A stretch of DNA of 64,000 bases from Sediminispirochaeta smaragdinae DSM 11293 (GTDB lineage: Bacteria; Spirochaetota; Spirochaetia; DSM-16054; Sediminispirochaetaceae): positions 4,290,582-4,354,581 of the forward strand of contig NC_014364.1 in assembly GCF_000143985.1 (NCBI RefSeq), written 5' to 3'. Both the position numbers and the translations under genes were made by a program. Shown one piece after another: positions 1 to 64,000 of the stretch (position 1 is its first letter; every line of letters starts with the position of its first letter). The notes beneath the pieces are model-generated. The model worked only from the letters and a program-made list of their open reading frames with translations, made no database searches and was not told where the DNA came from.

Positions 1-671
1 GCATCTTTTACACCTTCGGCGATATTGTCGGTCATGGAGATAACGGCACCGGTCTCTTTCGCAACCGAAGCGGCATAATCAACCATCTCACCAGAAGGGT
101 GGAGTTCCTTTGGAGCAACGGCGACAAAGGTCATTCCCATTTTCGCCGAAGCAAGCATAAGGCTGTTGCCCATGTTATTACGGGCATCACCTACGAAAAC
201 AAGCTTCACCTTTGAAAGGGGCTTGTCAACATGTTCCATAATGGTCATAAAATCGGCAAGAATCTGCGTTGGATGATAGAGGTCCGTCAAACCGTTCCAT
301 ACCGGAACTCCGGAGTATCTAGCAAGGAGCTCAACAGTCTCTTGCTTAAAGCCCCGGAACTCAATACCGTCGTAGAAACGGCCAAGCACGAGAGCGGTAT
401 CCTCGATCGATTCCTTCTTTCCCATCTGGCTATTGGTGAGAAAGGTCACCTGGGCACCTTCGTCGAAGGCGGCAACTTCAAAGGCACAACGGGTACGAGT
501 AGAGGCCTTCTCAAAAAGCAGAACGATATTCTTTCCGACAAGCAGGTTTCCCCGAATTCCTGAACGTTTCTTACGTTTTAGATCAACAGAAAGGTCGAGA
601 AGATAGCGAATCTCCTCAGGTGTGTAGTCCTTCAAGGTCAGTAAGCTTCTTCCTTTCAAATTTACAGGCAT
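1..671 (-). CDS. argF: ornithine carbamoyltransferase (3' part cut by window edge)
   Basis: Catalyses transfer between carbamoyl phosphate and ornithine/citrulline. The translation starts [20 protein letters not shown], and near residue 55 carries the carbamoyl-phosphate motif STRTR, followed by [19 protein letters not shown] and the LTDLYHPTQ loop, all typical of the family. About 223 codons are present; the C-terminal third lies outside the window. The ATG at 671 is preceded by AAGGAGG at good spacing. It starts 25 nt downstream of the arginine deiminase gene in the same direction, so I infer it is the catabolic enzyme (ArcB role), running citrulline to ornithine plus carbamoyl phosphate for ATP. 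The sequence alone does not separate catabolic from anabolic forms. Confidence 0.93.
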
Positions 672-696
672 GGGTTCCTCCTTATCTCGTGCCTTC

Positions 697-1923
697 TCAA
701 ATCGCTTCACGCTGAAGCGGCATGCTCATACAGCGGGGACCGCCTCGGCCCCGAACAAGCTCCGATCCCTCTATCTCGACCACCTCGATGCCTGCAGCAC
801 GAAGCGTATCGTTTGAGGCGACGTTTCGATCATAGGTAACGACGACTCCCGGCTCAAGGGCCAGGGTGTTGGTACTATCGTTCCACTGTTCACGAGCGGC
901 GGTCAAATCATCGCCACCACCACTTTCAATCAAACGGATCGCAGGAAGCTTGAGAGATTCTTTCAGGCTCTTCTCTAGACTGTCAAGAGGGGAGATGCTA
1001 ATTCCTCCTCTTTTTGTCGGCTTAAGGCGAAAGAGTGCAATCTTTTCCCGAATATCGGGAAAAATGGTAAATGTGTCCCGATCTACCATGGTGATGACGG
1101 TATCAAGGTGCATAAAAGCACGAACAAAGGGGATCTGTATTACCAAGACCTCTTGTATCCCGGAGGGACCGGAGAAAAGCCGCTCGGCAAGCCGCTCTAT
1201 CCCTTCGGTCCCTGTTCTCGCGCTGCACCCCACCGCGACAACTTCGGGAGAGAGCATCAAAATATCTCCCCCTTCAATACTATCCAGATCAGAAGGCTTA
1301 TACCAGAGCGGAATCTGTCCCTCACCCTGAGGATCGGCGAACAGAGGGTGATAATCATGAAGATATTGAAGTATCAGCGATTCCCGGTTTCTTGCCGGAG
1401 TCTTCATTGCACTGACGACAAGTCCCGAATCGATGACAGCGCCGGGGTCCCGTGTAAAGTAAAGGTTTGTAAGGGGGTTGATGTAGAAAGGGTAAGCCTC
1501 CCGAATATAGCTCGAGAGACGCGACTGACCGGCTAAACGGTCGATCTCTTTTTTCTCTAAACCGGAGATGAAGACCTCTGCCAGCCGCTCTGCCTCCATG
1601 CCGCGCAGATAATCTCGAATGGACTCTTTTAGCAGGGTCGATCCGATTCGGCAAGCAGAGAGCACATCGTCGATCATGACACGACAGACTGCTTCCTCCC
1701 TCAGGATATCGGCAAGGAGATCGTGATAGTAGTAGACCTTACATCCTCGTTTTGAAAGTGTCTCGGCAAAAAGATCGTGCTCTTCCCTGATCTTCTTCAA
1801 CCACGGAATATCTTCAAAGAGCATCTCTTCTAGGTATCTTGGGGTAAGCCGCTCCAGCTCCCGGCCGGGGCGATGTACAAGAACAGACTGCAACGTTCCT
1901 ATTTCATTGGTCACATTGATCAT
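697..1923 (-). CDS. arcA: arginine deiminase
   Basis: Hydrolyses arginine to citrulline and ammonia, the first step of the arginine deiminase energy pathway in the cytosol. Recognisable blocks run in family order: an N-terminal [17 protein letters not shown], the FTRDP motif in the middle, the HLDT histidine block ([12 protein letters not shown]) and the C-terminal [10 protein letters not shown] with the nucleophilic cysteine. At 408 residues it has the usual length. I place the start at the ATG at 1923, which gives the family's N-terminus; an in-frame TTG at 1950 would add nine residues, and neither has a strong ribosome binding site. It is followed by argF, so the two form an arcA-argF unit diverging from adhE. 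Confidence 0.95.
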
Positions 1924-2120
1924 GAGAAGGTATGGTATACACTTTTTCAAAATGACGCAACGTATAATAACTATTGCAGTAGTAATAAGAATTTTCTCCT
2001 ATTGGCAGATTTCGTTCTTTTTTACACGATATTTATTTATCGATACTTGTCCTTCCGATCATTACACGATACTATATATACAGTTTTTAGATATTTTTTT
2101 ATCGATTACAGGAGGTAACC
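1924..2120. promoter_or_regulatory. divergent arcA / adhE control region with two related palindromes
   Basis: This AT-rich 197-nt gap separates arcA (minus) and adhE (plus). For adhE a possible promoter is TTGTCC (2047-2052), 17 nt, TACTAT (2070-2075), and AGGAGG precedes the ATG. Two similar sequences stand out: CGATA-TTTATT-TATCG at 2027-2042, a perfect 5+5 inverted repeat, and AGATA-TTTTTT-TATCG at 2089-2104, 62 bp further on, flanking the promoter. They look like paired operators for a redox or fermentation regulator. The regulator is not identifiable from sequence. Confidence 0.5.
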
Positions 2121-4781
2121 ATGTCTATCGAAAGCAAACTCAAGCGGGAAACACATAAAGCACAGCCGATCGGCGATGAAGCAATGCTTAACGACAGTAT
2201 TCGGAAGGTAGCTGCGGCACAAGCCCGCTATGCCCGGTACAATCAACAGCAGGTGGACGCCATCTTCCGAGCCGCTGCCATGGCGGCGGCCGGGGCAAGA
2301 ATCGAATTGGCGAAGCTTGCCGCCCAGGAAACAGGAATGGGAGTCGCCGAGGATAAGGTGATCAAAAATCACTTTGCATCGGAATATATCTACAATAAGT
2401 ATAAGGACATGAAGAGCTGTGGGATCATAGAGGAGGACCTTACCTTCGGGGTTGCAAAAATTGCCGAACCACTTGGTGTTATTGCCGGTGTAGTGCCTAC
2501 AACGAACCCGACAAGTACAACCATTTTTAAGGCCCTCCTTGCCCTTAAAACACGAAACGGTATCATCTTCAGTCCCCATCCCCGGGCAAAGGTGTGTACC
2601 ATAGAGGCCGCCAGGATCGTTCTTGAAGCAGCGGTGGCTGCAGGGGCACCGAAAGATATCATCGGCTGGATCGAAGACCCCTCGGTCGAACTGAGCAGGC
2701 AACTGATGGAACACCCGTCTATCAGCCTTATCCTCGCAACAGGAGGCCCAGGCATGGTAAAGGCGGCATATTCGAGCGGAACTCCAGCCATAGGTGTCGG
2801 AGCCGGCAACACTCCGGCACTGATAGACGAGAGTGCAGATGTCAAAATGGCGGTGAGTTCCATTTTGATGAGCAAAACCTTCGACAACGGCATGATCTGC
2901 GCCAGTGAACAGTCCGTTGTGGTTGTCGAGAAAATCTACCGAGAGGTAAAAAGCGAGCTGGTATGCCGCGGGGCTTACATTCTCAACAAAGAGGAAAAGG
3001 AAAAGGTTGGTCGGCTGATGTTCGGCGAAGGAAAACTCTCTCCCAAAGTAGTCGGCCAAAAAGCCTCGACCATTGCCGGGATGGCGGGTTTTACGGTTCC
3101 CGAATCCACTAAAGTGCTGGTTGCCGAAGTCGAAGCAGTGGGAAGCAAGGAGCCGCTGAGCGCTGAAAAGCTAAGCCCGGTTCTGGCCCTCTACAAGCGA
3201 AAAGAGTTTTCACAGGCCTTGGAAACAGCCGCAGCTTTGGTCACCTTCGGAGGGCTTGGTCATACCAGTGTGCTTTACACCAACCCCGCACACAGAGAAC
3301 GAATCGAACGATTCGGGGCAACCATGAAAACGGGAAGGACCCTGGTCAACATGCCGGCGAGTCAGGGAGCCATTGGCGATATCTACAATTTTTCACTGGA
3401 GCCGAGCCTTACCCTTGGCTGCGGGAGTTGGGGAGGCAATTCCGTAAGTAAAAATGTCGGACCGGAACAATTACTCAACTATAAAACCATTGCGGCAAGG
3501 AGGGAAAACATGTTGTGGTTTCGTGCCCCAAAAAAGGTTTTTTTCAAAAGAGGTTCGCTTCCCGTTGCCCTCGAAGAACTTGAAGGAAAAAAGAAGGCCT
3601 TCATCGTCACCGATCGCTTTCTTTTCGACTCGGGAATGACCAAGGTACTTACCGACCGCTTGGAAAAGATGGGCATCAAAACGGAAATTTTCAGCGAGGT
3701 ACAGGCCGATCCCACCCTCTCCAACGCCCGAACGGGTGTCAGGCGGATGGATGCCTTTCAACCGGATCTGATCATTGCCTTTGGCGGCGGAAGCCCCATG
3801 GACGCCGCTAAAATCATGTGGGTTCTCTATGAACACCCGGAGGTGCACTTTCAGGATCTTGCAGCACGTTTTATGGATATCCGCAAACGGGTGTACCGCT
3901 TTCCCGAGATGGGCCAAAAGGCGAGCCTCATCGCAATTCCCACCACCAGTGGAACGGGAAGTGAGGTAACCCCCTTTGCGGTCATTACCGACGATGAAAC
4001 AGGCATCAAGTATCCCATTGCCGACTATGCCCTTACCCCCGACATGGCAATCTGCGATGCGGAGCTTGCCGCCCAGATGCCCGCAAGGCTGACAGCATAC
4101 TCCGGTATCGATGCGGTAACCCATGGGCTCGAGGCAATTGCAAGCATGCTTGCCACTGAATATACAACTCCTCTGGCTATGGAATCCATACGCCTTCTCT
4201 TTGAATACCTGCCCAGGGCCTATCGATTCGGTGCGGCCGATATGGAGGCACGGGAAAAAGTTCACCACGCCTCCAATATGGCGGGAATGGCTTTTGCAAA
4301 TGCCTTTCTCGGGGTTTGCCATTCCATGGCCCATAAGCTCGGCAGCTTTTTCCACCTCCCCCACGGGCTGGCAAACGCGCTCCTTATCAACCAGGTAGTG
4401 CGTTTCAACGCTTCGGAAGCTCCGGCAAAGCAAGGTACCTTTCCCCAGTACACTCATCCCCAAGCGGCAGAGCGCTACGCCAGGCTCGCCGATTATCTCG
4501 GTCTCGGTCTCGGTGGAGGGACAATGGAGGAAAAGGTCGATACACTGCTTGATGCGATCACAAAACTAAAAGCGGATCTGGATATTCCGAAAAGCATTGC
4601 CGAAGCGGGTATCCGGGAAGAAGCCTTTACGAAGGAGCTGGATGCCATGGCAGAGGCGGCCTTCGACGATCAGTGCACCGGGGCAAATCCCCGTTACCCG
4701 CTCATCAGTGAGATCAAAGATCTCTATCTGGCTGCTTTTTCAGGGAAATCAGTGACAACAGCATACATAACAAAAGCATAA
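2121..4781 (+). CDS. adhE: bifunctional acetaldehyde-CoA / alcohol dehydrogenase
   Basis: Reduces acetyl-CoA to acetaldehyde and then ethanol, reoxidising two NADH per acetyl group in fermentation; members form cytosolic filaments (spirosomes). The 886 residues match full-length AdhE. The N-terminal aldehyde dehydrogenase half has the catalytic cysteine in NGMICASEQSVVV (about residue 258). The C-terminal iron-dependent alcohol dehydrogenase half has the nucleotide motif FGGGSPMDAAK, the TTSGTGSEVTPFAV block and the metal histidines in HSMAHKLGSFFHLPHG. An excellent AGGAGG lies 6 nt before the ATG. It is monocistronic, with a rho-independent terminator directly after. Confidence 0.98.
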   Translation: MSIESKLKRETHKAQPIGDEAMLNDSIRKVAAAQARYARYNQQQVDAIFRAAAMAAAGARIELAKLAAQETGMGVAEDKVIKNHFASEYIYNKYKDMKSCGIIEEDLTFGVAKIAEPLGVIAGVVPTTNPTSTTIFKALLALKTRNGIIFSPHPRAKVCTIEAARIVLEAAVAAGAPKDIIGWIEDPSVELSRQLMEHPSISLILATGGPGMVKAAYSSGTPAIGVGAGNTPALIDESADVKMAVSSILMSKTFDNGMICASEQSVVVVEKIYREVKSELVCRGAYILNKEEKEKVGRLMFGEGKLSPKVVGQKASTIAGMAGFTVPESTKVLVAEVEAVGSKEPLSAEKLSPVLALYKRKEFSQALETAAALVTFGGLGHTSVLYTNPAHRERIERFGATMKTGRTLVNMPASQGAIGDIYNFSLEPSLTLGCGSWGGNSVSKNVGPEQLLNYKTIAARRENMLWFRAPKKVFFKRGSLPVALEELEGKKKAFIVTDRFLFDSGMTKVLTDRLEKMGIKTEIFSEVQADPTLSNARTGVRRMDAFQPDLIIAFGGGSPMDAAKIMWVLYEHPEVHFQDLAARFMDIRKRVYRFPEMGQKASLIAIPTTSGTGSEVTPFAVITDDETGIKYPIADYALTPDMAICDAELAAQMPARLTAYSGIDAVTHGLEAIASMLATEYTTPLAMESIRLLFEYLPRAYRFGAADMEAREKVHHASNMAGMAFANAFLGVCHSMAHKLGSFFHLPHGLANALLINQVVRFNASEAPAKQGTFPQYTHPQAAERYARLADYLGLGLGGGTMEEKVDTLLDAITKLKADLDIPKSIAEAGIREEAFTKELDAMAEAAFDDQCTGANPRYPLISEIKDLYLAAFSGKSVTTAYITKA

Positions 4782-4791
4782 AAGACGGCAG

Positions 4792-4827
4792 GGCCGGCCG
4801 AGGGCATACACTTCGGTCGGCCTTTTT
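4792..4827 (+). terminator. rho-independent terminator of adhE
   Basis: The stem GGCCGGCCGA (4792-4801) pairs with TCGGTCGGCC (4813-4822) with one G-T pair; an 11-nt loop separates them and a run of five T follows. It sits 11 nt after the adhE stop. On the opposite strand the tail is only weakly T-rich, so it may help end nrdJ transcription as well. Confidence 0.85.
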
Positions 4828-4882
4828 CATTTTCGCTCATGCAGATCAGAAAGCAGTCATGGACAATGGCTCCCCAAAGGGC

Positions 4883-7366
4883 TCAGCACTCGCTATGGCC
4901 GCAGCTGTGACACTTCTTGCAGCCCTCGATAAACATAAAGGTAGCATTTCCACAGACCGGACAGATGTCGGCATGGAGTGCATCGAAGGAAAAGGCGAAC
5001 TGCTTTGCAGCCTCCTCTTCTTCCTCGTCGGGTAGTACCGGATAGCTGCTTTCGCCGAAGACCGTACCAATATGTTCTTCCAAGGCCTGGGCCACCGCAT
5101 CGGGAAGGCTCATCACCCGGTTCTTTCCAAAACCACGCTGGCGGCCGCTGCCGATACTTCGCAACTGGGCAATCACGGCCTTCGCCCGCTCGACAGGTCC
5201 CAGAGGGCTGGGCATGCGCAGAATGAGACTAATGAGCCGCCCCAAACCTTCGGCATCGGCAGCAACGTCCGATCCTACCTTTGCAACGTTGATAAAGACC
5301 TCGAAAGGCTCTTCCATGCTGGCACCGTCGGCATTAACGGTGATATATGCGGTTCCGATTGGAGTATGTTTACGGTAAGTAACCCCATGAAGCATTGTGG
5401 GACGAACCCTCGGCTTGATCTGCTTCACCTCGACCGGGTTTTCCTTCTTTTCTTCCTCTTTCTTCAGGTTCAATACCTGTTCGTCTCTGCTGCCGTCACG
5501 ATAGATGGTACCGCCCTTGCAGCCGAGATCGTACATCAGTTCATAGAGCTGCTTTGTCTGCTCTACAGAATACTGATTGGGAACGTTACAGGTTTTACTG
5601 ATACTTGAATCAACCCAGCGCTGTATGGATGCCTGAACCTTGACGTGCTCTTCCGGAGAAAGGTCCATGGCCGAGACAAAATAGTCGGGAAGCTGCTCCG
5701 CTTCGGGATTGGCCTTTCGCCACTCGTCGTAGACGCCTACCCGCTCGATATTGCTTCCCATCCGTCCACGGCGCTCCCATTCCCAGAAATAATAGGGTTC
5801 GATTCCTGTGGAAGTTCCCACCATTGTTCCTGTCGTTCCGGTAGGAGCCTGGGTCAGAAGGGTAACGTTTCGAATACCATTCTCGGCGATCTTTCTTCGA
5901 ATCTCCTCGGGCATCCCTTTCATGAAGCCGCTTTCAAGAAATGGTTCGGCCTCGAACTTGGGGAAGCTCCCCTTCTCTTTGGCAGTATCACTGCTGGAAC
6001 GGTATGCCTCAACAGCTATAAAGCGGTACAGTTTATCAAGAAAAGCCTCGGATTCCTTACTACCATAGCGAATCTTCAGCTTGATCATCAATTCCGCAAG
6101 CCCCATTGTGCCGAGCCCCACACGCCGTTCCGAAAGCTGCTGCTCTTTGTTTGCCTCAAAAAAGTAGGGAGTATTGTCGATTACATCATCGAGAAAACGG
6201 ACGGCATAGCGAACGGTGCGGCCGAGGTTATCCCAATCCACATCGTTGCCGTTTGCAAAGCGCGATAGATTGACCGCCCCGAGATTGCAGACACCCCAAC
6301 TCGGCAGTCCCTGCTCCCCGCAAGGATTGGTACACTGGATCCTTGCGTAATAACCGGAATTACTCATGGCATTGTAGCGGTCGACGAAAAAGATCCCAGG
6401 CTCGGCGCTTGCCCAGGCGCTTTCGATAATGGAATTCCAGATCTCCCGAGCCTTCACCTTACGATAGACATTAACAGGCTTACCTGCGGCCTTCCAGGCC
6501 ACGAAGTCGCCGTCCCACTCCTTATCATAACCGGGATAATTGGTATCGGGAAACACCAGTTCCCAATCAAGGTCCTCTTTGACGGCCTTCATAAAATCGT
6601 CGGTAATACCGACGCTGATATTCGCATTGGTGATCTGCCCCATCTGTCGTTTACTCGAAATAAACTCGAGAATATCGGGATGCCAAACATTGAGGATAAG
6701 CATCAGGGCACCCCTACGGCTGCCCCCCTGCTCGATCAAACCGGTAACAAAGCTATAGAGGGCCCCCCAACTCACGGATCCGGAAGAACGGCCGTTTACC
6801 CCTTTCACATATGCATGATGGGGCCTCAGCGAGGTCAGATTAATACCGACTCCACCGCCCCGGCTCATGATCTCGGTCATATGGCCCAGGGTTTTGATGA
6901 TCCCGCCCCGACTATCTTCGGGACTGGGAATAACGTAGCAGTTGTAATAGGTAAGATTCTGATCGGTTCCCGCTCCTGTCAGGATACGTCCGCCGGGCAC
7001 AAAACGCCAATCTTCAAGGAGCCAGCGAAAGCGTTCCGTCCACTCTTCCCGCTTCTCTTTGGTCTCCTCCATGGCAATACCGGAGGCCACTCGCTTTATC
7101 ATCTGAGCAGGGGTTGTTTCAAGGGGCTTATCTACATGCTCAAGGCTCCGCTCGACCTCTTCGCCTGTATCAAGTTTGACGATAACGGTGCCGTTTTCCA
7201 TTGCAGTGACGGAACCGATCTCCCGCTGACCGGTTTGGGGATTGCTAACGACGACAACAATATCCCCCACTTTCAGTGATTTCTTCGATCCGTCCTTCAA
7301 TGCATATCGATCAAGAAAGATTTTTCTTCCCAGATCGTTGAGAGCATTCTTCTGTAACGACACCAT
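4883..7366 (-). CDS. nrdJ: adenosylcobalamin-dependent (class II) ribonucleoside-diphosphate reductase
   Basis: Makes deoxyribonucleotides using adenosylcobalamin, independent of oxygen. Visible are an N-terminal ATP-cone-free region, the NPCGEQ catalytic-cysteine loop, the TQAPTGTTGTM and GIEPYYFWEWER blocks of the reductase barrel, a TSCPD-type domain after residue about 640, and a C-terminal zinc-ribbon-like tail with the cysteines of CPVCG and CHSCGHSEC. The start is the ATG at 7366, with GGGAGG four bases upstream; an upstream in-frame start would add 20 unlikely residues. The protein has 827 residues, typical for spirochaete and clostridial NrdJ. It lies 152 nt downstream of the Ktr-associated block and may have its own promoter. 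Confidence 0.95.
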   Translation of the reverse strand: MVSLQKNALNDLGRKIFLDRYALKDGSKKSLKVGDIVVVVSNPQTGQREIGSVTAMENGTVIVKLDTGEEVERSLEHVDKPLETTPAQMIKRVASGIAMEETKEKREEWTERFRWLLEDWRFVPGGRILTGAGTDQNLTYYNCYVIPSPEDSRGGIIKTLGHMTEIMSRGGGVGINLTSLRPHHAYVKGVNGRSSGSVSWGALYSFVTGLIEQGGSRRGALMLILNVWHPDILEFISSKRQMGQITNANISVGITDDFMKAVKEDLDWELVFPDTNYPGYDKEWDGDFVAWKAAGKPVNVYRKVKAREIWNSIIESAWASAEPGIFFVDRYNAMSNSGYYARIQCTNPCGEQGLPSWGVCNLGAVNLSRFANGNDVDWDNLGRTVRYAVRFLDDVIDNTPYFFEANKEQQLSERRVGLGTMGLAELMIKLKIRYGSKESEAFLDKLYRFIAVEAYRSSSDTAKEKGSFPKFEAEPFLESGFMKGMPEEIRRKIAENGIRNVTLLTQAPTGTTGTMVGTSTGIEPYYFWEWERRGRMGSNIERVGVYDEWRKANPEAEQLPDYFVSAMDLSPEEHVKVQASIQRWVDSSISKTCNVPNQYSVEQTKQLYELMYDLGCKGGTIYRDGSRDEQVLNLKKEEEKKENPVEVKQIKPRVRPTMLHGVTYRKHTPIGTAYITVNADGASMEEPFEVFINVAKVGSDVAADAEGLGRLISLILRMPSPLGPVERAKAVIAQLRSIGSGRQRGFGKNRVMSLPDAVAQALEEHIGTVFGESSYPVLPDEEEEEAAKQFAFSFDALHADICPVCGNATFMFIEGCKKCHSCGHSEC

Positions 7367-7397
7367 TGTCCTCCCAGTTATAGTTTCGCTTAAGAGC

Positions 7398-7440
7398 GCC
7401 TGTCCGCCGGTGGAACACCACCCCACTCCACCGGACAGGC
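7398..7440 (-). other. strong hairpin in the nrdJ leader
   Basis: GCCTGTCCG..GTGGA (7398-7414, with a CC bulge) pairs with TCCACCGGACAGGC (7427-7440) around a 12-nt loop. In the nrdJ direction it ends about 31 nt before the start codon, and no T-run follows, so it is not an ordinary terminator. It could stabilise the mRNA or separate nrdJ from the upstream genes. I see no B12-riboswitch core around it. Confidence 0.5.
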
Positions 7441-7518
7441 ATTCATGAATTCAAACAGCACTAAGGTTAACGAAAAGGCGAAGGATATTCAACGAAAAAA
7501 ATCTCCAATTGCCGTTTC

Positions 7519-8340
7519 TTAGCTCTTCTTTCCATTGCGTCTAAAGATAGCACCAATCCCACCGAAAAAAGAGTCTCTTTTCGGCCGATGTTGTCGTCCA
7601 CCCTCGGCATCCTTCGTCTCGGGCACGAGAGCTTCCCTGGAAAAGAAGTGCTCATGGCTGAAATCAAAGACAAGGTAGGATACATCTCCGTCGCGATTAT
7701 AGACGGGATGAACGGTGATCTGTTCTTTTTCCTTCTCAAGGTAAACATCAACGGCCGCATGGCTGTTTGCAGCCTTGGACAAAATCGATTGGGTAACAAT
7801 ATCCGCAGAGAGATTCTCTACAAAATCGCTTAGCAATTCGGAACGACTTGCCTTCTTTTTTTCCACATAGCCTTTGCTGATGTACTGAATACGGCCGAGA
7901 ATATCCGTGATAAGGATAGGTTGGTTCATGTTGCCGACAAGAAAACCGATGAGAGAAGACTGGGCTCCGATCCTGAGCACAAGTTTACGGTTGAGTTCGT
8001 TGAGCCTGGTGTAGAGACGGCTGATCTGCCGTCCCAGGCGCCCAAGTTTTCTCAAGCTCACTTCCGGTTTGTAATCATCGGAACCGGTATGTTCGATCAT
8101 CTTTTCGATTTCACGACTCACATTGCGACTTCGCATCAGTGCTGCACCGTAGAAAAGTGCAAGGATTGTAGCCACAACCACGGCAATAAACAGAAAACGC
8201 TCCGCCGTCAGTTTAAAACCAAGCTGGGAGGCAAGCTCGGGATGAAGGAAAAACCGATATCCGATTACTCCGAGGACAAGAACGGTCAAAACCGTTAAAA
8301 ATCCGAGAAGAAGAATGTCCCGCTTCGATACAATGATCAT
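7519..8340 (-). CDS. two-TM membrane protein with HAMP-like linker and PAS-like domain, function unknown
   Basis: The 273-residue protein has a first membrane segment at about 9-30 and a second at 48-70. A charged, coiled linker resembling HAMP (about 72-120) and a region at 130-225 resembling a PAS fold (PILITDILGRIQYISKGYVE, later VHPVYNRDGDVSYLVFDFSH) follow. A basic, Gly/Arg-rich tail closes it. There is no kinase, receiver, cyclase or methyl-accepting domain. It starts 8 nt after ktrA, so translation is probably coupled to the potassium transporter. I infer a membrane sensor or accessory protein of the Ktr system; no named family was recognised. Confidence 0.75.
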   Translation of the reverse strand: MIIVSKRDILLLGFLTVLTVLVLGVIGYRFFLHPELASQLGFKLTAERFLFIAVVVATILALFYGAALMRSRNVSREIEKMIEHTGSDDYKPEVSLRKLGRLGRQISRLYTRLNELNRKLVLRIGAQSSLIGFLVGNMNQPILITDILGRIQYISKGYVEKKKASRSELLSDFVENLSADIVTQSILSKAANSHAAVDVYLEKEKEQITVHPVYNRDGDVSYLVFDFSHEHFFSREALVPETKDAEGGRQHRPKRDSFFGGIGAIFRRNGKKS

Positions 8341-8348
8341 ATCAGCTC

Positions 8349-9041
8349 CTAATACTCTTTAACCGCTTCTATATCCTCATTTTTTCCGACTACCAGCAAA
8401 ACATCCTGCTCGAGGAGTACCGTTTCGCTGTCCGGGAATATCACCTCTTCATTTTTCAGGGGATTACCTACTTCATCCACCGAAAGTGTGGTCCGTTTTA
8501 TGGCGATAACGTTGATGGAGAAGCGTTTGCGAAGATCGAGTCGAACCAGGGTACTGTTGACGAAACTGCGGGGAACATAGACCTCGGCAAAGCTGATGGA
8601 ACTGCTTATGGGGATTCGATCAAGGACATGGGGAGCAATAAGTCGCTGGGCAATCCTTCTTCCTTCATCGACTTCAAGGTTGATCACCTCGTCGGCCCCT
8701 ACCTGCCGGAGAACCTCGGCATGAATCTCACTGATGGCCCTGGCCACAATATAGGGGACCCCGCTGCGTTTGAGTATGGCGGTGGTAAGAATCCCCGATT
8801 CAACGGCGTCGCCTATTGCCACGATGGCGACATCCACCTCTTCGAGGCTAAGAGCGGAGAGCCCCTCCTCATCGGTGGCATCCACCAAAACAGCCTGTGT
8901 TACGGCATCTTTCACCGCCTCCACCTGCTTAGGCTGATTATCAACGGCGATAACCTTTCCTCCCCGAGCCGAAAGCTCAAGAGAAACCTGGCGACCAAAG
9001 GTACCAAGTCCGATTACCGCAAAAACACGCTCTCGTGCCAT
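8349..9041 (-). CDS. ktrA: KtrA/TrkA-type potassium uptake regulatory subunit
   Basis: A cytosolic RCK protein that gates a KtrB-type potassium channel in response to nucleotides. The N-terminal Rossmann fold has VIGLGTFGRQVS (GxGxxG-type), the acidic end of strand 2 (AVDNQPKQVE) and VDATDEEGL. The C-terminal RCK_C domain covers about residues 140-230 and ends in LLVVGKNEDIEAVKEY. The 230 residues correspond to one RCK unit (KtrA size) and not the doubled TrkA. It is 22 nt downstream of ktrB, in an operon that also holds the dgcN/dgcA-like genes. Confidence 0.93.
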   Translation of the reverse strand: MARERVFAVIGLGTFGRQVSLELSARGGKVIAVDNQPKQVEAVKDAVTQAVLVDATDEEGLSALSLEEVDVAIVAIGDAVESGILTTAILKRSGVPYIVARAISEIHAEVLRQVGADEVINLEVDEGRRIAQRLIAPHVLDRIPISSSISFAEVYVPRSFVNSTLVRLDLRKRFSINVIAIKRTTLSVDEVGNPLKNEEVIFPDSETVLLEQDVLLVVGKNEDIEAVKEY

Positions 9042-9063
9042 ATTTCCTCCCTCTCGTCACACA

Positions 9064-10800
9064 TCACGTAGAAATATTACCCGTAGGATAGGCAACCGGG
9101 GACCGTTTCCCCTGCCTGGAAACGGCGGCAAGAATCGTCAAGGGACCGAGACGCCCCATAAACATCAAAGAAATGATTACCCATTTCCCCATACTACTTA
9201 GCCCTGCGGTGATTCCCGTCGAAAGACCGACGGTTCCAAAAGCGGAAACCGCCTCGAAAAGAATCCTATCCAGCGGAGCACGTTCGCTGGCGGAAAGCAG
9301 GATAGTCCCCCCGAAAACAGCAGAAACTCCAAAAAGGAGCACAAGAAAGGCGCTGTTGACCTGCTCCGGTTCGATGGAACGACGCATGATCGTCGCCTGC
9401 CCCCCTCCGCGAAGCACCGAACGAATATAAGCCCACACAATTGCAATATTGTTTATTTTCACACCGCCAGCCGTACTTCCCGAAGCAGCCCCGATAAACA
9501 TAAACACGATCATAACTAAAAGGGTGGGGCTCTTCAGAGAATCAAAGGGGATGGTATTAAAACCGGCTGTACGCAGGGTTACCGACTGAAAAAAAGCAGA
9601 GAGATACTGTTGAGCAAGGGGAAGCTGCGCAAGGGCTCCTGTGTGCTCCAGACCATAAACAAGGTAGGTGCCGGAAAGCAGAAGAACGGCCGTTCCCACG
9701 AGAACCAGTCGACTATTCAAACTAATAGAACCTATTCCCGGCCGCCGTCTGCGAAAAAGCGCAACGATACGGACAGAAAAAAAATGTCGGAGATCGCTAA
9801 TCACCGCAAAACTGATTCCGCCGATGATAATAAGCGCCGCCACCACAAGGTTTACCGAAAGCATGCCGCGAAATTGCTCGAGGCTGTCGGAAAAAAGGGC
9901 GAATCCCGCATTACAGAAGGCGGATACGGCATGAAAAACTGCAAGAAACAGGGCACTCTCAGAACCTCCGCCAGCTGCTCCCTTCATGGGAAAATAGAGC
10001 AAAAGGGCGCCGGCCGCCTCTAAAAAAAAGCTGGAAAAGATGATTGTTCGTAGATTCTTGGCAAGATTGGTCATATCTTTTTCGCTGAGCATATAGCTGA
10101 TCAACAGCTTTTCTTCCAAGCTCACCTGACGACGAAAAAGGAAGATGGTAAAGTAGCTGATGATCATGATCGAGAGGCCGCCGATCTGAATCAGAATAAG
10201 GATACCGAGATGCCCCCAAAAGGTAAAAACCGTGGCGGTGTCCACCACAATCAGTCCGGTAACGCAAACGGCACTGGTAGAGGTAAAAAGTGCATCAAGA
10301 AAGCCGAGCCCCCCCGGCGAAATGGTAGTGAAGGGGGCCATAAGATAAAGTGCCCCGGTCAGAATCACCAACAGAAAGCTAAACAGGATAGTCTGGGCAG
10401 GATGAACAGAGATGCTTTCTACAAAGGTATTCAGGCGCATGATTCTGCTGAAGGTCTTTAAAAGAATAAAAATATTCCTCACGATGACAACACCGAGACT
10501 TAAGCCCATGAGATCATCGGGCGACCTACCGACATAGATAAGCTTGTTATAGACAAAGAGTACGACAAAAGCGAGAACAAAGAGAAGAGAAAGGATGTTT
10601 CGCCGAAAATAGAGCCACCTCAGCTTTGCCTCGGCAAAATCACGATACACCTCGAAAAGCAGCAGGAAAAGAACAATAAAATCAAGAATATTCGAATAAA
10701 AGGCAAAATCGGCAGCAAGGCTGCTCTGTTCTATAAAAAGAGTTATGACGCTCAAAATAAGGGTGACGACGACTAGAACATTGGAGCGAAGCTTTTTCAC
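9064..10800 (-). CDS. ktrB: KtrB/TrkH-family potassium translocating subunit with N-terminal extension
   Basis: An inner-membrane potassium uptake channel. The four pore-loop motifs of the family are visible: TSTSAVCVTGL (about 173), HAVSAFCNAGF (about 290), TLRTAGFNT (about 405) and SAFGTVGLSTG (about 525). At 578 residues it is about 100-130 longer than classical KtrB. The excess is N-terminal: residues 1-130 hold three or four extra hydrophobic segments and a basic stretch (RWLYFRRN, FSRIMRLN) before the first canonical segment. The start codon overlaps the end of the dgcA-like gene by 4 nt (ATGA), a sign of translational coupling. ktrA follows. Confidence 0.93.
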   Translation of the reverse strand: MKKLRSNVLVVVTLILSVITLFIEQSSLAADFAFYSNILDFIVLFLLLFEVYRDFAEAKLRWLYFRRNILSLLFVLAFVVLFVYNKLIYVGRSPDDLMGLSLGVVIVRNIFILLKTFSRIMRLNTFVESISVHPAQTILFSFLLVILTGALYLMAPFTTISPGGLGFLDALFTSTSAVCVTGLIVVDTATVFTFWGHLGILILIQIGGLSIMIISYFTIFLFRRQVSLEEKLLISYMLSEKDMTNLAKNLRTIIFSSFFLEAAGALLLYFPMKGAAGGGSESALFLAVFHAVSAFCNAGFALFSDSLEQFRGMLSVNLVVAALIIIGGISFAVISDLRHFFSVRIVALFRRRRPGIGSISLNSRLVLVGTAVLLLSGTYLVYGLEHTGALAQLPLAQQYLSAFFQSVTLRTAGFNTIPFDSLKSPTLLVMIVFMFIGAASGSTAGGVKINNIAIVWAYIRSVLRGGGQATIMRRSIEPEQVNSAFLVLLFGVSAVFGGTILLSASERAPLDRILFEAVSAFGTVGLSTGITAGLSSMGKWVIISLMFMGRLGPLTILAAVSRQGKRSPVAYPTGNIST

Positions 10801-11870
10801 ATTGATACCTCAAAGCCAAGGCCAGGTTCCCCGGTTGGGTAGAGTAGTCCATTTTTCACCTGCACCGCAGAAGCCGTGGTATCGTTGGTGAAGTCGAAAT
10901 AGCCATCCAGATCGGCGTAGCGAACATCGGGCTGGGCGAGAGCGAAATGGAGCCCAGCAGCCACACCGAGGCCTGCCTCATCCATACAGCCGACCATGAT
11001 CTCCTGTCCGGCTGCCCGGGCGATAGCGGCAATGCGCTCGGCTGGACGGATACCGCCTGTTTTCATGAGCTTGATGTTAAGCATATCCACCAATTTTTTA
11101 CGGGCAAGATGAAAAGCATCGGAAAGCTTCAACAAACTTTCATCGGCCATGACAGGAACCACCCCGCGACCACCGGCACGAACATCTCCGAGAAGCGAAG
11201 GAGAGGCCGCCGGTGTCGGCTGTTCGATCGCCTCCAGTTTTGCTAAGGCGGTTTCTTCGATAAAACGCTGGGCCTCTTCAACGCTATAACCTTGATTCGC
11301 ATCAAAGCGCAGGCCGACTCCCGGCCCCAGAAGTTCCCGAAGGCGGCGCACCTTGCGAATGTCCTCTTCCAGATTGAGCCCTCCCTTCAGTTTAATCGCG
11401 GAAAAGCCCTTGGCGATCCAGCGACGAGTTTCTTCGAGGGTCTCTTCGAGGGGCATGATACCAACGGTGACGCTGGTTTTTATGCTGCTGCGGCAAGCGC
11501 CCAGTAGCTGAAAGAGGGGAAGATGGGCTTTTTTACCAAGCAGATCGAAAAGGGCCATGTCTACGGCCGCCCTGGCCGTCGGCTCCTTGGGTAAGACCTT
11601 TCCAAGCTTTTCGATAAGCATTCCCATCTTCAGAGGATCGCTGCCACGCAGCAGCGGCTCTGCCGTTTCACGAAGGGCCGGTAAAATCGTCGTTTCGTTT
11701 TCGCCCGTTACCATTTCATCGGGAGCCGCAACCCCGCAACCGGTAAGCCCCGTATCGGTTACAATACGAAAAAAGACATTCACCGTCTCATCAAGAGTGC
11801 TGTAGGCAATGGTAAAGGGGGCCCGAAGTTTAAGGGTCACCGGCCACACCTCACAGCGAAGAATTTTCAT
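10797..11870 (-). CDS. dgcA: enolase-superfamily epimerase; candidate N-acetyl-D-glutamate racemase
   Basis: A 357-residue member of the mandelate racemase/muconate-lactonizing group. The KxK acid/base pair is AIKLKGG (K160, K162), metal ligands are D190 (RFDANQGYS), E216 (AIEQP) and D243 (MADES), and the second-face lysine lies in MLNIKLMKTGG (about 267). These fit L-Ala-D/L-Glu epimerases and the related DgcA. It overlaps the DUF1611 gene upstream by 4 nt and ktrB downstream by 4 nt. In marine bacteria a DUF1611 protein (DgcN, D-glutamate N-acetyltransferase) paired with DgcA converts D-glutamate to N-acetyl-L-glutamate. The assignment here rests on that pairing. Plain dipeptide epimerase for peptidoglycan peptides is the alternative. 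Confidence 0.8.
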   Translation of the reverse strand: MKILRCEVWPVTLKLRAPFTIAYSTLDETVNVFFRIVTDTGLTGCGVAAPDEMVTGENETTILPALRETAEPLLRGSDPLKMGMLIEKLGKVLPKEPTARAAVDMALFDLLGKKAHLPLFQLLGACRSSIKTSVTVGIMPLEETLEETRRWIAKGFSAIKLKGGLNLEEDIRKVRRLRELLGPGVGLRFDANQGYSVEEAQRFIEETALAKLEAIEQPTPAASPSLLGDVRAGGRGVVPVMADESLLKLSDAFHLARKKLVDMLNIKLMKTGGIRPAERIAAIARAAGQEIMVGCMDEAGLGVAAGLHFALAQPDVRYADLDGYFDFTNDTTASAVQVKNGLLYPTGEPGLGFEVSM

Positions 11871-12946
11871 ACGATTCGGCCCTTAAAAAGGTCAACCAAG
11901 GCATCGAGCTTCTGAAGTAGGGGATCGGCCGTCGGCAATCCCGTAGCCGCGGCGATCTCTTCACATATAGAGGGAACCGCCTCCGGTTCAAGCCCCTCAT
12001 GGTTGATGGTGATGGCCACAACGGGACATCCCGAAAGCATTTCGATCGCCTGAATTTGGGTTTCAAGAGAATGCAAGGGGTAGCCGGGCAGCCCATCATA
12101 CTCCTTGCGGGCGGGAGCATGCTGCAGCACCACGGCCTGAGGTCTACCTGCAGCAAGGATTTCAAAACCACCAGGATAAATCGGATTCATCAAACTCCCC
12201 TGCCCTTCGATAACCATGGCCCTGGGATGTTCGGCATCCCAGGCAGAAAGAATGGCATGTTCGATTTCTCCGGCAACAAAGTCATTGATAAGGCTATCCA
12301 TAATGAGTGAATAACGAGCCCCCTGGAGCCAAGCCGTTTGGCCGGTTCCTATGAAGGCGGTATCGATATCCGCAGCATCCAAGGCGTCTTTCACCTTCCA
12401 TGCCGTGGTTCGCTTTCCCACCGCAGAGTCCGTTCCTAGCAGAGCAATCCGATAGCTCTCAACCTCGGATATACGACCGGTAAAGGGATGCAGGTATTTC
12501 CGTTCGGGGGTCTTTCGAATATCCCGGAGTGTAACCCCGTTTTTCTTCGCAAGAGCCGCGATTTCGGGATCATCCGACAAAAAGCTGTGGAGTCCGGAAT
12601 CAACGCAGAGCCCGGCCGAGACAGCCTCAAGTACCGCTGCTCTTGCACTCTCGGAAAGGGCACCCCCATCGGGAGCGAGGCCAATCACAAAATGGGTGAG
12701 GGGTGTTCCGCTTTTTTCTGCCGCTTCCCGTGCATGGGAAAGCCTTTCATAGATTGGAATGCCGTTTGCCTTCCGATCGAGTATCAAGCCGGCATCACGT
12801 CCGGCATAGCGGCTATCAAGGAGAGCGACTACCTTGTAGCGCTTGGTAAAACGAACTAAACCATGGGCCGTTTTACCGTAAGGGGTATTAAAAAAGCCTT
12901 CGCAATAAACAACGGCATTGCCGTCGAAACCGCTTTTTTCAGCCAT
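11867..12946 (-). CDS. dgcN: DUF1611 protein; candidate D-glutamate N-acetyltransferase
   Basis: A 359-residue DUF1611-family protein. The N-terminal half (1-150) is Rossmann-like, and the C-terminal half begins with a P-loop-like GTDSAVGKRTT (171-181). It continues through FIGTGQTAWLQGARYSLIMD, the VIEGQGSLMNP strand and QHAPARKEYDG, all hallmark blocks. Family members now called DgcN acetylate D-glutamate; older annotation was just DUF1611. The ATG at 12946 has AAGGAGG 6 nt upstream, and a near-consensus promoter lies 27 nt before it. It is first in the dgcN-dgcA-ktrB-ktrA-sensor unit. The substrate is inferred, not shown. Confidence 0.82.
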   Translation of the reverse strand: MAEKSGFDGNAVVYCEGFFNTPYGKTAHGLVRFTKRYKVVALLDSRYAGRDAGLILDRKANGIPIYERLSHAREAAEKSGTPLTHFVIGLAPDGGALSESARAAVLEAVSAGLCVDSGLHSFLSDDPEIAALAKKNGVTLRDIRKTPERKYLHPFTGRISEVESYRIALLGTDSAVGKRTTAWKVKDALDAADIDTAFIGTGQTAWLQGARYSLIMDSLINDFVAGEIEHAILSAWDAEHPRAMVIEGQGSLMNPIYPGGFEILAAGRPQAVVLQHAPARKEYDGLPGYPLHSLETQIQAIEMLSGCPVVAITINHEGLEPEAVPSICEEIAAATGLPTADPLLQKLDALVDLFKGRIV

Positions 12947-12972
12947 ATATCCTCCTTAACAGGATACGACAT

Positions 12973-13001
12973 ATTGTAGCGTGAAGCCGGGGCTGATTCA
13001 A
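12973..13001 (-). promoter_or_regulatory. sigma70-type promoter of the dgcN-ktr operon
   Basis: On the minus strand TTGAAT (13001-12996), a 17-nt spacer and TACAAT (12978-12973) read toward dgcN. Five of six bases match the consensus in the -10 and four of six in the -35. Confidence 0.65.
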
Positions 13002-13039
13002 CGGAGAAAAGCGCAACGGAAAACGAGTATGAAGAAAAA

Positions 13040-13068
13040 TTGCCCTTATTTCGCAAATATATTATTTT
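13040..13068 (+). promoter_or_regulatory. putative promoter of the DUF2892 gene
   Basis: TTGCCC (13040-13045), a 17-nt spacer and TATTTT (13063-13068) precede an AGGAGG and the ATG at 13092. The surrounding sequence is AT-rich. Confidence 0.45.
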
Positions 13069-13091
13069 GTTTATATAGGAGGATAACATAG

Positions 13092-13301
13092 ATGAAACAG
13101 AATATAGGAACCATTGACCGGCTCATACGGATCGCTCTTGCGATCATTGCGGCGATTTTGCTCTTCACAGGACAGATTAACGGCCCATTAGCCGTAATTA
13201 TTGGAGTTCTCGGGGTGATATTCCTTGCTACCGGGATTTTTGCCTTCTGTCCACTCTACATCCCTCTCGGCATATCGACAAAAGGGAAAAAAAGTAAGTA
13301 G
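13092..13301 (+). CDS. small DUF2892-type inner-membrane protein
   Basis: The 69 residues contain two hydrophobic helices (about 11-28 and 31-50) and open with NIGTIDRLIRIALAI, the hallmark of DUF2892/YgaP-like membrane domains. A FCPLYIPLGIST segment and a lysine-rich end follow. Family members often accompany rhodanese or sulfur proteins, but here it stands alone and diverges from the dgcN operon. AGGAGG lies 9 nt before the ATG. Its stop codon TAG falls inside the left arm of the adjoining inverted-repeat element, so the element may have supplied the present stop. Confidence 0.8.
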   Translation: MKQNIGTIDRLIRIALAIIAAILLFTGQINGPLAVIIGVLGVIFLATGIFAFCPLYIPLGISTKGKKSK

Positions 13302-13448
13302 TGTCCGGAATCCTGGTGGTTTTGTGCCGTTTTCCCCGGAGAAATCCTTTCGTTTCCTGGTTTACTTGATCTTTTGTACCTGTACTCTTGTAATTGATGG
13401 GAAGAAAAAGAATTGGGATGCTTTGACCACCAGGATTCGAAACACTAC
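13298..13448. mobile_element. 151-bp MITE-like element related to the insertion sequence at 26.4 kb
   Basis: The left arm GTAGTGTCCGGAATCCTGGT (13298 onward, 23 nt) and its inverted partner at 13426-13448 match at 20 of 23 positions. The left arm also matches the terminal repeat of the insertion sequence at 26372 (TACTGTCCGGAATCGTGGTG) at about 19 of 21 positions. The interior has no convincing ORF. It therefore looks like a non-autonomous derivative mobilised by the same transposase. It lies between the convergent ends of the DUF2892 gene and ablB. Confidence 0.7.
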
Positions 13449-13472
13449 AAAAAGAGTAAGCGGGAAAGAACG

Positions 13473-14366
13473 TCATCGGCAAGCGGGCAGAAGCACCTTA
13501 TAATAGACATTCATGCTTTCCAGTCCACCGCCGATGAAGGTATTGTTCGGTAGAGTCCCGGCATAGTGATAGCCCCCTTTGAGGAAAGTTGCATTCATGC
13601 CGAGGCTCTTCAGCCTGGCGATGGTGTAGGCTACCGGTATCTTTTTCTCCACTGTTTCCTGTTCCATGCGTCCGAGGAGAAAAAGAGCAAGGCCTGCCCC
13701 CCTGGCTTCGGGAAGTACTGCGAAATCGGTCATTTCTACACAACGGGAAAAAGCGTGATATTCGACCGAGGCAAGAGCGATCAGCCTCCTGTCTTCTCTA
13801 TCTCTAATACCCAAATACTTGACATGGCTTTCCATAGTCTTCTTCAGATATGCGGGGCTATCAATTGGAAACGGGTAACGGTCAAAGACCCGACCGTACA
13901 GTTCCGCCATCTCCGGAATATCATCGGGAACACAATGGAACCATCGAAACCGTCCAGCGAGAGGAGGAAACGATACCTGTTCCACCTGTGCAAGCAGGCT
14001 TTGGAAGGATCTCATTTCTTCTCTATCGACTTGTCTACGTTGCGACATCCCTCTCCCCTTCCCTTCTTCACCATAGTAGGCAAGAAAGGCGACATCGTCC
14101 TGACCTCGAAAAAGCCGCGGGACGGTTGATTCCATGCAAAAGCCGGCCAGCAGGAAGGGAACAACCCGTTTCATGGGAACCTTGGCAAATATTTTTGAAT
14201 AACCACGTTCACGATAGAGAATCAGAAGTGAAGCTATAAGCCGTTCATCCTTTTGCATGGCTATCGTGGCGGAGGCCTCGTCGGCCAAGGCCATGAGATA
14301 GATACGATCTCCGTCGGGGCCGTGTTGGATCAGAGCCCCCTCAAGCTGCTGCATAACATCATTCAT
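13473..14366 (-). CDS. ablB: beta-lysine N6-acetyltransferase (GNAT family)
   Basis: Acetylates beta-lysine on its side-chain amine, giving N-epsilon-acetyl-beta-lysine, a compatible solute of methanogens and some bacteria. The GNAT fold is at the C-terminus: [21 protein letters not shown] is the acetyl-CoA-binding strand-loop, and [20 protein letters not shown] and a [14 protein letters not shown] end typical of AblB follow. It comes directly after lysine 2,3-aminomutase, with start candidates overlapping its end; I chose the ATG at 14366 ([10 protein letters not shown]), which overlaps ablA by 8 nt. A longer form from 14387 is possible. About 297 residues. Confidence 0.88.
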
Positions 14367-15669
14367 TGCGTCGACCGATCCTTTCATTATCTTCAGGGGT
14401 AAGGGAATAGGTTTCGTCCCATTCAGAGAGAAGCTTTTCGATACCGATGGCGTTTCGCTCTTCGGCATCGGCAAATTTCAATTGAAGGGTGCACTCTTCA
14501 CACGTACCGTCACAGCCTGGGTTGTGATATTGCTCGGGCTCACGATAGGTAGTAATAACACCCTCATAGTTACGAAGCACGACCTTGTTGGGGGACCAGC
14601 TCAAAAGATAGTTCGGCATGATCGGGATCTTTCCCCCGCCTCCCGGGGCATCGATCACATAGGTGGGAACGGAAAAACCGGAGGTATGTCCGATCAGACT
14701 TTCGAGAATTTCAATCCCCTTTCCCACCGGGGTCCGAAAGTGGGTAAGCCCTTCGGAGAGATCGCACTGATACAGATAGTAGGGTCTGACTCTGGAATAA
14801 ACCAGCTTCTGCACAAGGGTTTTCATGAGTCTGGGGCAATCGTTCACCCCGGCAAGCAGTACCGATTGGTTTCCCAGAGGAATCCCTGCATCGGCAAGCT
14901 TTGCGAGGGCGGTCCTACTTGCATGTGTCAGCTCTCTAGGATGATTGAAATGGGTGTTAAGCCAGACCGGATGATGCTTCTTGAGCATCAAAACCAGATC
15001 ATCGGTGACACGATAGGGTAAGACCACAGGCATGCGGCTCCCAATTCTAACAATTTCAACATGCTCGATCCTGCGTAGTTCAGTCAGAATCCAATCGAGA
15101 TAGTCGTCGTCAAGCATAAGAGGATCGCCGCCGGAAAGCAGGACATCACGGACCGATGGAGTATTTCGAATATAATCAATACCCTTCCTGATCTGATTTT
15201 TATTTGGAATGGAATCGACATCACCTACTTTTCGCTTTCTGGTACAGTGGCGGCAATACATGGAACATATATTGCTGACATGGAAAAGAACCCGATCTGG
15301 ATAACGGTGGGTTAGCCCCTCCACAGGACTATCCTTATCTTCATGAAGAGGATCTTCCCGTTCCCACTTCTGGACCACCAACTCCCTGGGATCGGCAAAG
15401 GATTGAAGGAAAATGGGATCGTTTTGGTAATCATCCTTCTCAATCAGGCTGAGGTAATAGGGAGTAATAGAAAGGGGAAATTGGGCTACCGTTGCCTCGA
15501 GTTCTTGCCGCTTATCTTTATCAAATTGTATTCCGGTAAGGGTCTCAAAGCTTGATATACTTCGTATTGAATGTTTCAACTGCCATCGCCAATCTCTCCA
15601 TTTGGTAAAACCGGCTCCATTATCTATTTTTTCAGCTAGATCGCTCTGTTTCTTGGGGAATTTAATCAT
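14359..15669 (-). CDS. ablA: lysine 2,3-aminomutase (radical SAM, PLP)
   Basis: Converts L-lysine to L-beta-lysine. The radical SAM cluster motif is C135-x3-C139-x2-C142 in [16 protein letters not shown]. The [12 protein letters not shown] block and the PLP-lysine motif [10 protein letters not shown] (about residue 345) are intact, and the C-terminus carries the zinc-type cysteines of [11 protein letters not shown]. The protein has the usual 436 residues. AAGGAG precedes the ATG and a near-consensus promoter lies just upstream. With ablB it makes an osmolyte pathway; lysine fermentation is less likely because no downstream kdd/kce genes are near. Confidence 0.96.
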
Positions 15670-15687
15670 ATTTGCTCCTTAGAGAGC

Positions 15688-15716
15688 AGTATATAGGAAT
15701 AATATACGCAGGTCAA
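15688..15716 (-). promoter_or_regulatory. sigma70-type promoter of ablAB
   Basis: On the minus strand TTGACC (15716-15711), 17 nt, TATACT (15693-15688). Each hexamer has five of six consensus bases. The -10 ends 18 nt before the ablA start, so the leader is very short and salt control, if any, must act on the promoter itself. Confidence 0.75.
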
Positions 15717-15741
15717 TTATTTAGTACTGTAAGCAAATGGG

Positions 15742-15787
15742 AGAAAAAAAAGCGGGAAGAAAGCAGCCATTGGTGCTTTCTTCCCGC
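15742..15787 (-). terminator. rho-independent terminator of fhs
   Basis: A perfect 14-bp stem (15752-15765 with 15774-15787) with an 8-nt loop is followed, in the minus direction, by a run of eight T. It begins 8 nt after the fhs stop codon. Confidence 0.95.
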
Positions 15788-15794
15788 AAAACGA

Positions 15795-17564
15795 TCAGAA
15801 CAGTCCGGTAACCTTGCCGGTCTCGGTATCTACATCTATCCGGCGAAAGGCCGGGTCCGATGCAGTACCCGGTAAGAGCTTTATTCCGCCCGCAACGGGA
15901 ACGATAAGTTCGGCTCCCTGATAGACAAGAACATCCGTAACGGGAAGGGTCCATCCCTTTGGCCGGCCTTTCAGTTCCGGATCGTGGGAGAGACTCAACT
16001 GGGTCTTCACCATACAGGTCCCCATGGAAGCGAGATTAGTATCATCCTGAATCCGGCGAAGCTTCGCATCCGCTTCCGGCGTATAGGAGACAGCCTCTGC
16101 ACCGTAGATTTCTCGGGCAATGAGTTCTATCCGTTGCTTTTGAGGCATAGAGGTTTCATACAGGAACCGGAAGTCGCTCTTCTCTTCGCAAGCCTCGACA
16201 ACCGCACCGGCAAGATCTTTGGCCCCTTCGCCCCCTAATTCCCAATGCCTGGAAAGAGCAACTCTGGCACCCGCTTCTTCGGCCGCTTTCCTAACCGCAG
16301 CAATCTCCTTTTCGCTATCCATATAAAAATGGTTGATGCAAACCACCGGTGTGATACCACTTTTTTTGACATTCTCAATATGGGCAATAAGATTCTCACA
16401 TCCCTTCTCAACAAGCGCAACATTTTCACTGGTGTAGGCCTCATCAAGGGGCTTTCCCGGCGTAACCCTGGGGCCTCCGCCATGCATCTTTAAGGCTCTG
16501 ATCGTGGCAACGATAACGGCGGCATCGGGCACGAAACCGCTGTAGCGGCACTTAAGATTCCAGAACTTCTCAAATCCAATATCCGCACCGAATCCACTCT
16601 CGGTTACATGGTATTCCGAAAGTTTCAAACCGATACGATCCGCAATAATGGAGGATTGCCCAATGGCAATGTTGGCAAAGGGGCCGGCATGAACAAGTAC
16701 AGGCTGCCCTTCAATGGTCTGCATAAGGGTCGGATCCATCGCCTTCACCATGATGGCTGTCATGGCACCGTCCACTTCGAGGTCCGCGGCAGTAACAGGA
16801 TTGCCTTTTCGGTCCCAAGCAATCTGCATACGGGCGATACGACTTCGAAGATCTTTTAAATCCCTGGCAACGGCAAGAATGGCCATCAATTCCGAAGAGA
16901 CGGTAATCTGAAAACCGCTCTTCATCATAAAGCCGTCCATCTTGTCGCCAATTCCAATGATGATCTCCCTGAGCGCCTGGGCGGAAAAATCAATGGCCCA
17001 TCCAATTGCGGGATTATAGGGATCGATATTAAGTCGCTTTAGCTTCTTTCTTTCTAAAACATCATCACCATAATTAAACTCATGCTGCATTCTGGCCGTC
17101 ATTGCCACCATAGCAAGATTGTGTGCATTAGTGATGGTATCAATATCCCCGGTAAGGCCGAGACTGAATTCCGTCATCGGCACACAAAGGCTCAAACCGC
17201 CGCCGGCAGCCGATCCCTTGATATTAAAGGTGGGTCCACCGGAAGGCTGCCTGATTGCTCCCGAAACTTTTTTTCCGAGAAGACCAAGCCCTTCGACAAG
17301 CCCCATGGTCGTTGTGGTTTTCCCCTCCCCAAGGGGTGTCGGAGTTATAGCGGTAACATCGACATACTTCCCATTCGGCCTATCGACCAGACGAGAAAGA
17401 ATCTTTCGGTAATCAAGTTTTCCCAGATAATGGCCGTAGGGAAGAAGCTCTTCGGTTAAGACCCCAAATTCTTCAGCCAGCTGCTGAATAGGTTTCATAC
17501 TTTTTTCAGCTTCTGCGGCAATCTCCCAATCTTGCATAATAGTCGGATCAAGCTTTTTCGCCAT
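15795..17564 (-). CDS. fhs: formate-tetrahydrofolate ligase
   Basis: Makes 10-formyl-tetrahydrofolate from formate, ATP and tetrahydrofolate, for one-carbon metabolism. The P-loop [13 protein letters not shown] and the blocks [19 protein letters not shown] and [11 protein letters not shown], and the C-terminal [15 protein letters not shown], are diagnostic. The start is the ATG at 17564, where AAAGGAGG is well placed, giving 589 residues; an upstream in-frame start lacks support. A promoter with a perfect 17-nt spacer lies about 80 nt upstream and a strong terminator follows, so it is monocistronic. Confidence 0.96.
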
Positions 17565-17643
17565 AGTGCCTCCTTTTGATTCTCCACAAAGGGAGAACAA
17601 ATAAATTGGTCGCTATACACCTGCTTTGGGTTTTGTAGTGTCA

Positions 17644-17672
17644 ATTATGCAACAAAGTGAGACAAATGGCAA
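17644..17672 (-). promoter_or_regulatory. putative promoter of fhs
   Basis: On the minus strand TTGCCA (17672-17667), 17 nt, CATAAT (17649-17644). It leaves a leader of about 70 nt. I looked for a ZTP-type riboswitch there and found no core motif. The rest of the 17565-17762 gap is AT-rich and otherwise featureless. Confidence 0.55.
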
Positions 17673-17762
17673 CAAAAAAAGCAGAAAAAAGAATTTTACA
17701 TCAAAAAAATACAAACTTTTTTACATTTTCAATAATTTACCAGTATTTTTTTACCGTATTCT

Positions 17763-19058
17763 CTAATTAAGCAAACCAGCAACGGCGGCACCTATCACCG
17801 GTGCATTATCAACAGAAAGGAATCGTACATAACGGCCATGTTTCTCGGTCAGCTCACGAAAAAGATAACATCGGGTTCGTTCGGCAAGGGCCCAGGTCTT
17901 ATAAAAGGTGGTTCCGTCGGCAACAATGGCAACAGGAACAGTTGGATCTTTCCCTTCTCCGGTTTTCAACACAACCGCAGCCAAACTGATGGCGGCAAGC
18001 TTCGCGGCCCTGGCAACAATGGAATCAAACAAGAGGAAAAGATTCTTCCGATCTTCATCGTTTGAGGCCTTCTGAAAAAAAGGATGCTCACGATCCCGTG
18101 GTTCGTGAAGGTAACGATCCATCTCCACCGTAGTCATTGATTGCTTTGCCTGAAAATAGTCCGCAAGGGAAGCGGAAAAAAGCCCCTCTTTCGAAGCACG
18201 CACCGCAGCAGCAAGGCAAAGGGGGCCCAGATAGGCTCCGGATATCATCTTCTCAAAATGGAATAAGTCAGGTTTATCGGTGGAGGCAAAAAAATCACGG
18301 TCGATCTCGCCTCCGAGGAAACCAGCATATCCCCCGGTCTCCATGTTGATGGCCATATAGGCCCCGGGAGCAGGCGCCTTGAGGGTTCCAATAGCCTCGG
18401 TCCGTTCCAGATATGAACAATTGGTTCCCGTCCCGAAGATAAAACCGATATACCCTGAGTAACGCCCTTCTCCGCTTCTGGCCTTCCCCGCAAGCATTGT
18501 TGCAACGGTATCGTTAAGGACCGTAATCTGCTTCGGCGAAGTACCGTACCGTTTCAGCAACGCCCGGTTAAGGGACTCTCCGATGAGAGCGCCCTCTACC
18601 TCCGGCGCTTCAACTTCCTTGGTGAAACGAATGAGACGCCCGTCTCTATTGGGCAGAATTTCCGTGGGATAGGAAAAACAAAATCCGATGGTATCGGCAT
18701 CGGCTACGGATGATTCCATCTTTTCGGCAATCTGCTCGAAAAAAGATTCCCGCCCGACAGGCCCCCCGGTTCCAGGCATCGCACTCTTCGAGAAATGCTC
18801 CATCACCGGCTCTCCATCGCTATTGAAGTGAAAGGTAGCCGAACGAAAATTTGTTCCACCCGCATCAAGGACGATTACGGGCTTCCCCTTCGGCACCTCA
18901 CCCTCGGCGGCAACCCAGGCAGGGATCATGGCAAGGCTTGAGGATTCGCCCTGAAGCCCTCTTTCCATTTCAGTGAGAAATCCCGCAACCCCCTCTTCGA
19001 AAGAAACGCTCTCGGGAAGCAGTCCCTTCTCGGCAAGGAACCCGTCGATATCCTTCAT
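17763..19058 (-). CDS. hexokinase (eukaryotic-type family)
   Basis: Phosphorylates glucose or other hexoses with ATP. The phosphate-1 loop VLDAGGTNFRSATFHF (about 63-78) and the FIFGTGTNCSYLER block match the hexokinase family with large and small lobes. The C-terminal VAIVADGTTFYKT is the adenosine motif, and 431 residues is the right length. It is the last gene of the EIIA-antiporter-PII-like-hexokinase operon, and its start overlaps the preceding stop (TGATG). In bacteria this family is rare outside spirochaetes. The sugar specificity cannot be read from the sequence. Confidence 0.88.
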   Translation of the reverse strand: MKDIDGFLAEKGLLPESVSFEEGVAGFLTEMERGLQGESSSLAMIPAWVAAEGEVPKGKPVIVLDAGGTNFRSATFHFNSDGEPVMEHFSKSAMPGTGGPVGRESFFEQIAEKMESSVADADTIGFCFSYPTEILPNRDGRLIRFTKEVEAPEVEGALIGESLNRALLKRYGTSPKQITVLNDTVATMLAGKARSGEGRYSGYIGFIFGTGTNCSYLERTEAIGTLKAPAPGAYMAINMETGGYAGFLGGEIDRDFFASTDKPDLFHFEKMISGAYLGPLCLAAAVRASKEGLFSASLADYFQAKQSMTTVEMDRYLHEPRDREHPFFQKASNDEDRKNLFLLFDSIVARAAKLAAISLAAVVLKTGEGKDPTVPVAIVADGTTFYKTWALAERTRCYLFRELTEKHGRYVRFLSVDNAPVIGAAVAGLLN

Positions 19059-19414
19059 CAGCTGTCTCCTTCCTCGAAGAAGCCATGATGGCTTGAGAAG
19101 GTCATGACTGCGGGAATAAGTGTCAGATTAATGATGTCCTGACGATCGATGTCAATTTCCGCTTCCCGGAGGTTGGTAAGTAAGTCCCGAACCTGCTCCC
19201 TCGTTCGAACCTGGGCCGTGATCACCATCAGCTCTCCGCGCTCGATTTTATCTCCGCGAAAGAAACCCGAAAAAAGATTCAATTCATCGGAAAGTGCTCC
19301 GGAAATATCCTGTCCGTCAAAAGTGGAAGCATGAGTGATCCCGATACTCTGAAGAGCAAGAAAAATATCCTCTTTCAAATCGGAATCGGCTACCTCAAGA
19401 ATCATATAGTACAT
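19058..19414 (-). CDS. small PII-like protein of antiporter operon
   Basis: A 118-residue cytosolic protein with alternating strands and helices (MYYMILEVADSD; GELMVITAQVRTREQVRDLL; DIINLTLIPAV), the pattern of a PII/CutA-like ferredoxin fold. I do not recognise a named family with certainty. An AAGGAGG is well placed before the ATG at 19414. The gene starts one base after the antiporter stop and shares its last base with the hexokinase start, so it is tightly coupled to both. By analogy with PII-like proteins beside membrane transporters I infer it modulates the antiporter through a bound metabolite. That is inference only. Confidence 0.7.
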   Translation of the reverse strand: MYYMILEVADSDLKEDIFLALQSIGITHASTFDGQDISGALSDELNLFSGFFRGDKIERGELMVITAQVRTREQVRDLLTNLREAEIDIDRQDIINLTLIPAVMTFSSHHGFFEEGDS

Positions 19415-19415
19415 T

Positions 19416-20648
19416 TCATCCTCCTTGGGGAGCGTGATCTGAAGAACCCTTCGCTTCCCCGGACCTTCGCAAGGCGAAACGCGTCAGCAACGGTCCAACC
19501 ACTTCGGTTATCACCGTGGTAAAAAGCAATATATTAATGATGGCACTAGCCATCCCAGCACCGGCCGAACCATATTCAGGCTTGGTGAACTCTTTATTAA
19601 TCGACAAGGCAAGGGCAAGGGCTACTCCCACCTGAGGCAGAAGCGCCAGGCCGATATTATTACGAACATTCTTCGGTGCTTTGCCAAGTATCGCTCCCAG
19701 CGAAGCCCCTCCGATTTTACCACAGCTCCTCAGTCCGAAATAGGCCAATCCCATGATACCGATCTTGCTGATCGAACGGAGATCAAGATGAGCTCCTCCA
19801 AGGATAAAAAAAGCGGCAAGGAAGTAAGGACTTAAGTCGTCGATGATTGAACTACTCTTTTTTCCAAGCACCGGGAAACGATTAATCATCATGGCACCAA
19901 ATACCATAACCGCCAGCAACTCGGAACACCCCAGCAGTTCACTTAGCCCCAGGAGCCCCAGAATCGTAGCGGCAAGTAACAGTCTGATCCAATCGGTGCT
20001 TCTACTCTTTTTCAATATACTACCGAACAGAAAAGCAGCGAAGACGCCAAGGGCCAGAGATTCTCCGATCGAGACGAGAGTGGAAAGGATAATCTTCGAT
20101 ACGTGAACCTGTCCACCGATGATGGACGCCTTAACAAAAGCGGACGCGATAACATAGATAATAAGCGCCATCGCGTCATCAATACCGACAACCGCCATGA
20201 TGGTACTGGTAAGGGGCCCTTTGGCACCATACTGCTTAATAACGGCAACGGTGGCGGCCGGGGCCGTGGCAGAGGCAACGGCCCCCAACAAAAGCGCCGT
20301 CTCGGGGTTTCCAGGGAAAAGCAGCATAATACCAATGTAAACAAAGGCAAAGGCGGTCAGACATTCAAACAAAACAATAAAAAGGATCGTCTTTCCAAGT
20401 TTCTTGATCACGTCAATCCGAAGCTCCACACCGATGATAAAGGCAATAATGCCAAGAGCAATGGTGGAAACCGAGGAAAGGTGGTCAAGGACCGAGGAAG
20501 AGAGGAGCCGTAAGACCGACACACCAAGCATGACGCCGACCAATACGTATCCTGTTACTTCGGGAATTTTCAGCTTCCCTGTAACTCCTTTCATGACGAA
20601 GGCGGCAAGAAATATTGCCGACAGATAGAGAAATACGTTCAATTCCAT
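19416..20648 (-). CDS. cation:proton antiporter (CPA2/KefB-NhaS type)
   Basis: An inner-membrane antiporter of about 410 residues with 12-13 hydrophobic segments. Typical marks are VTGYVLVGVMLG, the unwound helix region SATAPAATVAVIKQYG, the VGIDDAMALIIYVIASAF acidic pair (Asp-Asp, ion binding) and a late GLALLPQVGVALALAL. No RCK or TrkA domain is attached. I chose the ATG at 20648 (MELNVFLYL); a TTG three codons upstream is possible. The neighbours are a PTS EIIA-like gene before and the PII-like gene immediately after. Whether sodium or potassium is moved is not visible. Confidence 0.88.
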   Translation of the reverse strand: MELNVFLYLSAIFLAAFVMKGVTGKLKIPEVTGYVLVGVMLGVSVLRLLSSSVLDHLSSVSTIALGIIAFIIGVELRIDVIKKLGKTILFIVLFECLTAFAFVYIGIMLLFPGNPETALLLGAVASATAPAATVAVIKQYGAKGPLTSTIMAVVGIDDAMALIIYVIASAFVKASIIGGQVHVSKIILSTLVSIGESLALGVFAAFLFGSILKKSRSTDWIRLLLAATILGLLGLSELLGCSELLAVMVFGAMMINRFPVLGKKSSSIIDDLSPYFLAAFFILGGAHLDLRSISKIGIMGLAYFGLRSCGKIGGASLGAILGKAPKNVRNNIGLALLPQVGVALALALSINKEFTKPEYGSAGAGMASAIINILLFTTVITEVVGPLLTRFALRRSGEAKGSSDHAPQGG

Positions 20649-20663
20649 AACAAACAATACCCG

Positions 20664-21116
20664 TCAGTTAAGAGGACGAAAGATTTTGATAACCTCTTCC
20701 GGTGTCGTAGCCGAGGATAGGGCCTTTCTTCTTGTTTCACTCTTCGTAAATAGAACAATTTTCGAAAGTATCCCAAGATACTCGGTTTGCTGATTTTCCG
20801 GGCCGCCAATAAGGAAGACAATAGAGACAGGTTTATCATCGATGGCGCCCCAGTCCACCTCTTCTCCAAGGATGGCGACGGTAATAAAAAAATCTTCAAC
20901 ACACCCGATCTTTGCATGAGGGACCGCTATTCCAAGACCGATCCCTGTGCTCATGATCGCTTCTCGTTCAAAGATGGCAGTCTTGAACTCCTCAAGGTCC
21001 TTCACCTTCCCCGCGGAGAAACAGACATCAACCATCGTTTCCAAAATGTCATCCTTCACCGATGAATCGGTAAAGAGCATATTTTTCTCATCGAGATACT
21101 CATACAGCTTCTTCAT
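20664..21116 (-). CDS. PTS EIIA domain protein (fructose/nitrogen type)
   Basis: A 150-residue single EIIA domain. The phosphorylatable histidine is H67 in GIAVPHAKIG, preceded by the EAIMSTGIG block. There are no EIIB or EIIC genes beside it, so a regulatory role of the PtsN type is more likely than sugar transport. The start at 21116 (MKKLYEYLDE) has AAGGGG upstream and gives the family N-terminus. It is the first gene of the operon with the antiporter, PII-like protein and hexokinase, behind a near-perfect promoter. Confidence 0.88.
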   Translation of the reverse strand: MKKLYEYLDEKNMLFTDSSVKDDILETMVDVCFSAGKVKDLEEFKTAIFEREAIMSTGIGLGIAVPHAKIGCVEDFFITVAILGEEVDWGAIDDKPVSIVFLIGGPENQQTEYLGILSKIVLFTKSETRRKALSSATTPEEVIKIFRPLN

Positions 21117-21154
21117 GTATAAACCCCTTGTCATCCCCAGATGGGGACTGGAAA

Positions 21155-21183
21155 ATAGTAGAATCTTGCTCCGGCAGTGTCAA
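21155..21183 (-). promoter_or_regulatory. sigma70-type promoter of the EIIA-antiporter-hexokinase operon
   Basis: On the minus strand a perfect TTGACA (21183-21178), 17 nt, TACTAT (21160-21155). A small palindrome, CCCCAGATGGGG (21136-21147), lies in the leader before the start codon. Confidence 0.8.
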
Positions 21184-21216
21184 GCAAGCTATCGCATCCA
21201 ACAACCCATTCAAATG

Positions 21217-21891
21217 CTAATCCGACTTTTCCGGGAAAAGAACCATCGAACTCCCGCCCCCATATTCTCCGATACCGACACCTACATCTGATCGATACTT
21301 CTCCATAAGTCGTTCTATGCGGGCCGCAGCCGTCCGGCAGCGATCGACATATTCCATGGCTCTCGATATATCATGGACCTCGATTTCCATGGAAAGTAAA
21401 TCAAGAGCACCTTTCAAAATAGTCAGGGGCTGTGTTATTTCATGGGCCGTTGTGACCGCCATGGCAAGAACGGTATTCCTTCGTTCCAGTTCACGGATAC
21501 GCTCACGGCTCCGCTTCAATTCAACCTGTACCTGTATCCGTGCGAGGACCTCTTCCTGTCTGAGGGGTTTGGTTACATAATCCACAGCCCCAGCACGAAA
21601 CCCTTTTAATGTGCTTTCCATATCGGAAAGAGCAGAAAGAAAGATCACGGGAATATCTTTGGTGTGTTCATCACTTTGTAAAAGTCGGCAGGTTTCAAAG
21701 CCGTCGAAATCGGGCATCATGACATCAAGAAGAACAATGTCCGGTTGCCGATTCTTTGCAAGCTCAGCCCCCTTTCGTCCGTCCTGAGCGACAAAGACCT
21801 TGCAGCCATTAACCTCCAGCACATCGTGCAGCAAGGCAAGGTTAATCGGAGTATCATCGATAATCAAAACATTGATGATGTCATCATTCAT
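21217..21891 (-). CDS. receiver domain fused to a HisKA-like helix pair, no ATPase domain
   Basis: Residues 1-125 are a CheY-like receiver: acidic pocket in LIIDDTP, phosphoacceptor D in IVLLDVMMPDFDG, and the conserved Lys in YVTKP. Residues 130-205 form a coiled region with AMAVTTAHEITQPLTILKGA, which looks like a HisKA dimerisation helix with its histidine. The HATPase domain is absent: the protein ends at 224 residues with a polar tail. The start overlaps the preceding kinase gene by 4 nt (ATGA), so the two are partners. The histidine may be phosphorylated by the partner kinase, or be a phosphatase/HPt-like site. Confidence 0.88.
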   Translation of the reverse strand: MNDDIINVLIIDDTPINLALLHDVLEVNGCKVFVAQDGRKGAELAKNRQPDIVLLDVMMPDFDGFETCRLLQSDEHTKDIPVIFLSALSDMESTLKGFRAGAVDYVTKPLRQEEVLARIQVQVELKRSRERIRELERRNTVLAMAVTTAHEITQPLTILKGALDLLSMEIEVHDISRAMEYVDRCRTAAARIERLMEKYRSDVGVGIGEYGGGSSMVLFPEKSD

Positions 21892-23990
21892 CGCTCTCTC
21901 TCCGAGGACATAAAGATTTCAAGCTCATCCTGAATACGGTGAATTTGAAAGCCTTCCGCCAAAGTACGAAAGTAGTTGAAGAATTCAGGGAAACGATTTT
22001 TCCCATGTCCGTCGACAAATTCGATAAAGGCACCGACATCTCCATCACCGATGAGAGAACGCATCTGCCCAAGAACAGAAACAGCAGGAATCTCCGAAGG
22101 CAAAAGATCTGCAATGGGAACACGAGAGTCAATTCCCATGCGATATTGTTCGGTGCTATGCACAAAAGCCTCCTCACACCATTGAGCATCGTTTTTTTTA
22201 TCACAGATTTCAACAGGAATTGTAAAGATGAAGGAGCTCCCCCCAATCTCGGCATCCCGGTATTCAAGGATTCCTCCCATCATTCTGGTAAGCTCACGAC
22301 TGATGGTCAGGCCAAGGCCCTGCCCCTCAACCCTGCCGGCATATTCCGCTCCTCGGGCAAAAGGCTCAAATATGCTTTTCTGCAATTCTTCGGAAATACC
22401 CGGCCCCGTATCGCTCACGATGATGCGGAGGACCCGGGCGGCACTTGTTTCATCGGAAGAGGTTCCCACCTCGCATTCCACCCGCCCTCCCACAGGGGTA
22501 TATTTTACGGCATTCGAAAGAATATTGTTCAATATCTGCAAAATCCTCTTTTTGTCACCAAGCAAGAACATAGGAAGATTTGGTCCGAGGTAAACCCGAA
22601 AATCAAGTCCATGCCTTTTTGCCGTAAGGCGGTAGCCTATTGCAATCTCTCTCAGGAGATTTCTAAAAGAAAAACCCTTTCGCTCTATGACCATCCTTCC
22701 CGCTTCCATCTGCGTAGCATCGAGGATGTCGCTAAGAAGCTCGAGCAGGTGATTACCACTCTCGCAAATACTGATACTCAAACGTCGATTACGGGAAGAA
22801 AGTTCATCATCGGAAACCAAAAGCTGTGCATATCCGATAATGCTGTTCAGCGGAGTTTTGATGTCGTGACTCATATGAGCAAGAAAACGCGCTTTTGCCC
22901 GATCGGCCTTCTCCGCCTCTAGTTTAGCCGTCTCCAGTTCCCGACGAAACCGAAGGTCGTGAACAACAACTACGGCTCCTCCGACTTCACCGGCAGAATC
23001 AAGAAGCAGAGAAAAGGCAGCCAGTACCGGTATTGCATCTTCCAGAGAAAAGCCACATAAAACCTCGCGTTCCAGGGTTGCCGTCGAATCAAGTTTATCG
23101 ATATCAAACTCGGTCATGGGATCAAAAGAATCCGTTGTAGGGAAAAGACGAATGAGTCTCTGCCCAATAAGTGCTCTCCGACGGATTCTAAGCATTTCAA
23201 GGATACGATTATTGGCATCACGGATAGTACCAGCAGCATCCACCAACAAAACACCATCGAGCATTTTGGACATAATATAACCGGCGGCAAGTTCAGGAGT
23301 GACATCAAGCATGCGGTAGCGGGTGATTGCATACCATGTACCGATCATGATAAGGACCAAAACGGCTGGTGCGATATTCGGCCATGGAGAAGAAGAAAAA
23401 GAAGGAAGAAAACTAAGGGCATTCAAAAACAGAAGCGTAGCAAGAAAAAAACCAATAATCAAATTGGCCTGCTTCTTAAAGCGCACCACATTCGTCCGCA
23501 TACGCCATTTGATAAGAAGAAAGAAGCCTGCCGATAATGATCCAATCTGGTAAACAAGATATGCTCGGTACCAGGGGGAATCTACCGCGTGGACTTCAAT
23601 GGTGGCAAAGGCATCGGGACGAAAGAGAAACTCTTTTGCCATAAGCACGCCGGTGAGCGCCTTCCATGAAAAAACCAAGGCAATCAGATACAAGAACGAC
23701 GTAACGCTTTTTCTCAGGCCTTTTACTTCGGTAAGTATCATGACAAAATGAAAAACCAACGCAGGGAGGAAACACCAGCTAGGAGCGGTCAAACGGTACC
23801 AGAACCAGGCAAAGGTTTCGTTGTCGGCCGCATATAAAAAAGCATACCCCAAGCACCATATCCCAACCGAAAGCGAAAAAAGGAAAAAGAGCACCCCCTT
23901 CATCGTTTTGGAGTTTCGTCGAAGCCCATCAATCCCCGCCACCATCGAAACAAGAAATCCAGTATAGGAAGCAAGGGAAAGCAGATTCAT
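21888..23990 (-). CDS. membrane histidine kinase with 7-TM sensor and PAS domain
   Basis: In order: a seven-segment membrane sensor (about 1-215, including WCFLPALVFHFVMILTE), a PAS domain (about 220-335), a HisKA domain with FLAHMSHDIKTPLNSIIGYA (H near 375) and HATPase_c boxes (NILSNAVKYTP, IIVSDTGPGI, GQGLGLTISREL). A C-terminal helical tail of roughly 110 residues of unknown function follows. The 700-residue protein starts 11 nt after the BioD/DRTGG gene and overlaps the receiver gene at its end. The signal is unknown; the DRTGG neighbour hints at an acyl-phosphate or nucleotide link. Confidence 0.9.
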   Translation of the reverse strand: MNLLSLASYTGFLVSMVAGIDGLRRNSKTMKGVLFFLFSLSVGIWCLGYAFLYAADNETFAWFWYRLTAPSWCFLPALVFHFVMILTEVKGLRKSVTSFLYLIALVFSWKALTGVLMAKEFLFRPDAFATIEVHAVDSPWYRAYLVYQIGSLSAGFFLLIKWRMRTNVVRFKKQANLIIGFFLATLLFLNALSFLPSFSSSPWPNIAPAVLVLIMIGTWYAITRYRMLDVTPELAAGYIMSKMLDGVLLVDAAGTIRDANNRILEMLRIRRRALIGQRLIRLFPTTDSFDPMTEFDIDKLDSTATLEREVLCGFSLEDAIPVLAAFSLLLDSAGEVGGAVVVVHDLRFRRELETAKLEAEKADRAKARFLAHMSHDIKTPLNSIIGYAQLLVSDDELSSRNRRLSISICESGNHLLELLSDILDATQMEAGRMVIERKGFSFRNLLREIAIGYRLTAKRHGLDFRVYLGPNLPMFLLGDKKRILQILNNILSNAVKYTPVGGRVECEVGTSSDETSAARVLRIIVSDTGPGISEELQKSIFEPFARGAEYAGRVEGQGLGLTISRELTRMMGGILEYRDAEIGGSSFIFTIPVEICDKKNDAQWCEEAFVHSTEQYRMGIDSRVPIADLLPSEIPAVSVLGQMRSLIGDGDVGAFIEFVDGHGKNRFPEFFNYFRTLAEGFQIHRIQDELEIFMSSERER

Positions 23991-24001
23991 GCTCTATCCC
24001 C

Positions 24002-25162
24002 TCATGGGAGAAACAACTCCCGAAATTTTTCAAAGTCGAAATATTCTTCGAAAAGAGAACATATTTTCTGATACTTATCATTATCGTACAGTTGCAGCTT
24101 CGTGTTCTCAAAGACTTGCATCACCCGCTGTTCGGTTCCGGCAGTATCAAGGTCAATAAGAAGCGTCGGGATATCCGCTTCTTCGAGCATACGGTGTACC
24201 TCGGGATCAAGGGCCGCATCATCCTTACAGGTTATGATGATCCCGCCGACAGGATCGGTAAGCTTCGCGTTATGTTCCAAGACTTTTCGGAGCCTTTCGG
24301 TAGAACCAGATCCTATAATGATGAGATCCCCGGGGCCAATATAGCGAGCGAGATCGAGGTATTCGGTACGCAGACTAATAATCCGGACACTTCGGCAGGA
24401 CCTGTGCCAGCTTTTTTCTTTACAATCCCCCACTACCTCTGCGTCTTTAAGCTTCCGCCTGATAAGATCCATTGAAGGATTTGGCAAATCCGACATCACA
24501 GGAAGAAAACCAAGGATTCGAAGCGGCTCTGAAAAACCGGGATAGGCCCTACGCAGAAGCTCTTCAGTAAGATAACGGCGAGATTGATCAATCTTATCCG
24601 GTAATATCTTATTAAAGATAATGCCACGAACATTGCACCCTTTATGCATAAAGTACGTAAGATCAACCTCCAGCATATCCAGAGCCTTGCCGATTCCTCC
24701 CCCAGAAAGGAAGACCACATCCGCTCCAAGCAGCTTTCCGACTTCCGCATTTGAAAGGCCTATGATGCCGCCAACCCCGGGATGCCCCGTTCCTTCGGCT
24801 ACAACGACATCCATTGAGGCAAAATGGGCCATTGCTTTCATAATATCCTCGCGAAGTTCCATCGTGACCATTTCACGATCGGGATTAGCGATATAGGCCT
24901 TCGTAAAGCCGGAACGAAGCTGAACAGGAGAAGCAAATTCCGTCTCGGCATCATCGATCCCGGTAAACGCCGTCACAATCTTTACATCCTTATCAACGGT
25001 AAACCCGGAGGCAAGCTCGACAAGCTCCTGTCCCACCGGCTTGATATATCCTATCTTCTCCGGTGGATAGCATCGCTTGAGAAGATGAATAAGACCAAGA
25101 CTGGTTACCGTCTTTCCCGCATGTTGTCGAAATCCGGTAATATAGATGATCTTCGGCGCCAT
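24002..25162 (-). CDS. BioD-like P-loop plus DRTGG domain protein
   Basis: The N-terminal half is a dethiobiotin-synthetase-like NTPase with the P-loop GFRQHAGKTVTS and GTGHPGVGGIIGLSNAEV. The C-terminal half (about 230-350) resembles a DRTGG domain (LIIIGSGSTERLRKVLEHNA, TDPVGGIIITCKDD). The same pair forms the regulatory N-terminus of large phosphotransacetylases, but here no acetyltransferase domain follows; the 386 residues are the whole protein. GGAGGAGG precedes the ATG. It heads an operon with a kinase and a receiver. I infer a cytosolic ATP-binding sensor; it is not a biotin enzyme, since no other bio gene is present. Confidence 0.82.
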   Translation of the reverse strand: MAPKIIYITGFRQHAGKTVTSLGLIHLLKRCYPPEKIGYIKPVGQELVELASGFTVDKDVKIVTAFTGIDDAETEFASPVQLRSGFTKAYIANPDREMVTMELREDIMKAMAHFASMDVVVAEGTGHPGVGGIIGLSNAEVGKLLGADVVFLSGGGIGKALDMLEVDLTYFMHKGCNVRGIIFNKILPDKIDQSRRYLTEELLRRAYPGFSEPLRILGFLPVMSDLPNPSMDLIRRKLKDAEVVGDCKEKSWHRSCRSVRIISLRTEYLDLARYIGPGDLIIIGSGSTERLRKVLEHNAKLTDPVGGIIITCKDDAALDPEVHRMLEEADIPTLLIDLDTAGTEQRVMQVFENTKLQLYDNDKYQKICSLFEEYFDFEKFRELFLP

Positions 25163-25233
25163 ATCGGACCTCCTCCAAAGAAATCATTTAGCTTACACAT
25201 AATAGTAATGCAGAAAAACAACAAAGTACAAAC

Positions 25234-26370
25234 ATGATCATCTCGCCAAAATTGAAGAAAGACCATATAATCGGCCCCATGGAAAATCGATCGGAGTATC
25301 AAACCTTTGATCTCCTTGCAGACGCTTCGAACGCCTTCCCGGAGATCCAGGAAGCCATCTACGATGCAGCAGCCATTGCCTCAGACCATGATCGTCCCAT
25401 TCAGGAACGTATATCAGCCTTTGAAGATATCATCGATTCAGAAGTCGGAGATACCCTTCTGCTTCGGGCGAGAAACATCGAACGGGAATTCGGACTCAGG
25501 CAGCTCTATCTAAAATTCGAGGGAGGAAATCCATCGGGAACTCAAAAAGACCGGATTGCCTTTGCCCATGTTCGCGATGCAATGCGTCGAGGTTATAGTG
25601 GTATCGCCATAGCAACTTGCGGAAATTACGGAGGAGCCATGGCCTTTGCCGCCCGGCTCGCGGGACTTTCCTGTACGGCATTTATTCCTCAGAGCTATAA
25701 AACCCGTAGAATTAGCGAGATGGAAGGATACGGCGTGGAAATCATCCGAACGCCGGGAGACTACGAAGATGCTGTAGACCGATGTCGGGAATATGCGACG
25801 GAAAAGGATATCTACGATGCAAACCCGGGAGATACAAACTCAGTGTTACAAATGGAAGCCTATGGCCAGATTGCCTATGAATTGTACGACGAGCTTCGTG
25901 ATGCTCCCGCTGCCGTTGCAATCCCCGTTTCAAATGGATCAACCCTGGCGGGAATACAACGCGGTTTCATCAGTCTATACAGAAGAGGAAAAACGAGTAG
26001 AATGCCGAAATTGATCGCAGGCTCTGCAACCAAAAAAAACCCGATCATCAAAGCCTTTAAAAGCGGTCTTTCAGAATGTTCTGATCTTGCTCCCGATTCG
26101 ATACATGAGTCAGCGGTTAATGAACCACTGATAAACTGGCACTCTATCGATGGAGATCAGGCACTTTCGTCGATTTACAACTCCAGAGGTTGGGCCATGG
26201 ATGCCACCGATAAGGAGATGGTTGCCTTTGCAAGGATCATTCGGGAGAAAGAGGGGCTAAATGTCCTTCCTGCGTCTACTGCGGGTTTGATTGCCATGTT
26301 GAAGCGGCATAAAGAGGAGCCGCTTCCGGGAGATCGTTATGTGGCAATCCTTACTGGCCGTAAACAGTAA
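25234..26370 (+). CDS. threonine synthase-like PLP enzyme
   Basis: A fold-type II PLP enzyme of 378 residues. The PLP lysine is in KFEGGNPSGTQKDR (around residue 105), followed by the phosphate-binding TCGNYGGAMAFAA. The later block AIPVSNGSTLAGIQRG also fits the threonine synthase family, which turns O-phosphohomoserine into threonine. The N-terminus is unlike the long bacterial ThrC, and no thrA/thrB genes are adjacent, so a related eliminase is possible. Neither the ATG at 25234 nor the one at 25279 has a good ribosome binding site. Its stop codon is one base before the left end of an insertion sequence. Confidence 0.8.
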   Translation: MIISPKLKKDHIIGPMENRSEYQTFDLLADASNAFPEIQEAIYDAAAIASDHDRPIQERISAFEDIIDSEVGDTLLLRARNIEREFGLRQLYLKFEGGNPSGTQKDRIAFAHVRDAMRRGYSGIAIATCGNYGGAMAFAARLAGLSCTAFIPQSYKTRRISEMEGYGVEIIRTPGDYEDAVDRCREYATEKDIYDANPGDTNSVLQMEAYGQIAYELYDELRDAPAAVAIPVSNGSTLAGIQRGFISLYRRGKTSRMPKLIAGSATKKNPIIKAFKSGLSECSDLAPDSIHESAVNEPLINWHSIDGDQALSSIYNSRGWAMDATDKEMVAFARIIREKEGLNVLPASTAGLIAMLKRHKEEPLPGDRYVAILTGRKQ

Positions 26371-26371
26371 C

Positions 26372-27610
26372 TACTGTCCGGAATCGTGGTGGAAAATGAA
26401 TAAAATCTCCTTTTCTCGTAGTTACTTATAGTAAGAACAATACGAAAAAGGAGTTTCCCATGTTCCTTCCCCCCTTCTGCCCCAATCCCCATTGCCTCAA
26501 TCACTTCTCTCCAAAAGGCCACTGGTTCTTTAGAACAGGTTCCTACTCTACCCAAACCTCTCCCCGTATCCAAAAGTTCAAATGCAAAACCTGCCACCTC
26601 TCCTTCTCCACTCGCACCTTCAGCATCGACTACTGGACCCATTTCCACCTCCCCTACACAACCATCCTCTCTCACCTCGTCACCAGCTCCGGTATCAGAG
26701 ACCTCTCCCGTATCCTTAAGGTCTCATGCTCCACCGTCTCAGACCGTATCCGTCGCCTTTCCCACCAGTGCCTTGCCTCTTCCGCCTCCCTCACCTCAGA
26801 CATGAACCTCCACGAAGACCTGGTCGCAGACGGCTTTGAAAGCTTCGTCTGTTCCCAGTACCTCCCCAACAACATCCACATCCTGGCAGGAAAAGACTCC
26901 CAGTTCTGGTTCCTCTCCGACTATGCACAGCTGACCAGAAAGGGACGTATGACCTGCTATCAGAAGAAGAAAAACAGGGTGATCAAGGAGAAGCTAAAGG
27001 TCTATAGAGGAAGTGTTTATCAGTCCTTTCAGAATGTCGTGGCAAAGGTGCTTGCCCTGACCGAGCAATCGGAGAGGGATAGGGTGAAGTTGTATACCGA
27101 TGAGCATACGCAATACAAAAGGGTGATGAAGGGACTACCGGCAGAGGTGGCAGGGAGGATAGAGCACCACAGGATCAGCTCGAAGAGGGTTCGGGATCTG
27201 TGTAATCCCCTCTTTAGTGTGAATTATCTTGACAGGGAGATACGGAAGGATGACTCGGATCATGTGAGGCAGACGGTCCAGTTTGCAAGGAGTACGGTGA
27301 ACATGCTGGAGCGGCTTGAGATCTACCGGTATTATCACAACTTTATGAAGCCCTATCGGGTTGGGGGAAAGGATGAGAAGCGGGGGCAGACACATGGGGT
27401 GGTGGCTGGGATAGAGGGGAAGAGGATAGCATCCGAGCTGAGGACTCTTTACAGTAGGCGGAGGTTTTTCTTACGGAATCAGCCCATGAATCGGAGTGGG
27501 AGGGAGCTGTGGGTCAGGTGTATTCCTACACCCTTACGGTGGGTGATTGACTATCTGCCCTCTTATGCATGGGCTTAAAGGTAAAGGAATCACCACGATT
27601 CCGGACAGTA
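26372..27610. mobile_element. complete insertion sequence with perfect 20-bp terminal inverted repeats
   Basis: The left end TACTGTCCGGAATCGTGGTG (26372-26391) is the exact inverse of 27591-27610. The 1239-bp element holds one transposase gene with an intact frame. No obvious target duplication longer than 2 bp is seen; TA at both outer ends could be a TA duplication or part of the repeat. It sits between the stop codon of the threonine-synthase-like gene and the gdhA terminator, so it disrupts no gene. I cannot assign the family by name. Confidence 0.92.
26460..27578 (+). CDS. IS transposase with N-terminal zinc ribbon
   Basis: The 372-residue frame is intact. It has a zinc ribbon (C7, C12, C42, C45), a helix-turn-helix-like stretch (ILSHLVTSSGIRDLSRILKV), then candidate catalytic acids D124 (LVADGFESF), D214 (LYTDEHTQY) and E284 (MLERLEIYR). 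This layout resembles IS1/IS1595-type DDE transposases, but the match is loose. AAAAGGAG lies 5 nt before the ATG. Base composition is odd: the first part of the coding strand is very C-rich and G-poor, and the last part is the reverse, unlike any neighbour. Confidence 0.85.
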   Translation: MFLPPFCPNPHCLNHFSPKGHWFFRTGSYSTQTSPRIQKFKCKTCHLSFSTRTFSIDYWTHFHLPYTTILSHLVTSSGIRDLSRILKVSCSTVSDRIRRLSHQCLASSASLTSDMNLHEDLVADGFESFVCSQYLPNNIHILAGKDSQFWFLSDYAQLTRKGRMTCYQKKKNRVIKEKLKVYRGSVYQSFQNVVAKVLALTEQSERDRVKLYTDEHTQYKRVMKGLPAEVAGRIEHHRISSKRVRDLCNPLFSVNYLDREIRKDDSDHVRQTVQFARSTVNMLERLEIYRYYHNFMKPYRVGGKDEKRGQTHGVVAGIEGKRIASELRTLYSRRRFFLRNQPMNRSGRELWVRCIPTPLRWVIDYLPSYAWA

Positions 27611-27640
27611 AGAAAGCCGTTCGATCAACGACCGAACGGC
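27611..27640 (-). terminator. terminator hairpin of gdhA
   Basis: A perfect 8-bp stem, GCCGTTCG (27616-27623) with CGAACGGC (27633-27640), reads in the minus direction into TTTCTT. The T-tract runs straight into the end of the insertion sequence, so the element landed immediately behind this terminator. Confidence 0.75.
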
Positions 27641-27687
27641 AGAGCGTACGTACCCTCTTTCGGGGGCATTATTCGCCAAACAAAAAA

Positions 27688-29025
27688 TTAGTAACCGAGA
27701 TCGAGCATCGCATCGGCCACTTTCTTGAAACCGGCGATATTCGCTCCCTTTACATAATTGATGTATCCATCCTCAGTACGTCCCTCACGGACACAAGCAT
27801 CATGGATGTCTCCCATGATCCGTTTCAACTTTTCATCCACCTCTTCGGCGGGCCAGGAAAGTTTCATGGAGTTCTGGCTCATCTCCAAACCGGAAACAGC
27901 AACCCCGCCAGCATTAGCGGCCTTTCCAGGAACAAAGGGGACTTTCGCTGCAAGGAATTTTTCTACAGCCTCTGCGGTACAACCCATATTACTGGTCTCG
28001 ACCACGAATTTGACACCGTTTGCCATCAGTTTGTCTGCATCATCTCCGTGCAGCTCATTCTGGATGGCACAGGGGACAGCAATGTCTACGGGAACATCCC
28101 AAGGACGCTTTCCGGGGAAAAACTTTGCACCAAACTTAGCGGCATAAGGCTCAACCACGTCGTTATTGCTGGCGCGCAGTTCAAGCATGTAGTCCCATTT
28201 CTCCTGGGTATTGACTCCCGCTTCGTCGAGAATATATCCATCGGGCCCCGAAATGGTAAGGACCTTCGCCCCCAGTTCGGAAGCCTTCATACAGGCACCC
28301 CAGGCGACGTTGCCGAATCCGGAAACAGCAATTCTCTTGCCTTTCATGGATTCTCCGGTACTTTCCACCATCTGCCGAGTAAAATACATCGAACCGAAAC
28401 CGGTGGCTTCCGGCCTGATCAAAGAACCGCCCCAGTTCCTTCCTTTTCCTGTCAACACGCCGGCATTTACCAACTGGAGGCGTTTATATTGTCCGTAAAG
28501 GTATCCGATTTCCCTGCCGCCGACACCGATATCGCCTGCAGGTACATCGGTTTCGGGACCAATGTAACGCCAGAGGCTTGTCATGAAGCTGCGGCAGAAA
28601 CGCATAATTTCATTATCGCTTTTTCCTTTGGGGTTGAAATCACTTCCCCCTTTTGCACCTCCCATCGGAAGGGTCGTCAGACTATTTTTAAAGGTCTGCT
28701 CGAAACCAAGGAATTTCAGCGTACCCAATGTCACGCTGGGGTGGAAACGCAAACCGCCTTTATACGGACCGATAGCGTTATTGAACTGTACACGATAGCC
28801 ACGATTTACCTGAACATCCCCGTTATCATCTTCCCATTCAACCTTGAAGGTGTAGATGCGATCCGGTTCGGTAATCCGTTCAAGTATTTTCGCATTCAGA
28901 TATGCCGGATTATCGTTTACAACATCGATAACCGATTCTATTACTTCCTGAACAGCCTGAATAAATTCAGGTTCGGCCGGATTCTTTTTTTCAAGCTCGG
29001 CCATAAATTCTTTTATGTTGTACAC
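27688..29025 (-). CDS. gdhA: glutamate dehydrogenase (NADP type, hexameric)
   Basis: Interconverts 2-oxoglutarate plus ammonia and glutamate. The blocks NNAIGPYKGGLRFHP, TTLPMGGAKGGSDFNPKGKS, DVPAGDIGVGGREIGYLYG and GKAANAGGVAVSGLEM match E. coli GdhA along the whole length. I place the start at a GTG (29025), with GGAGG 8 nt upstream, because that reproduces the family N-terminus (VYNIKEFMAELEKKNP); longer frames add unsupported residues. The protein has 445 residues. It has its own promoter and terminator. Glutamate made here could feed the potassium-glutamate osmotic response suggested elsewhere in the window. Confidence 0.96.
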   Translation of the reverse strand: MYNIKEFMAELEKKNPAEPEFIQAVQEVIESVIDVVNDNPAYLNAKILERITEPDRIYTFKVEWEDDNGDVQVNRGYRVQFNNAIGPYKGGLRFHPSVTLGTLKFLGFEQTFKNSLTTLPMGGAKGGSDFNPKGKSDNEIMRFCRSFMTSLWRYIGPETDVPAGDIGVGGREIGYLYGQYKRLQLVNAGVLTGKGRNWGGSLIRPEATGFGSMYFTRQMVESTGESMKGKRIAVSGFGNVAWGACMKASELGAKVLTISGPDGYILDEAGVNTQEKWDYMLELRASNNDVVEPYAAKFGAKFFPGKRPWDVPVDIAVPCAIQNELHGDDADKLMANGVKFVVETSNMGCTAEAVEKFLAAKVPFVPGKAANAGGVAVSGLEMSQNSMKLSWPAEEVDEKLKRIMGDIHDACVREGRTEDGYINYVKGANIAGFKKVADAMLDLGY

Positions 29026-29071
29026 TCTCGTCCTCCATACGGTATGTCTCTTGGCGTTGGGACACGTTGTT

Positions 29072-29100
29072 ACTCTAACGCTCAAAACAAACGCAGTCAA
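29072..29100 (-). promoter_or_regulatory. putative promoter of gdhA
   Basis: On the minus strand TTGACT (29100-29095), 17 nt, TAGAGT (29077-29072). A leader of about 40 nt follows. The remainder of the divergent gap to 29235 is AT-rich with no further clear site. Confidence 0.55.
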
Positions 29101-29235
29101 GTATTATTTCGTATTTTGTTAATTTACGGCTTTATAATCATTTATTTACGCAAGAATGGTTTTAAAAATAGCGGTTTCTCACAACAGATATAAGTCTCGC
29201 ATCCGACAGTCAAATATGATACTCTTCAGATCACT

Positions 29236-32178
29236 ATGGAACAATATTTTTTTAGAGAGACATCTTTTAAACTTCTCATGCAAAAGCGAGTTGCGGATAT
29301 ATTGCTGGTCTGCAGCCCCTACGATAAATTTATGCTCGAAGAGGATGGAAGAATCGACGAGTTGCTGTTTCAGGAATATGTCAGCCTGAATCTTCGCTAT
29401 CCACCGAAATTTACCCAAGCATCTTCCGCAAAAGACGCCTTTGCCATGCTCGAAAAACGCCATTTCGATCTGGTCATTACCATGTTGAACATCGGGGATT
29501 TGAATGCCATTGATCTCGCGAAACGGATTAAGGCCAAATATCCAAATAAACCCATCATTGTTCTTACACCGATCTCGACACGAGAAACGATGCAACGCCT
29601 TCACAATGAAGATATATCATCCATTGATTATATTTTCAGCTGGCAGGGTAATCCGAATATCCTTCTGGCAATGGTAAAATTGATAGAAGATAGAATGAAT
29701 GTTGCCGACGATGTGGCTACTGCCGGGGTTCAGACAATCATTCTGGTAGAGGATTCGGTACGATACTATTCAAGCTATCTCCCCATGATCTATCAGACTC
29801 TTTTTAGTCAGGCCCGATGTCTCATGACCGAGGGACTCAACGAGTGGCAGCAAACCATGCGCATGAGGGGACGTCCGAAAATTCTCTTGGCAAGGAACTA
29901 TGAAGAGGCTATAGCCCTTTATGAGGCCTACAAAAGCAATCTTCTCGGCATTATCACCGATGTTACGTACAAAAAAGAGGGAGTAATCGATCGTTCCGCC
30001 GGGCTTAAACTATGCGAACATATCCGGAAAGAAAATCGAGAACTCCCCATCCTTCTTCAGTCGAGTCACCAGGAGCATATAAAGGATGCCGAGAGCCATC
30101 AGACCTCCTTCATCTACAAACACTCCAAGGGATTGCTCAAAGAGCTGGAAGAGTATATCAGATCAAACTACGGCTTTGGAGACTTTGTCTTTCGGGATCC
30201 GGAAACCCAGGCTCCTATCATGCGAGCCCATGATCTCTGGGAGCTCCAACACCGCATCGCGGAAATTCCCGATGATTCTTTTGTTGCCCATGTGAATAAC
30301 AACGATATATCGAAGTGGCTCAAAGCACGTGCGCTTTTTTCTCTTGCCGAATACCTCCGTCCCAAACAACTTTCGGATTTCGACCACGCACAAGAGCTTC
30401 GTGACTTTATCATTGGTGCGATAAAACAGTTTCGCACCCAGGAGGGACGCGGTACTATAGCCGAATTCCAGCGGGATCGGTTCGACGAGTTATCCCTATT
30501 CAGCAGGATCGGAAACGGCAGCCTGGGGGGCAAGGGCCGAGGTCTTGCCTTTATCGATTTACAGCTGAAACAGAAGCGGCTCAACATAAAATATCCCGGG
30601 GTTATCGTATCGATTCCCCGGACGGTCGTGTTGACCACCGAAATATTCGAAGAATTCATGGAGACAAACAGACTTTACGATATAGCCCTCTCCGATCACA
30701 GCGACAAAGAAATTCTCGAAGCATTTCTTACCGCAAAGCTGCCGGTAAAGATAAGCGAAGACCTTTCAGCCCTTCTTCAGGTGGTACACAAGCCCATAGC
30801 CGTCCGCTCTTCCAGTCTGTTGGAGGACAGCCACTACCAACCCTTTGCCGGTATTTACTCCACCTTTATGCTTCCAAACAACCACACAGATCTCTCTCGA
30901 AGATTTCAGGATCTTGCCGAAGCGATACGGTGCGTTTTTGCTTCGACCTACTACCAGGCAAGCAAAGACTACATGCGTGCTACAAACAATCTGGTTGAGG
31001 AAGAAAAGATGGCAGTCATTATCCAGGAAATAACCGGTTCCGTTCATAATGATCGTTGTTATCCTCATATTTCAGGTGTTGCCCGTAGTCTCAATTTCTA
31101 CCCAATCGAAAATGAGAAACCGGAAGACGGGATCGTCAACATTGCGTTAGGCTTGGGGAAAACCGTTGTGGAGGGTGGGATCTCTCTTAGGTTCAGCCCC
31201 CGTTACCCCAAAAAGATTATTCAACTTTCCGATACCAAAACAGCCATGAAGGAGACTCAGAAAAGCTTTTTCGCCCTCTCCATGGATTCCGAATCCTTCT
31301 CTGTTACCCACAAAGAAGAATCCAACATCATCAGCCTGGAACTCTCCGCTGCAGAAGAGGATGGGATGCTGAAGAATCTCGCCTCCACCTACGACATGGA
31401 AAATCATATACTGCGGGACGGCAGCGGATACAAAGGCCCAAGGGTTCTTACCTTCTCCGGTATCCTCCGCTACGGCATGTTTCCCTTGGCCGACATCATT
31501 ACGGAATTGCTGAAGATGGGTAAACAGGCCATGAACGTTCCCATTGAAATAGAGTTCGCCGTCAACCTAAAGCCGGTAGGAGGAAGGCTTCCGACCTTCA
31601 GCTTCCTACAAATCAGACCAATTGTCGAAAACGCAGAGGCCGAGGATCTGGTGATCGAAGAACCTGATCCCAAAACGGCTCTTGTCTTTAGCAACAAAGC
31701 GATGGGGAACGGTAACTACCGGGAAATTCGTGATTTCGTCTATATCAACCCGGACCGTTTCGATCCCTCCAAGACAAAGGAGATGGCAACAAGCATAGCC
31801 GAGATCAATGCAGCGTTGGATGATGAAGATAGGGGATACATTCTTGTGGTTCCCGGTCGACTCGGATCAAGCGACAGGTGGCTGGGTATCCCCATCAACT
31901 GGAGTCAAATATCCAATGCCCGGGTCATTGTGGAGTCGGGACTGAAAAATTTCAGGGTGGATCCGAGCCAGGGCACCCATTTTTTTCAGAACATCACAAG
32001 CCTGAGAAATGCCTACCTCACCATCAATCCCTTTATGGACGACGGACTTTTCAATGTCGAGCATCTCAACAAGATGAAAGCCGCCAAGGAGGATGAATTC
32101 CTGCGACACATACGCTTCTCATCCCCCCTAACGGTAAAGATCGACGGAAAGACCGGAAGGGGATTAATTACCCTTTAA
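29236..32178 (+). CDS. response-regulator-like domains fused to PEP/pyruvate-binding ATP-grasp domain
   Basis: This 980-residue protein has an N-terminal receiver-like domain (1-140; FDLVITMLNIGDLNAIDLA in place of the usual phosphoacceptor loop) and a second receiver-like region at about 165-310. After a helical linker comes a pyruvate-phosphate-dikinase N-terminal ATP-binding domain: SLGGKGRGLAFID (about 428), then IAVRSSSLLEDSHYQPFAG (about 520), and QIRPIVE near 800. The phosphohistidine and PEP/pyruvate barrel domains of true PEP synthases are missing, so it cannot make PEP alone. Similar proteins are known as PEP/pyruvate-binding domain proteins of unknown function. No strong ribosome binding site is visible. 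Confidence 0.82.
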   Translation: MEQYFFRETSFKLLMQKRVADILLVCSPYDKFMLEEDGRIDELLFQEYVSLNLRYPPKFTQASSAKDAFAMLEKRHFDLVITMLNIGDLNAIDLAKRIKAKYPNKPIIVLTPISTRETMQRLHNEDISSIDYIFSWQGNPNILLAMVKLIEDRMNVADDVATAGVQTIILVEDSVRYYSSYLPMIYQTLFSQARCLMTEGLNEWQQTMRMRGRPKILLARNYEEAIALYEAYKSNLLGIITDVTYKKEGVIDRSAGLKLCEHIRKENRELPILLQSSHQEHIKDAESHQTSFIYKHSKGLLKELEEYIRSNYGFGDFVFRDPETQAPIMRAHDLWELQHRIAEIPDDSFVAHVNNNDISKWLKARALFSLAEYLRPKQLSDFDHAQELRDFIIGAIKQFRTQEGRGTIAEFQRDRFDELSLFSRIGNGSLGGKGRGLAFIDLQLKQKRLNIKYPGVIVSIPRTVVLTTEIFEEFMETNRLYDIALSDHSDKEILEAFLTAKLPVKISEDLSALLQVVHKPIAVRSSSLLEDSHYQPFAGIYSTFMLPNNHTDLSRRFQDLAEAIRCVFASTYYQASKDYMRATNNLVEEEKMAVIIQEITGSVHNDRCYPHISGVARSLNFYPIENEKPEDGIVNIALGLGKTVVEGGISLRFSPRYPKKIIQLSDTKTAMKETQKSFFALSMDSESFSVTHKEESNIISLELSAAEEDGMLKNLASTYDMENHILRDGSGYKGPRVLTFSGILRYGMFPLADIITELLKMGKQAMNVPIEIEFAVNLKPVGGRLPTFSFLQIRPIVENAEAEDLVIEEPDPKTALVFSNKAMGNGNYREIRDFVYINPDRFDPSKTKEMATSIAEINAALDDEDRGYILVVPGRLGSSDRWLGIPINWSQISNARVIVESGLKNFRVDPSQGTHFFQNITSLRNAYLTINPFMDDGLFNVEHLNKMKAAKEDEFLRHIRFSSPLTVKIDGKTGRGLITL

Positions 32179-33370
32179 GCCGGCGGTACTCCTTCAACCC
32201 CTCGTCGATAATATGAATAGCATTCGCGAGTGCTTCCCGATTTAAGACATAGGCGATTCTGATTTGATTCTTTCCCAGCCCCGGGCTTGCGTAAAATCCT
32301 GCGGCGGGAGCCACCATAGTGGTGGCTCCGTTTAGACGAAAATCACGGAGAAGCCACATGGCGAAGGCTTCCGCGTCCTCTACCGGAAGCTGAGCAATCA
32401 AGTAAAAGGCTCCTTCGGGTTTTTTGACCACAACGCCGTCGATCTTCGACAAGGCTTCAACAGCAAGGTCCCGGCGAAGCTTATATTCTGCCACAACATC
32501 CCGCAGGTATTCGGGTGGTGTATCCAAAGCCCGCTCGGCGGCAATTTGCTCAACAGCCGGAGGACAGAGGCGGGCCTGCCCGAACTTCATGACCAAAGAG
32601 TAGATATCAGGGTTTTTCGTCACCAAAGCCCCAATCCTTGCTCCACAGGCAGAGAAGCGCTTACTCACCGAGTCGATCATGATAGCGTGTTCTTCCAGCC
32701 CGGGAATGGAAAGAATCGAAGCAGGCTTTTCCTCTCCGTAGAAAAAATCGCGGTAGACCTCGTCGCTAAGCACAAAGAGATTGTGCCGTTTGGCGAAAGC
32801 AGCCAGCTGCTCAAGTTGCGGGCGGGTAAAAATGGCGCCGGTGGGGTTTCCCGGAGAGGTAATCAGAATTGCCCTACTCCGTTCAGTAATGACAGCCTCA
32901 AAAGCTTCGATAGAAGGAAGACGAAATCCATCGTCGATGGTGGCCGTAACAGGCACTATCGACGCCCCGGCCATAACGGCAAAACCGTTGTAATTGGTGT
33001 AATAGGGCTCGGCAATGATCAGTTCATCCCCCGGAGAGAGGACGGCCATCATGGCAAAAATCAAGGCTTCGCTTCCACCGGTGGTAACGAAGATATCGTC
33101 GGCACCGACATGAACACCAATAGTCCGATAGTAATCGACAAGTTTGCGCCTGTAACTTTCGACTCCTGGAGAAGGCCCGTAGGCAATAATATCCGGTGCC
33201 TCGGTGTAGGCCTTTACCATGGCATCCGGCGTTTTTATATCCGGCTGTCCAATATTGAGATGGTATACGGCAACGCCTGCCGCCTTGGCCGCATCGGCGT
33301 AAGGAGCCAATTTACGAATAGAGCTCTCTTGCATTTGATTGTTGCGGTTAGAAAGGGGCAGTGTTCCCAT
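32168..33370 (-). CDS. class I/II aminotransferase (aspartate aminotransferase-like)
   Basis: A PLP-dependent aminotransferase of 400 residues. It has the YHLNIGQPDIKTP opening, the ITSPGNPTGAIFT motif, VLSDEVYRDFFY with the PLP-contacting Asp and Tyr, the PLP lysine in MIDSVSKRFSACGARIG, and a C-terminal IRIAYVLNRE arginine. The start is the ATG at 33370 with GGAGG five bases upstream. Its 3' end overlaps that of the converging PEP-binding gene by 11 nt. Substrate specificity within the subgroup (aspartate, aromatic or alanine) cannot be read directly. Confidence 0.92.
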   Translation of the reverse strand: MGTLPLSNRNNQMQESSIRKLAPYADAAKAAGVAVYHLNIGQPDIKTPDAMVKAYTEAPDIIAYGPSPGVESYRRKLVDYYRTIGVHVGADDIFVTTGGSEALIFAMMAVLSPGDELIIAEPYYTNYNGFAVMAGASIVPVTATIDDGFRLPSIEAFEAVITERSRAILITSPGNPTGAIFTRPQLEQLAAFAKRHNLFVLSDEVYRDFFYGEEKPASILSIPGLEEHAIMIDSVSKRFSACGARIGALVTKNPDIYSLVMKFGQARLCPPAVEQIAAERALDTPPEYLRDVVAEYKLRRDLAVEALSKIDGVVVKKPEGAFYLIAQLPVEDAEAFAMWLLRDFRLNGATTMVAPAAGFYASPGLGKNQIRIAYVLNREALANAIHIIDEGLKEYRRLKG

Positions 33371-33498
33371 GAGTACCTCCGAAATCAAGTATGGTTAATG
33401 GAAAGAAAGCCTATCATAGCAAAATAATGGTGGTCAACGGAGCAGGGGCCCCGAAAAGCGGTCATATGAAAAGAAAATAGGAGCGATTGGTTCTCATT

Positions 33499-34596
33499 CT
33501 ATGAAAAGGCGGGAAGGGTAACGGTAAAAACAGAGCCTTCACCAGGACGACTTTCTACAGAAAGATAGCCGTTACTTCGATCAAGAAACTCTTTACTCAG
33601 GATGAGTCCCAAGCCAGACCCCTCCTCCTGCTCCGTGCCTTTCGTATTTTGTCTCGAATCGATCTTAAAAAGCGATGCAAGCTGCTTTTCACTCATTCCG
33701 ACACCGGAATCGCGGACAATGAGACGACAATCCTTTCCATTTTCTTCCCCGATTAGCTCAACCCGCCCGCCTCTGGGGGTAAATTTGACGGCATTGGAAA
33801 GCAAATTGCGAATAACAGTGTCCACGACACGGGCATCTGCATAGGCCCGGATATTCTCCGGTACCTTGTTTTCAACCGAGAGTTCTTTCGCTGCAATGTT
33901 AACCCCTAAAAGGCCGATGTTGTCCCGAACGGATGAGGCGAGTTCGACATCTTCGGGGACAAAAACAGCTGTTCCGGTCTGAACCCTTGACCACTGCAGC
34001 AAGTTTTCCAGGAGATCGAAGGCGTTTTTACTTGCAGTATGAATCCCTCCGATAAGCTCCTTGGCAGTTTCGGGGCTTAGCTCGTCGATTCCGTCCCGTA
34101 GATACTGACTCACCCCAAGCAGCGCGGTAAATGGACTACGAAGATCGTGGGCAATAATGGAAAAGAAGCGGTCCTTGGCGGCATTAGCCTCTTTCAACTT
34201 GCGTTCGGTAATTCGCAGATGCACATGGGTACGGACCCTGGCCAACAGCTCCGCGGCTTGAAACGGTTTTGTCAGATAGTCGACGGCACCAAGATCGAAA
34301 CCACGTACAATACTTTCGGTGTCGTTTTTTGCCGTTAAGAAAATAACTGGAATATCGGCTGTCTCCGGATTTTCTTTCAGGAGCGAACAGACCGAAAACC
34401 CATCGAGATCTGGCATCATGATATCCAGCAGAATCAGATCGACGCCGCCTTCCCGTGCGACGCGTAAAGCTGTGTTACCATCGGTGGCAAAGGAAAAATG
34501 AAAATTTTCTTGTTTAAGGATTGCTCCTGCAAGTTGAATATTCCTGTATACATCATCGACAATCAGTATCCGCGAGGATTGGTACTCATCGTCCAT
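33499..34596 (-). CDS. receiver-histidine kinase hybrid (REC-HisKA-HATPase)
   Basis: A soluble 365-residue protein. The receiver occupies 1-125 (ILIVDDVYRN; LILLDIMMPDLDG; DYLTKPF). The HisKA helix carries FFSIIAHDLRSPFTALLG (H near 150). HATPase boxes follow (VIRNLLSNAVKFTPRGG; LIVRDSGVGM; GSGLGLILSKEFL). There is no membrane part. It is last in the phosphorelay gene set, 26 nt after the single-receiver gene. The signal is probably delivered through its own receiver. Confidence 0.92.
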   Translation of the reverse strand: MDDEYQSSRILIVDDVYRNIQLAGAILKQENFHFSFATDGNTALRVAREGGVDLILLDIMMPDLDGFSVCSLLKENPETADIPVIFLTAKNDTESIVRGFDLGAVDYLTKPFQAAELLARVRTHVHLRITERKLKEANAAKDRFFSIIAHDLRSPFTALLGVSQYLRDGIDELSPETAKELIGGIHTASKNAFDLLENLLQWSRVQTGTAVFVPEDVELASSVRDNIGLLGVNIAAKELSVENKVPENIRAYADARVVDTVIRNLLSNAVKFTPRGGRVELIGEENGKDCRLIVRDSGVGMSEKQLASLFKIDSRQNTKGTEQEEGSGLGLILSKEFLDRSNGYLSVESRPGEGSVFTVTLPAFS

Positions 34597-34622
34597 CTAT
34601 ACCGTCCTTTCTACCGGAAATC

Positions 34623-35033
34623 TTACGCAAGCAATTTCTCCATTCGTTCTTGCAACGCCGTAACATCAATCGTAACTGTTGAAGATTTCCCCATAGGCTT
34701 TGCCATGACATCGGAAGCCCCCAACATTTTGGCTCTGCGAATATTTTCATCGTTTTCGTACATTGTTCCGCTTAAGATGATAACAGGTAGGCTTTTTAGA
34801 ATTTCTCCCGACCGTTTTCTCGAACCGATCTCTTTTAAGGTAGCGAGCCCATCCATTTCCGGCATCTCAATATCCATAATCACGATATCCGGTTTTTCGG
34901 ACAAAATTTTCTCAAGGCCGATCTTGCCGTTCTCCGCCAGCGAAATCTCCCATTTCCCACTTTTTTTAAATGCCCCTTCCAGTCCCGACCGGACAAGGAA
35001 AGAGTCATCGATTATCAATAATTTCTTTGCCAT
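34623..35033 (-). CDS. single-domain response regulator
   Basis: The 136 residues form only a CheY-type receiver: LIIDDSFLVR acidic pocket, phosphoacceptor D in IVIMDIEMPEMDG, the LSGT threonine position and the Lys in VMAKPMGKSS. There is no output domain. AGGAGA lies upstream. It starts 22 nt after the HPt gene, so it likely exchanges phosphate with it. Confidence 0.92.
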   Translation of the reverse strand: MAKKLLIIDDSFLVRSGLEGAFKKSGKWEISLAENGKIGLEKILSEKPDIVIMDIEMPEMDGLATLKEIGSRKRSGEILKSLPVIILSGTMYENDENIRRAKMLGASDVMAKPMGKSSTVTIDVTALQERMEKLLA

Positions 35034-35055
35034 ACCAATCTCCTAACCTTCGTTT

Positions 35056-36201
35056 TCAACTCAGGGAAGCCGCTATCCCAATGATCCCGGAAAGAACATC
35101 TTTATGAACATCGGGATATACTGCCCCTATGCTTTGACCAAGTAGTTGAGCGGCCTTCGCAAGAACCCCGGGTTTCGAGTGAAGAAAACAAACAGGCCCC
35201 TTGCGCTCCTCTTTGAGCCGCCGACACTGATTAAAAAGGTCCGCACTGCGAAGAAAGGCCTCCTCCGATATGTGCAGTTCGACTACAAGCACATCTTCCT
35301 TTTCTTCTTCGATTTCCAAACCGACCAGATTGCGTAGCTGGATCGGTTCCTCCACTTGCTCAACTCTGAACCAGGGAACCTGTTTCAGGAGAGTTCTCAG
35401 ACGCTCTTCCATCTCATCAAGCAACACATAAAGAAGCTCGAAGGTGATCTCTTCATATTCGGCCTGAAGACGTAAAAGAGCGGTAACAAACTTCTCCAGA
35501 TAGATGGCGACACGTCCCAATTCGTTTTCATCCAGCTGCACACCGAGGTCCCGCAGATCAAGGGCAAGCATTCCAAGATCAAGAAGCTGTTCAATACTCT
35601 TATCGCTATCTGCGAATTGTATCTCCCCGGCGAGCTCAACGGCTCGGCCGTAACTTCTTGCGAAACGCAGGAAAAGACCCTTTCCAGAAAGGAAATCCGC
35701 ACTCTGTGTTACCTTGCCGTCTTTTGCTTCTACTTCTGCTTGTGCTTCAGCCTCTGTTTCTACTACTTCGGAGACCGCAGGGTCAGAAAGTGGTTCGGAA
35801 GCAGGGACCTTCTCGGCACTCCTTTTTCCTCCCTCCTCAAGTCGCCCCACCATTTGAGCAATATGATCATCAAAAGGTGCCGCATCCGCACGAGCAGCAA
35901 TCTGCCCCAACAGATCAATAACCTCAAAGCTATGCTGCAGTATACCTTCCTCAAGAGGGGTCGTACCCTTCCTCACACCATCGAGGATAGATTCCAGAGC
36001 ATGGCAAAGTCGGCCGACCGATTCGATACCGACCATATTGGCGTTTCCCTTAAGGGTGTGGAAAACACGAAAAAGGGCATTAAGCTGTTCGGTATCACCG
36101 TTTCCGTCCTCCAGGGCCAGGAGAATCGCTTCGCCGCTATTTAAAAGATCTAAGGCATCTTCGTAAAATTGCGACTGCAGGGAGGTAAGATCATCAAGCA
36201 T
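35056..36201 (-). CDS. HPt-domain phosphotransfer protein
   Basis: Residues 1-105 form an HPt domain; the phosphorylated histidine is H48 in LFRVFHTLKGNANMVG, the CheA P1 pattern. An acidic, low-complexity linker rich in Glu/Ala/Val (about 118-165) follows, then a second helical region (170-300, a possible degenerate HPt), and a C-terminal mixed domain of unknown family. No kinase or CheW-binding domain is present. The start overlaps the preceding receiver gene by 8 nt and a receiver gene follows, which fits a shuttle between receivers. Confidence 0.85.
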   Translation of the reverse strand: MLDDLTSLQSQFYEDALDLLNSGEAILLALEDGNGDTEQLNALFRVFHTLKGNANMVGIESVGRLCHALESILDGVRKGTTPLEEGILQHSFEVIDLLGQIAARADAAPFDDHIAQMVGRLEEGGKRSAEKVPASEPLSDPAVSEVVETEAEAQAEVEAKDGKVTQSADFLSGKGLFLRFARSYGRAVELAGEIQFADSDKSIEQLLDLGMLALDLRDLGVQLDENELGRVAIYLEKFVTALLRLQAEYEEITFELLYVLLDEMEERLRTLLKQVPWFRVEQVEEPIQLRNLVGLEIEEEKEDVLVVELHISEEAFLRSADLFNQCRRLKEERKGPVCFLHSKPGVLAKAAQLLGQSIGAVYPDVHKDVLSGIIGIAASLS

Positions 36202-36628
36202 GGTCTCCAGCCTCGTAGGTTTTTCGAGCCGTCTCTTTTAGCACCTTATTCCACCGTTCCCAGCGGGCGACGGACCCCTCGACAATTTCGACAATGTCAT
36301 GTTCATCCTGAAACGGCTTCATGACAAAATCCAGCGCGCCACTTCCAAGAGAATCAATCACCCGCCCAAGAGTGGCGTCGGAGGTCATCATGACCACATG
36401 AGTCAAGGGATCGATCTTTTTGGCCTCCCGTAACAGGGTAATTCCATCCATTGTCGGCATGACGATATCAAGAATAAGAAGATGAATTTTCTCATGTTTG
36501 ATAATCTCAAGGGCCTTGGGTGCACTATCCACCGTTTGTATATCCAGCATCTTCAGAGGAGACAAATAGGCCTTCAGAAGCGCCAGCACCATAGGGTCAT
36601 CATCACAAATGATTGTTTTTACGATCAT
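36194..36628 (-). CDS. single-domain response regulator
   Basis: A CheY-like receiver (IICDDDPMVLALL; LLILDIVMPTMDG; MMTSDAT; FVMKPFQDEHD) with a short helical extension ending KETARKTYEAGDHA. I chose the ATG at 36628 because the receiver fold begins there; in-frame starts at 36643 (ATG) and 36667 (TTG, with GGAG just upstream) would add 5-13 residues. It lies between the 676-residue unknown gene and the HPt gene and overlaps the latter by 8 nt. Confidence 0.85.
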   Translation of the reverse strand: MIVKTIICDDDPMVLALLKAYLSPLKMLDIQTVDSAPKALEIIKHEKIHLLILDIVMPTMDGITLLREAKKIDPLTHVVMMTSDATLGRVIDSLGSGALDFVMKPFQDEHDIVEIVEGSVARWERWNKVLKETARKTYEAGDHA

Positions 36629-36685
36629 AACACTGTTTATCATAGATGCCGGTACACGCCATGTCAAATGACTCCACAGACATGA

Positions 36686-38716
36686 TTATTTCTTTCCAAG
36701 TTGTTCGATCATATAAAGCTCGATATACCGGGTGAGTGGGTCCTTGCGTTTGATCTCCTTCAGAGCGTCCGATTCCGCAACTTTTTCCGCCAAATTTCTG
36801 ATTCGATCCTGATCCGGAGGAGAAATGGAAAAGCCCCGTTTGAGGCTGCGCATAAAATCACGCACCATGGCATTGACATCTTCGATCAAGTCGGCTTTTG
36901 CCTGGGGCTCGACCAAGGGATTCCACGCCTCAATCAGCTCCTTCATATCGGTACGAAGATCCCCACCTTCTCCGACATACGCAACCTTCAGTGCATGAAT
37001 TGCTTTCCGGTACTGCTGCAAGGCAGCCTCCCGTAATTTTTTTCCGGGAAGTGGGGTGGCGGCCTCTTGCCTTTCCGGCAGCTTGTGAAACCCCTCACCG
37101 ATATCACTTTTATTACCCGTAGAACGAGGTTTCGGAGAGCTTTCGGAAGCGTGTTTATCGGCGCCGGAAAAGCGGGCATAAAGCTCCGCAGGGTCTTTAA
37201 TCGAACCGGCCTTTGACCCCATCCCCCGGAATAAGCGCACCAGCATAACGCCAAGCCGACCGACGATAGGAATACTCTTCCACAGCGGGATAAGGGTTCT
37301 AGCCTCAAGCAGAACGGTCTTTCGGTCGAATCGAAGGATTTCATCGATGGGGATCAAAGCATTTTTCTTTACGTCCAGGAGCCGTTCGGTTTCGATGAAG
37401 ACCTCTTTCGACGGCTTTGTCTCATGCAGAGTCATCAGCAAAAGCTCAAATTTGAGCAAGGCAAAGAGTAAGGGGTCACGATTCTTTACCCTAAGCCAAA
37501 GATCAGATTCCAAAGCCTCTCGCCGGATCATCTCAGGAACCTTTCGGAATTCTCCAAGATGCTCCGCCCATTCCCTGCTTACCTCTCTGCGGATATTCCG
37601 GCTGATTTCAACTACCTTTTTCAAGGTGAGTTGAAGCAGGCGATCCTTTGGAATATAGAATTCGTGGCCTGCGGCATCACGTATCCTGATGATGTCGGGA
37701 AGAGGCCCCGATTCTTTCAGCTCGGTACGCCGTTCAAGATAGGTTGCAAGCTCTTTTTGCTTTATGGTTCTGCTGACGGGAAAGCCCTTCGGATCCCTAA
37801 AACTGCTGATATCAAGAAAGGTATGGTAAAAAGGAGCACTTTTAATGCCCTTCTCCACCACCTGAAAGGCATGCTCTTTTTCCTGCTTTGTTCGCTTGTT
37901 TCCCTTAAAGAAAAGATTATACATCCCCACAAGGTATGAGGCTTGGCTGAAAGCGTGCTCTCGTTCGAGTTTTGTCTCTTTTTCACGAAAATCCTTCATA
38001 ATAACGCTCATGAAATGAGACCAAAACTGAAAGGTAAAGTCATCCGGATCTTTGACAATGGAAAGGGCCGTATCACGCTGGGTAAGGATATTGTTGATCA
38101 TATCCCTGATACTTCGCTCTTTCCCCGGAAAGGCCGCCAAGAGTCGATGGTTCACATAATCGACATTCTTTTTAATGGTTAAGTATTGACGCATCTTGGA
38201 AATACAGAGGTTCAGGAGCTTTTCTTCCGCCATCTCCGGTAAAAGGAGCATGGAACGGATTCCTTCGGGAAAGGTCAGCTTCAGTATCGGATGCTCTATC
38301 TTTACCTGGCCTCTGAGCAGATCGACAAACTCAGCCTTAACGTCAAGCACCTGGAGCACTTCTATTGGAAAAGAAAAGCGAAAACTTTCCTCACAAGGAA
38401 AGGGGCGATCGTTATCGGCCTCCATCTCCTCATAGGCCCCGCGAACAGCATATACAAAATAGCCAAGATAGTAGACGATCCGCCCTGCAGGCTCATTTTG
38501 AACAACCGCAATATTCTTAGCCTTCGCCTGATCCAGCAACTCCGAAAGCATAACAGGCGAATACGAGGAGAAATCGGTGAAATCCTGCTTTGTTTGGCGT
38601 ACCTCGGTCGACCACTTTCCGATACCCCGCATCAGCGTGGCCAAAGCGATCGAAGCGGTACGTCGTTTGCGAGTATATGCGCGAAGCAGCTGCTCAAAAT
38701 CGTTAAGGGCATTCAT
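36686..38716 (-). CDS. 676-residue cytosolic protein of unknown function
   Basis: I recognise no domain. The protein is mostly helical and rich in Lys, Arg, Glu and Leu, with no signal peptide or clear membrane segment (one weak hydrophobic patch, IPIVGRLGVMLVRLF, near 495). Residues about 510-560 are a Ser/Lys/Pro-rich linker, followed by a helical C-terminal region (about 565-676). Its place at the head of the receiver-HPt-receiver-kinase set suggests a structural or output partner of that relay. Comparable long unannotated proteins occur in other spirochaetes, so it is probably lineage-specific. Confidence 0.7.
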   Translation of the reverse strand: MNALNDFEQLLRAYTRKRRTASIALATLMRGIGKWSTEVRQTKQDFTDFSSYSPVMLSELLDQAKAKNIAVVQNEPAGRIVYYLGYFVYAVRGAYEEMEADNDRPFPCEESFRFSFPIEVLQVLDVKAEFVDLLRGQVKIEHPILKLTFPEGIRSMLLLPEMAEEKLLNLCISKMRQYLTIKKNVDYVNHRLLAAFPGKERSIRDMINNILTQRDTALSIVKDPDDFTFQFWSHFMSVIMKDFREKETKLEREHAFSQASYLVGMYNLFFKGNKRTKQEKEHAFQVVEKGIKSAPFYHTFLDISSFRDPKGFPVSRTIKQKELATYLERRTELKESGPLPDIIRIRDAAGHEFYIPKDRLLQLTLKKVVEISRNIRREVSREWAEHLGEFRKVPEMIRREALESDLWLRVKNRDPLLFALLKFELLLMTLHETKPSKEVFIETERLLDVKKNALIPIDEILRFDRKTVLLEARTLIPLWKSIPIVGRLGVMLVRLFRGMGSKAGSIKDPAELYARFSGADKHASESSPKPRSTGNKSDIGEGFHKLPERQEAATPLPGKKLREAALQQYRKAIHALKVAYVGEGGDLRTDMKELIEAWNPLVEPQAKADLIEDVNAMVRDFMRSLKRGFSISPPDQDRIRNLAEKVAESDALKEIKRKDPLTRYIELYMIEQLGKK

Positions 38717-38782
38717 CGGTTTGCTGCCTCAAGTATAGGCCTGGAGAAGCCTTTTTGCAACAGAGATCGGATGACTACGCTC

Positions 38783-39472
38783 TTAGCCCTCCTCAAGGCG
38801 AAGAAACTCCGCCCATAAAGGATCCCCGGAGGGAGGATCCGCCGTGATGGTAATCCTATTCCGTTCCCCCACAGGATGGTCGAGGGAAACCTTTCTGGCA
38901 TGAAGATGTATACCCCCATCCCGGTTACTCCGCGGATAACCGTATTTCAAGTCCCCACGGATTCGGCAACCGACAGCCGCCAACTGAGCACGGATCTGGT
39001 GATGCCGACCGGTAAGTAGCTCTATTTCCAATAGATAGTACCTGTTTGTCGCTCCGACAAGTCGATAACGCATTTTTGCCTCCTGACTATCGGCCGTTGG
39101 GGTATCGGAAGCAAAAGACTTGTTTTTCTTCCTGTCCCGGCGAAGATAGTGAACGAGGGTACCGGACTCTGCGGGAGGCATCTTGTCAACAACGGCCCAA
39201 TAGATCTTTTCAACATGCTGCTCACGAAACGAAAGAGAAAGTCTCCTAAGGGCCTTTTCCGTACGGGCATACAGTACAACGCCACTTGTAGGCCGATCGA
39301 GGCGATGGGGAATTCCAAGGAAGACATTTCCCGGCTTGTTGTATTTCTCTCTCAGATATTCTTTTACCTCGTCGGCAAGTGTAGGATCGCCGCTCTTATC
39401 CCCCTGCACAATATCGCCGCACCGTTTATTCACCACAATCAAGTGATTATCTTCATATAACACTTCAGGCAT
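38783..39472 (-). CDS. RluA-family RNA pseudouridine synthase
   Basis: Isomerises uridine in rRNA or tRNA. The catalytic aspartate is D59 in PHRLDRPTSGVVLYARTE. The LLTGRHHQIRAQLA block and a terminal HLHARKVSLDHP agree with the RluA family. At 229 residues it lacks an S4 domain, like the short RluA/TruC/RluC-related forms. The start overlaps the end of parC by 8 nt, so it is translated from the same message. The target uridine is unknown. Confidence 0.92.
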   Translation of the reverse strand: MPEVLYEDNHLIVVNKRCGDIVQGDKSGDPTLADEVKEYLREKYNKPGNVFLGIPHRLDRPTSGVVLYARTEKALRRLSLSFREQHVEKIYWAVVDKMPPAESGTLVHYLRRDRKKNKSFASDTPTADSQEAKMRYRLVGATNRYYLLEIELLTGRHHQIRAQLAAVGCRIRGDLKYGYPRSNRDGGIHLHARKVSLDHPVGERNRITITADPPSGDPLWAEFLRLEEG

Positions 39473-41396
39473 CTTCCGCCTTCTTTTTTGCCTTTCTAAG
39501 CTTAAGGCTCTTTACTTCCTTAGTGGAAAGCCTGACTCCTCCGGCCTTCACGCTTTTCACCAAAAAATCGGAAACCCGAAAATTCTCCTCCAAAATTTTA
39601 AGGCGAGGCTTTGGTTTATAGTTCAGAACGATCTCCTGATCCTCACGAGTGGTAAAGGCAAGGGGCTTTGCACCCTCGGGCAAAAGATCGTAATCCTTCT
39701 CCAGGATAAACTGCTCAATGGTGCATCGCTTGATATAGAGATGCTTGGTTACCGTATCCTGATACACAATGGAAAAGTGACAGTCGGCCAGCTCTTCTTT
39801 GTCCGCGATACCGCAGTACATCAATCCCTTACCGACAAACATCTTTTCGGGAACATCGGTTACCCGGTAGGTTCCGTCTCCCCGAATAATCAGTACCCGA
39901 TCGTACTGATTGACCGCAAAAAGAGAGTCGCCGCCTTTCAGATCGTAGCCAAGATACCCGGTCTTGGCGTCATAACGCAGATCAAGATCACGAGCGGCAA
40001 CCTCACGAACATCCACCTTTTCAAAACGGCCCACCTTTGTCCGGCGGGGAAACCGTCCCGCGGTATCCTTCAGGACCCCCTCGATAAAACCGATAGCGTA
40101 AGCCACCAGATTTTTCAAATGATAACGGACCTCTTTCAGGCGTCCCTGCAACTCGGCCAATTCCTTACGTGCCTTTTCGATATCGTAGAGGCTGATTCGC
40201 CGGATCGGAATTTTCAGAAGCCGTTCCACATCCTCTTCCGTCACTTCCCGCGGAATCTCCTTCTTAAAGGGTTTAAATCCTTCGATAACCGCAGAAATCA
40301 CCGTCTCTCGCGTCTTCATCTCTTCGATGCGTTTATAAATCCTCTCTTCGATGAAGATACGCTCCAGGGTTCTTGCATGGATCTTTTCCTTCAGATCGGC
40401 CTCTTCGACCTTCAGCTCCGCCTCAAGAACAGCCACAAGCTGGCGCGCATGGTAGCGAATCACCTCGGGGACGGTCATCTGGGTAGGCAATCCATCCTTT
40501 ATGACAAGAAGGTTTACGCTGACCGAATATTCGCAGTCGGTGTAGGCAAAAAGGCTGTCTACCACCTCTTTGGTGTAAACACCTCTGGCAAGTTTGATTT
40601 CGATCTCGACCGCTTCACTGGTATAGTCGTTGATTTGACTGATTTTGACCCGCCCCTTTCGGGCCGCCGCCTCTATGGAAGCGATAAGGCTTTCGGTAGT
40701 AGTTCCAAAGGGAATTTCCTTAATGATGATCCGCTTCGGGTCCTTGGTGTCCAGCTTTGCCCGGATGAGGACTTTTCCAAGACCATCCTGATAATCGGAA
40801 ACATCGACCAATCCGCCGTTTGGGAAATCAGGGAAAAGCTGAAAAGGCTCTCCTTTCAACTCGCTAACAACCGCCCGAAGCACCTCTTCAAAGTTATGGG
40901 GCAGGATCTTGGTCGACATACCAACGGCGATGCCCTCGGCGCCTTGAATGAGAAGCACGGGAATCTTTGAGGGAAAGACTACAGGCTCACGGTTCCGGCC
41001 ATCATAGCTGTCCACATACTCTGTTACCTGAGGGCTGTAGAGCACCTTCTTCGCAAAGGGCAGGATACGGCATTCGATATATCGGGCGGCGGACGCCTCG
41101 TCTCCTGTTATGGGATTACCGAAATTTCCCTGCTTGTCGATGAATAGATCCTTATTGGCAAGCACAACCAATGCAGAATAGATGCTTGCATCTCCGTGAG
41201 GATGATACTTCATGCAGTGCCCAACAATATTGGCCACCTTGTGGAATTTCCCGTCGTCGACCTCAAAGAGCGAATGAAGAATACGCCGCTGTACCGGCTT
41301 AAGACCGTCGCCGATATCGGGAATGGCCCGATCCTTGATGACATAGGATGCATACTCGAGGAAGTTACGATTGAAGAGGGTCTTTACATAGCTCAT
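39465..41396 (-). CDS. parC: type IIA topoisomerase A subunit (ParC-like)
   Basis: DNA breakage-reunion subunit. The active-site tyrosine is Y106 in EASAARYIECRI. The N-terminal YASYVIKDRAIPDIGDGLKPVQRRIL and KYHPHGDASIYSALV are signature blocks. The 643 residues are shorter than GyrA, with only a small C-terminal domain and no GyrA-box seen, which favours topoisomerase IV (decatenation). It begins one base after the parE stop, so both subunits are made from one message. Confidence 0.9.
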   Translation of the reverse strand: MSYVKTLFNRNFLEYASYVIKDRAIPDIGDGLKPVQRRILHSLFEVDDGKFHKVANIVGHCMKYHPHGDASIYSALVVLANKDLFIDKQGNFGNPITGDEASAARYIECRILPFAKKVLYSPQVTEYVDSYDGRNREPVVFPSKIPVLLIQGAEGIAVGMSTKILPHNFEEVLRAVVSELKGEPFQLFPDFPNGGLVDVSDYQDGLGKVLIRAKLDTKDPKRIIIKEIPFGTTTESLIASIEAAARKGRVKISQINDYTSEAVEIEIKLARGVYTKEVVDSLFAYTDCEYSVSVNLLVIKDGLPTQMTVPEVIRYHARQLVAVLEAELKVEEADLKEKIHARTLERIFIEERIYKRIEEMKTRETVISAVIEGFKPFKKEIPREVTEEDVERLLKIPIRRISLYDIEKARKELAELQGRLKEVRYHLKNLVAYAIGFIEGVLKDTAGRFPRRTKVGRFEKVDVREVAARDLDLRYDAKTGYLGYDLKGGDSLFAVNQYDRVLIIRGDGTYRVTDVPEKMFVGKGLMYCGIADKEELADCHFSIVYQDTVTKHLYIKRCTIEQFILEKDYDLLPEGAKPLAFTTREDQEIVLNYKPKPRLKILEENFRVSDFLVKSVKAGGVRLSTKEVKSLKLRKAKKKAEDA

Positions 41397-43190
41397 TTAG
41401 ATCAAATTCTCCATGATAAAGCTTCGGCGATGCGGGGTATTTTTCCCCATGTAAAATTCCAGGGTATCGGGGATGGTTTGGAGGCTCTTGATGCTGACAT
41501 TCACCAGACGCATATCCTCCCCGATGAATTGTCCGAATTCACTTGGGCTGATCTCTCCAAGCCCTTTAAAGCGGGTGACCTCATGGTTGGAAAGAGAACC
41601 CATGGCCTCGTCCCGCTCTTTAAGGTTATAGCAATATCGTGTCTCTTTTTTATTTCGTACCCGAAAAATGGGTGTTTCGAGAATGAAAACCCGTCCCTGA
41701 TGCACAAGTTCCTCGAAATAGTTGAGGAAAAAGGTAAGAAGCAGATTACGAATATGAAAACCGTCGTGATCGGCATCGGTTGCAATGACAATCTTTGCAT
41801 AGCGCAGTTCCGCGACATCGTTCTCTATGCCCAGGGCCATCATCATATTGTATAGTTCTTCATTTTTGTAGAGATCGGCTTTTTTCTTTCCCCATGTATT
41901 TTGCGGCTTTCCCCTAAGACTGAAAATTGCCTGATGGTAGACATCCCGGCTGGATACCATGGCTCCGGTGGCTGAAGCACCCTCGGTAAGAAAGATCATC
42001 GTTTCATCGCCCTCTTTGTCCCCGAGGTGATATTTGCAATCCTTCAGCTTCGGAATTTTAAGAGCGATTTTCTTGGCTGCCTCCCGAGCCTCCTTTTTTA
42101 CCGAATTAAGCTCTTTACGCAGCCGTTCGTTGTTTCGGATCTTGTCCTCAAGTTTTTTTGCGGCTTCCTGATCCTTATGGAGAAAATCGGCCACCGCATC
42201 TTTGACCTCATTAACGATCCAGCCCCGGACCTCGGTGTTACCCAACTTGTTTTTTGTCTGGCTCTCAAAGACGGGATTCATCAACTTAACGGCGATAGCC
42301 CCGGCAATACCCTCACGGACATCGACTCCCGAGTAATTTTTCTTGTAAAACTCGTTCACCCCTTTTAGAAGCCCCTCTCGAAAGGCGCTCTGATGGGTCC
42401 CCCCGTCGCTGGTATACTGGCCGTTGACAAAAGAGAAGTAGGTTTCTCCGTAGGTCTCCGTATGGGTAAAAGCAAATTCCAGTTTTTCGCCACGATAGTA
42501 GCCAATCTCGTAAAGGGTCTTCTCCCCGATTTCCGAAGCGAGGAGGTCGAGAAGGCCTTTTTCACTTTTGAATCGCTTCTTGTTGAATTCGAGGGTCAGT
42601 CCCGCATTTAGGCAGGCATAGTTCCACATCCGCTGTTCGACGAATTCCTGATTGAATAGATAATCACCAAAGATATCGGGATCCGCTTCGAATTCCGTAT
42701 AGGTCCCGTTTTTTTCCTTCGGGGCCTTTCCTTTTTTCTGGCTTTTCAGCTCTCCTCGTTCAAATATTGCTTCAAAATAGGCACCGTTCCGAAAACTTAC
42801 CACCCGAAAGCGTTTTGAAAGTGCGTTTACGGCCTTGGTACCGACCCCATTTAAACCCACAGAAAACTGGAAGACCTCATCATTGTATTTTGCTCCGGTA
42901 TTGATAATCGAAACACACTCAATCACCTTACCAAGAGGAATTCCACGTCCGAAATCTCTCACCCGGACAACATTATCGGCAAGCTGAACCTTTATGAGAT
43001 TTCCGGATCCCATAATATATTCATCGATACTATTGTCGATGATCTCTTTCAGAAGAATATAGATACCGTCGTCAAAGTTACTGCCGTCGCCGAGCCGGCC
43101 GATGTACATCCCGGTTCTCAGCCTAATATGCTCGAGGCTAGATAGTGTTTTTATCTTACTTTCGTCATAACTAGTAGATTTCTTCGCCAT
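41397..43190 (-). CDS. parE: type IIA topoisomerase B subunit (ParE-like)
   Basis: ATPase subunit. It starts with LEHIRLRTGMYIGRLGDGSN, has ATP-site blocks EIIDNSIDEYIMG, VRDFGRGIPLG and VGLNGVGTKAVNALS, then the TOPRIM EGASA and DADHDGFHIRNLLL (Mg-binding DxD). The C-terminal RFKGLGEISPSEF is also typical. I use the ATG at 43190 (MAKKSTSYDE); longer frames would run into the upstream kinase gene. The protein has 597 residues. The ribosome binding site is weak, so translation may depend on the kinase gene that ends 31 nt upstream. Confidence 0.92.
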   Translation of the reverse strand: MAKKSTSYDESKIKTLSSLEHIRLRTGMYIGRLGDGSNFDDGIYILLKEIIDNSIDEYIMGSGNLIKVQLADNVVRVRDFGRGIPLGKVIECVSIINTGAKYNDEVFQFSVGLNGVGTKAVNALSKRFRVVSFRNGAYFEAIFERGELKSQKKGKAPKEKNGTYTEFEADPDIFGDYLFNQEFVEQRMWNYACLNAGLTLEFNKKRFKSEKGLLDLLASEIGEKTLYEIGYYRGEKLEFAFTHTETYGETYFSFVNGQYTSDGGTHQSAFREGLLKGVNEFYKKNYSGVDVREGIAGAIAVKLMNPVFESQTKNKLGNTEVRGWIVNEVKDAVADFLHKDQEAAKKLEDKIRNNERLRKELNSVKKEAREAAKKIALKIPKLKDCKYHLGDKEGDETMIFLTEGASATGAMVSSRDVYHQAIFSLRGKPQNTWGKKKADLYKNEELYNMMMALGIENDVAELRYAKIVIATDADHDGFHIRNLLLTFFLNYFEELVHQGRVFILETPIFRVRNKKETRYCYNLKERDEAMGSLSNHEVTRFKGLGEISPSEFGQFIGEDMRLVNVSIKSLQTIPDTLEFYMGKNTPHRRSFIMENLI

Positions 43191-43221
43191 GAGTGCATTT
43201 GTATCACGTTTTTTCGTTGTT

Positions 43222-45672
43222 TCAAAGTAGTGATGAAAAACGGTCCTGCATAATTCGGTGAAAGAGGCGGAGATTTTCAATGAGCCGACGAAACTCATCT
43301 TCGCTGCATAGCCCTGCAGCAAGCTGTTCCTCACAACCCCGGATCATTCCCGCAAGGGCGCCCTCTCCAACGGCACTCACATAATTACACATAGAATGCA
43401 TCAGATTGCATAGCAGGTCCTTGTCCGGAGGTGTCTGGCTCAATTCTTTTTCAAAGGCAAAGAGCAGCTGTGGAAACTCTTTCACAAAAAGGGAGGCCAT
43501 CTCCTTAAGATATTCCCTGTCCCTGCCGGAAGCCAACTTGATCTTTTCGAAAAACCGATCGACGAGGGCTTCATAATCGGCCTCTCCCAACTCTCCACAT
43601 CCATACTCTTTGGAAGAGGAAGAAGAGACGGTACGAAGTGCCCCCGCAAGGCAGGAATAAAGCCGACTTCGGGAAACCGGCTTTATCAAGACTGCGACAT
43701 AGCCCGAATCAAGCAGTTTTTTCTGTTCCTCCTCACTGATCCAGGCAGTGACTGCAAGGACAGGAATATCGGGGGAACAGAGCGTACGTGTCTCCTGCAA
43801 TAAATCGACTCCCTCCGATCCAGGCATTTTTATATCAAGAATCACGGCATCGGGACAGGCAGCTCCGGCAGCGGCAAGGGCCTCTCCACCATCCCTCGCT
43901 TCAACGACCCGGCAGCCGGCATCACGTAGAGCCCAGCCAATGGAAAGACGATGCAATTTATTATCGTCTGCAAGGAGAATACGAGGCATGGCGTTTTCCA
44001 GAAACTGGGAATCGCCCTTTTCCAAGGAAGGAATATCCTCACAAACATCATCGGGAAAATCCTGTTCCGGATGTATCAGATCAAGATGGATACTGAATAT
44101 CGCCCCGGATTCCGGGTCACTATGGACCTCTATCTTTCCACCCATGGCATCGACGATCCGTTTTACCACCGCAAGGCCTAGACCACTTCCTTCCCTCCTC
44201 TGCTGATCAGGACTTGAAGAGCGGGTAAAAAAGTCAAACAAGGTTCCCTGCACATCATCCGGAATACCATTACCGGTATCGGAAACCGAGAAAACCAGGG
44301 CCTGGCGGCCTTTCTCAGGAAAAAGTGGAGTATCTTGCTCTACGGAAAACAAGACCCGTCCCTGGTCGGTATACTTAACGGCATTACCGATAAGATTGTA
44401 AAAAATCTGGCGAAGCCGTAATGTATCGCCCAAAAGCAGGGTAGGAACGCCTGGAGCCACACGAACTTCCAATTTCAAACCCTTTGCCCTGGCCAAAGGT
44501 TCCATTAAACGACGAACAGGGCCCACAAGATCCTTCCCAAGGTGAAAGGCGGAAGCCTTAATATCGGGGAAAAAGCCATTCATATTGGTAACCCCGACAA
44601 GGTCGTCGACCAAGGCCAAAAGAGTCTGAGCAGCATCACGAAGGAGAGAAAGTTCTTCATGCACTCCTGGGGCACGACCGGATGAAAGGAGAGCATCCAC
44701 AACCCCAAGCATGCCGGAGAGGGGAGTCCTCAGCTCATGCGTCACGGTTCCAAGAAATACGCCTTTCTGAAGTTCGGCAGAGGCAGCTTTCTGTCGGACC
44801 TCCAAGAGTTCAAGCTCTCTTACCTTATAGTCGGTAACATCGTTTCCGATGGAAAGGAAGCCATAACAGCGTCCTTCGGTATCATAAAGGGGACGATTCG
44901 ACCAGGAAATGTAGAGATGTTCGCCCAATCTGGTAACACTCTCTTCGATGGTTTTGCCGTCGCAGCACTGATCGGGCACCTTTCGAAAAAAGTCATCGCT
45001 TTTTTTATCCGAAACGATGGTTCCGACGGCATTCTTGTGATAAAGCTCATCCATGGTGTAGCCAAACAGATCAAGGCCAAAATGATTCATGAAAAGAATT
45101 TGTCCCGAGAGATCAACCTTTACGATGATCGAAGCAGCCTGCTCTACAATCCTGTGATACTCCTCTTCACGTTCCTGGAGGGCTTCGACCATCCGCCGTT
45201 CATCGGTAACAACCCTACCGCAACCGACGGTCCCTATGATCTCTCCGGCTTCATCGCGAAAGGGAGCCTTGTAGACATCCAGAAAGAGGAACTCACCACG
45301 GACATTCCCGAACTCGTCAAAGCGCCCCGCCTGTGCGGTCTGACGAACCACAAGATCGCTGTCCCGGCATATCTCTCCGAAGGTATGCCAATCAGACTGT
45401 TCAGGATGATTTTTTCGTTCACGCAGAGCAAAAAACATGTCGGTTTTTCCGATCGGCTCATTGGTATCACGGGCACAAAGAAGTTTATCGCACATTGCCT
45501 GATTAACGAAAAGAAAGCGGTTGTTCAAATCCTTTGCCCAGAGCAGGTCGGGAACATTGTCACACATGAGACGCAACATTCGAGCATACGGAGAATCAAA
45601 AACCCCGTGGGCTTCCCGAACAAAAGATGATAAACTGTCAAGAAAATTTTCGTTCTTATCCATGAATACCAT
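43222..45672 (-). CDS. hybrid histidine kinase (PAS-PAS-HisKA-HATPase-REC-HPt)
   Basis: A soluble 816-residue multi-step kinase. Two PAS domains (about 30-150 and 165-290) precede HisKA with FLGTVTHELRTPLSGMLG (near 305). HATPase boxes are NLIGNAVKYTDQG, FSVSDTGNGIP and GSGLGLAVVKRIV. A receiver (about 560-680; ILLADDNKLH, VILDIKMPGSEG, VLIKPVSRS) and a C-terminal HPt (LCNLMHSMCNYVSAVG, near 760) follow. The start may be 45672 or the ATG at 45663; neither has a strong ribosome binding site. It is the first gene of the train leading into parE-parC. Confidence 0.9.
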   Translation of the reverse strand: MVFMDKNENFLDSLSSFVREAHGVFDSPYARMLRLMCDNVPDLLWAKDLNNRFLFVNQAMCDKLLCARDTNEPIGKTDMFFALRERKNHPEQSDWHTFGEICRDSDLVVRQTAQAGRFDEFGNVRGEFLFLDVYKAPFRDEAGEIIGTVGCGRVVTDERRMVEALQEREEEYHRIVEQAASIIVKVDLSGQILFMNHFGLDLFGYTMDELYHKNAVGTIVSDKKSDDFFRKVPDQCCDGKTIEESVTRLGEHLYISWSNRPLYDTEGRCYGFLSIGNDVTDYKVRELELLEVRQKAASAELQKGVFLGTVTHELRTPLSGMLGVVDALLSSGRAPGVHEELSLLRDAAQTLLALVDDLVGVTNMNGFFPDIKASAFHLGKDLVGPVRRLMEPLARAKGLKLEVRVAPGVPTLLLGDTLRLRQIFYNLIGNAVKYTDQGRVLFSVEQDTPLFPEKGRQALVFSVSDTGNGIPDDVQGTLFDFFTRSSSPDQQRREGSGLGLAVVKRIVDAMGGKIEVHSDPESGAIFSIHLDLIHPEQDFPDDVCEDIPSLEKGDSQFLENAMPRILLADDNKLHRLSIGWALRDAGCRVVEARDGGEALAAAGAACPDAVILDIKMPGSEGVDLLQETRTLCSPDIPVLAVTAWISEEEQKKLLDSGYVAVLIKPVSRSRLYSCLAGALRTVSSSSSKEYGCGELGEADYEALVDRFFEKIKLASGRDREYLKEMASLFVKEFPQLLFAFEKELSQTPPDKDLLCNLMHSMCNYVSAVGEGALAGMIRGCEEQLAAGLCSEDEFRRLIENLRLFHRIMQDRFSSLL

Positions 45673-45769
45673 TATCCGTTAGGAAGTATAAGGGGACGAA
45701 TCACAGGACTCAACGGTAAATGAAAAGATTTTTGTAATTCCGGATGATTTCAAGATAAGCAACACCTCG

Positions 45770-45798
45770 TTGCCTTTTCCCCGGCGGGAAAGTATCTT
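45770..45798 (+). promoter_or_regulatory. putative promoter of the nucleotidyltransferase-TPM-LemA operon
   Basis: TTGCCT (45770-45775), 17 nt, TATCTT (45793-45798) lie about 40 nt before the start at 45839. The -10 is only a four-of-six match. Confidence 0.45.
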
Positions 45799-45838
45799 AA
45801 ACTAAGCTTGTTCAAACCTGAAAAATCATGGAGGAATC

Positions 45839-46570
45839 ATGAATAATCCACAGCTGTCCGCCATTGCTTCGGTAAAAAAGCATTTCATACCGTCCCTGCA
45901 GCAGATTTTCGGAGAGAGCCTTCTATCGGTAATGCTGTATGGCAGTGCGGCCGGCACAGAATACAATCCGGGAACGTCGGATATCAACATCATGGCTCTG
46001 ATCGAGGCACCAGCGCCTCGGAACATTGTAGAACTGGGCAAGCAGCAGTCCCGATATATACAAAAACAGAGGATCAGCCTCCAGATCCAAACGGTGGAGG
46101 AATTTCTCAACGCCGCGGATGTCTTTCCCATGGAATACCTAGACCTCATGGCCCGACGACAGCTCCTCTTCGGAAAGGATTATGCCGAAACGATTACCGT
46201 AGATAAACGGCATCTGCGTCATCAGGTGGAAGAGCGGCTGCGGGGAAGTATCAATGCCATACGACAGGCGATCCTTGCCTCAAAGGGATCCCCGCGCAGA
46301 CTCAAATTGGTTCTGATAGAGTGGTTCGGGGCCCAAACCGCACTGCTCAGGGGACTGCTGCGGCTCAAGGAAACATCCCACATCCCCTTTGGGGCGGATG
46401 CCCTTGCCGGGGATATGGCTGAGGCATACGGTATCGATGGAACCCCATTCGCCGAACTCTCGGCCCTTCGCGACGGGGAACACAAGACAGCCACAGCGAC
46501 AGAAACAGCCGAGACTATACTGGTAGCCCTCACCCAACTTTCCGGAATCGTTGATAAGTTGGAGGCATAA
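45839..46570 (+). CDS. nucleotidyltransferase-fold protein
   Basis: A 243-residue protein. The N-terminal VMLYGSAAGTEYNPGTSDIN is the Pol-beta-type nucleotidyltransferase GS...DxD block, but the second acid is Asn (D48, N50), so catalysis may be impaired or use another acid. The C-terminal half is all helical and ends in ATETAETILVALTQLSGIVD. GGAGG precedes the ATG. The TPM gene follows 5 nt later. No toxin/antitoxin HEPN partner is obvious. Function unknown. Confidence 0.75.
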   Translation: MNNPQLSAIASVKKHFIPSLQQIFGESLLSVMLYGSAAGTEYNPGTSDINIMALIEAPAPRNIVELGKQQSRYIQKQRISLQIQTVEEFLNAADVFPMEYLDLMARRQLLFGKDYAETITVDKRHLRHQVEERLRGSINAIRQAILASKGSPRRLKLVLIEWFGAQTALLRGLLRLKETSHIPFGADALAGDMAEAYGIDGTPFAELSALRDGEHKTATATETAETILVALTQLSGIVDKLEA

Positions 46571-46574
46571 AAAC

Positions 46575-47375
46575 ATGGCGGCAGTAAAAAGCAACCGGAA
46601 TATTCATCTGCTCCTTTGTATCATCTTCCTTTTCTTTTCCTCGGCAGCTACTTTTGCACAGAAGCTTCCCGATCCGGTGGGAACGGTGAACGACTTTGCC
46701 GGGGTCATTGCCGATTCCGACAAACGGGAAATAGAACAGGTCGCTGCAGCGGTCAAACAAGCCACTGGTGCAGAAATCGCCGTTGCAACGGTGCAGTCAT
46801 ACGCTCCCTACGGCTCCATCGAAGAATATTCTGTTGCCTTGGCACAGAAATGGGGCGTCGGTACAGAGAAAGAAGATAACGGCGTTCTCCTTATCCTTGC
46901 CATGCAGGAACGCAAATTGAGAATCGAGGTTGGTTACGGCCTTGAAGGAGCTCTTCCCGACGGCCTCGTGGGAGAAATAATGGATACCTCCATGGTGCCC
47001 TATTTCCAGAAAGGGGACTACGGAGAAGGGTTTGTAAGAGCGGTCAACGGCATAGCGGGCATTATTGCCGACGAATACGGTGTAAGCCTTTCACAAGTTG
47101 ATATGCGCGAAAGCAGCCGCTACGATTACGGAAGGGAGAACGACGGCAGTTCCATGGCCGAACTCTTCAAGGTACTCTTCGTCCTTTTTATCATTTTTAG
47201 CGGCGGCGGACGATTCCTCTGGCCGCTGCTGTTTTTGGGCGGTGGCGGAAACCGCCACTATCGGGGAGGCTTCGGAAGCGGAGGATTCGGTTCCGGAGGC
47301 TTCGGAGGCGGAGGTGGTTTTTCCGGTTTTGGGGGCGGAAGCTTCGGAGGCGGAGGAGCCAGCCGAGGATTTTAA
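46575..47375 (+). CDS. TPM-domain membrane protein with glycine-rich tail
   Basis: Of the YgcG/TPM type. A signal peptide (about 8-28, ending in STFAQ-like SAATFAQ) is followed by the TPM domain (KLPDPVGTVNDFAGVIADSD to GIIADEYG). One hydrophobic helix comes near 205-225, then a Gly/Phe tail (GGGGFSGFGGGSFGGGG). The soluble domain is thus outside the cytoplasmic membrane. The ATG at 46575 uses the GGAGG that overlaps the previous stop. LemA follows 29 nt later, a very common pairing. The biochemical role of the pair is not settled. Confidence 0.88.
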   Translation: MAAVKSNRNIHLLLCIIFLFFSSAATFAQKLPDPVGTVNDFAGVIADSDKREIEQVAAAVKQATGAEIAVATVQSYAPYGSIEEYSVALAQKWGVGTEKEDNGVLLILAMQERKLRIEVGYGLEGALPDGLVGEIMDTSMVPYFQKGDYGEGFVRAVNGIAGIIADEYGVSLSQVDMRESSRYDYGRENDGSSMAELFKVLFVLFIIFSGGGRFLWPLLFLGGGGNRHYRGGFGSGGFGSGGFGGGGGFSGFGGGSFGGGGASRGF

Positions 47376-47404
47376 GCAGAAATTATGGGTAAGGAGCAAA
47401 CGAG

Positions 47405-47989
47405 ATGAGCGGAAGAAGCAGAGCAAGCATTATCATGGTTATCGCGCTTATAGGTGTGCTGGTATTCGCTTTCGGATCCTGGTACATCGGGACCCGAAAC
47501 AACCTGGTACAGCTTGAAGAGGGAATCGATGCGGCGTGGGCGGAAATCGACAATCAGCTACAGCGGCGAAGCGATTTGATTCCCAATCTGGTATCGACGG
47601 TAAAAGGCTATGCAAGCCATGAGGAAGAAGTGTTTACCAATATTGCGAACGCCAGGGCAAAACTTGCGGGCGCTGGAAGTGTTGCGGAAAAGGCCGAAGG
47701 ATACAACGAGATGCAGGGAGCCCTCTCCAGGTTACTGGTTGTGGCGGAAAACTACCCGGAGCTAAAGGCGGATGGCAATTTCACCAGGCTTCAGGATGAA
47801 CTGGCGGGAACCGAAAATCGTCTGGCCGTGGCCAGAAAGCGTTACAACGACCAGGTAAAGCAGTTCAACACCAAGATACGGATTTTTCCCGGATCTATCA
47901 TCGCCGGTTCCATGGGTTTTGAAAAACGTGATTACTTCGAAATCGACGAGGCAGCAAGAACGGCACCGAAGGTCGATTTCGGAAGTTAA
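47405..47989 (+). CDS. LemA family protein
   Basis: The 194 residues have an N-terminal membrane segment (about 7-28), then a long helical domain with the family blocks DAAWAEIDNQLQRRSDLIPN and NARAKLAGAG, YNEMQGALSRLLVVAENYPELKA (split here) and ENRLAVARKRYND. The C-terminus FFEIDEAA-type motif reads YFEIDEAARTAPKVDF. It is anchored by the N-terminus with the domain outside. It partners the TPM protein upstream and precedes the parvulin gene by 26 nt. Confidence 0.92.
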   Translation: MSGRSRASIIMVIALIGVLVFAFGSWYIGTRNNLVQLEEGIDAAWAEIDNQLQRRSDLIPNLVSTVKGYASHEEEVFTNIANARAKLAGAGSVAEKAEGYNEMQGALSRLLVVAENYPELKADGNFTRLQDELAGTENRLAVARKRYNDQVKQFNTKIRIFPGSIIAGSMGFEKRDYFEIDEAARTAPKVDFGS

Positions 47990-48015
47990 AGGACAGAGAA
48001 AACAAGGAGACCATA

Positions 48016-48291
48016 ATGGAGTGGAAAGCGAGTCACATTCTGGTAAAGGACCAAAATTTGGCTAAAGAACTGGTAAAACGGGCAAAAAAGGGAGCGGATT
48101 TCGCCGCACTTGCCAGAGAGTATTCAACCTGCCCAAGCAAATCCAAGGGAGGAGATCTCGGTTGGTTCGGGAGCGGTAAGATGGTACCGGAATTCGAACG
48201 GGCCTGTTCAAATATGGGTGTCGGCAGCATCAGCGATGTGGTACGAACCCAGTTTGGATTTCATGTTATCAAATTGACGGGAAGAAAGTAG
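48016..48291 (+). CDS. parvulin-type peptidyl-prolyl isomerase
   Basis: A minimal 91-residue parvulin domain: ASHILVKDQNLAKEL, FAALAREYSTCPSKSKGGDLGWFGSGKMVPEF (in two blocks) and TQFGFHVIKLTGRK. It lacks a signal peptide, so it is cytosolic like E. coli PpiC. AAGGAG precedes the ATG. A small inverted repeat, ATCCGG-ACAT-CCGGAT, lies just after the stop, but a T-run is missing. Confidence 0.93.
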   Translation: MEWKASHILVKDQNLAKELVKRAKKGADFAALAREYSTCPSKSKGGDLGWFGSGKMVPEFERACSNMGVGSISDVVRTQFGFHVIKLTGRK

Positions 48292-48361
48292 CATCCGGAC
48301 ATCCGGATCATGTGCTCACTTGATTTTTCCGTCGACCTGGAATAGACTTAAAAATAAGACG

Positions 48362-48391
48362 TTGAGTGTCGTATACTCTTTTTCCTATGAT
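48362..48391 (+). promoter_or_regulatory. putative promoter of the RRM protein gene
   Basis: TTGAGT (48362-48367), 18 nt, TATGAT (48386-48391). Transcription would begin near 48398, giving an AT-rich leader of about 150 nt, as seen in cold-inducible RNA-binding protein genes. No defined structure was recognised in the leader. Confidence 0.5.
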
Positions 48392-48549
48392 TGAATCGTT
48401 TTGCAATTGCAATGAGAGAGACAAGGAAGCGGTTTTCTATCCTTTATCTTTTTTTCAATTCCACTACTTCTTCAACGTATGATCAAAGATTATCGATCTT
48501 TCCAGCTTATTTTTATTTTCCGGTAAGGACACCGGATCAAGGAGTTAGT

Positions 48550-48831
48550 ATGTCGAAGAAGATCTATGTAGGAAATCTTAGCTATGAAGCGAGAGAAGAG
48601 GATTTGGAATCACTGTTTTCACAATATGGTAGCGTTAGCAGTGTCCGTATCATAACAGATAGAGACACAAACCGTTCCAAAGGCTTTGGTTTTGTTGAAA
48701 TGGAAGACTCATCCGCAGCCGATGCTGCTATCTCCGCTCTAAATGGAACAGAGTGGAAAAACAGAGATCTGAAAGTAAATGAAGCCAGGGATAGAAACGA
48801 CAGACCTCAGAGAGGTGGTTACAGATATTAA
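48550..48831 (+). CDS. RRM-type RNA-binding protein
   Basis: A 93-residue glycine-poor RRM protein. RNP2 is KIYVGNLSYE and RNP1 is KGFGFVEM, and the tail is basic and Arg/Gly-containing (RDRNDRPQRGGYRY). It resembles the cyanobacterial/spirochaete RbpA-like cold-response proteins that bind single-stranded RNA. The start at 48550 is set by AAGGAG eight bases upstream; longer in-frame starts (from 48391) overlap the promoter. A terminator follows 19 nt after the stop. Confidence 0.93.
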   Translation: MSKKIYVGNLSYEAREEDLESLFSQYGSVSSVRIITDRDTNRSKGFGFVEMEDSSAADAAISALNGTEWKNRDLKVNEARDRNDRPQRGGYRY

Positions 48832-48850
48832 ATCTGAGCCCCCATTAGGA

Positions 48851-48880
48851 AGCAGCCAGCCTATGGCTGCTTTATTTTTT
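48851..48880 (+). terminator. rho-independent terminator of the RRM gene
   Basis: An 8-bp perfect stem, AGCAGCCA (48851-48858) with TGGCTGCT (48864-48871), has a 5-nt loop and the T-rich tail TTTATTTTTT. The start of the next small gene lies only 18 nt further on, so some read-through is likely. Confidence 0.85.
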
Positions 48881-48897
48881 ACTACGGGAGGAACCTT

Positions 48898-49062
48898 TTG
48901 GCAAAGAATTTTTATTCGTACGAAAAACGGCAACAAGAATTAAAAAAGAAAAAGAAAAAACAGGAAAAGTTGGAAAAAAAGCGGGCAAAAAGCAGAAACA
49001 AAAACTCTGAAGAGGAGCCACAGGAGAATTCCTCTGATGCCGAAACGAAAAATAACGATTAA
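48898..49062 (+). CDS. small lysine-rich protein (54 residues)
   Basis: A TTG start at 48898 has GGGAGG six bases upstream. The product begins MAKNFYSYEKRQQELKKKKK, continues with Lys/Glu repeats and ends in an acidic Asn/Ser-rich tail (EEEPQENSSDAETKNND). It is fully charged and probably helical or disordered. Similar short basic proteins follow RRM genes in other bacteria, so it may be an RNA-binding helper. A terminator comes 31 nt after the stop, which supports a real transcription unit. No function is known. Confidence 0.7.
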   Translation: MAKNFYSYEKRQQELKKKKKKQEKLEKKRAKSRNKNSEEEPQENSSDAETKNND

Positions 49063-49093
49063 ACCTGCGCAACAAAGGCACAGATCAATTGGA

Positions 49094-49126
49094 CCCGCAT
49101 CGGAAGAATCCGAATGCGGGTTTTTT
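49094..49126 (+). terminator. rho-independent terminator after the small lysine-rich gene
   Basis: CCCGCAT (49094-49100) pairs with ATGCGGG (49114-49120), with a further CGGA/TCCG pairing inside and a one-base bulge, and six T follow. It ends the RRM/lysine-rich unit facing the converging sppA gene. Confidence 0.9.
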
Positions 49127-49147
49127 ATTGTGGTTTTACCCGCCGTT

Positions 49148-51523
49148 TCATTCAGGCCGATAAGGGGTCAAAGAATAAAGATATTCTCCCCGCTGAGAAC
49201 CTTCGCGCAACAATTCAAGTTCCCGGTCAAAGGAGGAAGATAACGGCAGCCATACGCTCCCAAGCCCATGATAGGCAGTCACCAGAGATGGAGGCAGGAA
49301 GGGCAACCGTAAAATTCGTTCCGGTATCGTATAATCTGCCAGTTCGATTGCCCCCTGACGCCCGGAAAGTTCGGCTGCCCGTTTAACCGCCGCGTCCATT
49401 CCTCCGATTTCATCGACCAATCCCTTCTCCTGCGCGGCCGAACCGCTCCAGACTCGCCCCTGGGCAATACGCTCGACATTTTCTCTCTTCATATCCCTGC
49501 CATCGGCAACGTTCTCGACAAAGTGGTCGTATCCGGACGCGATCATCGCCTTAATCTTTTCCCGTTCCTCCGCCAGTAAGGGTCGATAAGGAGATCCGAA
49601 ATCGGCTTCAGGTGACTGTTTCACCGTTTCCACAGCAATCTTATGCTCCTCAAGAAGACGGGAAATATCTGGAGTTATCGCAACAACACCGATCGAACCG
49701 GTCATCGTCTCAGGATAAGCGAAAACGACATTAGCCCTGGCTGCAATGTAATAGGCACCGGAAGCCGCCATGCTTCCCATCGAAACGACGACAGGCTTGG
49801 CATTCTCTCCGGAAACGGTACGGGAAACCGCCCGGGCGATGGAGTCTGAGGCGAGCAGCCCCCCTCCTCCTGAATTGATTCTCAGCACGATAGCATCAAT
49901 ACTATCGTCTTCCCTGGCAAGGGTAATGGAACGGACAGTGGTATCGGCCCCGACAGACTCTCCGGGAACCCCTTCTCCGCTGTGAATATTTCCGGTCAGA
50001 TTGATGATGGCAATTGTAAGAGGACGAGGATCGTTCCAGTCGCGCCGGACCGATTTTGCAGGGAGCTCATAGGTTTCGACAACATCCATCGCATCCTCTA
50101 TTTCGTCCCGATATAGAAGCTTATCTATCAGCCCTGCATCCAAGGCCCTCGAAGCCCGAAGATAGGGCCCTCCGGCAAGGATCTTTCCCGCATCTCCGGC
50201 CAAACGATCTCCTCGGCCTTCCTGAAGAAGCTGCGCAACGGCACGTTCCATGTCGGCAACCAAAACCGTAAGCTCTTCCCGTTCGGGCTCCCGCATTCCC
50301 CCTTCGGTAAACGTATCGAAACCGCTTTTGTATGGATGACTTCTAAAATTCTCAAACTTGATACCGTAGGTGTCGAGAAAAGTCGCAAAATAGCTTCTCG
50401 TTACCGAGACTCCCTTTAGATCAACGCTTCCCTCGGGATGAAGGTATATCTCGGCACCGCAGGCGGCGGCAAGGAGATAGTCGTCGGTATCAGCGGTATC
50501 AAAGTAAAACATCACCTTCTTTCCCTTTTCCCGAAAGTGTTTCAAGGGAACAAGTAATTCCCGAGCCACAGATAGGGATGAGGCAGGGTGTTCGTTGACA
50601 AAGATAATCCCGTCGACAAGGGGATCATCCGCAAGCTCATTCAGGCTGCGAATATGCTCACGAAGCGTAATGGAATCATCGCCCAAAAGCCGACGGCCAA
50701 ATCGTACTACTGAGGGAACCTCACGAACAGGTCCGCCGAAGCGATAGCGAACGATGGTATCGTTATCTGTAAGTCTCGGTCGACTCAAGGCATCAGATGC
50801 AATCCTCACGAAGAGACTACTCTCTTTCCCGGCAGAGAGAGGATCATCATCGGTATTCCGCATGGTACCTCCAACCTGAGTACTATAGAGGGCCAGAGAT
50901 GCCCCGAGACGTACCGTCTCCGACTCAAGATCGTAGGAAGCATGCAGTTCGAGCCCCTCGATCGGCTCACTTCGAAGGGAGAAGAGGGGGTCCGAAATAC
51001 CGGAATCATCAACGGTAAGATCAAATCCCAGGCCGAGAAACGATGCCGATCCCCCGATAAGGGCCAGAGGACGGAACGCTACTCCTGCAGTGGCAGAAGA
51101 AGAGCCGGAAGAGGGGATATCACCCCGCAGACCGAAACCGAACCCGTCGGAAGGACGCAGCAACAAACCTCCGGTCCAGGAAGGAGCCGAAGAGCCAAAA
51201 TCGGTTTCAAGAAGCGCTCCCATATAGGCGTTGCGGAAAAAGGGGAAGGCAAGATAGAACGCGTGGCTCCACGAACTTCCTTCCCAGGAAGGGATGTATC
51301 CCAGATGTCGACCATTAAAATAGAGAGCCCCATCGTCGAAATCTCCATCCGAGTAGCCGGAAAGTTCCAGGGCAAAACCCGAGGCCCCTCCCCAGGCAGA
51401 CAAAGCGGGGTTGACCAAGGGCGCCCGATACCCATTGCCGAGGGCAACCCCTCCTTCCGGCGGAGCGGCAAAAAGGACTACGGGAAAACAAAGCAACAAA
51501 CAAATAATAAAGAAACGTTTCAT
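49148..51523 (-). CDS. sppA: SppA-type signal peptide peptidase with barrel-like N-terminal half
   Basis: An envelope serine protease of the SppA family. The Ser/Lys dyad is recognisable: K399 in HPYKSGFDTF and S588 in GSMAASGAYY, 189 residues apart as in tandem-repeat SppA. The TGSIGVVAI and RINSGGGG blocks also fit. A signal peptide (about 1-20, ICLLLCFPVVLFAA) starts the protein. Residues about 25-265 are extra: alternating, Gly/Ser/aromatic-rich strands beginning with NPALSAWGGASGFALEL, like spirochaete outer-membrane barrel proteins. The 791 residues are thus some 170 longer than E. coli SppA. The start (51523) overlaps the chemoreceptor gene by 4 nt. Confidence 0.88.
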   Translation of the reverse strand: MKRFFIICLLLCFPVVLFAAPPEGGVALGNGYRAPLVNPALSAWGGASGFALELSGYSDGDFDDGALYFNGRHLGYIPSWEGSSWSHAFYLAFPFFRNAYMGALLETDFGSSAPSWTGGLLLRPSDGFGFGLRGDIPSSGSSSATAGVAFRPLALIGGSASFLGLGFDLTVDDSGISDPLFSLRSEPIEGLELHASYDLESETVRLGASLALYSTQVGGTMRNTDDDPLSAGKESSLFVRIASDALSRPRLTDNDTIVRYRFGGPVREVPSVVRFGRRLLGDDSITLREHIRSLNELADDPLVDGIIFVNEHPASSLSVARELLVPLKHFREKGKKVMFYFDTADTDDYLLAAACGAEIYLHPEGSVDLKGVSVTRSYFATFLDTYGIKFENFRSHPYKSGFDTFTEGGMREPEREELTVLVADMERAVAQLLQEGRGDRLAGDAGKILAGGPYLRASRALDAGLIDKLLYRDEIEDAMDVVETYELPAKSVRRDWNDPRPLTIAIINLTGNIHSGEGVPGESVGADTTVRSITLAREDDSIDAIVLRINSGGGGLLASDSIARAVSRTVSGENAKPVVVSMGSMAASGAYYIAARANVVFAYPETMTGSIGVVAITPDISRLLEEHKIAVETVKQSPEADFGSPYRPLLAEEREKIKAMIASGYDHFVENVADGRDMKRENVERIAQGRVWSGSAAQEKGLVDEIGGMDAAVKRAAELSGRQGAIELADYTIPERILRLPFLPPSLVTAYHGLGSVWLPLSSSFDRELELLREGSQRGEYLYSLTPYRPE

Positions 51524-53715
51524 TTTTCCATTCCTATGCAAGGCGCATCATCGGCTTCCTCATCTTCCTTAAAAAGGAACTTCTCCATGGCCTCGTGGGC
51601 ACCCTCTGCAGATCGAAGGTTCTCTTCCGCACTCTGTCCCGCACCTTTGACGATCGAATTTAGGTTTTGACTACTCTCATGAACCCGAACGATACTGTCG
51701 CTGATCCCCCGACTATTCTCTTCGAGGGTATCGATTTCATGTTTGATCGCTTCGGCACCGGAAGCTATCTCGCCGGCATCTTCCCTGATGGCGGTTGTGG
51801 ACTCCTTCAGGCCATCCAAAGCAATCTGAATCTCCTTACTGCTGACATCCTGCTCCTGCATTGAAGATTTTATCTCCGCCTCAATCCGTACCACTGTACG
51901 AATAAGCTCTCTAATGGAAGAGAAATTCGCCCCGGCCTGACGTGCCGATCCGGTAATCTCCTGGAATGCGGCGACAATCTCTCGGAGGCTTTGCTCCGTA
52001 GATCTGGACTGTTCGGCGGTATCTTCCGCGAGTTTTCGAATTTCGTCGGCAACAACGGCAAATCCCTTTCCGGCCTCCCCTGCATGGGCCGCCTCTATGG
52101 CTGCATTCATCGAAAGAAGATTGGTCTGGCCTGCTATGGCGGATATCAGCGTATTGGTTTCGAGAAGCTCCTCCGAACGCTCGTTGATTCCTTCGATCAT
52201 GGCGATGACGGAAGCAAGTTGCTCCTCTCCAACCTGAGAAGTCTCCGAAAGCTGGTCAAAATGCGTACTGGAAGTTATGACAGAATTGCTGACCGACTCA
52301 ATATTGGCAAGCATCTCCTCGATTGCAGAGGAAGATTGGAGAATAGCATTCGATTGATCTTGCAGTCGCTCACCCAATGTACGGATCCGTCCTGAAATAA
52401 TCTTTACAGAAGAAGAGACCTCATTCAGCCCCCTTGTGTTGTCAGACCCTTTCATAATGACTTCGGTAATGGCGTCGCCTATCAAAGAAAAGGCCTCGTC
52501 GGCGGCCTTCATATCCTCACTGAATGCTTCTGCCCGACCGCGCATAGAAACGGTGATATCGCGTAATTTTCGAAAGCTACAGTTCAACATACTACTCAGA
52601 TCGTTAAAGTCACGTGCAAGCTTTCCGAACTCATCGGAACGATTGGTTTTTATGGACGAACGAAAATCACCCGATGCGATGAGGTCGAAATGCGAAGAAA
52701 CTTCTTTGAGAGGCTTTACAATATGTTTCGAACCGGCCGCAACGGAAAAAGCGAGTAGAAATAGTGCCGCACATGCCATAAGAAGCATAACAAGGGCAAT
52801 CCTTCGAGGAACCGCGTTGATGAGGCTTTGGGGAATCGAAACGATATAGGTCCAACCGGTATATTGTCCGGCAATCTCGATTGCACTGATCATCTGGCGA
52901 ACCTGTTCCTTGCTGACTTTGTGCTCGGTTACCGTCTCTTCCGTCGTCCCCTCTGCCACAGCTCGGGAAGCAGCACTTACTGTATCGGCGGAATGGATAT
53001 CGGAAAGATACCGGCCAACACTTTCAGAAAAGGAGTCTGCAACAATTAAACCGCTCTCGGAAGCGATGGTCGTGAAACCACCGCTGAAATTCTCAATGGC
53101 ATCGATCATCTCCCCGAGCCCCTTCAGAACAAGATCGCACCCGACAACCCCGAGAAATTGTCCTTTGGAATCCAGAAGCGGCAGAGACATTTTCGTCATA
53201 TAGACAACGCCTGCCCCTCCCGCCTGCGCGACCTTGGGTTCCGACAGTACAAGCCCGCCGCGCTTTTTGGCAAGCTGGTAATAATCGGCCTTGTCGGCCT
53301 CACTTCCCCGACTTTCCCGTGAGGACCTGATCCGTCCGGATACTCTATCCGCCGAGATAGCGGAAATATCATCGAATACTTCAGGTTCAAAAAGGGTCCA
53401 AACCGACGAGAGGTCCTCATGGTTCTTCACCATGTCGACCATGAGAGTTTCCACCCGGTCACCCAAAAAAGCGGCATTATCCTCCGATATGAGAGCTTCG
53501 CATAAAAAACGAAGTTGAGATAACAAGACATAACTTTTTTCCAGTTCCGCCTCAACAATTCTGGCGCCCTGATCCGCATACATTTTTGCTTCTTGGTCGG
53601 CATACGTATGCAGTGCGTCTTCCACCGTCAGACCAACGAAAAGAAAGGTCCCGGCAAACAGGAACGCCCCTATACCGAGAAAGGTCAACAAGAGACGACT
53701 TCGTAAACTTTTCAT
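51520..53715 (-). CDS. methyl-accepting chemotaxis protein
   Basis: A transmembrane chemoreceptor. TM1 is at about 5-25 ([19 protein letters not shown]). A large extracellular double-CACHE-type sensor follows (about 30-300), then TM2 ([21 protein letters not shown]), HAMP (about 330-385) and a cytoplasmic signalling domain. The tip is [20 protein letters not shown], followed by [20 protein letters not shown]. The start is the ATG at 53715; no good ribosome binding site is seen, and an upstream TTG would add 12 residues. Its end overlaps sppA. Confidence 0.94.
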
Positions 53716-53797
53716 TGTATTATTGTACGGCAGAAATCCCGTATGATACAACAGAGAAAGAGAAAGAAAACTCCTTTGACTTCTATGAAATAAAATC

Positions 53798-53826
53798 TTG
53801 CACCCCCTGATAATTCGGGGTATACT
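53798..53826 (+). promoter_or_regulatory. strong sigma70 promoter with an internal palindrome
   Basis: TTGCAC (53798-53803), 17 nt, TATACT (53821-53826). The spacer region contains ACCCC-N10-GGGGT (53802-53821), a perfect inverted repeat filling the gap between the two hexamers, where a repressor or MerR-type activator could sit. It drives the structured leader and probably the KamA-like operon. Confidence 0.75.
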
Positions 53827-53832
53827 AGATGC

Positions 53833-54052
53833 AGAGAAGTCGTACAGGGGCTTGCACCTCCCCTGTATGAGAAGTAGTCAGGTAACCTGCAGAAGGCAGG
53901 ACAGCCACCTGATTTTACCGTGAATGCGAAAACCGATAATAGAATGAGCTCATCTGTTGACAGAATTTACCCTGCGGCGCATAACCTTCGCCCTGGGCTT
54001 TTCTGTCTCCGTCGGCCTGCATCTGAAAAATAGATATGAAGGAAGGTATTGT
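53833..54052 (+). other. structured 5' leader of unknown class
   Basis: About 220 nt without a supported gene lie between the promoter and the ATG at 54053. Hairpin 1 is TACAGGGG (53843-53850) with CCCCTGTA (53860-53867), perfect. Hairpin 2 is TCAGGT-aa-CCTGC (53878-53890) with GCAGG-acagcc-ACCTGA (53896-53912), a stem with an asymmetric internal loop. A third foldback, GACAGAA with TTCTGTC (53960-54006), encloses GGCG/CGCC. Near its start TTGACA (53958 onward) could be a second promoter. It resembles riboswitch or small-RNA architecture, but no known class fits. Confidence 0.5.
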
Positions 54053-55438
54053 ATGAAAGCCAAGAGATTTAGGCCTTATTCTGCCGCTAATATTGACTCA
54101 ATTACTCAACTAAAACGACTTCCGAAATCCCAACTGAGGGAGATGCAAGCCGTTGCAAAGATTTTGCCATTTCGAACCAACAACTACGTCGTCGAAGAGC
54201 TGATAGACTGGAGCCGCATTCCCGAAGACCCACTCTTTCAACTTACCTTTCCTCAGCCGCAGATGCTTCACAAGAGTGATCTCCGACGAATAACGGAGCT
54301 TCTTGCAACCGAAACCGGCTATTCTCCGGAGCAGCTGAAAAGCGAACAGTACCGTATCAGAACCGCCATGAATCCACATCCGGCCGGGCAATTACAGCTT
54401 AACGTTCCCGAAGAGGAGGGAGAAGTACTCCACGGTATGCAACATAAGTACGACGAAACCGTGCTTTTTTTCCCAAAACAGGGACAAACCTGTCACGCAT
54501 ATTGTACCTATTGCTTTCGATGGGCACAATTTATCGGTAACAAAGAGCTGCAGATGGCTTCAGGTGAAGTCGAACCACTGATTAGATACCTCGATAGACA
54601 TCCCGAGGTAAGCGACCTCCTTATTACCGGAGGCGATCCCATGTTTATGCGAAGCAGTGTTCTGAGGCGGTATATCGAACCGCTGCTTCGCCACCGTCCC
54701 GGAAATCTCCAAACCATACGTATAGGAACAAAAAGCCTTTCGTACTGGCCGTATCGCTATCTCTCAGATAAAGATAGCGACGATTTGATTTCACTTTTTC
54801 ATGAAATTACCACAGCAGGATATCACCTTTCGATCATGGCCCATTTCACGCATATTCGAGAGCTTTCCACCCTGGCGGTGGAAGCAGCGATACGAAGGAT
54901 CAAGGAAACCGGTGCGATTATCCGCTGTCAGTCGCCAATCGTACGCCACATAAACGACGACGCCTCAATGTGGGCGGAAATGTGGCGTCGCGAGGTACAG
55001 CTTGGAATGATTCCCTATTATATGTTTATTGCCCGGGATACCGGCCCAAAGGCTTATTTCGACATCCCCATTGCCGAAACTCTCAAGCTTTTCTCCGATG
55101 CATACCGACAGGTATCGGGGCTGGCGCGGACGGTACGGGGACCAAGCATGTCCGCAAAGCCCGGGAAAATCCTTGTCGACGGGATCACAGAGATTGAAGG
55201 GGAAAAATACTTTGTACTCAAAATGATCCAGGGAAGAGAAGCCTCCTGGGTAAACAAGGTGTTTTATGCCAGGTATGACCCGAAGGCAAGCTGGATCACC
55301 GAACTGAAGCCCGCTTTTGGAGAAAGATGCTTCTTTTTCGAATCAAACGGCAGGGGATCTCGAACGCCGTTGAAGCAATTGCGAAACGCCGCAATGGAAG
55401 CTATCCCCGAGGCAGCAATCTCCATACACCGAAAATAA
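54053..55438 (+). CDS. divergent KamA-family radical SAM protein
   Basis: A 461-residue relative of lysine 2,3-aminomutase. The cluster motif is C147-x3-C151-x2-C154 in CHAYCTYCFRWAQF, followed by LLITGGDPMFMRSS (SAM site). The [13 protein letters not shown]-lysine motif of true aminomutases is not found; the equivalent region reads VRGPSMSAKPGKILVDG, so PLP binding is either altered or absent. The start at 54053 uses AAGGAAGG. It lies after a structured leader, and 96 nt before the FAD/iron-sulfur pair. The substrate is unknown; an amino-acid 2,3-rearrangement is possible. Confidence 0.82.
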   Translation: MKAKRFRPYSAANIDSITQLKRLPKSQLREMQAVAKILPFRTNNYVVEELIDWSRIPEDPLFQLTFPQPQMLHKSDLRRITELLATETGYSPEQLKSEQYRIRTAMNPHPAGQLQLNVPEEEGEVLHGMQHKYDETVLFFPKQGQTCHAYCTYCFRWAQFIGNKELQMASGEVEPLIRYLDRHPEVSDLLITGGDPMFMRSSVLRRYIEPLLRHRPGNLQTIRIGTKSLSYWPYRYLSDKDSDDLISLFHEITTAGYHLSIMAHFTHIRELSTLAVEAAIRRIKETGAIIRCQSPIVRHINDDASMWAEMWRREVQLGMIPYYMFIARDTGPKAYFDIPIAETLKLFSDAYRQVSGLARTVRGPSMSAKPGKILVDGITEIEGEKYFVLKMIQGREASWVNKVFYARYDPKASWITELKPAFGERCFFFESNGRGSRTPLKQLRNAAMEAIPEAAISIHRK

Positions 55439-55534
55439 CCATCTTGTACCGAGAAAAGTTTCCGGTAAAAAAGTCGACAAAGCTTGCACAATCGTCACGA
55501 GCGGTCTTACAATGGTCCAAAAGGTAGGAATATC

Positions 55535-56743
55535 GTGGATCAAAAACGAATCGTTATCATAGGTGGAGGAGGAACGGGAGCCGCTGTCGCACGGGATCTC
55601 GGATTACGAGGCTATTCGGTTCTCCTGTTGGAGCGTGATGAGTTTACAGGAGGCACCACGGGAAGACACCATGGCCAGCTCCATTCGGGGGCCCGGTATG
55701 CCATGGGTGATAGAGAAATCGCCAGAGAATGCCTGCGGGAAACCGAAATTCTCAGACGCATTGCCCCCGACTTGATCGAAGACAACGGAGGCCTCTTCGT
55801 TGCCGTCACCGATGAAGAGGCCGACTATGCTTCTCAGTTTCGGGGCGCGTGTGCTGAAGCAGATATTCGGACGGAACTGATTTCGGGCAAGCAGGCAAGG
55901 GAGATCGAACCGGCACTTTCACAGGCAGTACGATGTGCCGTCACGGTGCCAGCAGACGGCTCCTTCGATGCCTGGAGACTTCCGGCGGCGTTTTTTGCAT
56001 CGGCCATGGAGCATGGTGCAAAACTTTTTCGTTATGCAAACGTCATCGGCATCGAAACATCCGGCGGTTCGGTTTCCGCCGTCCGGGTACTGGATCGCAT
56101 GACCAATAAAGAACATAAGATCGAAGCAGACGTCGTTATCAATGCCGGAGGCCCCTGGGTCGGAAAGATTGCCGCTCTTGCAGGAATAGATATGGAGGTA
56201 ACGCCTAGCCCGGGTACCATGGTAGCGGTCCAGGGGCGTTTTGCAGACAAGGTCATAAGCAGGCTCAGACCGCCCAACGATGGCGATATCATCGTACCCC
56301 AACGCTCCTTTTCGATCATAGGAACCACCCAATGGATCACCGATGATCCCGATCGAATCGAAACGCCCCCTGAAGAGATACCACGAATGCTTCACCTTGC
56401 GGATGAGATGATTCCCGCGTTCTCGTCCGCTCCGTTTCGCGCTGCATGGAGCGCCGCACGGCCTTTGGCGAAACGGGCGCATGAGGTAAAAGCGGCACGG
56501 GCCCTTTCAAGGGACTTCGATTGTGTTCATCATGAAAACGAGGGAGCGGCAGGGCTCTTCAGTCTGGTCGGTGGTAAGGCCACGGTCCTGCGGGCAATGG
56601 GAGAGATCGTGGCAGACCAAGTCTGCTCCTACATCGGCGAGGAGAGACAGGGGTCTTCGGATCAAGAAAAACTCCCACCCTACCGCCGCTTCTATCGATT
56701 TTTAAAAGAACAGGAATCTGAAAGGAAATTCTCATGGATATAA
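55535..56743 (+). CDS. FAD-dependent oxidoreductase (GlpA/DAO type)
   Basis: The dinucleotide motif VIIGGGGTGAAVARDLGLRG leads a D-amino-acid-oxidase-type fold. Also visible are GTTGRHHGQLHSGARYAM (typical of GlpA glycerol-3-phosphate dehydrogenases) and NAGGPWVGKIAALAG, and the late block LVGGKATVLRAMGE. The protein has 402 residues, without the C-terminal iron-sulfur part of full GlpA. The start is a GTG at 55535 with AGGTAGGA upstream; a longer frame from 55484 has no support. It overlaps the next gene by 10 nt. The substrate could be glycerol 3-phosphate or a 2-hydroxy acid. Confidence 0.85.
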   Translation: MDQKRIVIIGGGGTGAAVARDLGLRGYSVLLLERDEFTGGTTGRHHGQLHSGARYAMGDREIARECLRETEILRRIAPDLIEDNGGLFVAVTDEEADYASQFRGACAEADIRTELISGKQAREIEPALSQAVRCAVTVPADGSFDAWRLPAAFFASAMEHGAKLFRYANVIGIETSGGSVSAVRVLDRMTNKEHKIEADVVINAGGPWVGKIAALAGIDMEVTPSPGTMVAVQGRFADKVISRLRPPNDGDIIVPQRSFSIIGTTQWITDDPDRIETPPEEIPRMLHLADEMIPAFSSAPFRAAWSAARPLAKRAHEVKAARALSRDFDCVHHENEGAAGLFSLVGGKATVLRAMGEIVADQVCSYIGEERQGSSDQEKLPPYRRFYRFLKEQESERKFSWI

Positions 56744-57384
56744 GCTTACGAATTTTTCGGGGTATCGGGCCGATAACAGAAAGCAGAGACGAAGAATTCT
56801 CGGACTTTCACTTCACTGCCAAAGAATCGGATACCATTCTTGATCTTTTGATGAAAGCGGGCCTTGAGGATGCATCGCTGCTTTTCCGTCATTCCTGTCA
56901 TCATGGCTCCTGCGGTACCTGTGCCTGTATCATCGACGGTACGGAACGCCTCGCCTGCAGAACCCCGGTTTCGGAATTCCAAGCCACCTCGCGCATCGAG
57001 ATACGTCCTCTGAACGGCTTTCCCCGGATTAAGGATCTGGTGGTTGATATGTCCCCGCTGTTTGAAAAGACGGATGAAACCTGGCCTTACCTCCGCCGAA
57101 GCGAAAGAGACGGAAAGCGATTTGAAGATTGTATCGAATGCGGGGCCTGCATGTCCGCCTGTCCAGTGACCGAACCCTTTCAGGGACCGGCTCCGCTTGC
57201 CTTTCTCCATCGCAGACTTGAAAGCCTGGATGCAAAGGCGGAAGAGGAACGGAAGGAACTGCTGTCGCGGGCAGGAGAGAGCGACGCTGTTCCTGCATGC
57301 CAAGAGCACTTTGCATGCAGCAGGGTCTGTCCTCAGCGTGTCGCACCCGGCCGAAGGATTCGTGAGCTTCGAAATTTGCTCTGA
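56734..57384 (+). CDS. SdhB/FrdB-like three-cluster iron-sulfur subunit
   Basis: The spacing of cysteines is that of a succinate dehydrogenase iron-sulfur subunit: [2Fe-2S] C55-x4-C60-x2-C63-x11-C75, [4Fe-4S] C133-x2-C136-x2-C139-x3-C143 followed by Pro, and a last set C189/C195/C199. The 216 residues have no membrane segment. It overlaps the FAD subunit gene, so the two make a complex that passes electrons from the flavin to an acceptor. There is no cytochrome anchor gene next door, nor the CCG domain found in GlpC. Confidence 0.9.
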   Translation: MDISLRIFRGIGPITESRDEEFSDFHFTAKESDTILDLLMKAGLEDASLLFRHSCHHGSCGTCACIIDGTERLACRTPVSEFQATSRIEIRPLNGFPRIKDLVVDMSPLFEKTDETWPYLRRSERDGKRFEDCIECGACMSACPVTEPFQGPAPLAFLHRRLESLDAKAEEERKELLSRAGESDAVPACQEHFACSRVCPQRVAPGRRIRELRNLL

Positions 57385-57443
57385 TACCTGCGACTTTCCA
57401 AACCACACATCAAGAAAAGCCATCTCATCACCACAAGTACCTC

Positions 57444-57473
57444 TTGAAAGCATCCTTGCCTACCAGCTATAGT
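57444..57473 (+). promoter_or_regulatory. putative promoter of oadGAB
   Basis: TTGAAA (57444-57449), 18 nt, TATAGT (57468-57473). It gives a leader of about 70 nt to the GTG start of oadG. No terminator is visible between the iron-sulfur gene and this promoter, so read-through from upstream is possible. Confidence 0.6.
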
Positions 57474-57551
57474 AGGCTCAGGTATTAATCCCTTGAATAG
57501 TAAAGATTTCTAGGGATAACACACAAAGAACAACCTACCAAGGAGCAATAT

Positions 57552-57764
57552 GTGATAGGACAAGGTTTAACGCTCATGGTCGTGGGTATGGCAGTAGTAT
57601 TTATATTATTGGTACTACTAGTGTACGTCATGAAGTTGCTTTCCTTTGTTGTTAATCGGTTTTTTCCTGATAAAGAGGAAGAGGTACAACCGAAGACACA
57701 AAGGGCAGGAGAGGCTGACATTCTTGCGGCCATCGCTTCGGCGGCAGCATACCACAACAGTTAA
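57552..57764 (+). CDS. oadG: sodium-pumping decarboxylase gamma subunit
   Basis: A 70-residue single-pass membrane protein: hydrophobic helix at about 4-27 (GLTLMVVGMAVVFILLVLLVY), then a polar cytosolic tail (PDKEEEVQPKT) and the end DILAAIASAAAYHNS. This is the OadG/MmdD pattern that holds the alpha and beta subunits together. The start is a GTG at 57552, with AAGGAG upstream; the neighbouring ATG is out of frame and stops at once. oadA follows 17 nt later. Confidence 0.88.
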   Translation: MIGQGLTLMVVGMAVVFILLVLLVYVMKLLSFVVNRFFPDKEEEVQPKTQRAGEADILAAIASAAAYHNS

Positions 57765-57781
57765 AGGTTAAAGGGGATTTC

Positions 57782-59584
57782 ATGAAAAAGCGCGTAGATT
57801 TTATGGTAACGGCCTTCCGAGACGGTTTCCAATCGGCCTTCGGAGCACGAGTGCTGACCAAAGACTTCCTTCCCGCGGTCGAAGCGGCCGTTGATGCGGG
57901 AATTACCCACTTCGAGGCAGGCGGCGGAGCCCGTTTTCAAAGCCTCTATTTTTATTGTAATGAAGATGCATTCGACATGATGGACCAGTTTCGCCAGGCG
58001 GCGGGACCGGATGCCAACCTCCAGACCCTTGCGAGGGGTGTGAATGTCGTCGGACTGGACAGCCAGTCGAGAGACATTATCAACCTTCATGCAAAAATGT
58101 TTAAAAAGCATGGAATAACTACGATCAGGAACTTCGACGCCCTCAACGACGTCAACAACCTGATCTATTCCGGCCAGTGTATCGTTGATGCCGGTCTGAA
58201 ACACGAAGTGTCCATCACTATGATGGAACTTCCTCCGGGAGCCAAAGGTGCTCACACACCGGAATTCTACATGAGTGTTTTAAAACAGATACTAGACGCT
58301 GGTATCAAGTTCGACAGCATCTGTTTCAAAGATGCATCGGGAACAAGTGTTCCCAGCAAGGTGTACGAAACCATTAAGCAGGCACGGGCAATGCTCGGTG
58401 CGGATACCCACATTGTATTCCACAGCCATGAGACCGCAGGAACAAGCATATTGGCTTACAAGGCCGCTTTGGACGCAGGCGCAAATCAGATCGATCTTTC
58501 CATGGCACCCGTATCGGGGGGAACCTGCCAGCCTGACATCATCACCATGTGGCATGCCCTTCGCGGTACCGAATACGATCTCGGCATCGATATCGAAAAA
58601 GTGCGAAAGGCCGAAGCGGTCTTCAAGGAGTGCATGAAAGACTATTTTGTTCCACCTGAGGCAACCGCTGTTGAACCGCTGATTCCTTTTAGTCCCATGC
58701 CCGGGGGAGCTCTTACCGCCAACACCCAGATGATGCGGGATAACGGGATCCTGGACAAATATACCGAAGTTGCTGCGGCCATGGGAGAGGTTGTTATGAA
58801 GGGTGGTTACGGAACATCCGTTACCCCGGTCAGCCAGTTCTATTTTCAGCAGGCCTTCAACAACGTAATGGTTGGACCCTGGAAGAAAATTGCAGAGGGC
58901 TACGGGAAAATGGTACTCGGCTATTTCGGCAAGACCCCGGTCGCACCGGATCCCGAAATCGTCAAACTTGCCAGTGAGCAGCTCGGCCTGGAACCCACAA
59001 CCAAAATCCCGGTGGACATTAATGATGAAGATTCTTCCAAGGGCATAGGAGCTGCAAAGAAGATGCTCGAAGAGGCAAAACTGCCGATCAGTGACGAAAA
59101 TATCTTCATTGCCGCAGCCTGTAAGGAAAAAGGAATTCAGTTTCTCAAGGGCGAAGCCAAGGTCAATGTACGAAAGATCGATCCAAATGCCGCAAAGGCA
59201 GAGGCTGCAGGCGGAGAGGCTAAATCGGGAGCCGGTAACTATACCGTCAACGTAGGCGGCAAACGGTTCAACGTCACGCTCGAAGGGAATACCGCCCTTG
59301 TCAACGGCAAAAGCTACACCGTTGAAGTGGGCGCGGGAACGGATGCAGGAGCACCGGTTGCCGGCGGAGCAGGACAGAACGTCGAAGCCCCCATGCCCGG
59401 CCTGGTACTCCGCATCGAGAAAGAGGTCGGCGACACCATTGAAGAGGGTGAGCTGCTTCTTGTTCTCGAAGCCATGAAGATGGAAACCGAAATTCACGCA
59501 CCCTGTTCCGGAACCATTACGGAAATACCGGTTAAGCAGGGCGATCAAATGAAAGCGGGCGACATCCTGGCCGTCATCTCCTAA
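57782..59584 (+). CDS. oadA: oxaloacetate decarboxylase alpha subunit (biotin protein)
   Basis: Transfers the carboxyl group from oxaloacetate (or a similar acid) to biotin. The carboxyltransferase barrel starts with MVTAFRDGFQSAFGARV (the metal-site RDGxQS), contains IRNFDALNDVNNL and the HSHETAGTSILAYKAALDAG metal histidines, and continues to about 460. A flexible Ala/Gly-rich linker leads to the biotinyl domain with the biotin lysine in VLEAMKMETE (about 566). The 600 residues match OadA. With oadB and oadG it forms a membrane sodium pump that makes pyruvate. Confidence 0.93.
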   Translation: MKKRVDFMVTAFRDGFQSAFGARVLTKDFLPAVEAAVDAGITHFEAGGGARFQSLYFYCNEDAFDMMDQFRQAAGPDANLQTLARGVNVVGLDSQSRDIINLHAKMFKKHGITTIRNFDALNDVNNLIYSGQCIVDAGLKHEVSITMMELPPGAKGAHTPEFYMSVLKQILDAGIKFDSICFKDASGTSVPSKVYETIKQARAMLGADTHIVFHSHETAGTSILAYKAALDAGANQIDLSMAPVSGGTCQPDIITMWHALRGTEYDLGIDIEKVRKAEAVFKECMKDYFVPPEATAVEPLIPFSPMPGGALTANTQMMRDNGILDKYTEVAAAMGEVVMKGGYGTSVTPVSQFYFQQAFNNVMVGPWKKIAEGYGKMVLGYFGKTPVAPDPEIVKLASEQLGLEPTTKIPVDINDEDSSKGIGAAKKMLEEAKLPISDENIFIAAACKEKGIQFLKGEAKVNVRKIDPNAAKAEAAGGEAKSGAGNYTVNVGGKRFNVTLEGNTALVNGKSYTVEVGAGTDAGAPVAGGAGQNVEAPMPGLVLRIEKEVGDTIEEGELLLVLEAMKMETEIHAPCSGTITEIPVKQGDQMKAGDILAVIS

Positions 59585-59602
59585 GAAAGAAACGAGGTAG
59601 CT

Positions 59603-60760
59603 ATGAATTTAGGAAGTGCTTTGCACAATCTATGGATATCCACGGGGCTCGTAAATTTTGAAGTCGGCCAAGTTATCATGATCCTGGTCGGCTGCCTGCT
59701 TATCTATCTGGCCATCAGCAAGAAATTCGAACCCCTTCTATTATTGCCGATCGGCTTCGGCGGCATACTTGCCAATATTCCCCTTGCAGGGATCGCCGAG
59801 CATACCGGATTTATCGGTATGATATACGGTGTCGGTATCGATACCGGTATTTTCCCTCTGCTCATTTTTATGGGCGTCGGAGCAATGACCGATTTCGGCC
59901 CGCTGCTTGCAAACCCGAAGACGGCCCTGCTCGGAGCGGCCGCGCAGTTTGGAATTTTCACCACCCTGCTCGGTGCACTGGCATTGGGGACCCTTCCAAT
60001 GTTCGACTTTAACCTTGCCGATGCAGCGGCAATCGGAATCATCGGTGGTGCCGATGGACCAACCTCCATTTTTCTCGCAAGCCAGTTATCGCCGCGATTA
60101 TTGGGGGCCATTGCCGTAGCGGCCTACAGCTATATGGCCCTGGTGCCGATCATACAGCCGCCCATCATGAAACTGCTCACGACCAAGGAAGAGCGATCCA
60201 TCAAGATGGAGCAACTCAGGCCGGTATCCAAGAAGGAAAAAATTATTTTTCCCATTGCCGTCCTCGGTATCTGTATCATTCTTTTGCCCAGCGCCACACC
60301 ACTTATTGGTATGTTGATGTTCGGTAACCTGCTCAAGGAGTCTATGGTCACCGACCGGCTCTCCAATGCTGCGCAGAACGAACTGATGAACATTGTCACC
60401 ATCTTGCTGGGACTTACCGTAGGTTCGAAACTTCAGGCCGATAAGTTCCTCAATTTCGAAACGCTCGGGATTCTCATCTTGGGACTTATTGCCTTTTCTA
60501 TCGGTACCGCTACAGGTGTGCTGCTTGCAAAGTTGATGAACAAGCTCAGCAAAAAGCATCCGATCAATCCCCTTATTGGTGCCGCAGGTGTATCTGCAGT
60601 GCCAATGGCCGCCAGAGTTGCCAACAAGGTAGGAAAAGAAGCAAATCCTCAGAACTACCTTTTGATGCACGCCATGGGGCCAAACGTTGCAGGTGTTATC
60701 GGATCCGCCGTTGCGGCCGGTGTCCTGCTTTCCATTGTCCCTGTGATGATGGGTGGCTGA
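59603..60760 (+). CDS. oadB: sodium-pumping decarboxylase beta subunit
   Basis: Integral membrane subunit that decarboxylates carboxybiotin and exports sodium. Its 385 residues hold about nine to ten hydrophobic segments. Family marks include [18 protein letters not shown] with the essential Asp, [15 protein letters not shown] (the Asp-containing GGADGPT), [14 protein letters not shown] and [26 protein letters not shown] upstream serves the ATG. A strong terminator follows 31 nt after the stop. Confidence 0.96.
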
Positions 60761-60790
60761 TACGCATAATATTTCAAGCCAATTTATACA

Positions 60791-60830
60791 AGGGCTGACT
60801 GAGAATCAATCTTGGTCAGCCCTGTTTTTT
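60791..60830 (+). terminator. rho-independent terminator of oadGAB (copy 1 of a repeated sequence)
   Basis: A perfect 9-bp stem, AGGGCTGAC (60791-60799) with GTCAGCCCT (60815-60823), is followed by G and six T. The loop TGAGAATCAATCTTG recurs, with one change, in the terminator at 62.1 kb. Confidence 0.95.
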
Positions 60831-60977
60831 GTCTCTCCTACTCGATACAAGAATTCTTCCAAGTTTGGGCCGTTTATGAAGTTGGTACCGTAGACGGTAA
60901 TGAGCATCGGGTCTCCGAATGCATGTATAGTTTGTGTGAGAATTTCTAGAAATAGTGATCTATACATTTGGTTATAT

Positions 60978-61023
60978 GTTTACGATATATACATTTTGAG
61001 TGTATTATGTATATAATGTAAAC
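60978..61023 (+). promoter_or_regulatory. -10 region with 15-bp inverted repeat before the lipoprotein gene
   Basis: A perfect TATAAT (61012-61017) lies inside the right arm of an imperfect inverted repeat: GTTTACGATATATAC (60978-60992) and GTATATAATGTAAAC (61009-61023) match at 13 of 15. No good -35 is seen (best TACATT), so the promoter may need an activator, or the repeat is an operator. The rest of 60831-60977 is AT-rich; it holds a doubtful minus-strand frame of 53 codons. Confidence 0.5.
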
Positions 61024-61055
61024 TGTAAAACTAAACCAAAAGGATGGATGGAAGA

Positions 61056-62063
61056 ATGAAGAAATTCTGGATTCTCCCGGTGTTACTCCTGTCGATGGGC
61101 CTCGCTGGTTGCAACATGTTTGGTAATGACGGGGACGACGAGGATACTGAAGCGTATCCCATCGCAGGCTCCTGGGTTAACGACTCTCCCGCTACATACT
61201 CGTCTGATGTCGTGGAATTTACCTCAAATGGGACGTATACCATTTATAGCAACTATGCAATGGAAACTGTAGATTCTACAGGGACATGGTCATTATCCGA
61301 TGGTATACTTACCATCGATGGCACTGAAACAGGCTCGATAACGGCTGTCAGCGAAAATGAGTTTACCTGGAATGCAGATACCTACTATCGCAAGGGCTAT
61401 GAGCCTGGTGGCAATTCTTATGAAGACTTTCCCTTTGCAGGCTCCTGGGTTGAGGATTTTGCCTATACTCCCGAAACGAATGTCATGGAATTTGTCTCGG
61501 ATGGGACGTATATCGAATATAGCGACTATGCAATGACAACCCAAAGTCCTTCAGGAACCTGGGCAATAAGTTCTTCAGGAACCTGGACAATATCCGTTAA
61601 GAGATTAGAGCTTGAAAGTCAAGCAGGGGGCACGTCCGCAGAAATAACGGCTGTCAGTGAAAATAAGTTCACATGGGATGGAAGTACCTACTATCGCAGA
61701 GGCTACGAGCCTGGTGGCAATGCATTGTCCGGTGCTGCAACCACACTCACGTTGGGGACCACCTATGAAGGTGTGTTTACAGAAAAAGATACGAATCTTT
61801 TTAGCGTAACGGTGGAAGATGGAGCAAGCTATGCAATCTCCTGGGATGATAGTGAAAATGGCACCGGTTCCTATACCGGAGACATAGAAGTTTCCGCATA
61901 TAATAGTGATAAAACAACTGCTTATTTTTACCAGATAGATCATGGATATGATACACCGCAGACTATAACCGCTGATGGGACTACTATGTATATCATTACC
62001 AATCCGTATGACTTTCGTGGTTACTTAGGGGGGACCTACGGTCTGACAGTGACAAAGCAGTAG
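61056..62063 (+). CDS. lipoprotein with two internal repeats and a C-terminal PPC-like domain
   Basis: The signal peptide ends in a lipobox, MGLAGC, so the protein is lipid-anchored. Two copies of a beta-rich unit follow: repeat 1 begins YPIAGSWVNDSPATYSSDVV and repeat 2 FPFAGSWVEDFAYTPETNVM; each ends in ITAVSENxFTW...TYYRxGYEPGGN. Such AGSW units resemble lipocalin-like repeats. The last 110 residues (LGTTYEGVFTEKDTNLFSVT onward) resemble a bacterial pre-peptidase (PPC) beta-sandwich. The start is the ATG at 61056 with GGATGGAAG upstream. It stands alone between two near-identical terminators. Its role is unknown, presumably at the cell surface. Confidence 0.82.
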   Translation: MKKFWILPVLLLSMGLAGCNMFGNDGDDEDTEAYPIAGSWVNDSPATYSSDVVEFTSNGTYTIYSNYAMETVDSTGTWSLSDGILTIDGTETGSITAVSENEFTWNADTYYRKGYEPGGNSYEDFPFAGSWVEDFAYTPETNVMEFVSDGTYIEYSDYAMTTQSPSGTWAISSSGTWTISVKRLELESQAGGTSAEITAVSENKFTWDGSTYYRRGYEPGGNALSGAATTLTLGTTYEGVFTEKDTNLFSVTVEDGASYAISWDDSENGTGSYTGDIEVSAYNSDKTTAYFYQIDHGYDTPQTITADGTTMYIITNPYDFRGYLGGTYGLTVTKQ

Positions 62064-62099
62064 CATATTTTTGTTACCAACCCAAAAAAGTAGATAATG

Positions 62100-62135
62100 A
62101 GGGCTGACTGAGAAGCAATCTTGGTCAGCCTTTTG
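62100..62135 (+). terminator. terminator of the lipoprotein gene (copy 2 of a repeated sequence)
   Basis: GGCTGAC (62102-62108) pairs with GTCAGCC (62124-62130), and TTTTG follows. The 30-nt core differs from the terminator at 60791 by a single loop base (GAATC versus GAAGC), far closer than chance or shared function would require. Confidence 0.88.
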
Positions 62136-62169
62136 TTGTCATTTCTCCATCGTAATAGTAACTTAGGAT

Positions 62170-62991
62170 ATGAGCTTGAGTTGTTTTTTTAAATTTAATA
62201 AAAAAGGTGCAAAGGATACTCCCGTGCAAAAACTTTCTGAAACCCCCAAAATTCTTCCCTTATGTACCAGCCAGATAATCGTTCCCTACTATGATGTAGG
62301 CTTCGACTTCGAGCTTACTCCGGCTGCCGTTCTTCACTATGCAGAGAATGCGGCGGCGGGTCATTGTGCCGCCATCGGAAAGCCGATCCCCATGCTGATG
62401 AAAGAAGGGTTCATCTGGATGCTGGCCAGGGGGCAGATGGAAATGCGCCGGTACCCCCGTTATGGCGAAACCATCACGATAAAAACGTGGCTCAGTGAGC
62501 GGTCGGCGGTTCATGCTTGGCGTGAATATCACATTATCGATTCTGCAGGAACCCTTATCGGATGCTGTCGAGGAGATTGGGTCTTCATCGATATAAAAAA
62601 GCGACGCCCCTGCCGAATCATCGATGCTTTCATCCAAGGTTGGCCCGTGAATCAGGTAAAGGCATTGGAACGACCGATGAGCAAACATCCCCAGCAACAT
62701 GACGAATTTAAATTCGAATTGGAGTTTATGGTCCGCAGGGGAGACATCGATACAAATCGGCATGTAAATAACGTGCGCTATCTGGAGTGGGCCACGGAAG
62801 CCATACCTCAGCAGTGGTATGAATCGAAAAAGCTTACATATATCGAAGGCAACTTCATGCAAGAAACAGGCTATGGTCGTACCGTAGTTTCAGCAGTCAC
62901 CCCGTATAACAACGGCTTCATCCATGTAGTATCCGATAAGGAGGCCGGGATAGCGCTTGCAAACGCAATAAGCGAATGGAACGCCCGCTAA
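62170..62991 (+). CDS. acyl-ACP thioesterase (FatA/FatB family)
   Basis: Hydrolyses acyl-ACP to release fatty acids. Two hot-dog domains are visible: the first with YDVGFDFELTPAAVLHYAEN and GFIWMLARGQMEMRRYPRYG, the second with VRRGDIDTNRHVNNVRYLEW, which holds the family's Asn/His catalytic block. The 273 residues suit bacterial members. The first 25 residues are poorly conserved and basic. The start at 62170 has AGGAT close by, so the exact start is uncertain. Confidence 0.9.
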   Translation: MSLSCFFKFNKKGAKDTPVQKLSETPKILPLCTSQIIVPYYDVGFDFELTPAAVLHYAENAAAGHCAAIGKPIPMLMKEGFIWMLARGQMEMRRYPRYGETITIKTWLSERSAVHAWREYHIIDSAGTLIGCCRGDWVFIDIKKRRPCRIIDAFIQGWPVNQVKALERPMSKHPQQHDEFKFELEFMVRRGDIDTNRHVNNVRYLEWATEAIPQQWYESKKLTYIEGNFMQETGYGRTVVSAVTPYNNGFIHVVSDKEAGIALANAISEWNAR

Positions 62992-63030
62992 CGGCTTGCC
63001 TTTCGTTTCTTTATTTACTACTTTTTTAGT

Positions 63031-64000
63031 ATGAAAAAGAAGCTTCGCGTTGCCTTTTTTGATACAAAGCCCTATGATCGGCATTTTTTTGACCTGGCGA
63101 ACACAGGAGAAACCTCGTATGAGATCACCTACATACCGGAAAGGCTTTCCCGAAGAACAGCTCATCTTGTAGAAGGGTTTGATGCCGTCTGCGCTTTTGT
63201 GAACGACGACCTTTCAAAGCCTGTTCTTGATCATCTTGTCGAAGCCAAGGTGCCGGTGGTAGCTCTACGAAGTGCAGGCTACAATAATGTCGATCTCCAG
63301 GCCGCCTGGGAAAGGATACACATCCTTCGCGTCCCTGCCTATTCACCTTATGCCGTTGCCGAACATGCCGTTGCCATGATGCTTAGTCTCAATAGAAAGC
63401 TCCACAGGGCCTACTATCGAACCCGTGACAACAATTTCTCCATCAACGGCTTCCTTGGATTCGATATGAACGGGAAGACGGCAGGTGTTATCGGGACGGG
63501 AAAAATAGGGCGAACCTTACTATCAATTCTCAAGGGTTTCGGTATGCGGATTATCGCCTATGATGCCTTTCCGAATGAAAAAGCCGCCGAGGAGATCGGT
63601 TTTAGCTATCATACTCTCGAAGAGTTGTATGCAGAGAGCGATATCATCAGCCTCCATTGTCCCCTGACACCGGATACACACCACCTGATCAACCACGAGG
63701 CAATCTCCAGGATGAAACCCTCGGTGATGATTATCAACACCAGCCGCGGCCAGTTGGTAGATACCGACGCCCTTCTCGACGGGCTGAGGGAGAAGCGGAT
63801 AGGATCCGCCGGACTCGATGTCTACGAAGAAGAGGGTGAATACTTTTTCGAAGATCTCTCAAACGAGGCCCTCGACGACGATCGTCTTGCTCGACTGCTT
63901 ACGCTTCCCAACGTATTGGTTACCAGCCATCAGGCCTTTTTTACGGAAGAGGCACTCAGGAAGATTGCCTCCACCACCCTATCCAACCTGGATGCATGGT
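63031..64000 (+). CDS. ldhA: D-lactate dehydrogenase / D-isomer 2-hydroxyacid dehydrogenase (3' end cut by window)
   Basis: Reduces pyruvate to D-lactate with NADH. The product begins MKKKLRVAFFDTKPYDRHFF, has VALRSAGYNNVDL (catalytic Arg region), the VIGTGKIGRTLLSILKGFG nucleotide fold, NTSRGQLVDTDAL, AGLDVYEEEGEYFFED and the catalytic His in VTSHQAFFTEEAL. About 323 codons are present and only the last few are missing. No clear ribosome binding site precedes the ATG at 63031. It follows the thioesterase gene by 39 nt. Together with AdhE it disposes of NADH in fermentation. Confidence 0.94.
   Translation, partial: MKKKLRVAFFDTKPYDRHFFDLANTGETSYEITYIPERLSRRTAHLVEGFDAVCAFVNDDLSKPVLDHLVEAKVPVVALRSAGYNNVDLQAAWERIHILRVPAYSPYAVAEHAVAMMLSLNRKLHRAYYRTRDNNFSINGFLGFDMNGKTAGVIGTGKIGRTLLSILKGFGMRIIAYDAFPNEKAAEEIGFSYHTLEELYAESDIISLHCPLTPDTHHLINHEAISRMKPSVMIINTSRGQLVDTDALLDGLREKRIGSAGLDVYEEEGEYFFEDLSNEALDDDRLARLLTLPNVLVTSHQAFFTEEALRKIASTTLSNLDAW

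Follow-up and report, generated by a model that had tools for sequence, protein, structure and literature searches.

A DUF1611–epimerase gene pair joined to the ktrB potassium-uptake gene in Sediminispirochaeta smaragdinae, and its relation to a widespread gene cassette

The window, a 64,000-nucleotide stretch of the Sediminispirochaeta smaragdinae DSM 11293 genome, contains, on the minus strand, an operon with the gene order DUF1611 – epimerase – KtrB – KtrA – membrane PAS protein. The first four open reading frames are located where the preliminary description had placed them; the fifth gene starts 8 nt past ktrA. The features discussed below are as follows.

11867–12946, minus strand: DUF1611 protein, 359 aa, with a DUF1611_N Rossmann-like domain and a P-loop DUF1611 domain; remotely homologous to DgcN by sequence
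10797–11870, minus strand: enolase-superfamily (MR_MLE) epimerase, 357 aa, assigned by sequence to the dipeptide-epimerase branch, with the catalytic lysine pair and the metal ligands kept
11867–11870, minus strand: DUF1611/epimerase overlap, ATGA, 4 nt, read directly from the sequence
10797–10800, minus strand: epimerase/ktrB overlap, GTGA, 4 nt, with a Shine-Dalgarno-like GAGG within the epimerase gene
9064–10800, minus strand: KtrB/TrkH-family potassium-uptake subunit of 578 aa, extended at the N-terminus by four helices (residues 1 to approximately 135)
8349–9041, minus strand: KtrA, single-RCK regulatory subunit, 230 aa, with TrkA_N and TrkA_C above cut-off
7519–8340, minus strand: membrane protein, 273 aa, with two transmembrane helices and a PAS fold, kept behind ktrA in Spirochaetia
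12973–13001, minus strand: promoter-like site TTGAAT-17-TACAAT, 9 of 12 positions matching; the number of such sites is not above chance
25234–26370, plus strand: PLP threonine-synthase-like enzyme, the third cassette member, displaced

As had been proposed, the pair and ktrB are joined in a single overlapping unit, with exact 4-nt overlaps at the two junctions (ATGA at 11870–11867 and GTGA at 10800–10797), and each downstream start is preceded by a Shine-Dalgarno-like stretch within the preceding gene (AAGGG for the epimerase, GAGG for ktrB). The GTG start of ktrB is backed by homologues starting at the identical residue, and the GTGA overlap is retained in the sister species (L026). The single good promoter claimed in front of all genes is weaker than stated. 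The location of the candidate at 13001–12973 makes it plausible, with a divergent small gene on one side and, on the other, a strong AAGGAGG ahead of the first ATG, but it matches 9 of 12 positions, and the region holds four such sites against 5.3 expected from shuffled sequences.

The pair had been described as dgcN/dgcA-like, and neither the curated cut-offs nor the trees support this identity for either gene. The DUF1611 protein scores 159.5 bits with the DgcN equivalog model (NCBIfam NF041892), for which the cut-off is 480. In the tree of DUF1611 proteins, where several other rows are on long branches, the annotated DgcN proteins form a clade with 100/100 support, and the window protein is outside it. 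Residues 84–353 are homologous to the structure 7xrj, which itself groups with DgcN. Judged by its sequence, it is a P-loop protein homologous to DgcN, an amino-acid N-acetyltransferase, but belonging to another clade. A literature search on DUF1611 retrieved no functional paper.

Similarly, the epimerase reaches 144.4 bits with the DgcA equivalog model (NF042940; cut-off 400), has approximately 27% identity to DgcA and falls outside the DgcA clade (100/100). It clusters with dipeptide epimerases, closest to the 3rit branch (98/96), and its best PDB matches are dipeptide epimerases as well. Its highest NCBIfam score, 199.6 bits, is with the Thermotoga L-Ala-D/L-Glu epimerase model (NF041118), again under the cut-off (500). 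The acid–base pair Lys162/Lys268 and the metal ligands Asp191, Glu219 and Asp244 (YkfB numbering) are kept in the window epimerase and in 66 of 66 cassette homologues. These comparisons place the protein in the enolase superfamily, dipeptide-epimerase branch. The DxD motif on the last strand (DLD in the window epimerase) was considered as a marker separating this branch from DgcA and dropped, since DgcA carries it too and it is hence not diagnostic.

Tyr23-Ser24 of the window epimerase stands where the SRG motif of DgcA has Arg23-Gly24, so that the arginine common to DgcA (SRG) and YkfB (LRT) gives way to Tyr-Ser, and Arg24 of YkfB corresponds to Ser24. We take Arg24 of YkfB to be the contact to the glutamate side chain. 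Because this arginine is replaced, glutamate is not the predicted substrate, although a prediction made from a single position is no proof. The earlier suggestion that the unit might link glutamate supply to potassium uptake is not supported. The structure 3rit may be that of a cationic dipeptide epimerase; we mention this as an idea on which no conclusion depends, and a literature search for work on cationic dipeptide epimerases returned nothing relevant.

The transporter genes are assigned by several models. KtrB scores 333.7 bits with TIGR00933 (cut-off 331.15) and 220.9 bits with Pfam TrkH (cut-off 27), and it is the single TrkH-family match in the S. smaragdinae genome. KtrA, encoded beside this TrkH-family gene, has one TrkA_N (94.7 bits) and one TrkA_C domain (42.8 bits), both above cut-off. 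Together with the gene of the membrane PAS protein, ktrB and ktrA form a conserved cluster in Spirochaetia even where the DUF1611–epimerase pair is missing.

Two further observations concern these proteins. Residues 1–135 of KtrB (10396–10800, minus strand; also L032–L049) form a four-helix N-terminal extension common to many Spirochaetia, with a conserved helix pattern R-x6-K-x3-R-x2-R. Its sequence has no match among solved structures, and its predicted model (pLDDT 77.7) is most like the voltage-sensor domains of TPC2, Kv4.2 and Ci-VSP, with Z of 9 to 10; the likeness to a voltage sensor is nevertheless unproven, since Foldseek E-values exceed 4 and Z values of this size are common among helical bundles. 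The membrane protein at 7519–8340 (minus strand) has a PAS fold according to Foldseek (E down to 7e-8) and no Pfam match, and its gene is directly behind ktrA in at least 12 Spirochaetia loci; it is a candidate sensor or regulator of Ktr.

The pair is part of a wider cassette. A DUF1611 alignment scan of 84,980 species genomes yielded at least 559 relatives, of which the best 80, by construction the nearest ones, were taken; these come from many phyla, archaea included. When 12 Spirochaetia loci are added, a threonine-synthase-type PLP enzyme (PRK06381) is present in at least 71 of the 92 loci and the epimerase in at least 64, both figures being lower bounds because a number of ORFs were wrongly picked or truncated at contig ends. 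The genes usually overlap or nearly touch, in the order PLP threonine-synthase-like enzyme – DUF1611 – (PP-loop/creatininase protein) – epimerase. The optional member, which in many loci and phyla stands after DUF1611 and ahead of the epimerase, is an uncharacterised protein whose N-part is PP-loop-like (SGGKDS) and whose C-part is a creatininase, the two being either fused or encoded separately (L066:4018–6369; L115:9056–11363); its resemblance to MurL is weak (24.5 bits, cut-off 700), and we do not claim this identity. The cassette is common outside halophiles. It occurs in many bacterial and some archaeal phyla, and no described function was found for it in the sources searched.

In a DUF1611 group more distant from the window type, the gene overlaps that of an alanine/ornithine-racemase-type PLP enzyme and not of an enolase-superfamily enzyme (L158:6875–9192; L159:6887–9171; L185:5945–8088). 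By gene order, DUF1611 proteins therefore accompany amino-acid stereo-inverting enzymes of differing kinds.

The S. smaragdinae window also contains the PLP partner, 12 kb from the pair and beside a transposase-like ORF (26460–27578, plus strand) and a glutamate dehydrogenase gene (27688–29100, minus strand). A search of this genome did not find the PP-loop part and gave creatininase-domain matches only.

As for the joint with ktrB, a first view based on 13 genomes, that it was confined to one genus, was abandoned because a search across the class, covering 395 genomes and finding the DUF1611 protein in 31 Spirochaetia genomes, revealed other linked genera. In a member of another spirochaete family (G228, locus L194) the PLP enzyme, DUF1611, epimerase and ktrB genes follow each other in one direction with three ATGA overlaps, including that between the epimerase and ktrB. 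In G100, ktrB, ktrA and the membrane protein gene are divergent from the cassette and 0.7 kb away from it, and the distance between ktrB and the cassette is approximately 4 kb in G129 and 7 kb in G046. Overall, 4 of 19 spirochaete genera have the pair and ktrB no more than 10 kb apart, against 0.27 expected, and same-strand joints shorter than 100 bases occur in two genera, against 0.001 expected; these expectations are rough, as they assume random gene order and independent genomes and the 10-kb limit was set post hoc. The joint is more than a peculiarity of one genus.

The check proposed earlier, whether the gene order is conserved in spirochaetes, gives a positive answer in a limited way: the ATGA joint of L194 and the four linked genera agree with conservation, but most relatives, the sister genus among them, lack the order. 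The two sister-genus genomes, G002 and G003, have the pair on one contig and ktrB on another, with ktrB adjoining a ribonucleotide reductase gene, and most Spirochaetia having both the pair and ktrB have them apart. Neither ktrB nor ktrA was seen near the cassette in approximately 80 loci of other phyla (the best 80 of at least 559 relatives). The epimerases of the window and of L194 belong to separate clades of the tree, and the other sampled members of both clades lack the joint. Hence the joint either formed more than once or was lost many times.

Further osmotic or potassium-related genes are found close to some of these loci. An MscS channel gene and/or a RimK-type ligase gene with a TrkA_C domain is near the cassette in G129 and G046. 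In three spirochaetes, G100, G129 and G046, a RimK-type ligase with a C-terminal TrkA_C domain is encoded close to both the cassette and ktrB (L023:11081–12346; L198:601–1791; L186:12101–13291); in the S. smaragdinae genome such a ligase gave no match at E 1e-20. Just upstream of the unit, in both species of the genus, are the acetyl-beta-lysine genes (13473–15669, minus strand) for lysine 2,3-aminomutase (ablA) and beta-lysine N-acetyltransferase (ablB); ablA of the sister genus is on another contig. Acetyl-beta-lysine serves other organisms as a compatible solute. S. smaragdinae, formerly in the genus Spirochaeta, is an obligate halophile requiring 1–10% NaCl (PMC3035371). The recurrent joining is evidence of a shared need, and the simplest common theme is osmoadaptation, by guilt by association.

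The reading that we tentatively prefer, giving it somewhat less than an even chance, is a functional link, in which potassium uptake is co-expressed with the stereo-inversion of a blocked amino acid or dipeptide, perhaps in osmoadaptation. The unit would then combine half of the widespread uncharacterised metabolic cassette with the operon of the sole TrkH-family potassium-uptake gene found in the genome. The DUF1611 protein would block the amino group of an amino acid, or modify it otherwise, and the epimerase would invert the alpha carbon via proton abstraction between its two lysines; we infer this order of reactions, their substrate (glutamate not being predicted) and the osmotic purpose. 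The 4-nt overlaps may couple the synthesis of KtrB to translation of the pair, so that the solute-modifying step and potassium uptake would be produced together, most plausibly for osmoadaptation of a halophile; the link would be one of co-expression, with no physical gating. This reading is weakened by the separate location of the pair and ktrB in the sister genus and in most Spirochaetia having both, by the missing linkage in approximately 80 loci of other phyla, and by the occurrence of the cassette outside halophiles. A bolder extension, that the PLP–DUF1611–(PP-loop/creatininase)–epimerase cassette makes a novel N-blocked, stereo-inverted amino acid or dipeptide which in spirochaetes is itself a compatible solute accumulated with potassium via the translationally coupled Ktr, is in our view unlikely.

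A serious competitor, which we consider only somewhat less likely, is that a rearrangement put the pair ahead of ktrBA, and that the genes are merely co-transcribed, with no functional link and with the parts working as they do elsewhere. It agrees with the separate contigs of the sister genus, where ktrB has a ribonucleotide reductase gene as its neighbour, with the standing of ktrB–ktrA–PAS as a conserved cluster in its own right, with the broken-up cassette of the window, its PLP gene 12 kb off beside a transposase-like ORF, and with the fact that the partner retained across phyla is the PLP gene and not ktrB. Opportunism accounts less easily for the exact joint in two separate epimerase clades and for the nearness of the pair to ktrB above expectation. 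That the pair is a bona fide DgcN–DgcA system, converting D-glutamate to N-acetyl-L-glutamate and so feeding potassium glutamate under osmotic stress, would fit the homology to 7xrj and the overlapping or touching genes of true dgcN–dgcA pairs (L157, L161), but the scores far under both cut-offs, the separate clades, the low identity to DgcA and the lost SRG arginine make it quite improbable. Still less probable is a role in muropeptide recycling, with the epimerase acting on L-Ala-D-Glu and DUF1611 as an auxiliary enzyme: the Thermotoga epimerase model gives the highest score and the best PDB matches are dipeptide epimerases, yet that score is far under its cut-off, Arg24 of YkfB is replaced by serine, and none of the genes next to the pair was recognised as acting on murein peptides.

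While the protein families are known, both the combination of the pair with Ktr and the cassette are undescribed in the literature as far as searched. The recurrent spirochaete joint with a potassium importer offers a concrete lead to the physiology of the cassette; besides, not every pair of DUF1611 and enolase-superfamily genes should be called dgcN/dgcA.

Compared with true DgcN–DgcA systems (L157, Vibrio tritonius; L161, Enterobacter), the window pair has the same arrangement, a DUF1611 gene followed by an overlapping or touching gene of an enolase-superfamily racemase, and shares the folds and the catalytic lysines; it differs in being far under both curated cut-offs, in its separate clades and missing SRG arginine, and in that the natural partner of window-type pairs is the PLP threonine-synthase-like enzyme. 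On the V. tritonius plasmid (L157:3839–8825) the true dgcN–dgcA pair is accompanied by a D-amino-acid transaminase gene, and genes for an MscS-type channel and a TrkA/TrkH pair are found 2 to 3 kb away, a single case that may be due to chance. With the dipeptide epimerases (YkfB, 1jpm; 3jva; 3rit) the window epimerase shares its tree position, 34–41% identity, the catalytic lysines, the metal ligands and the DxD motif, and with 3rit also the GCMDE stretch, whereas the cassette epimerases have a conserved Tyr23 followed by Glu, Ser or Gln at position 24 instead of Arg24 of YkfB, and always adjoin DUF1611 in the loci studied. Finally, the transporter resembles KtrAB systems in having a TrkH-family pore subunit and a single-RCK KtrA, but its KtrB carries the four-helix N-terminal extension, and the unit has the membrane PAS protein behind and the DUF1611–epimerase pair ahead.
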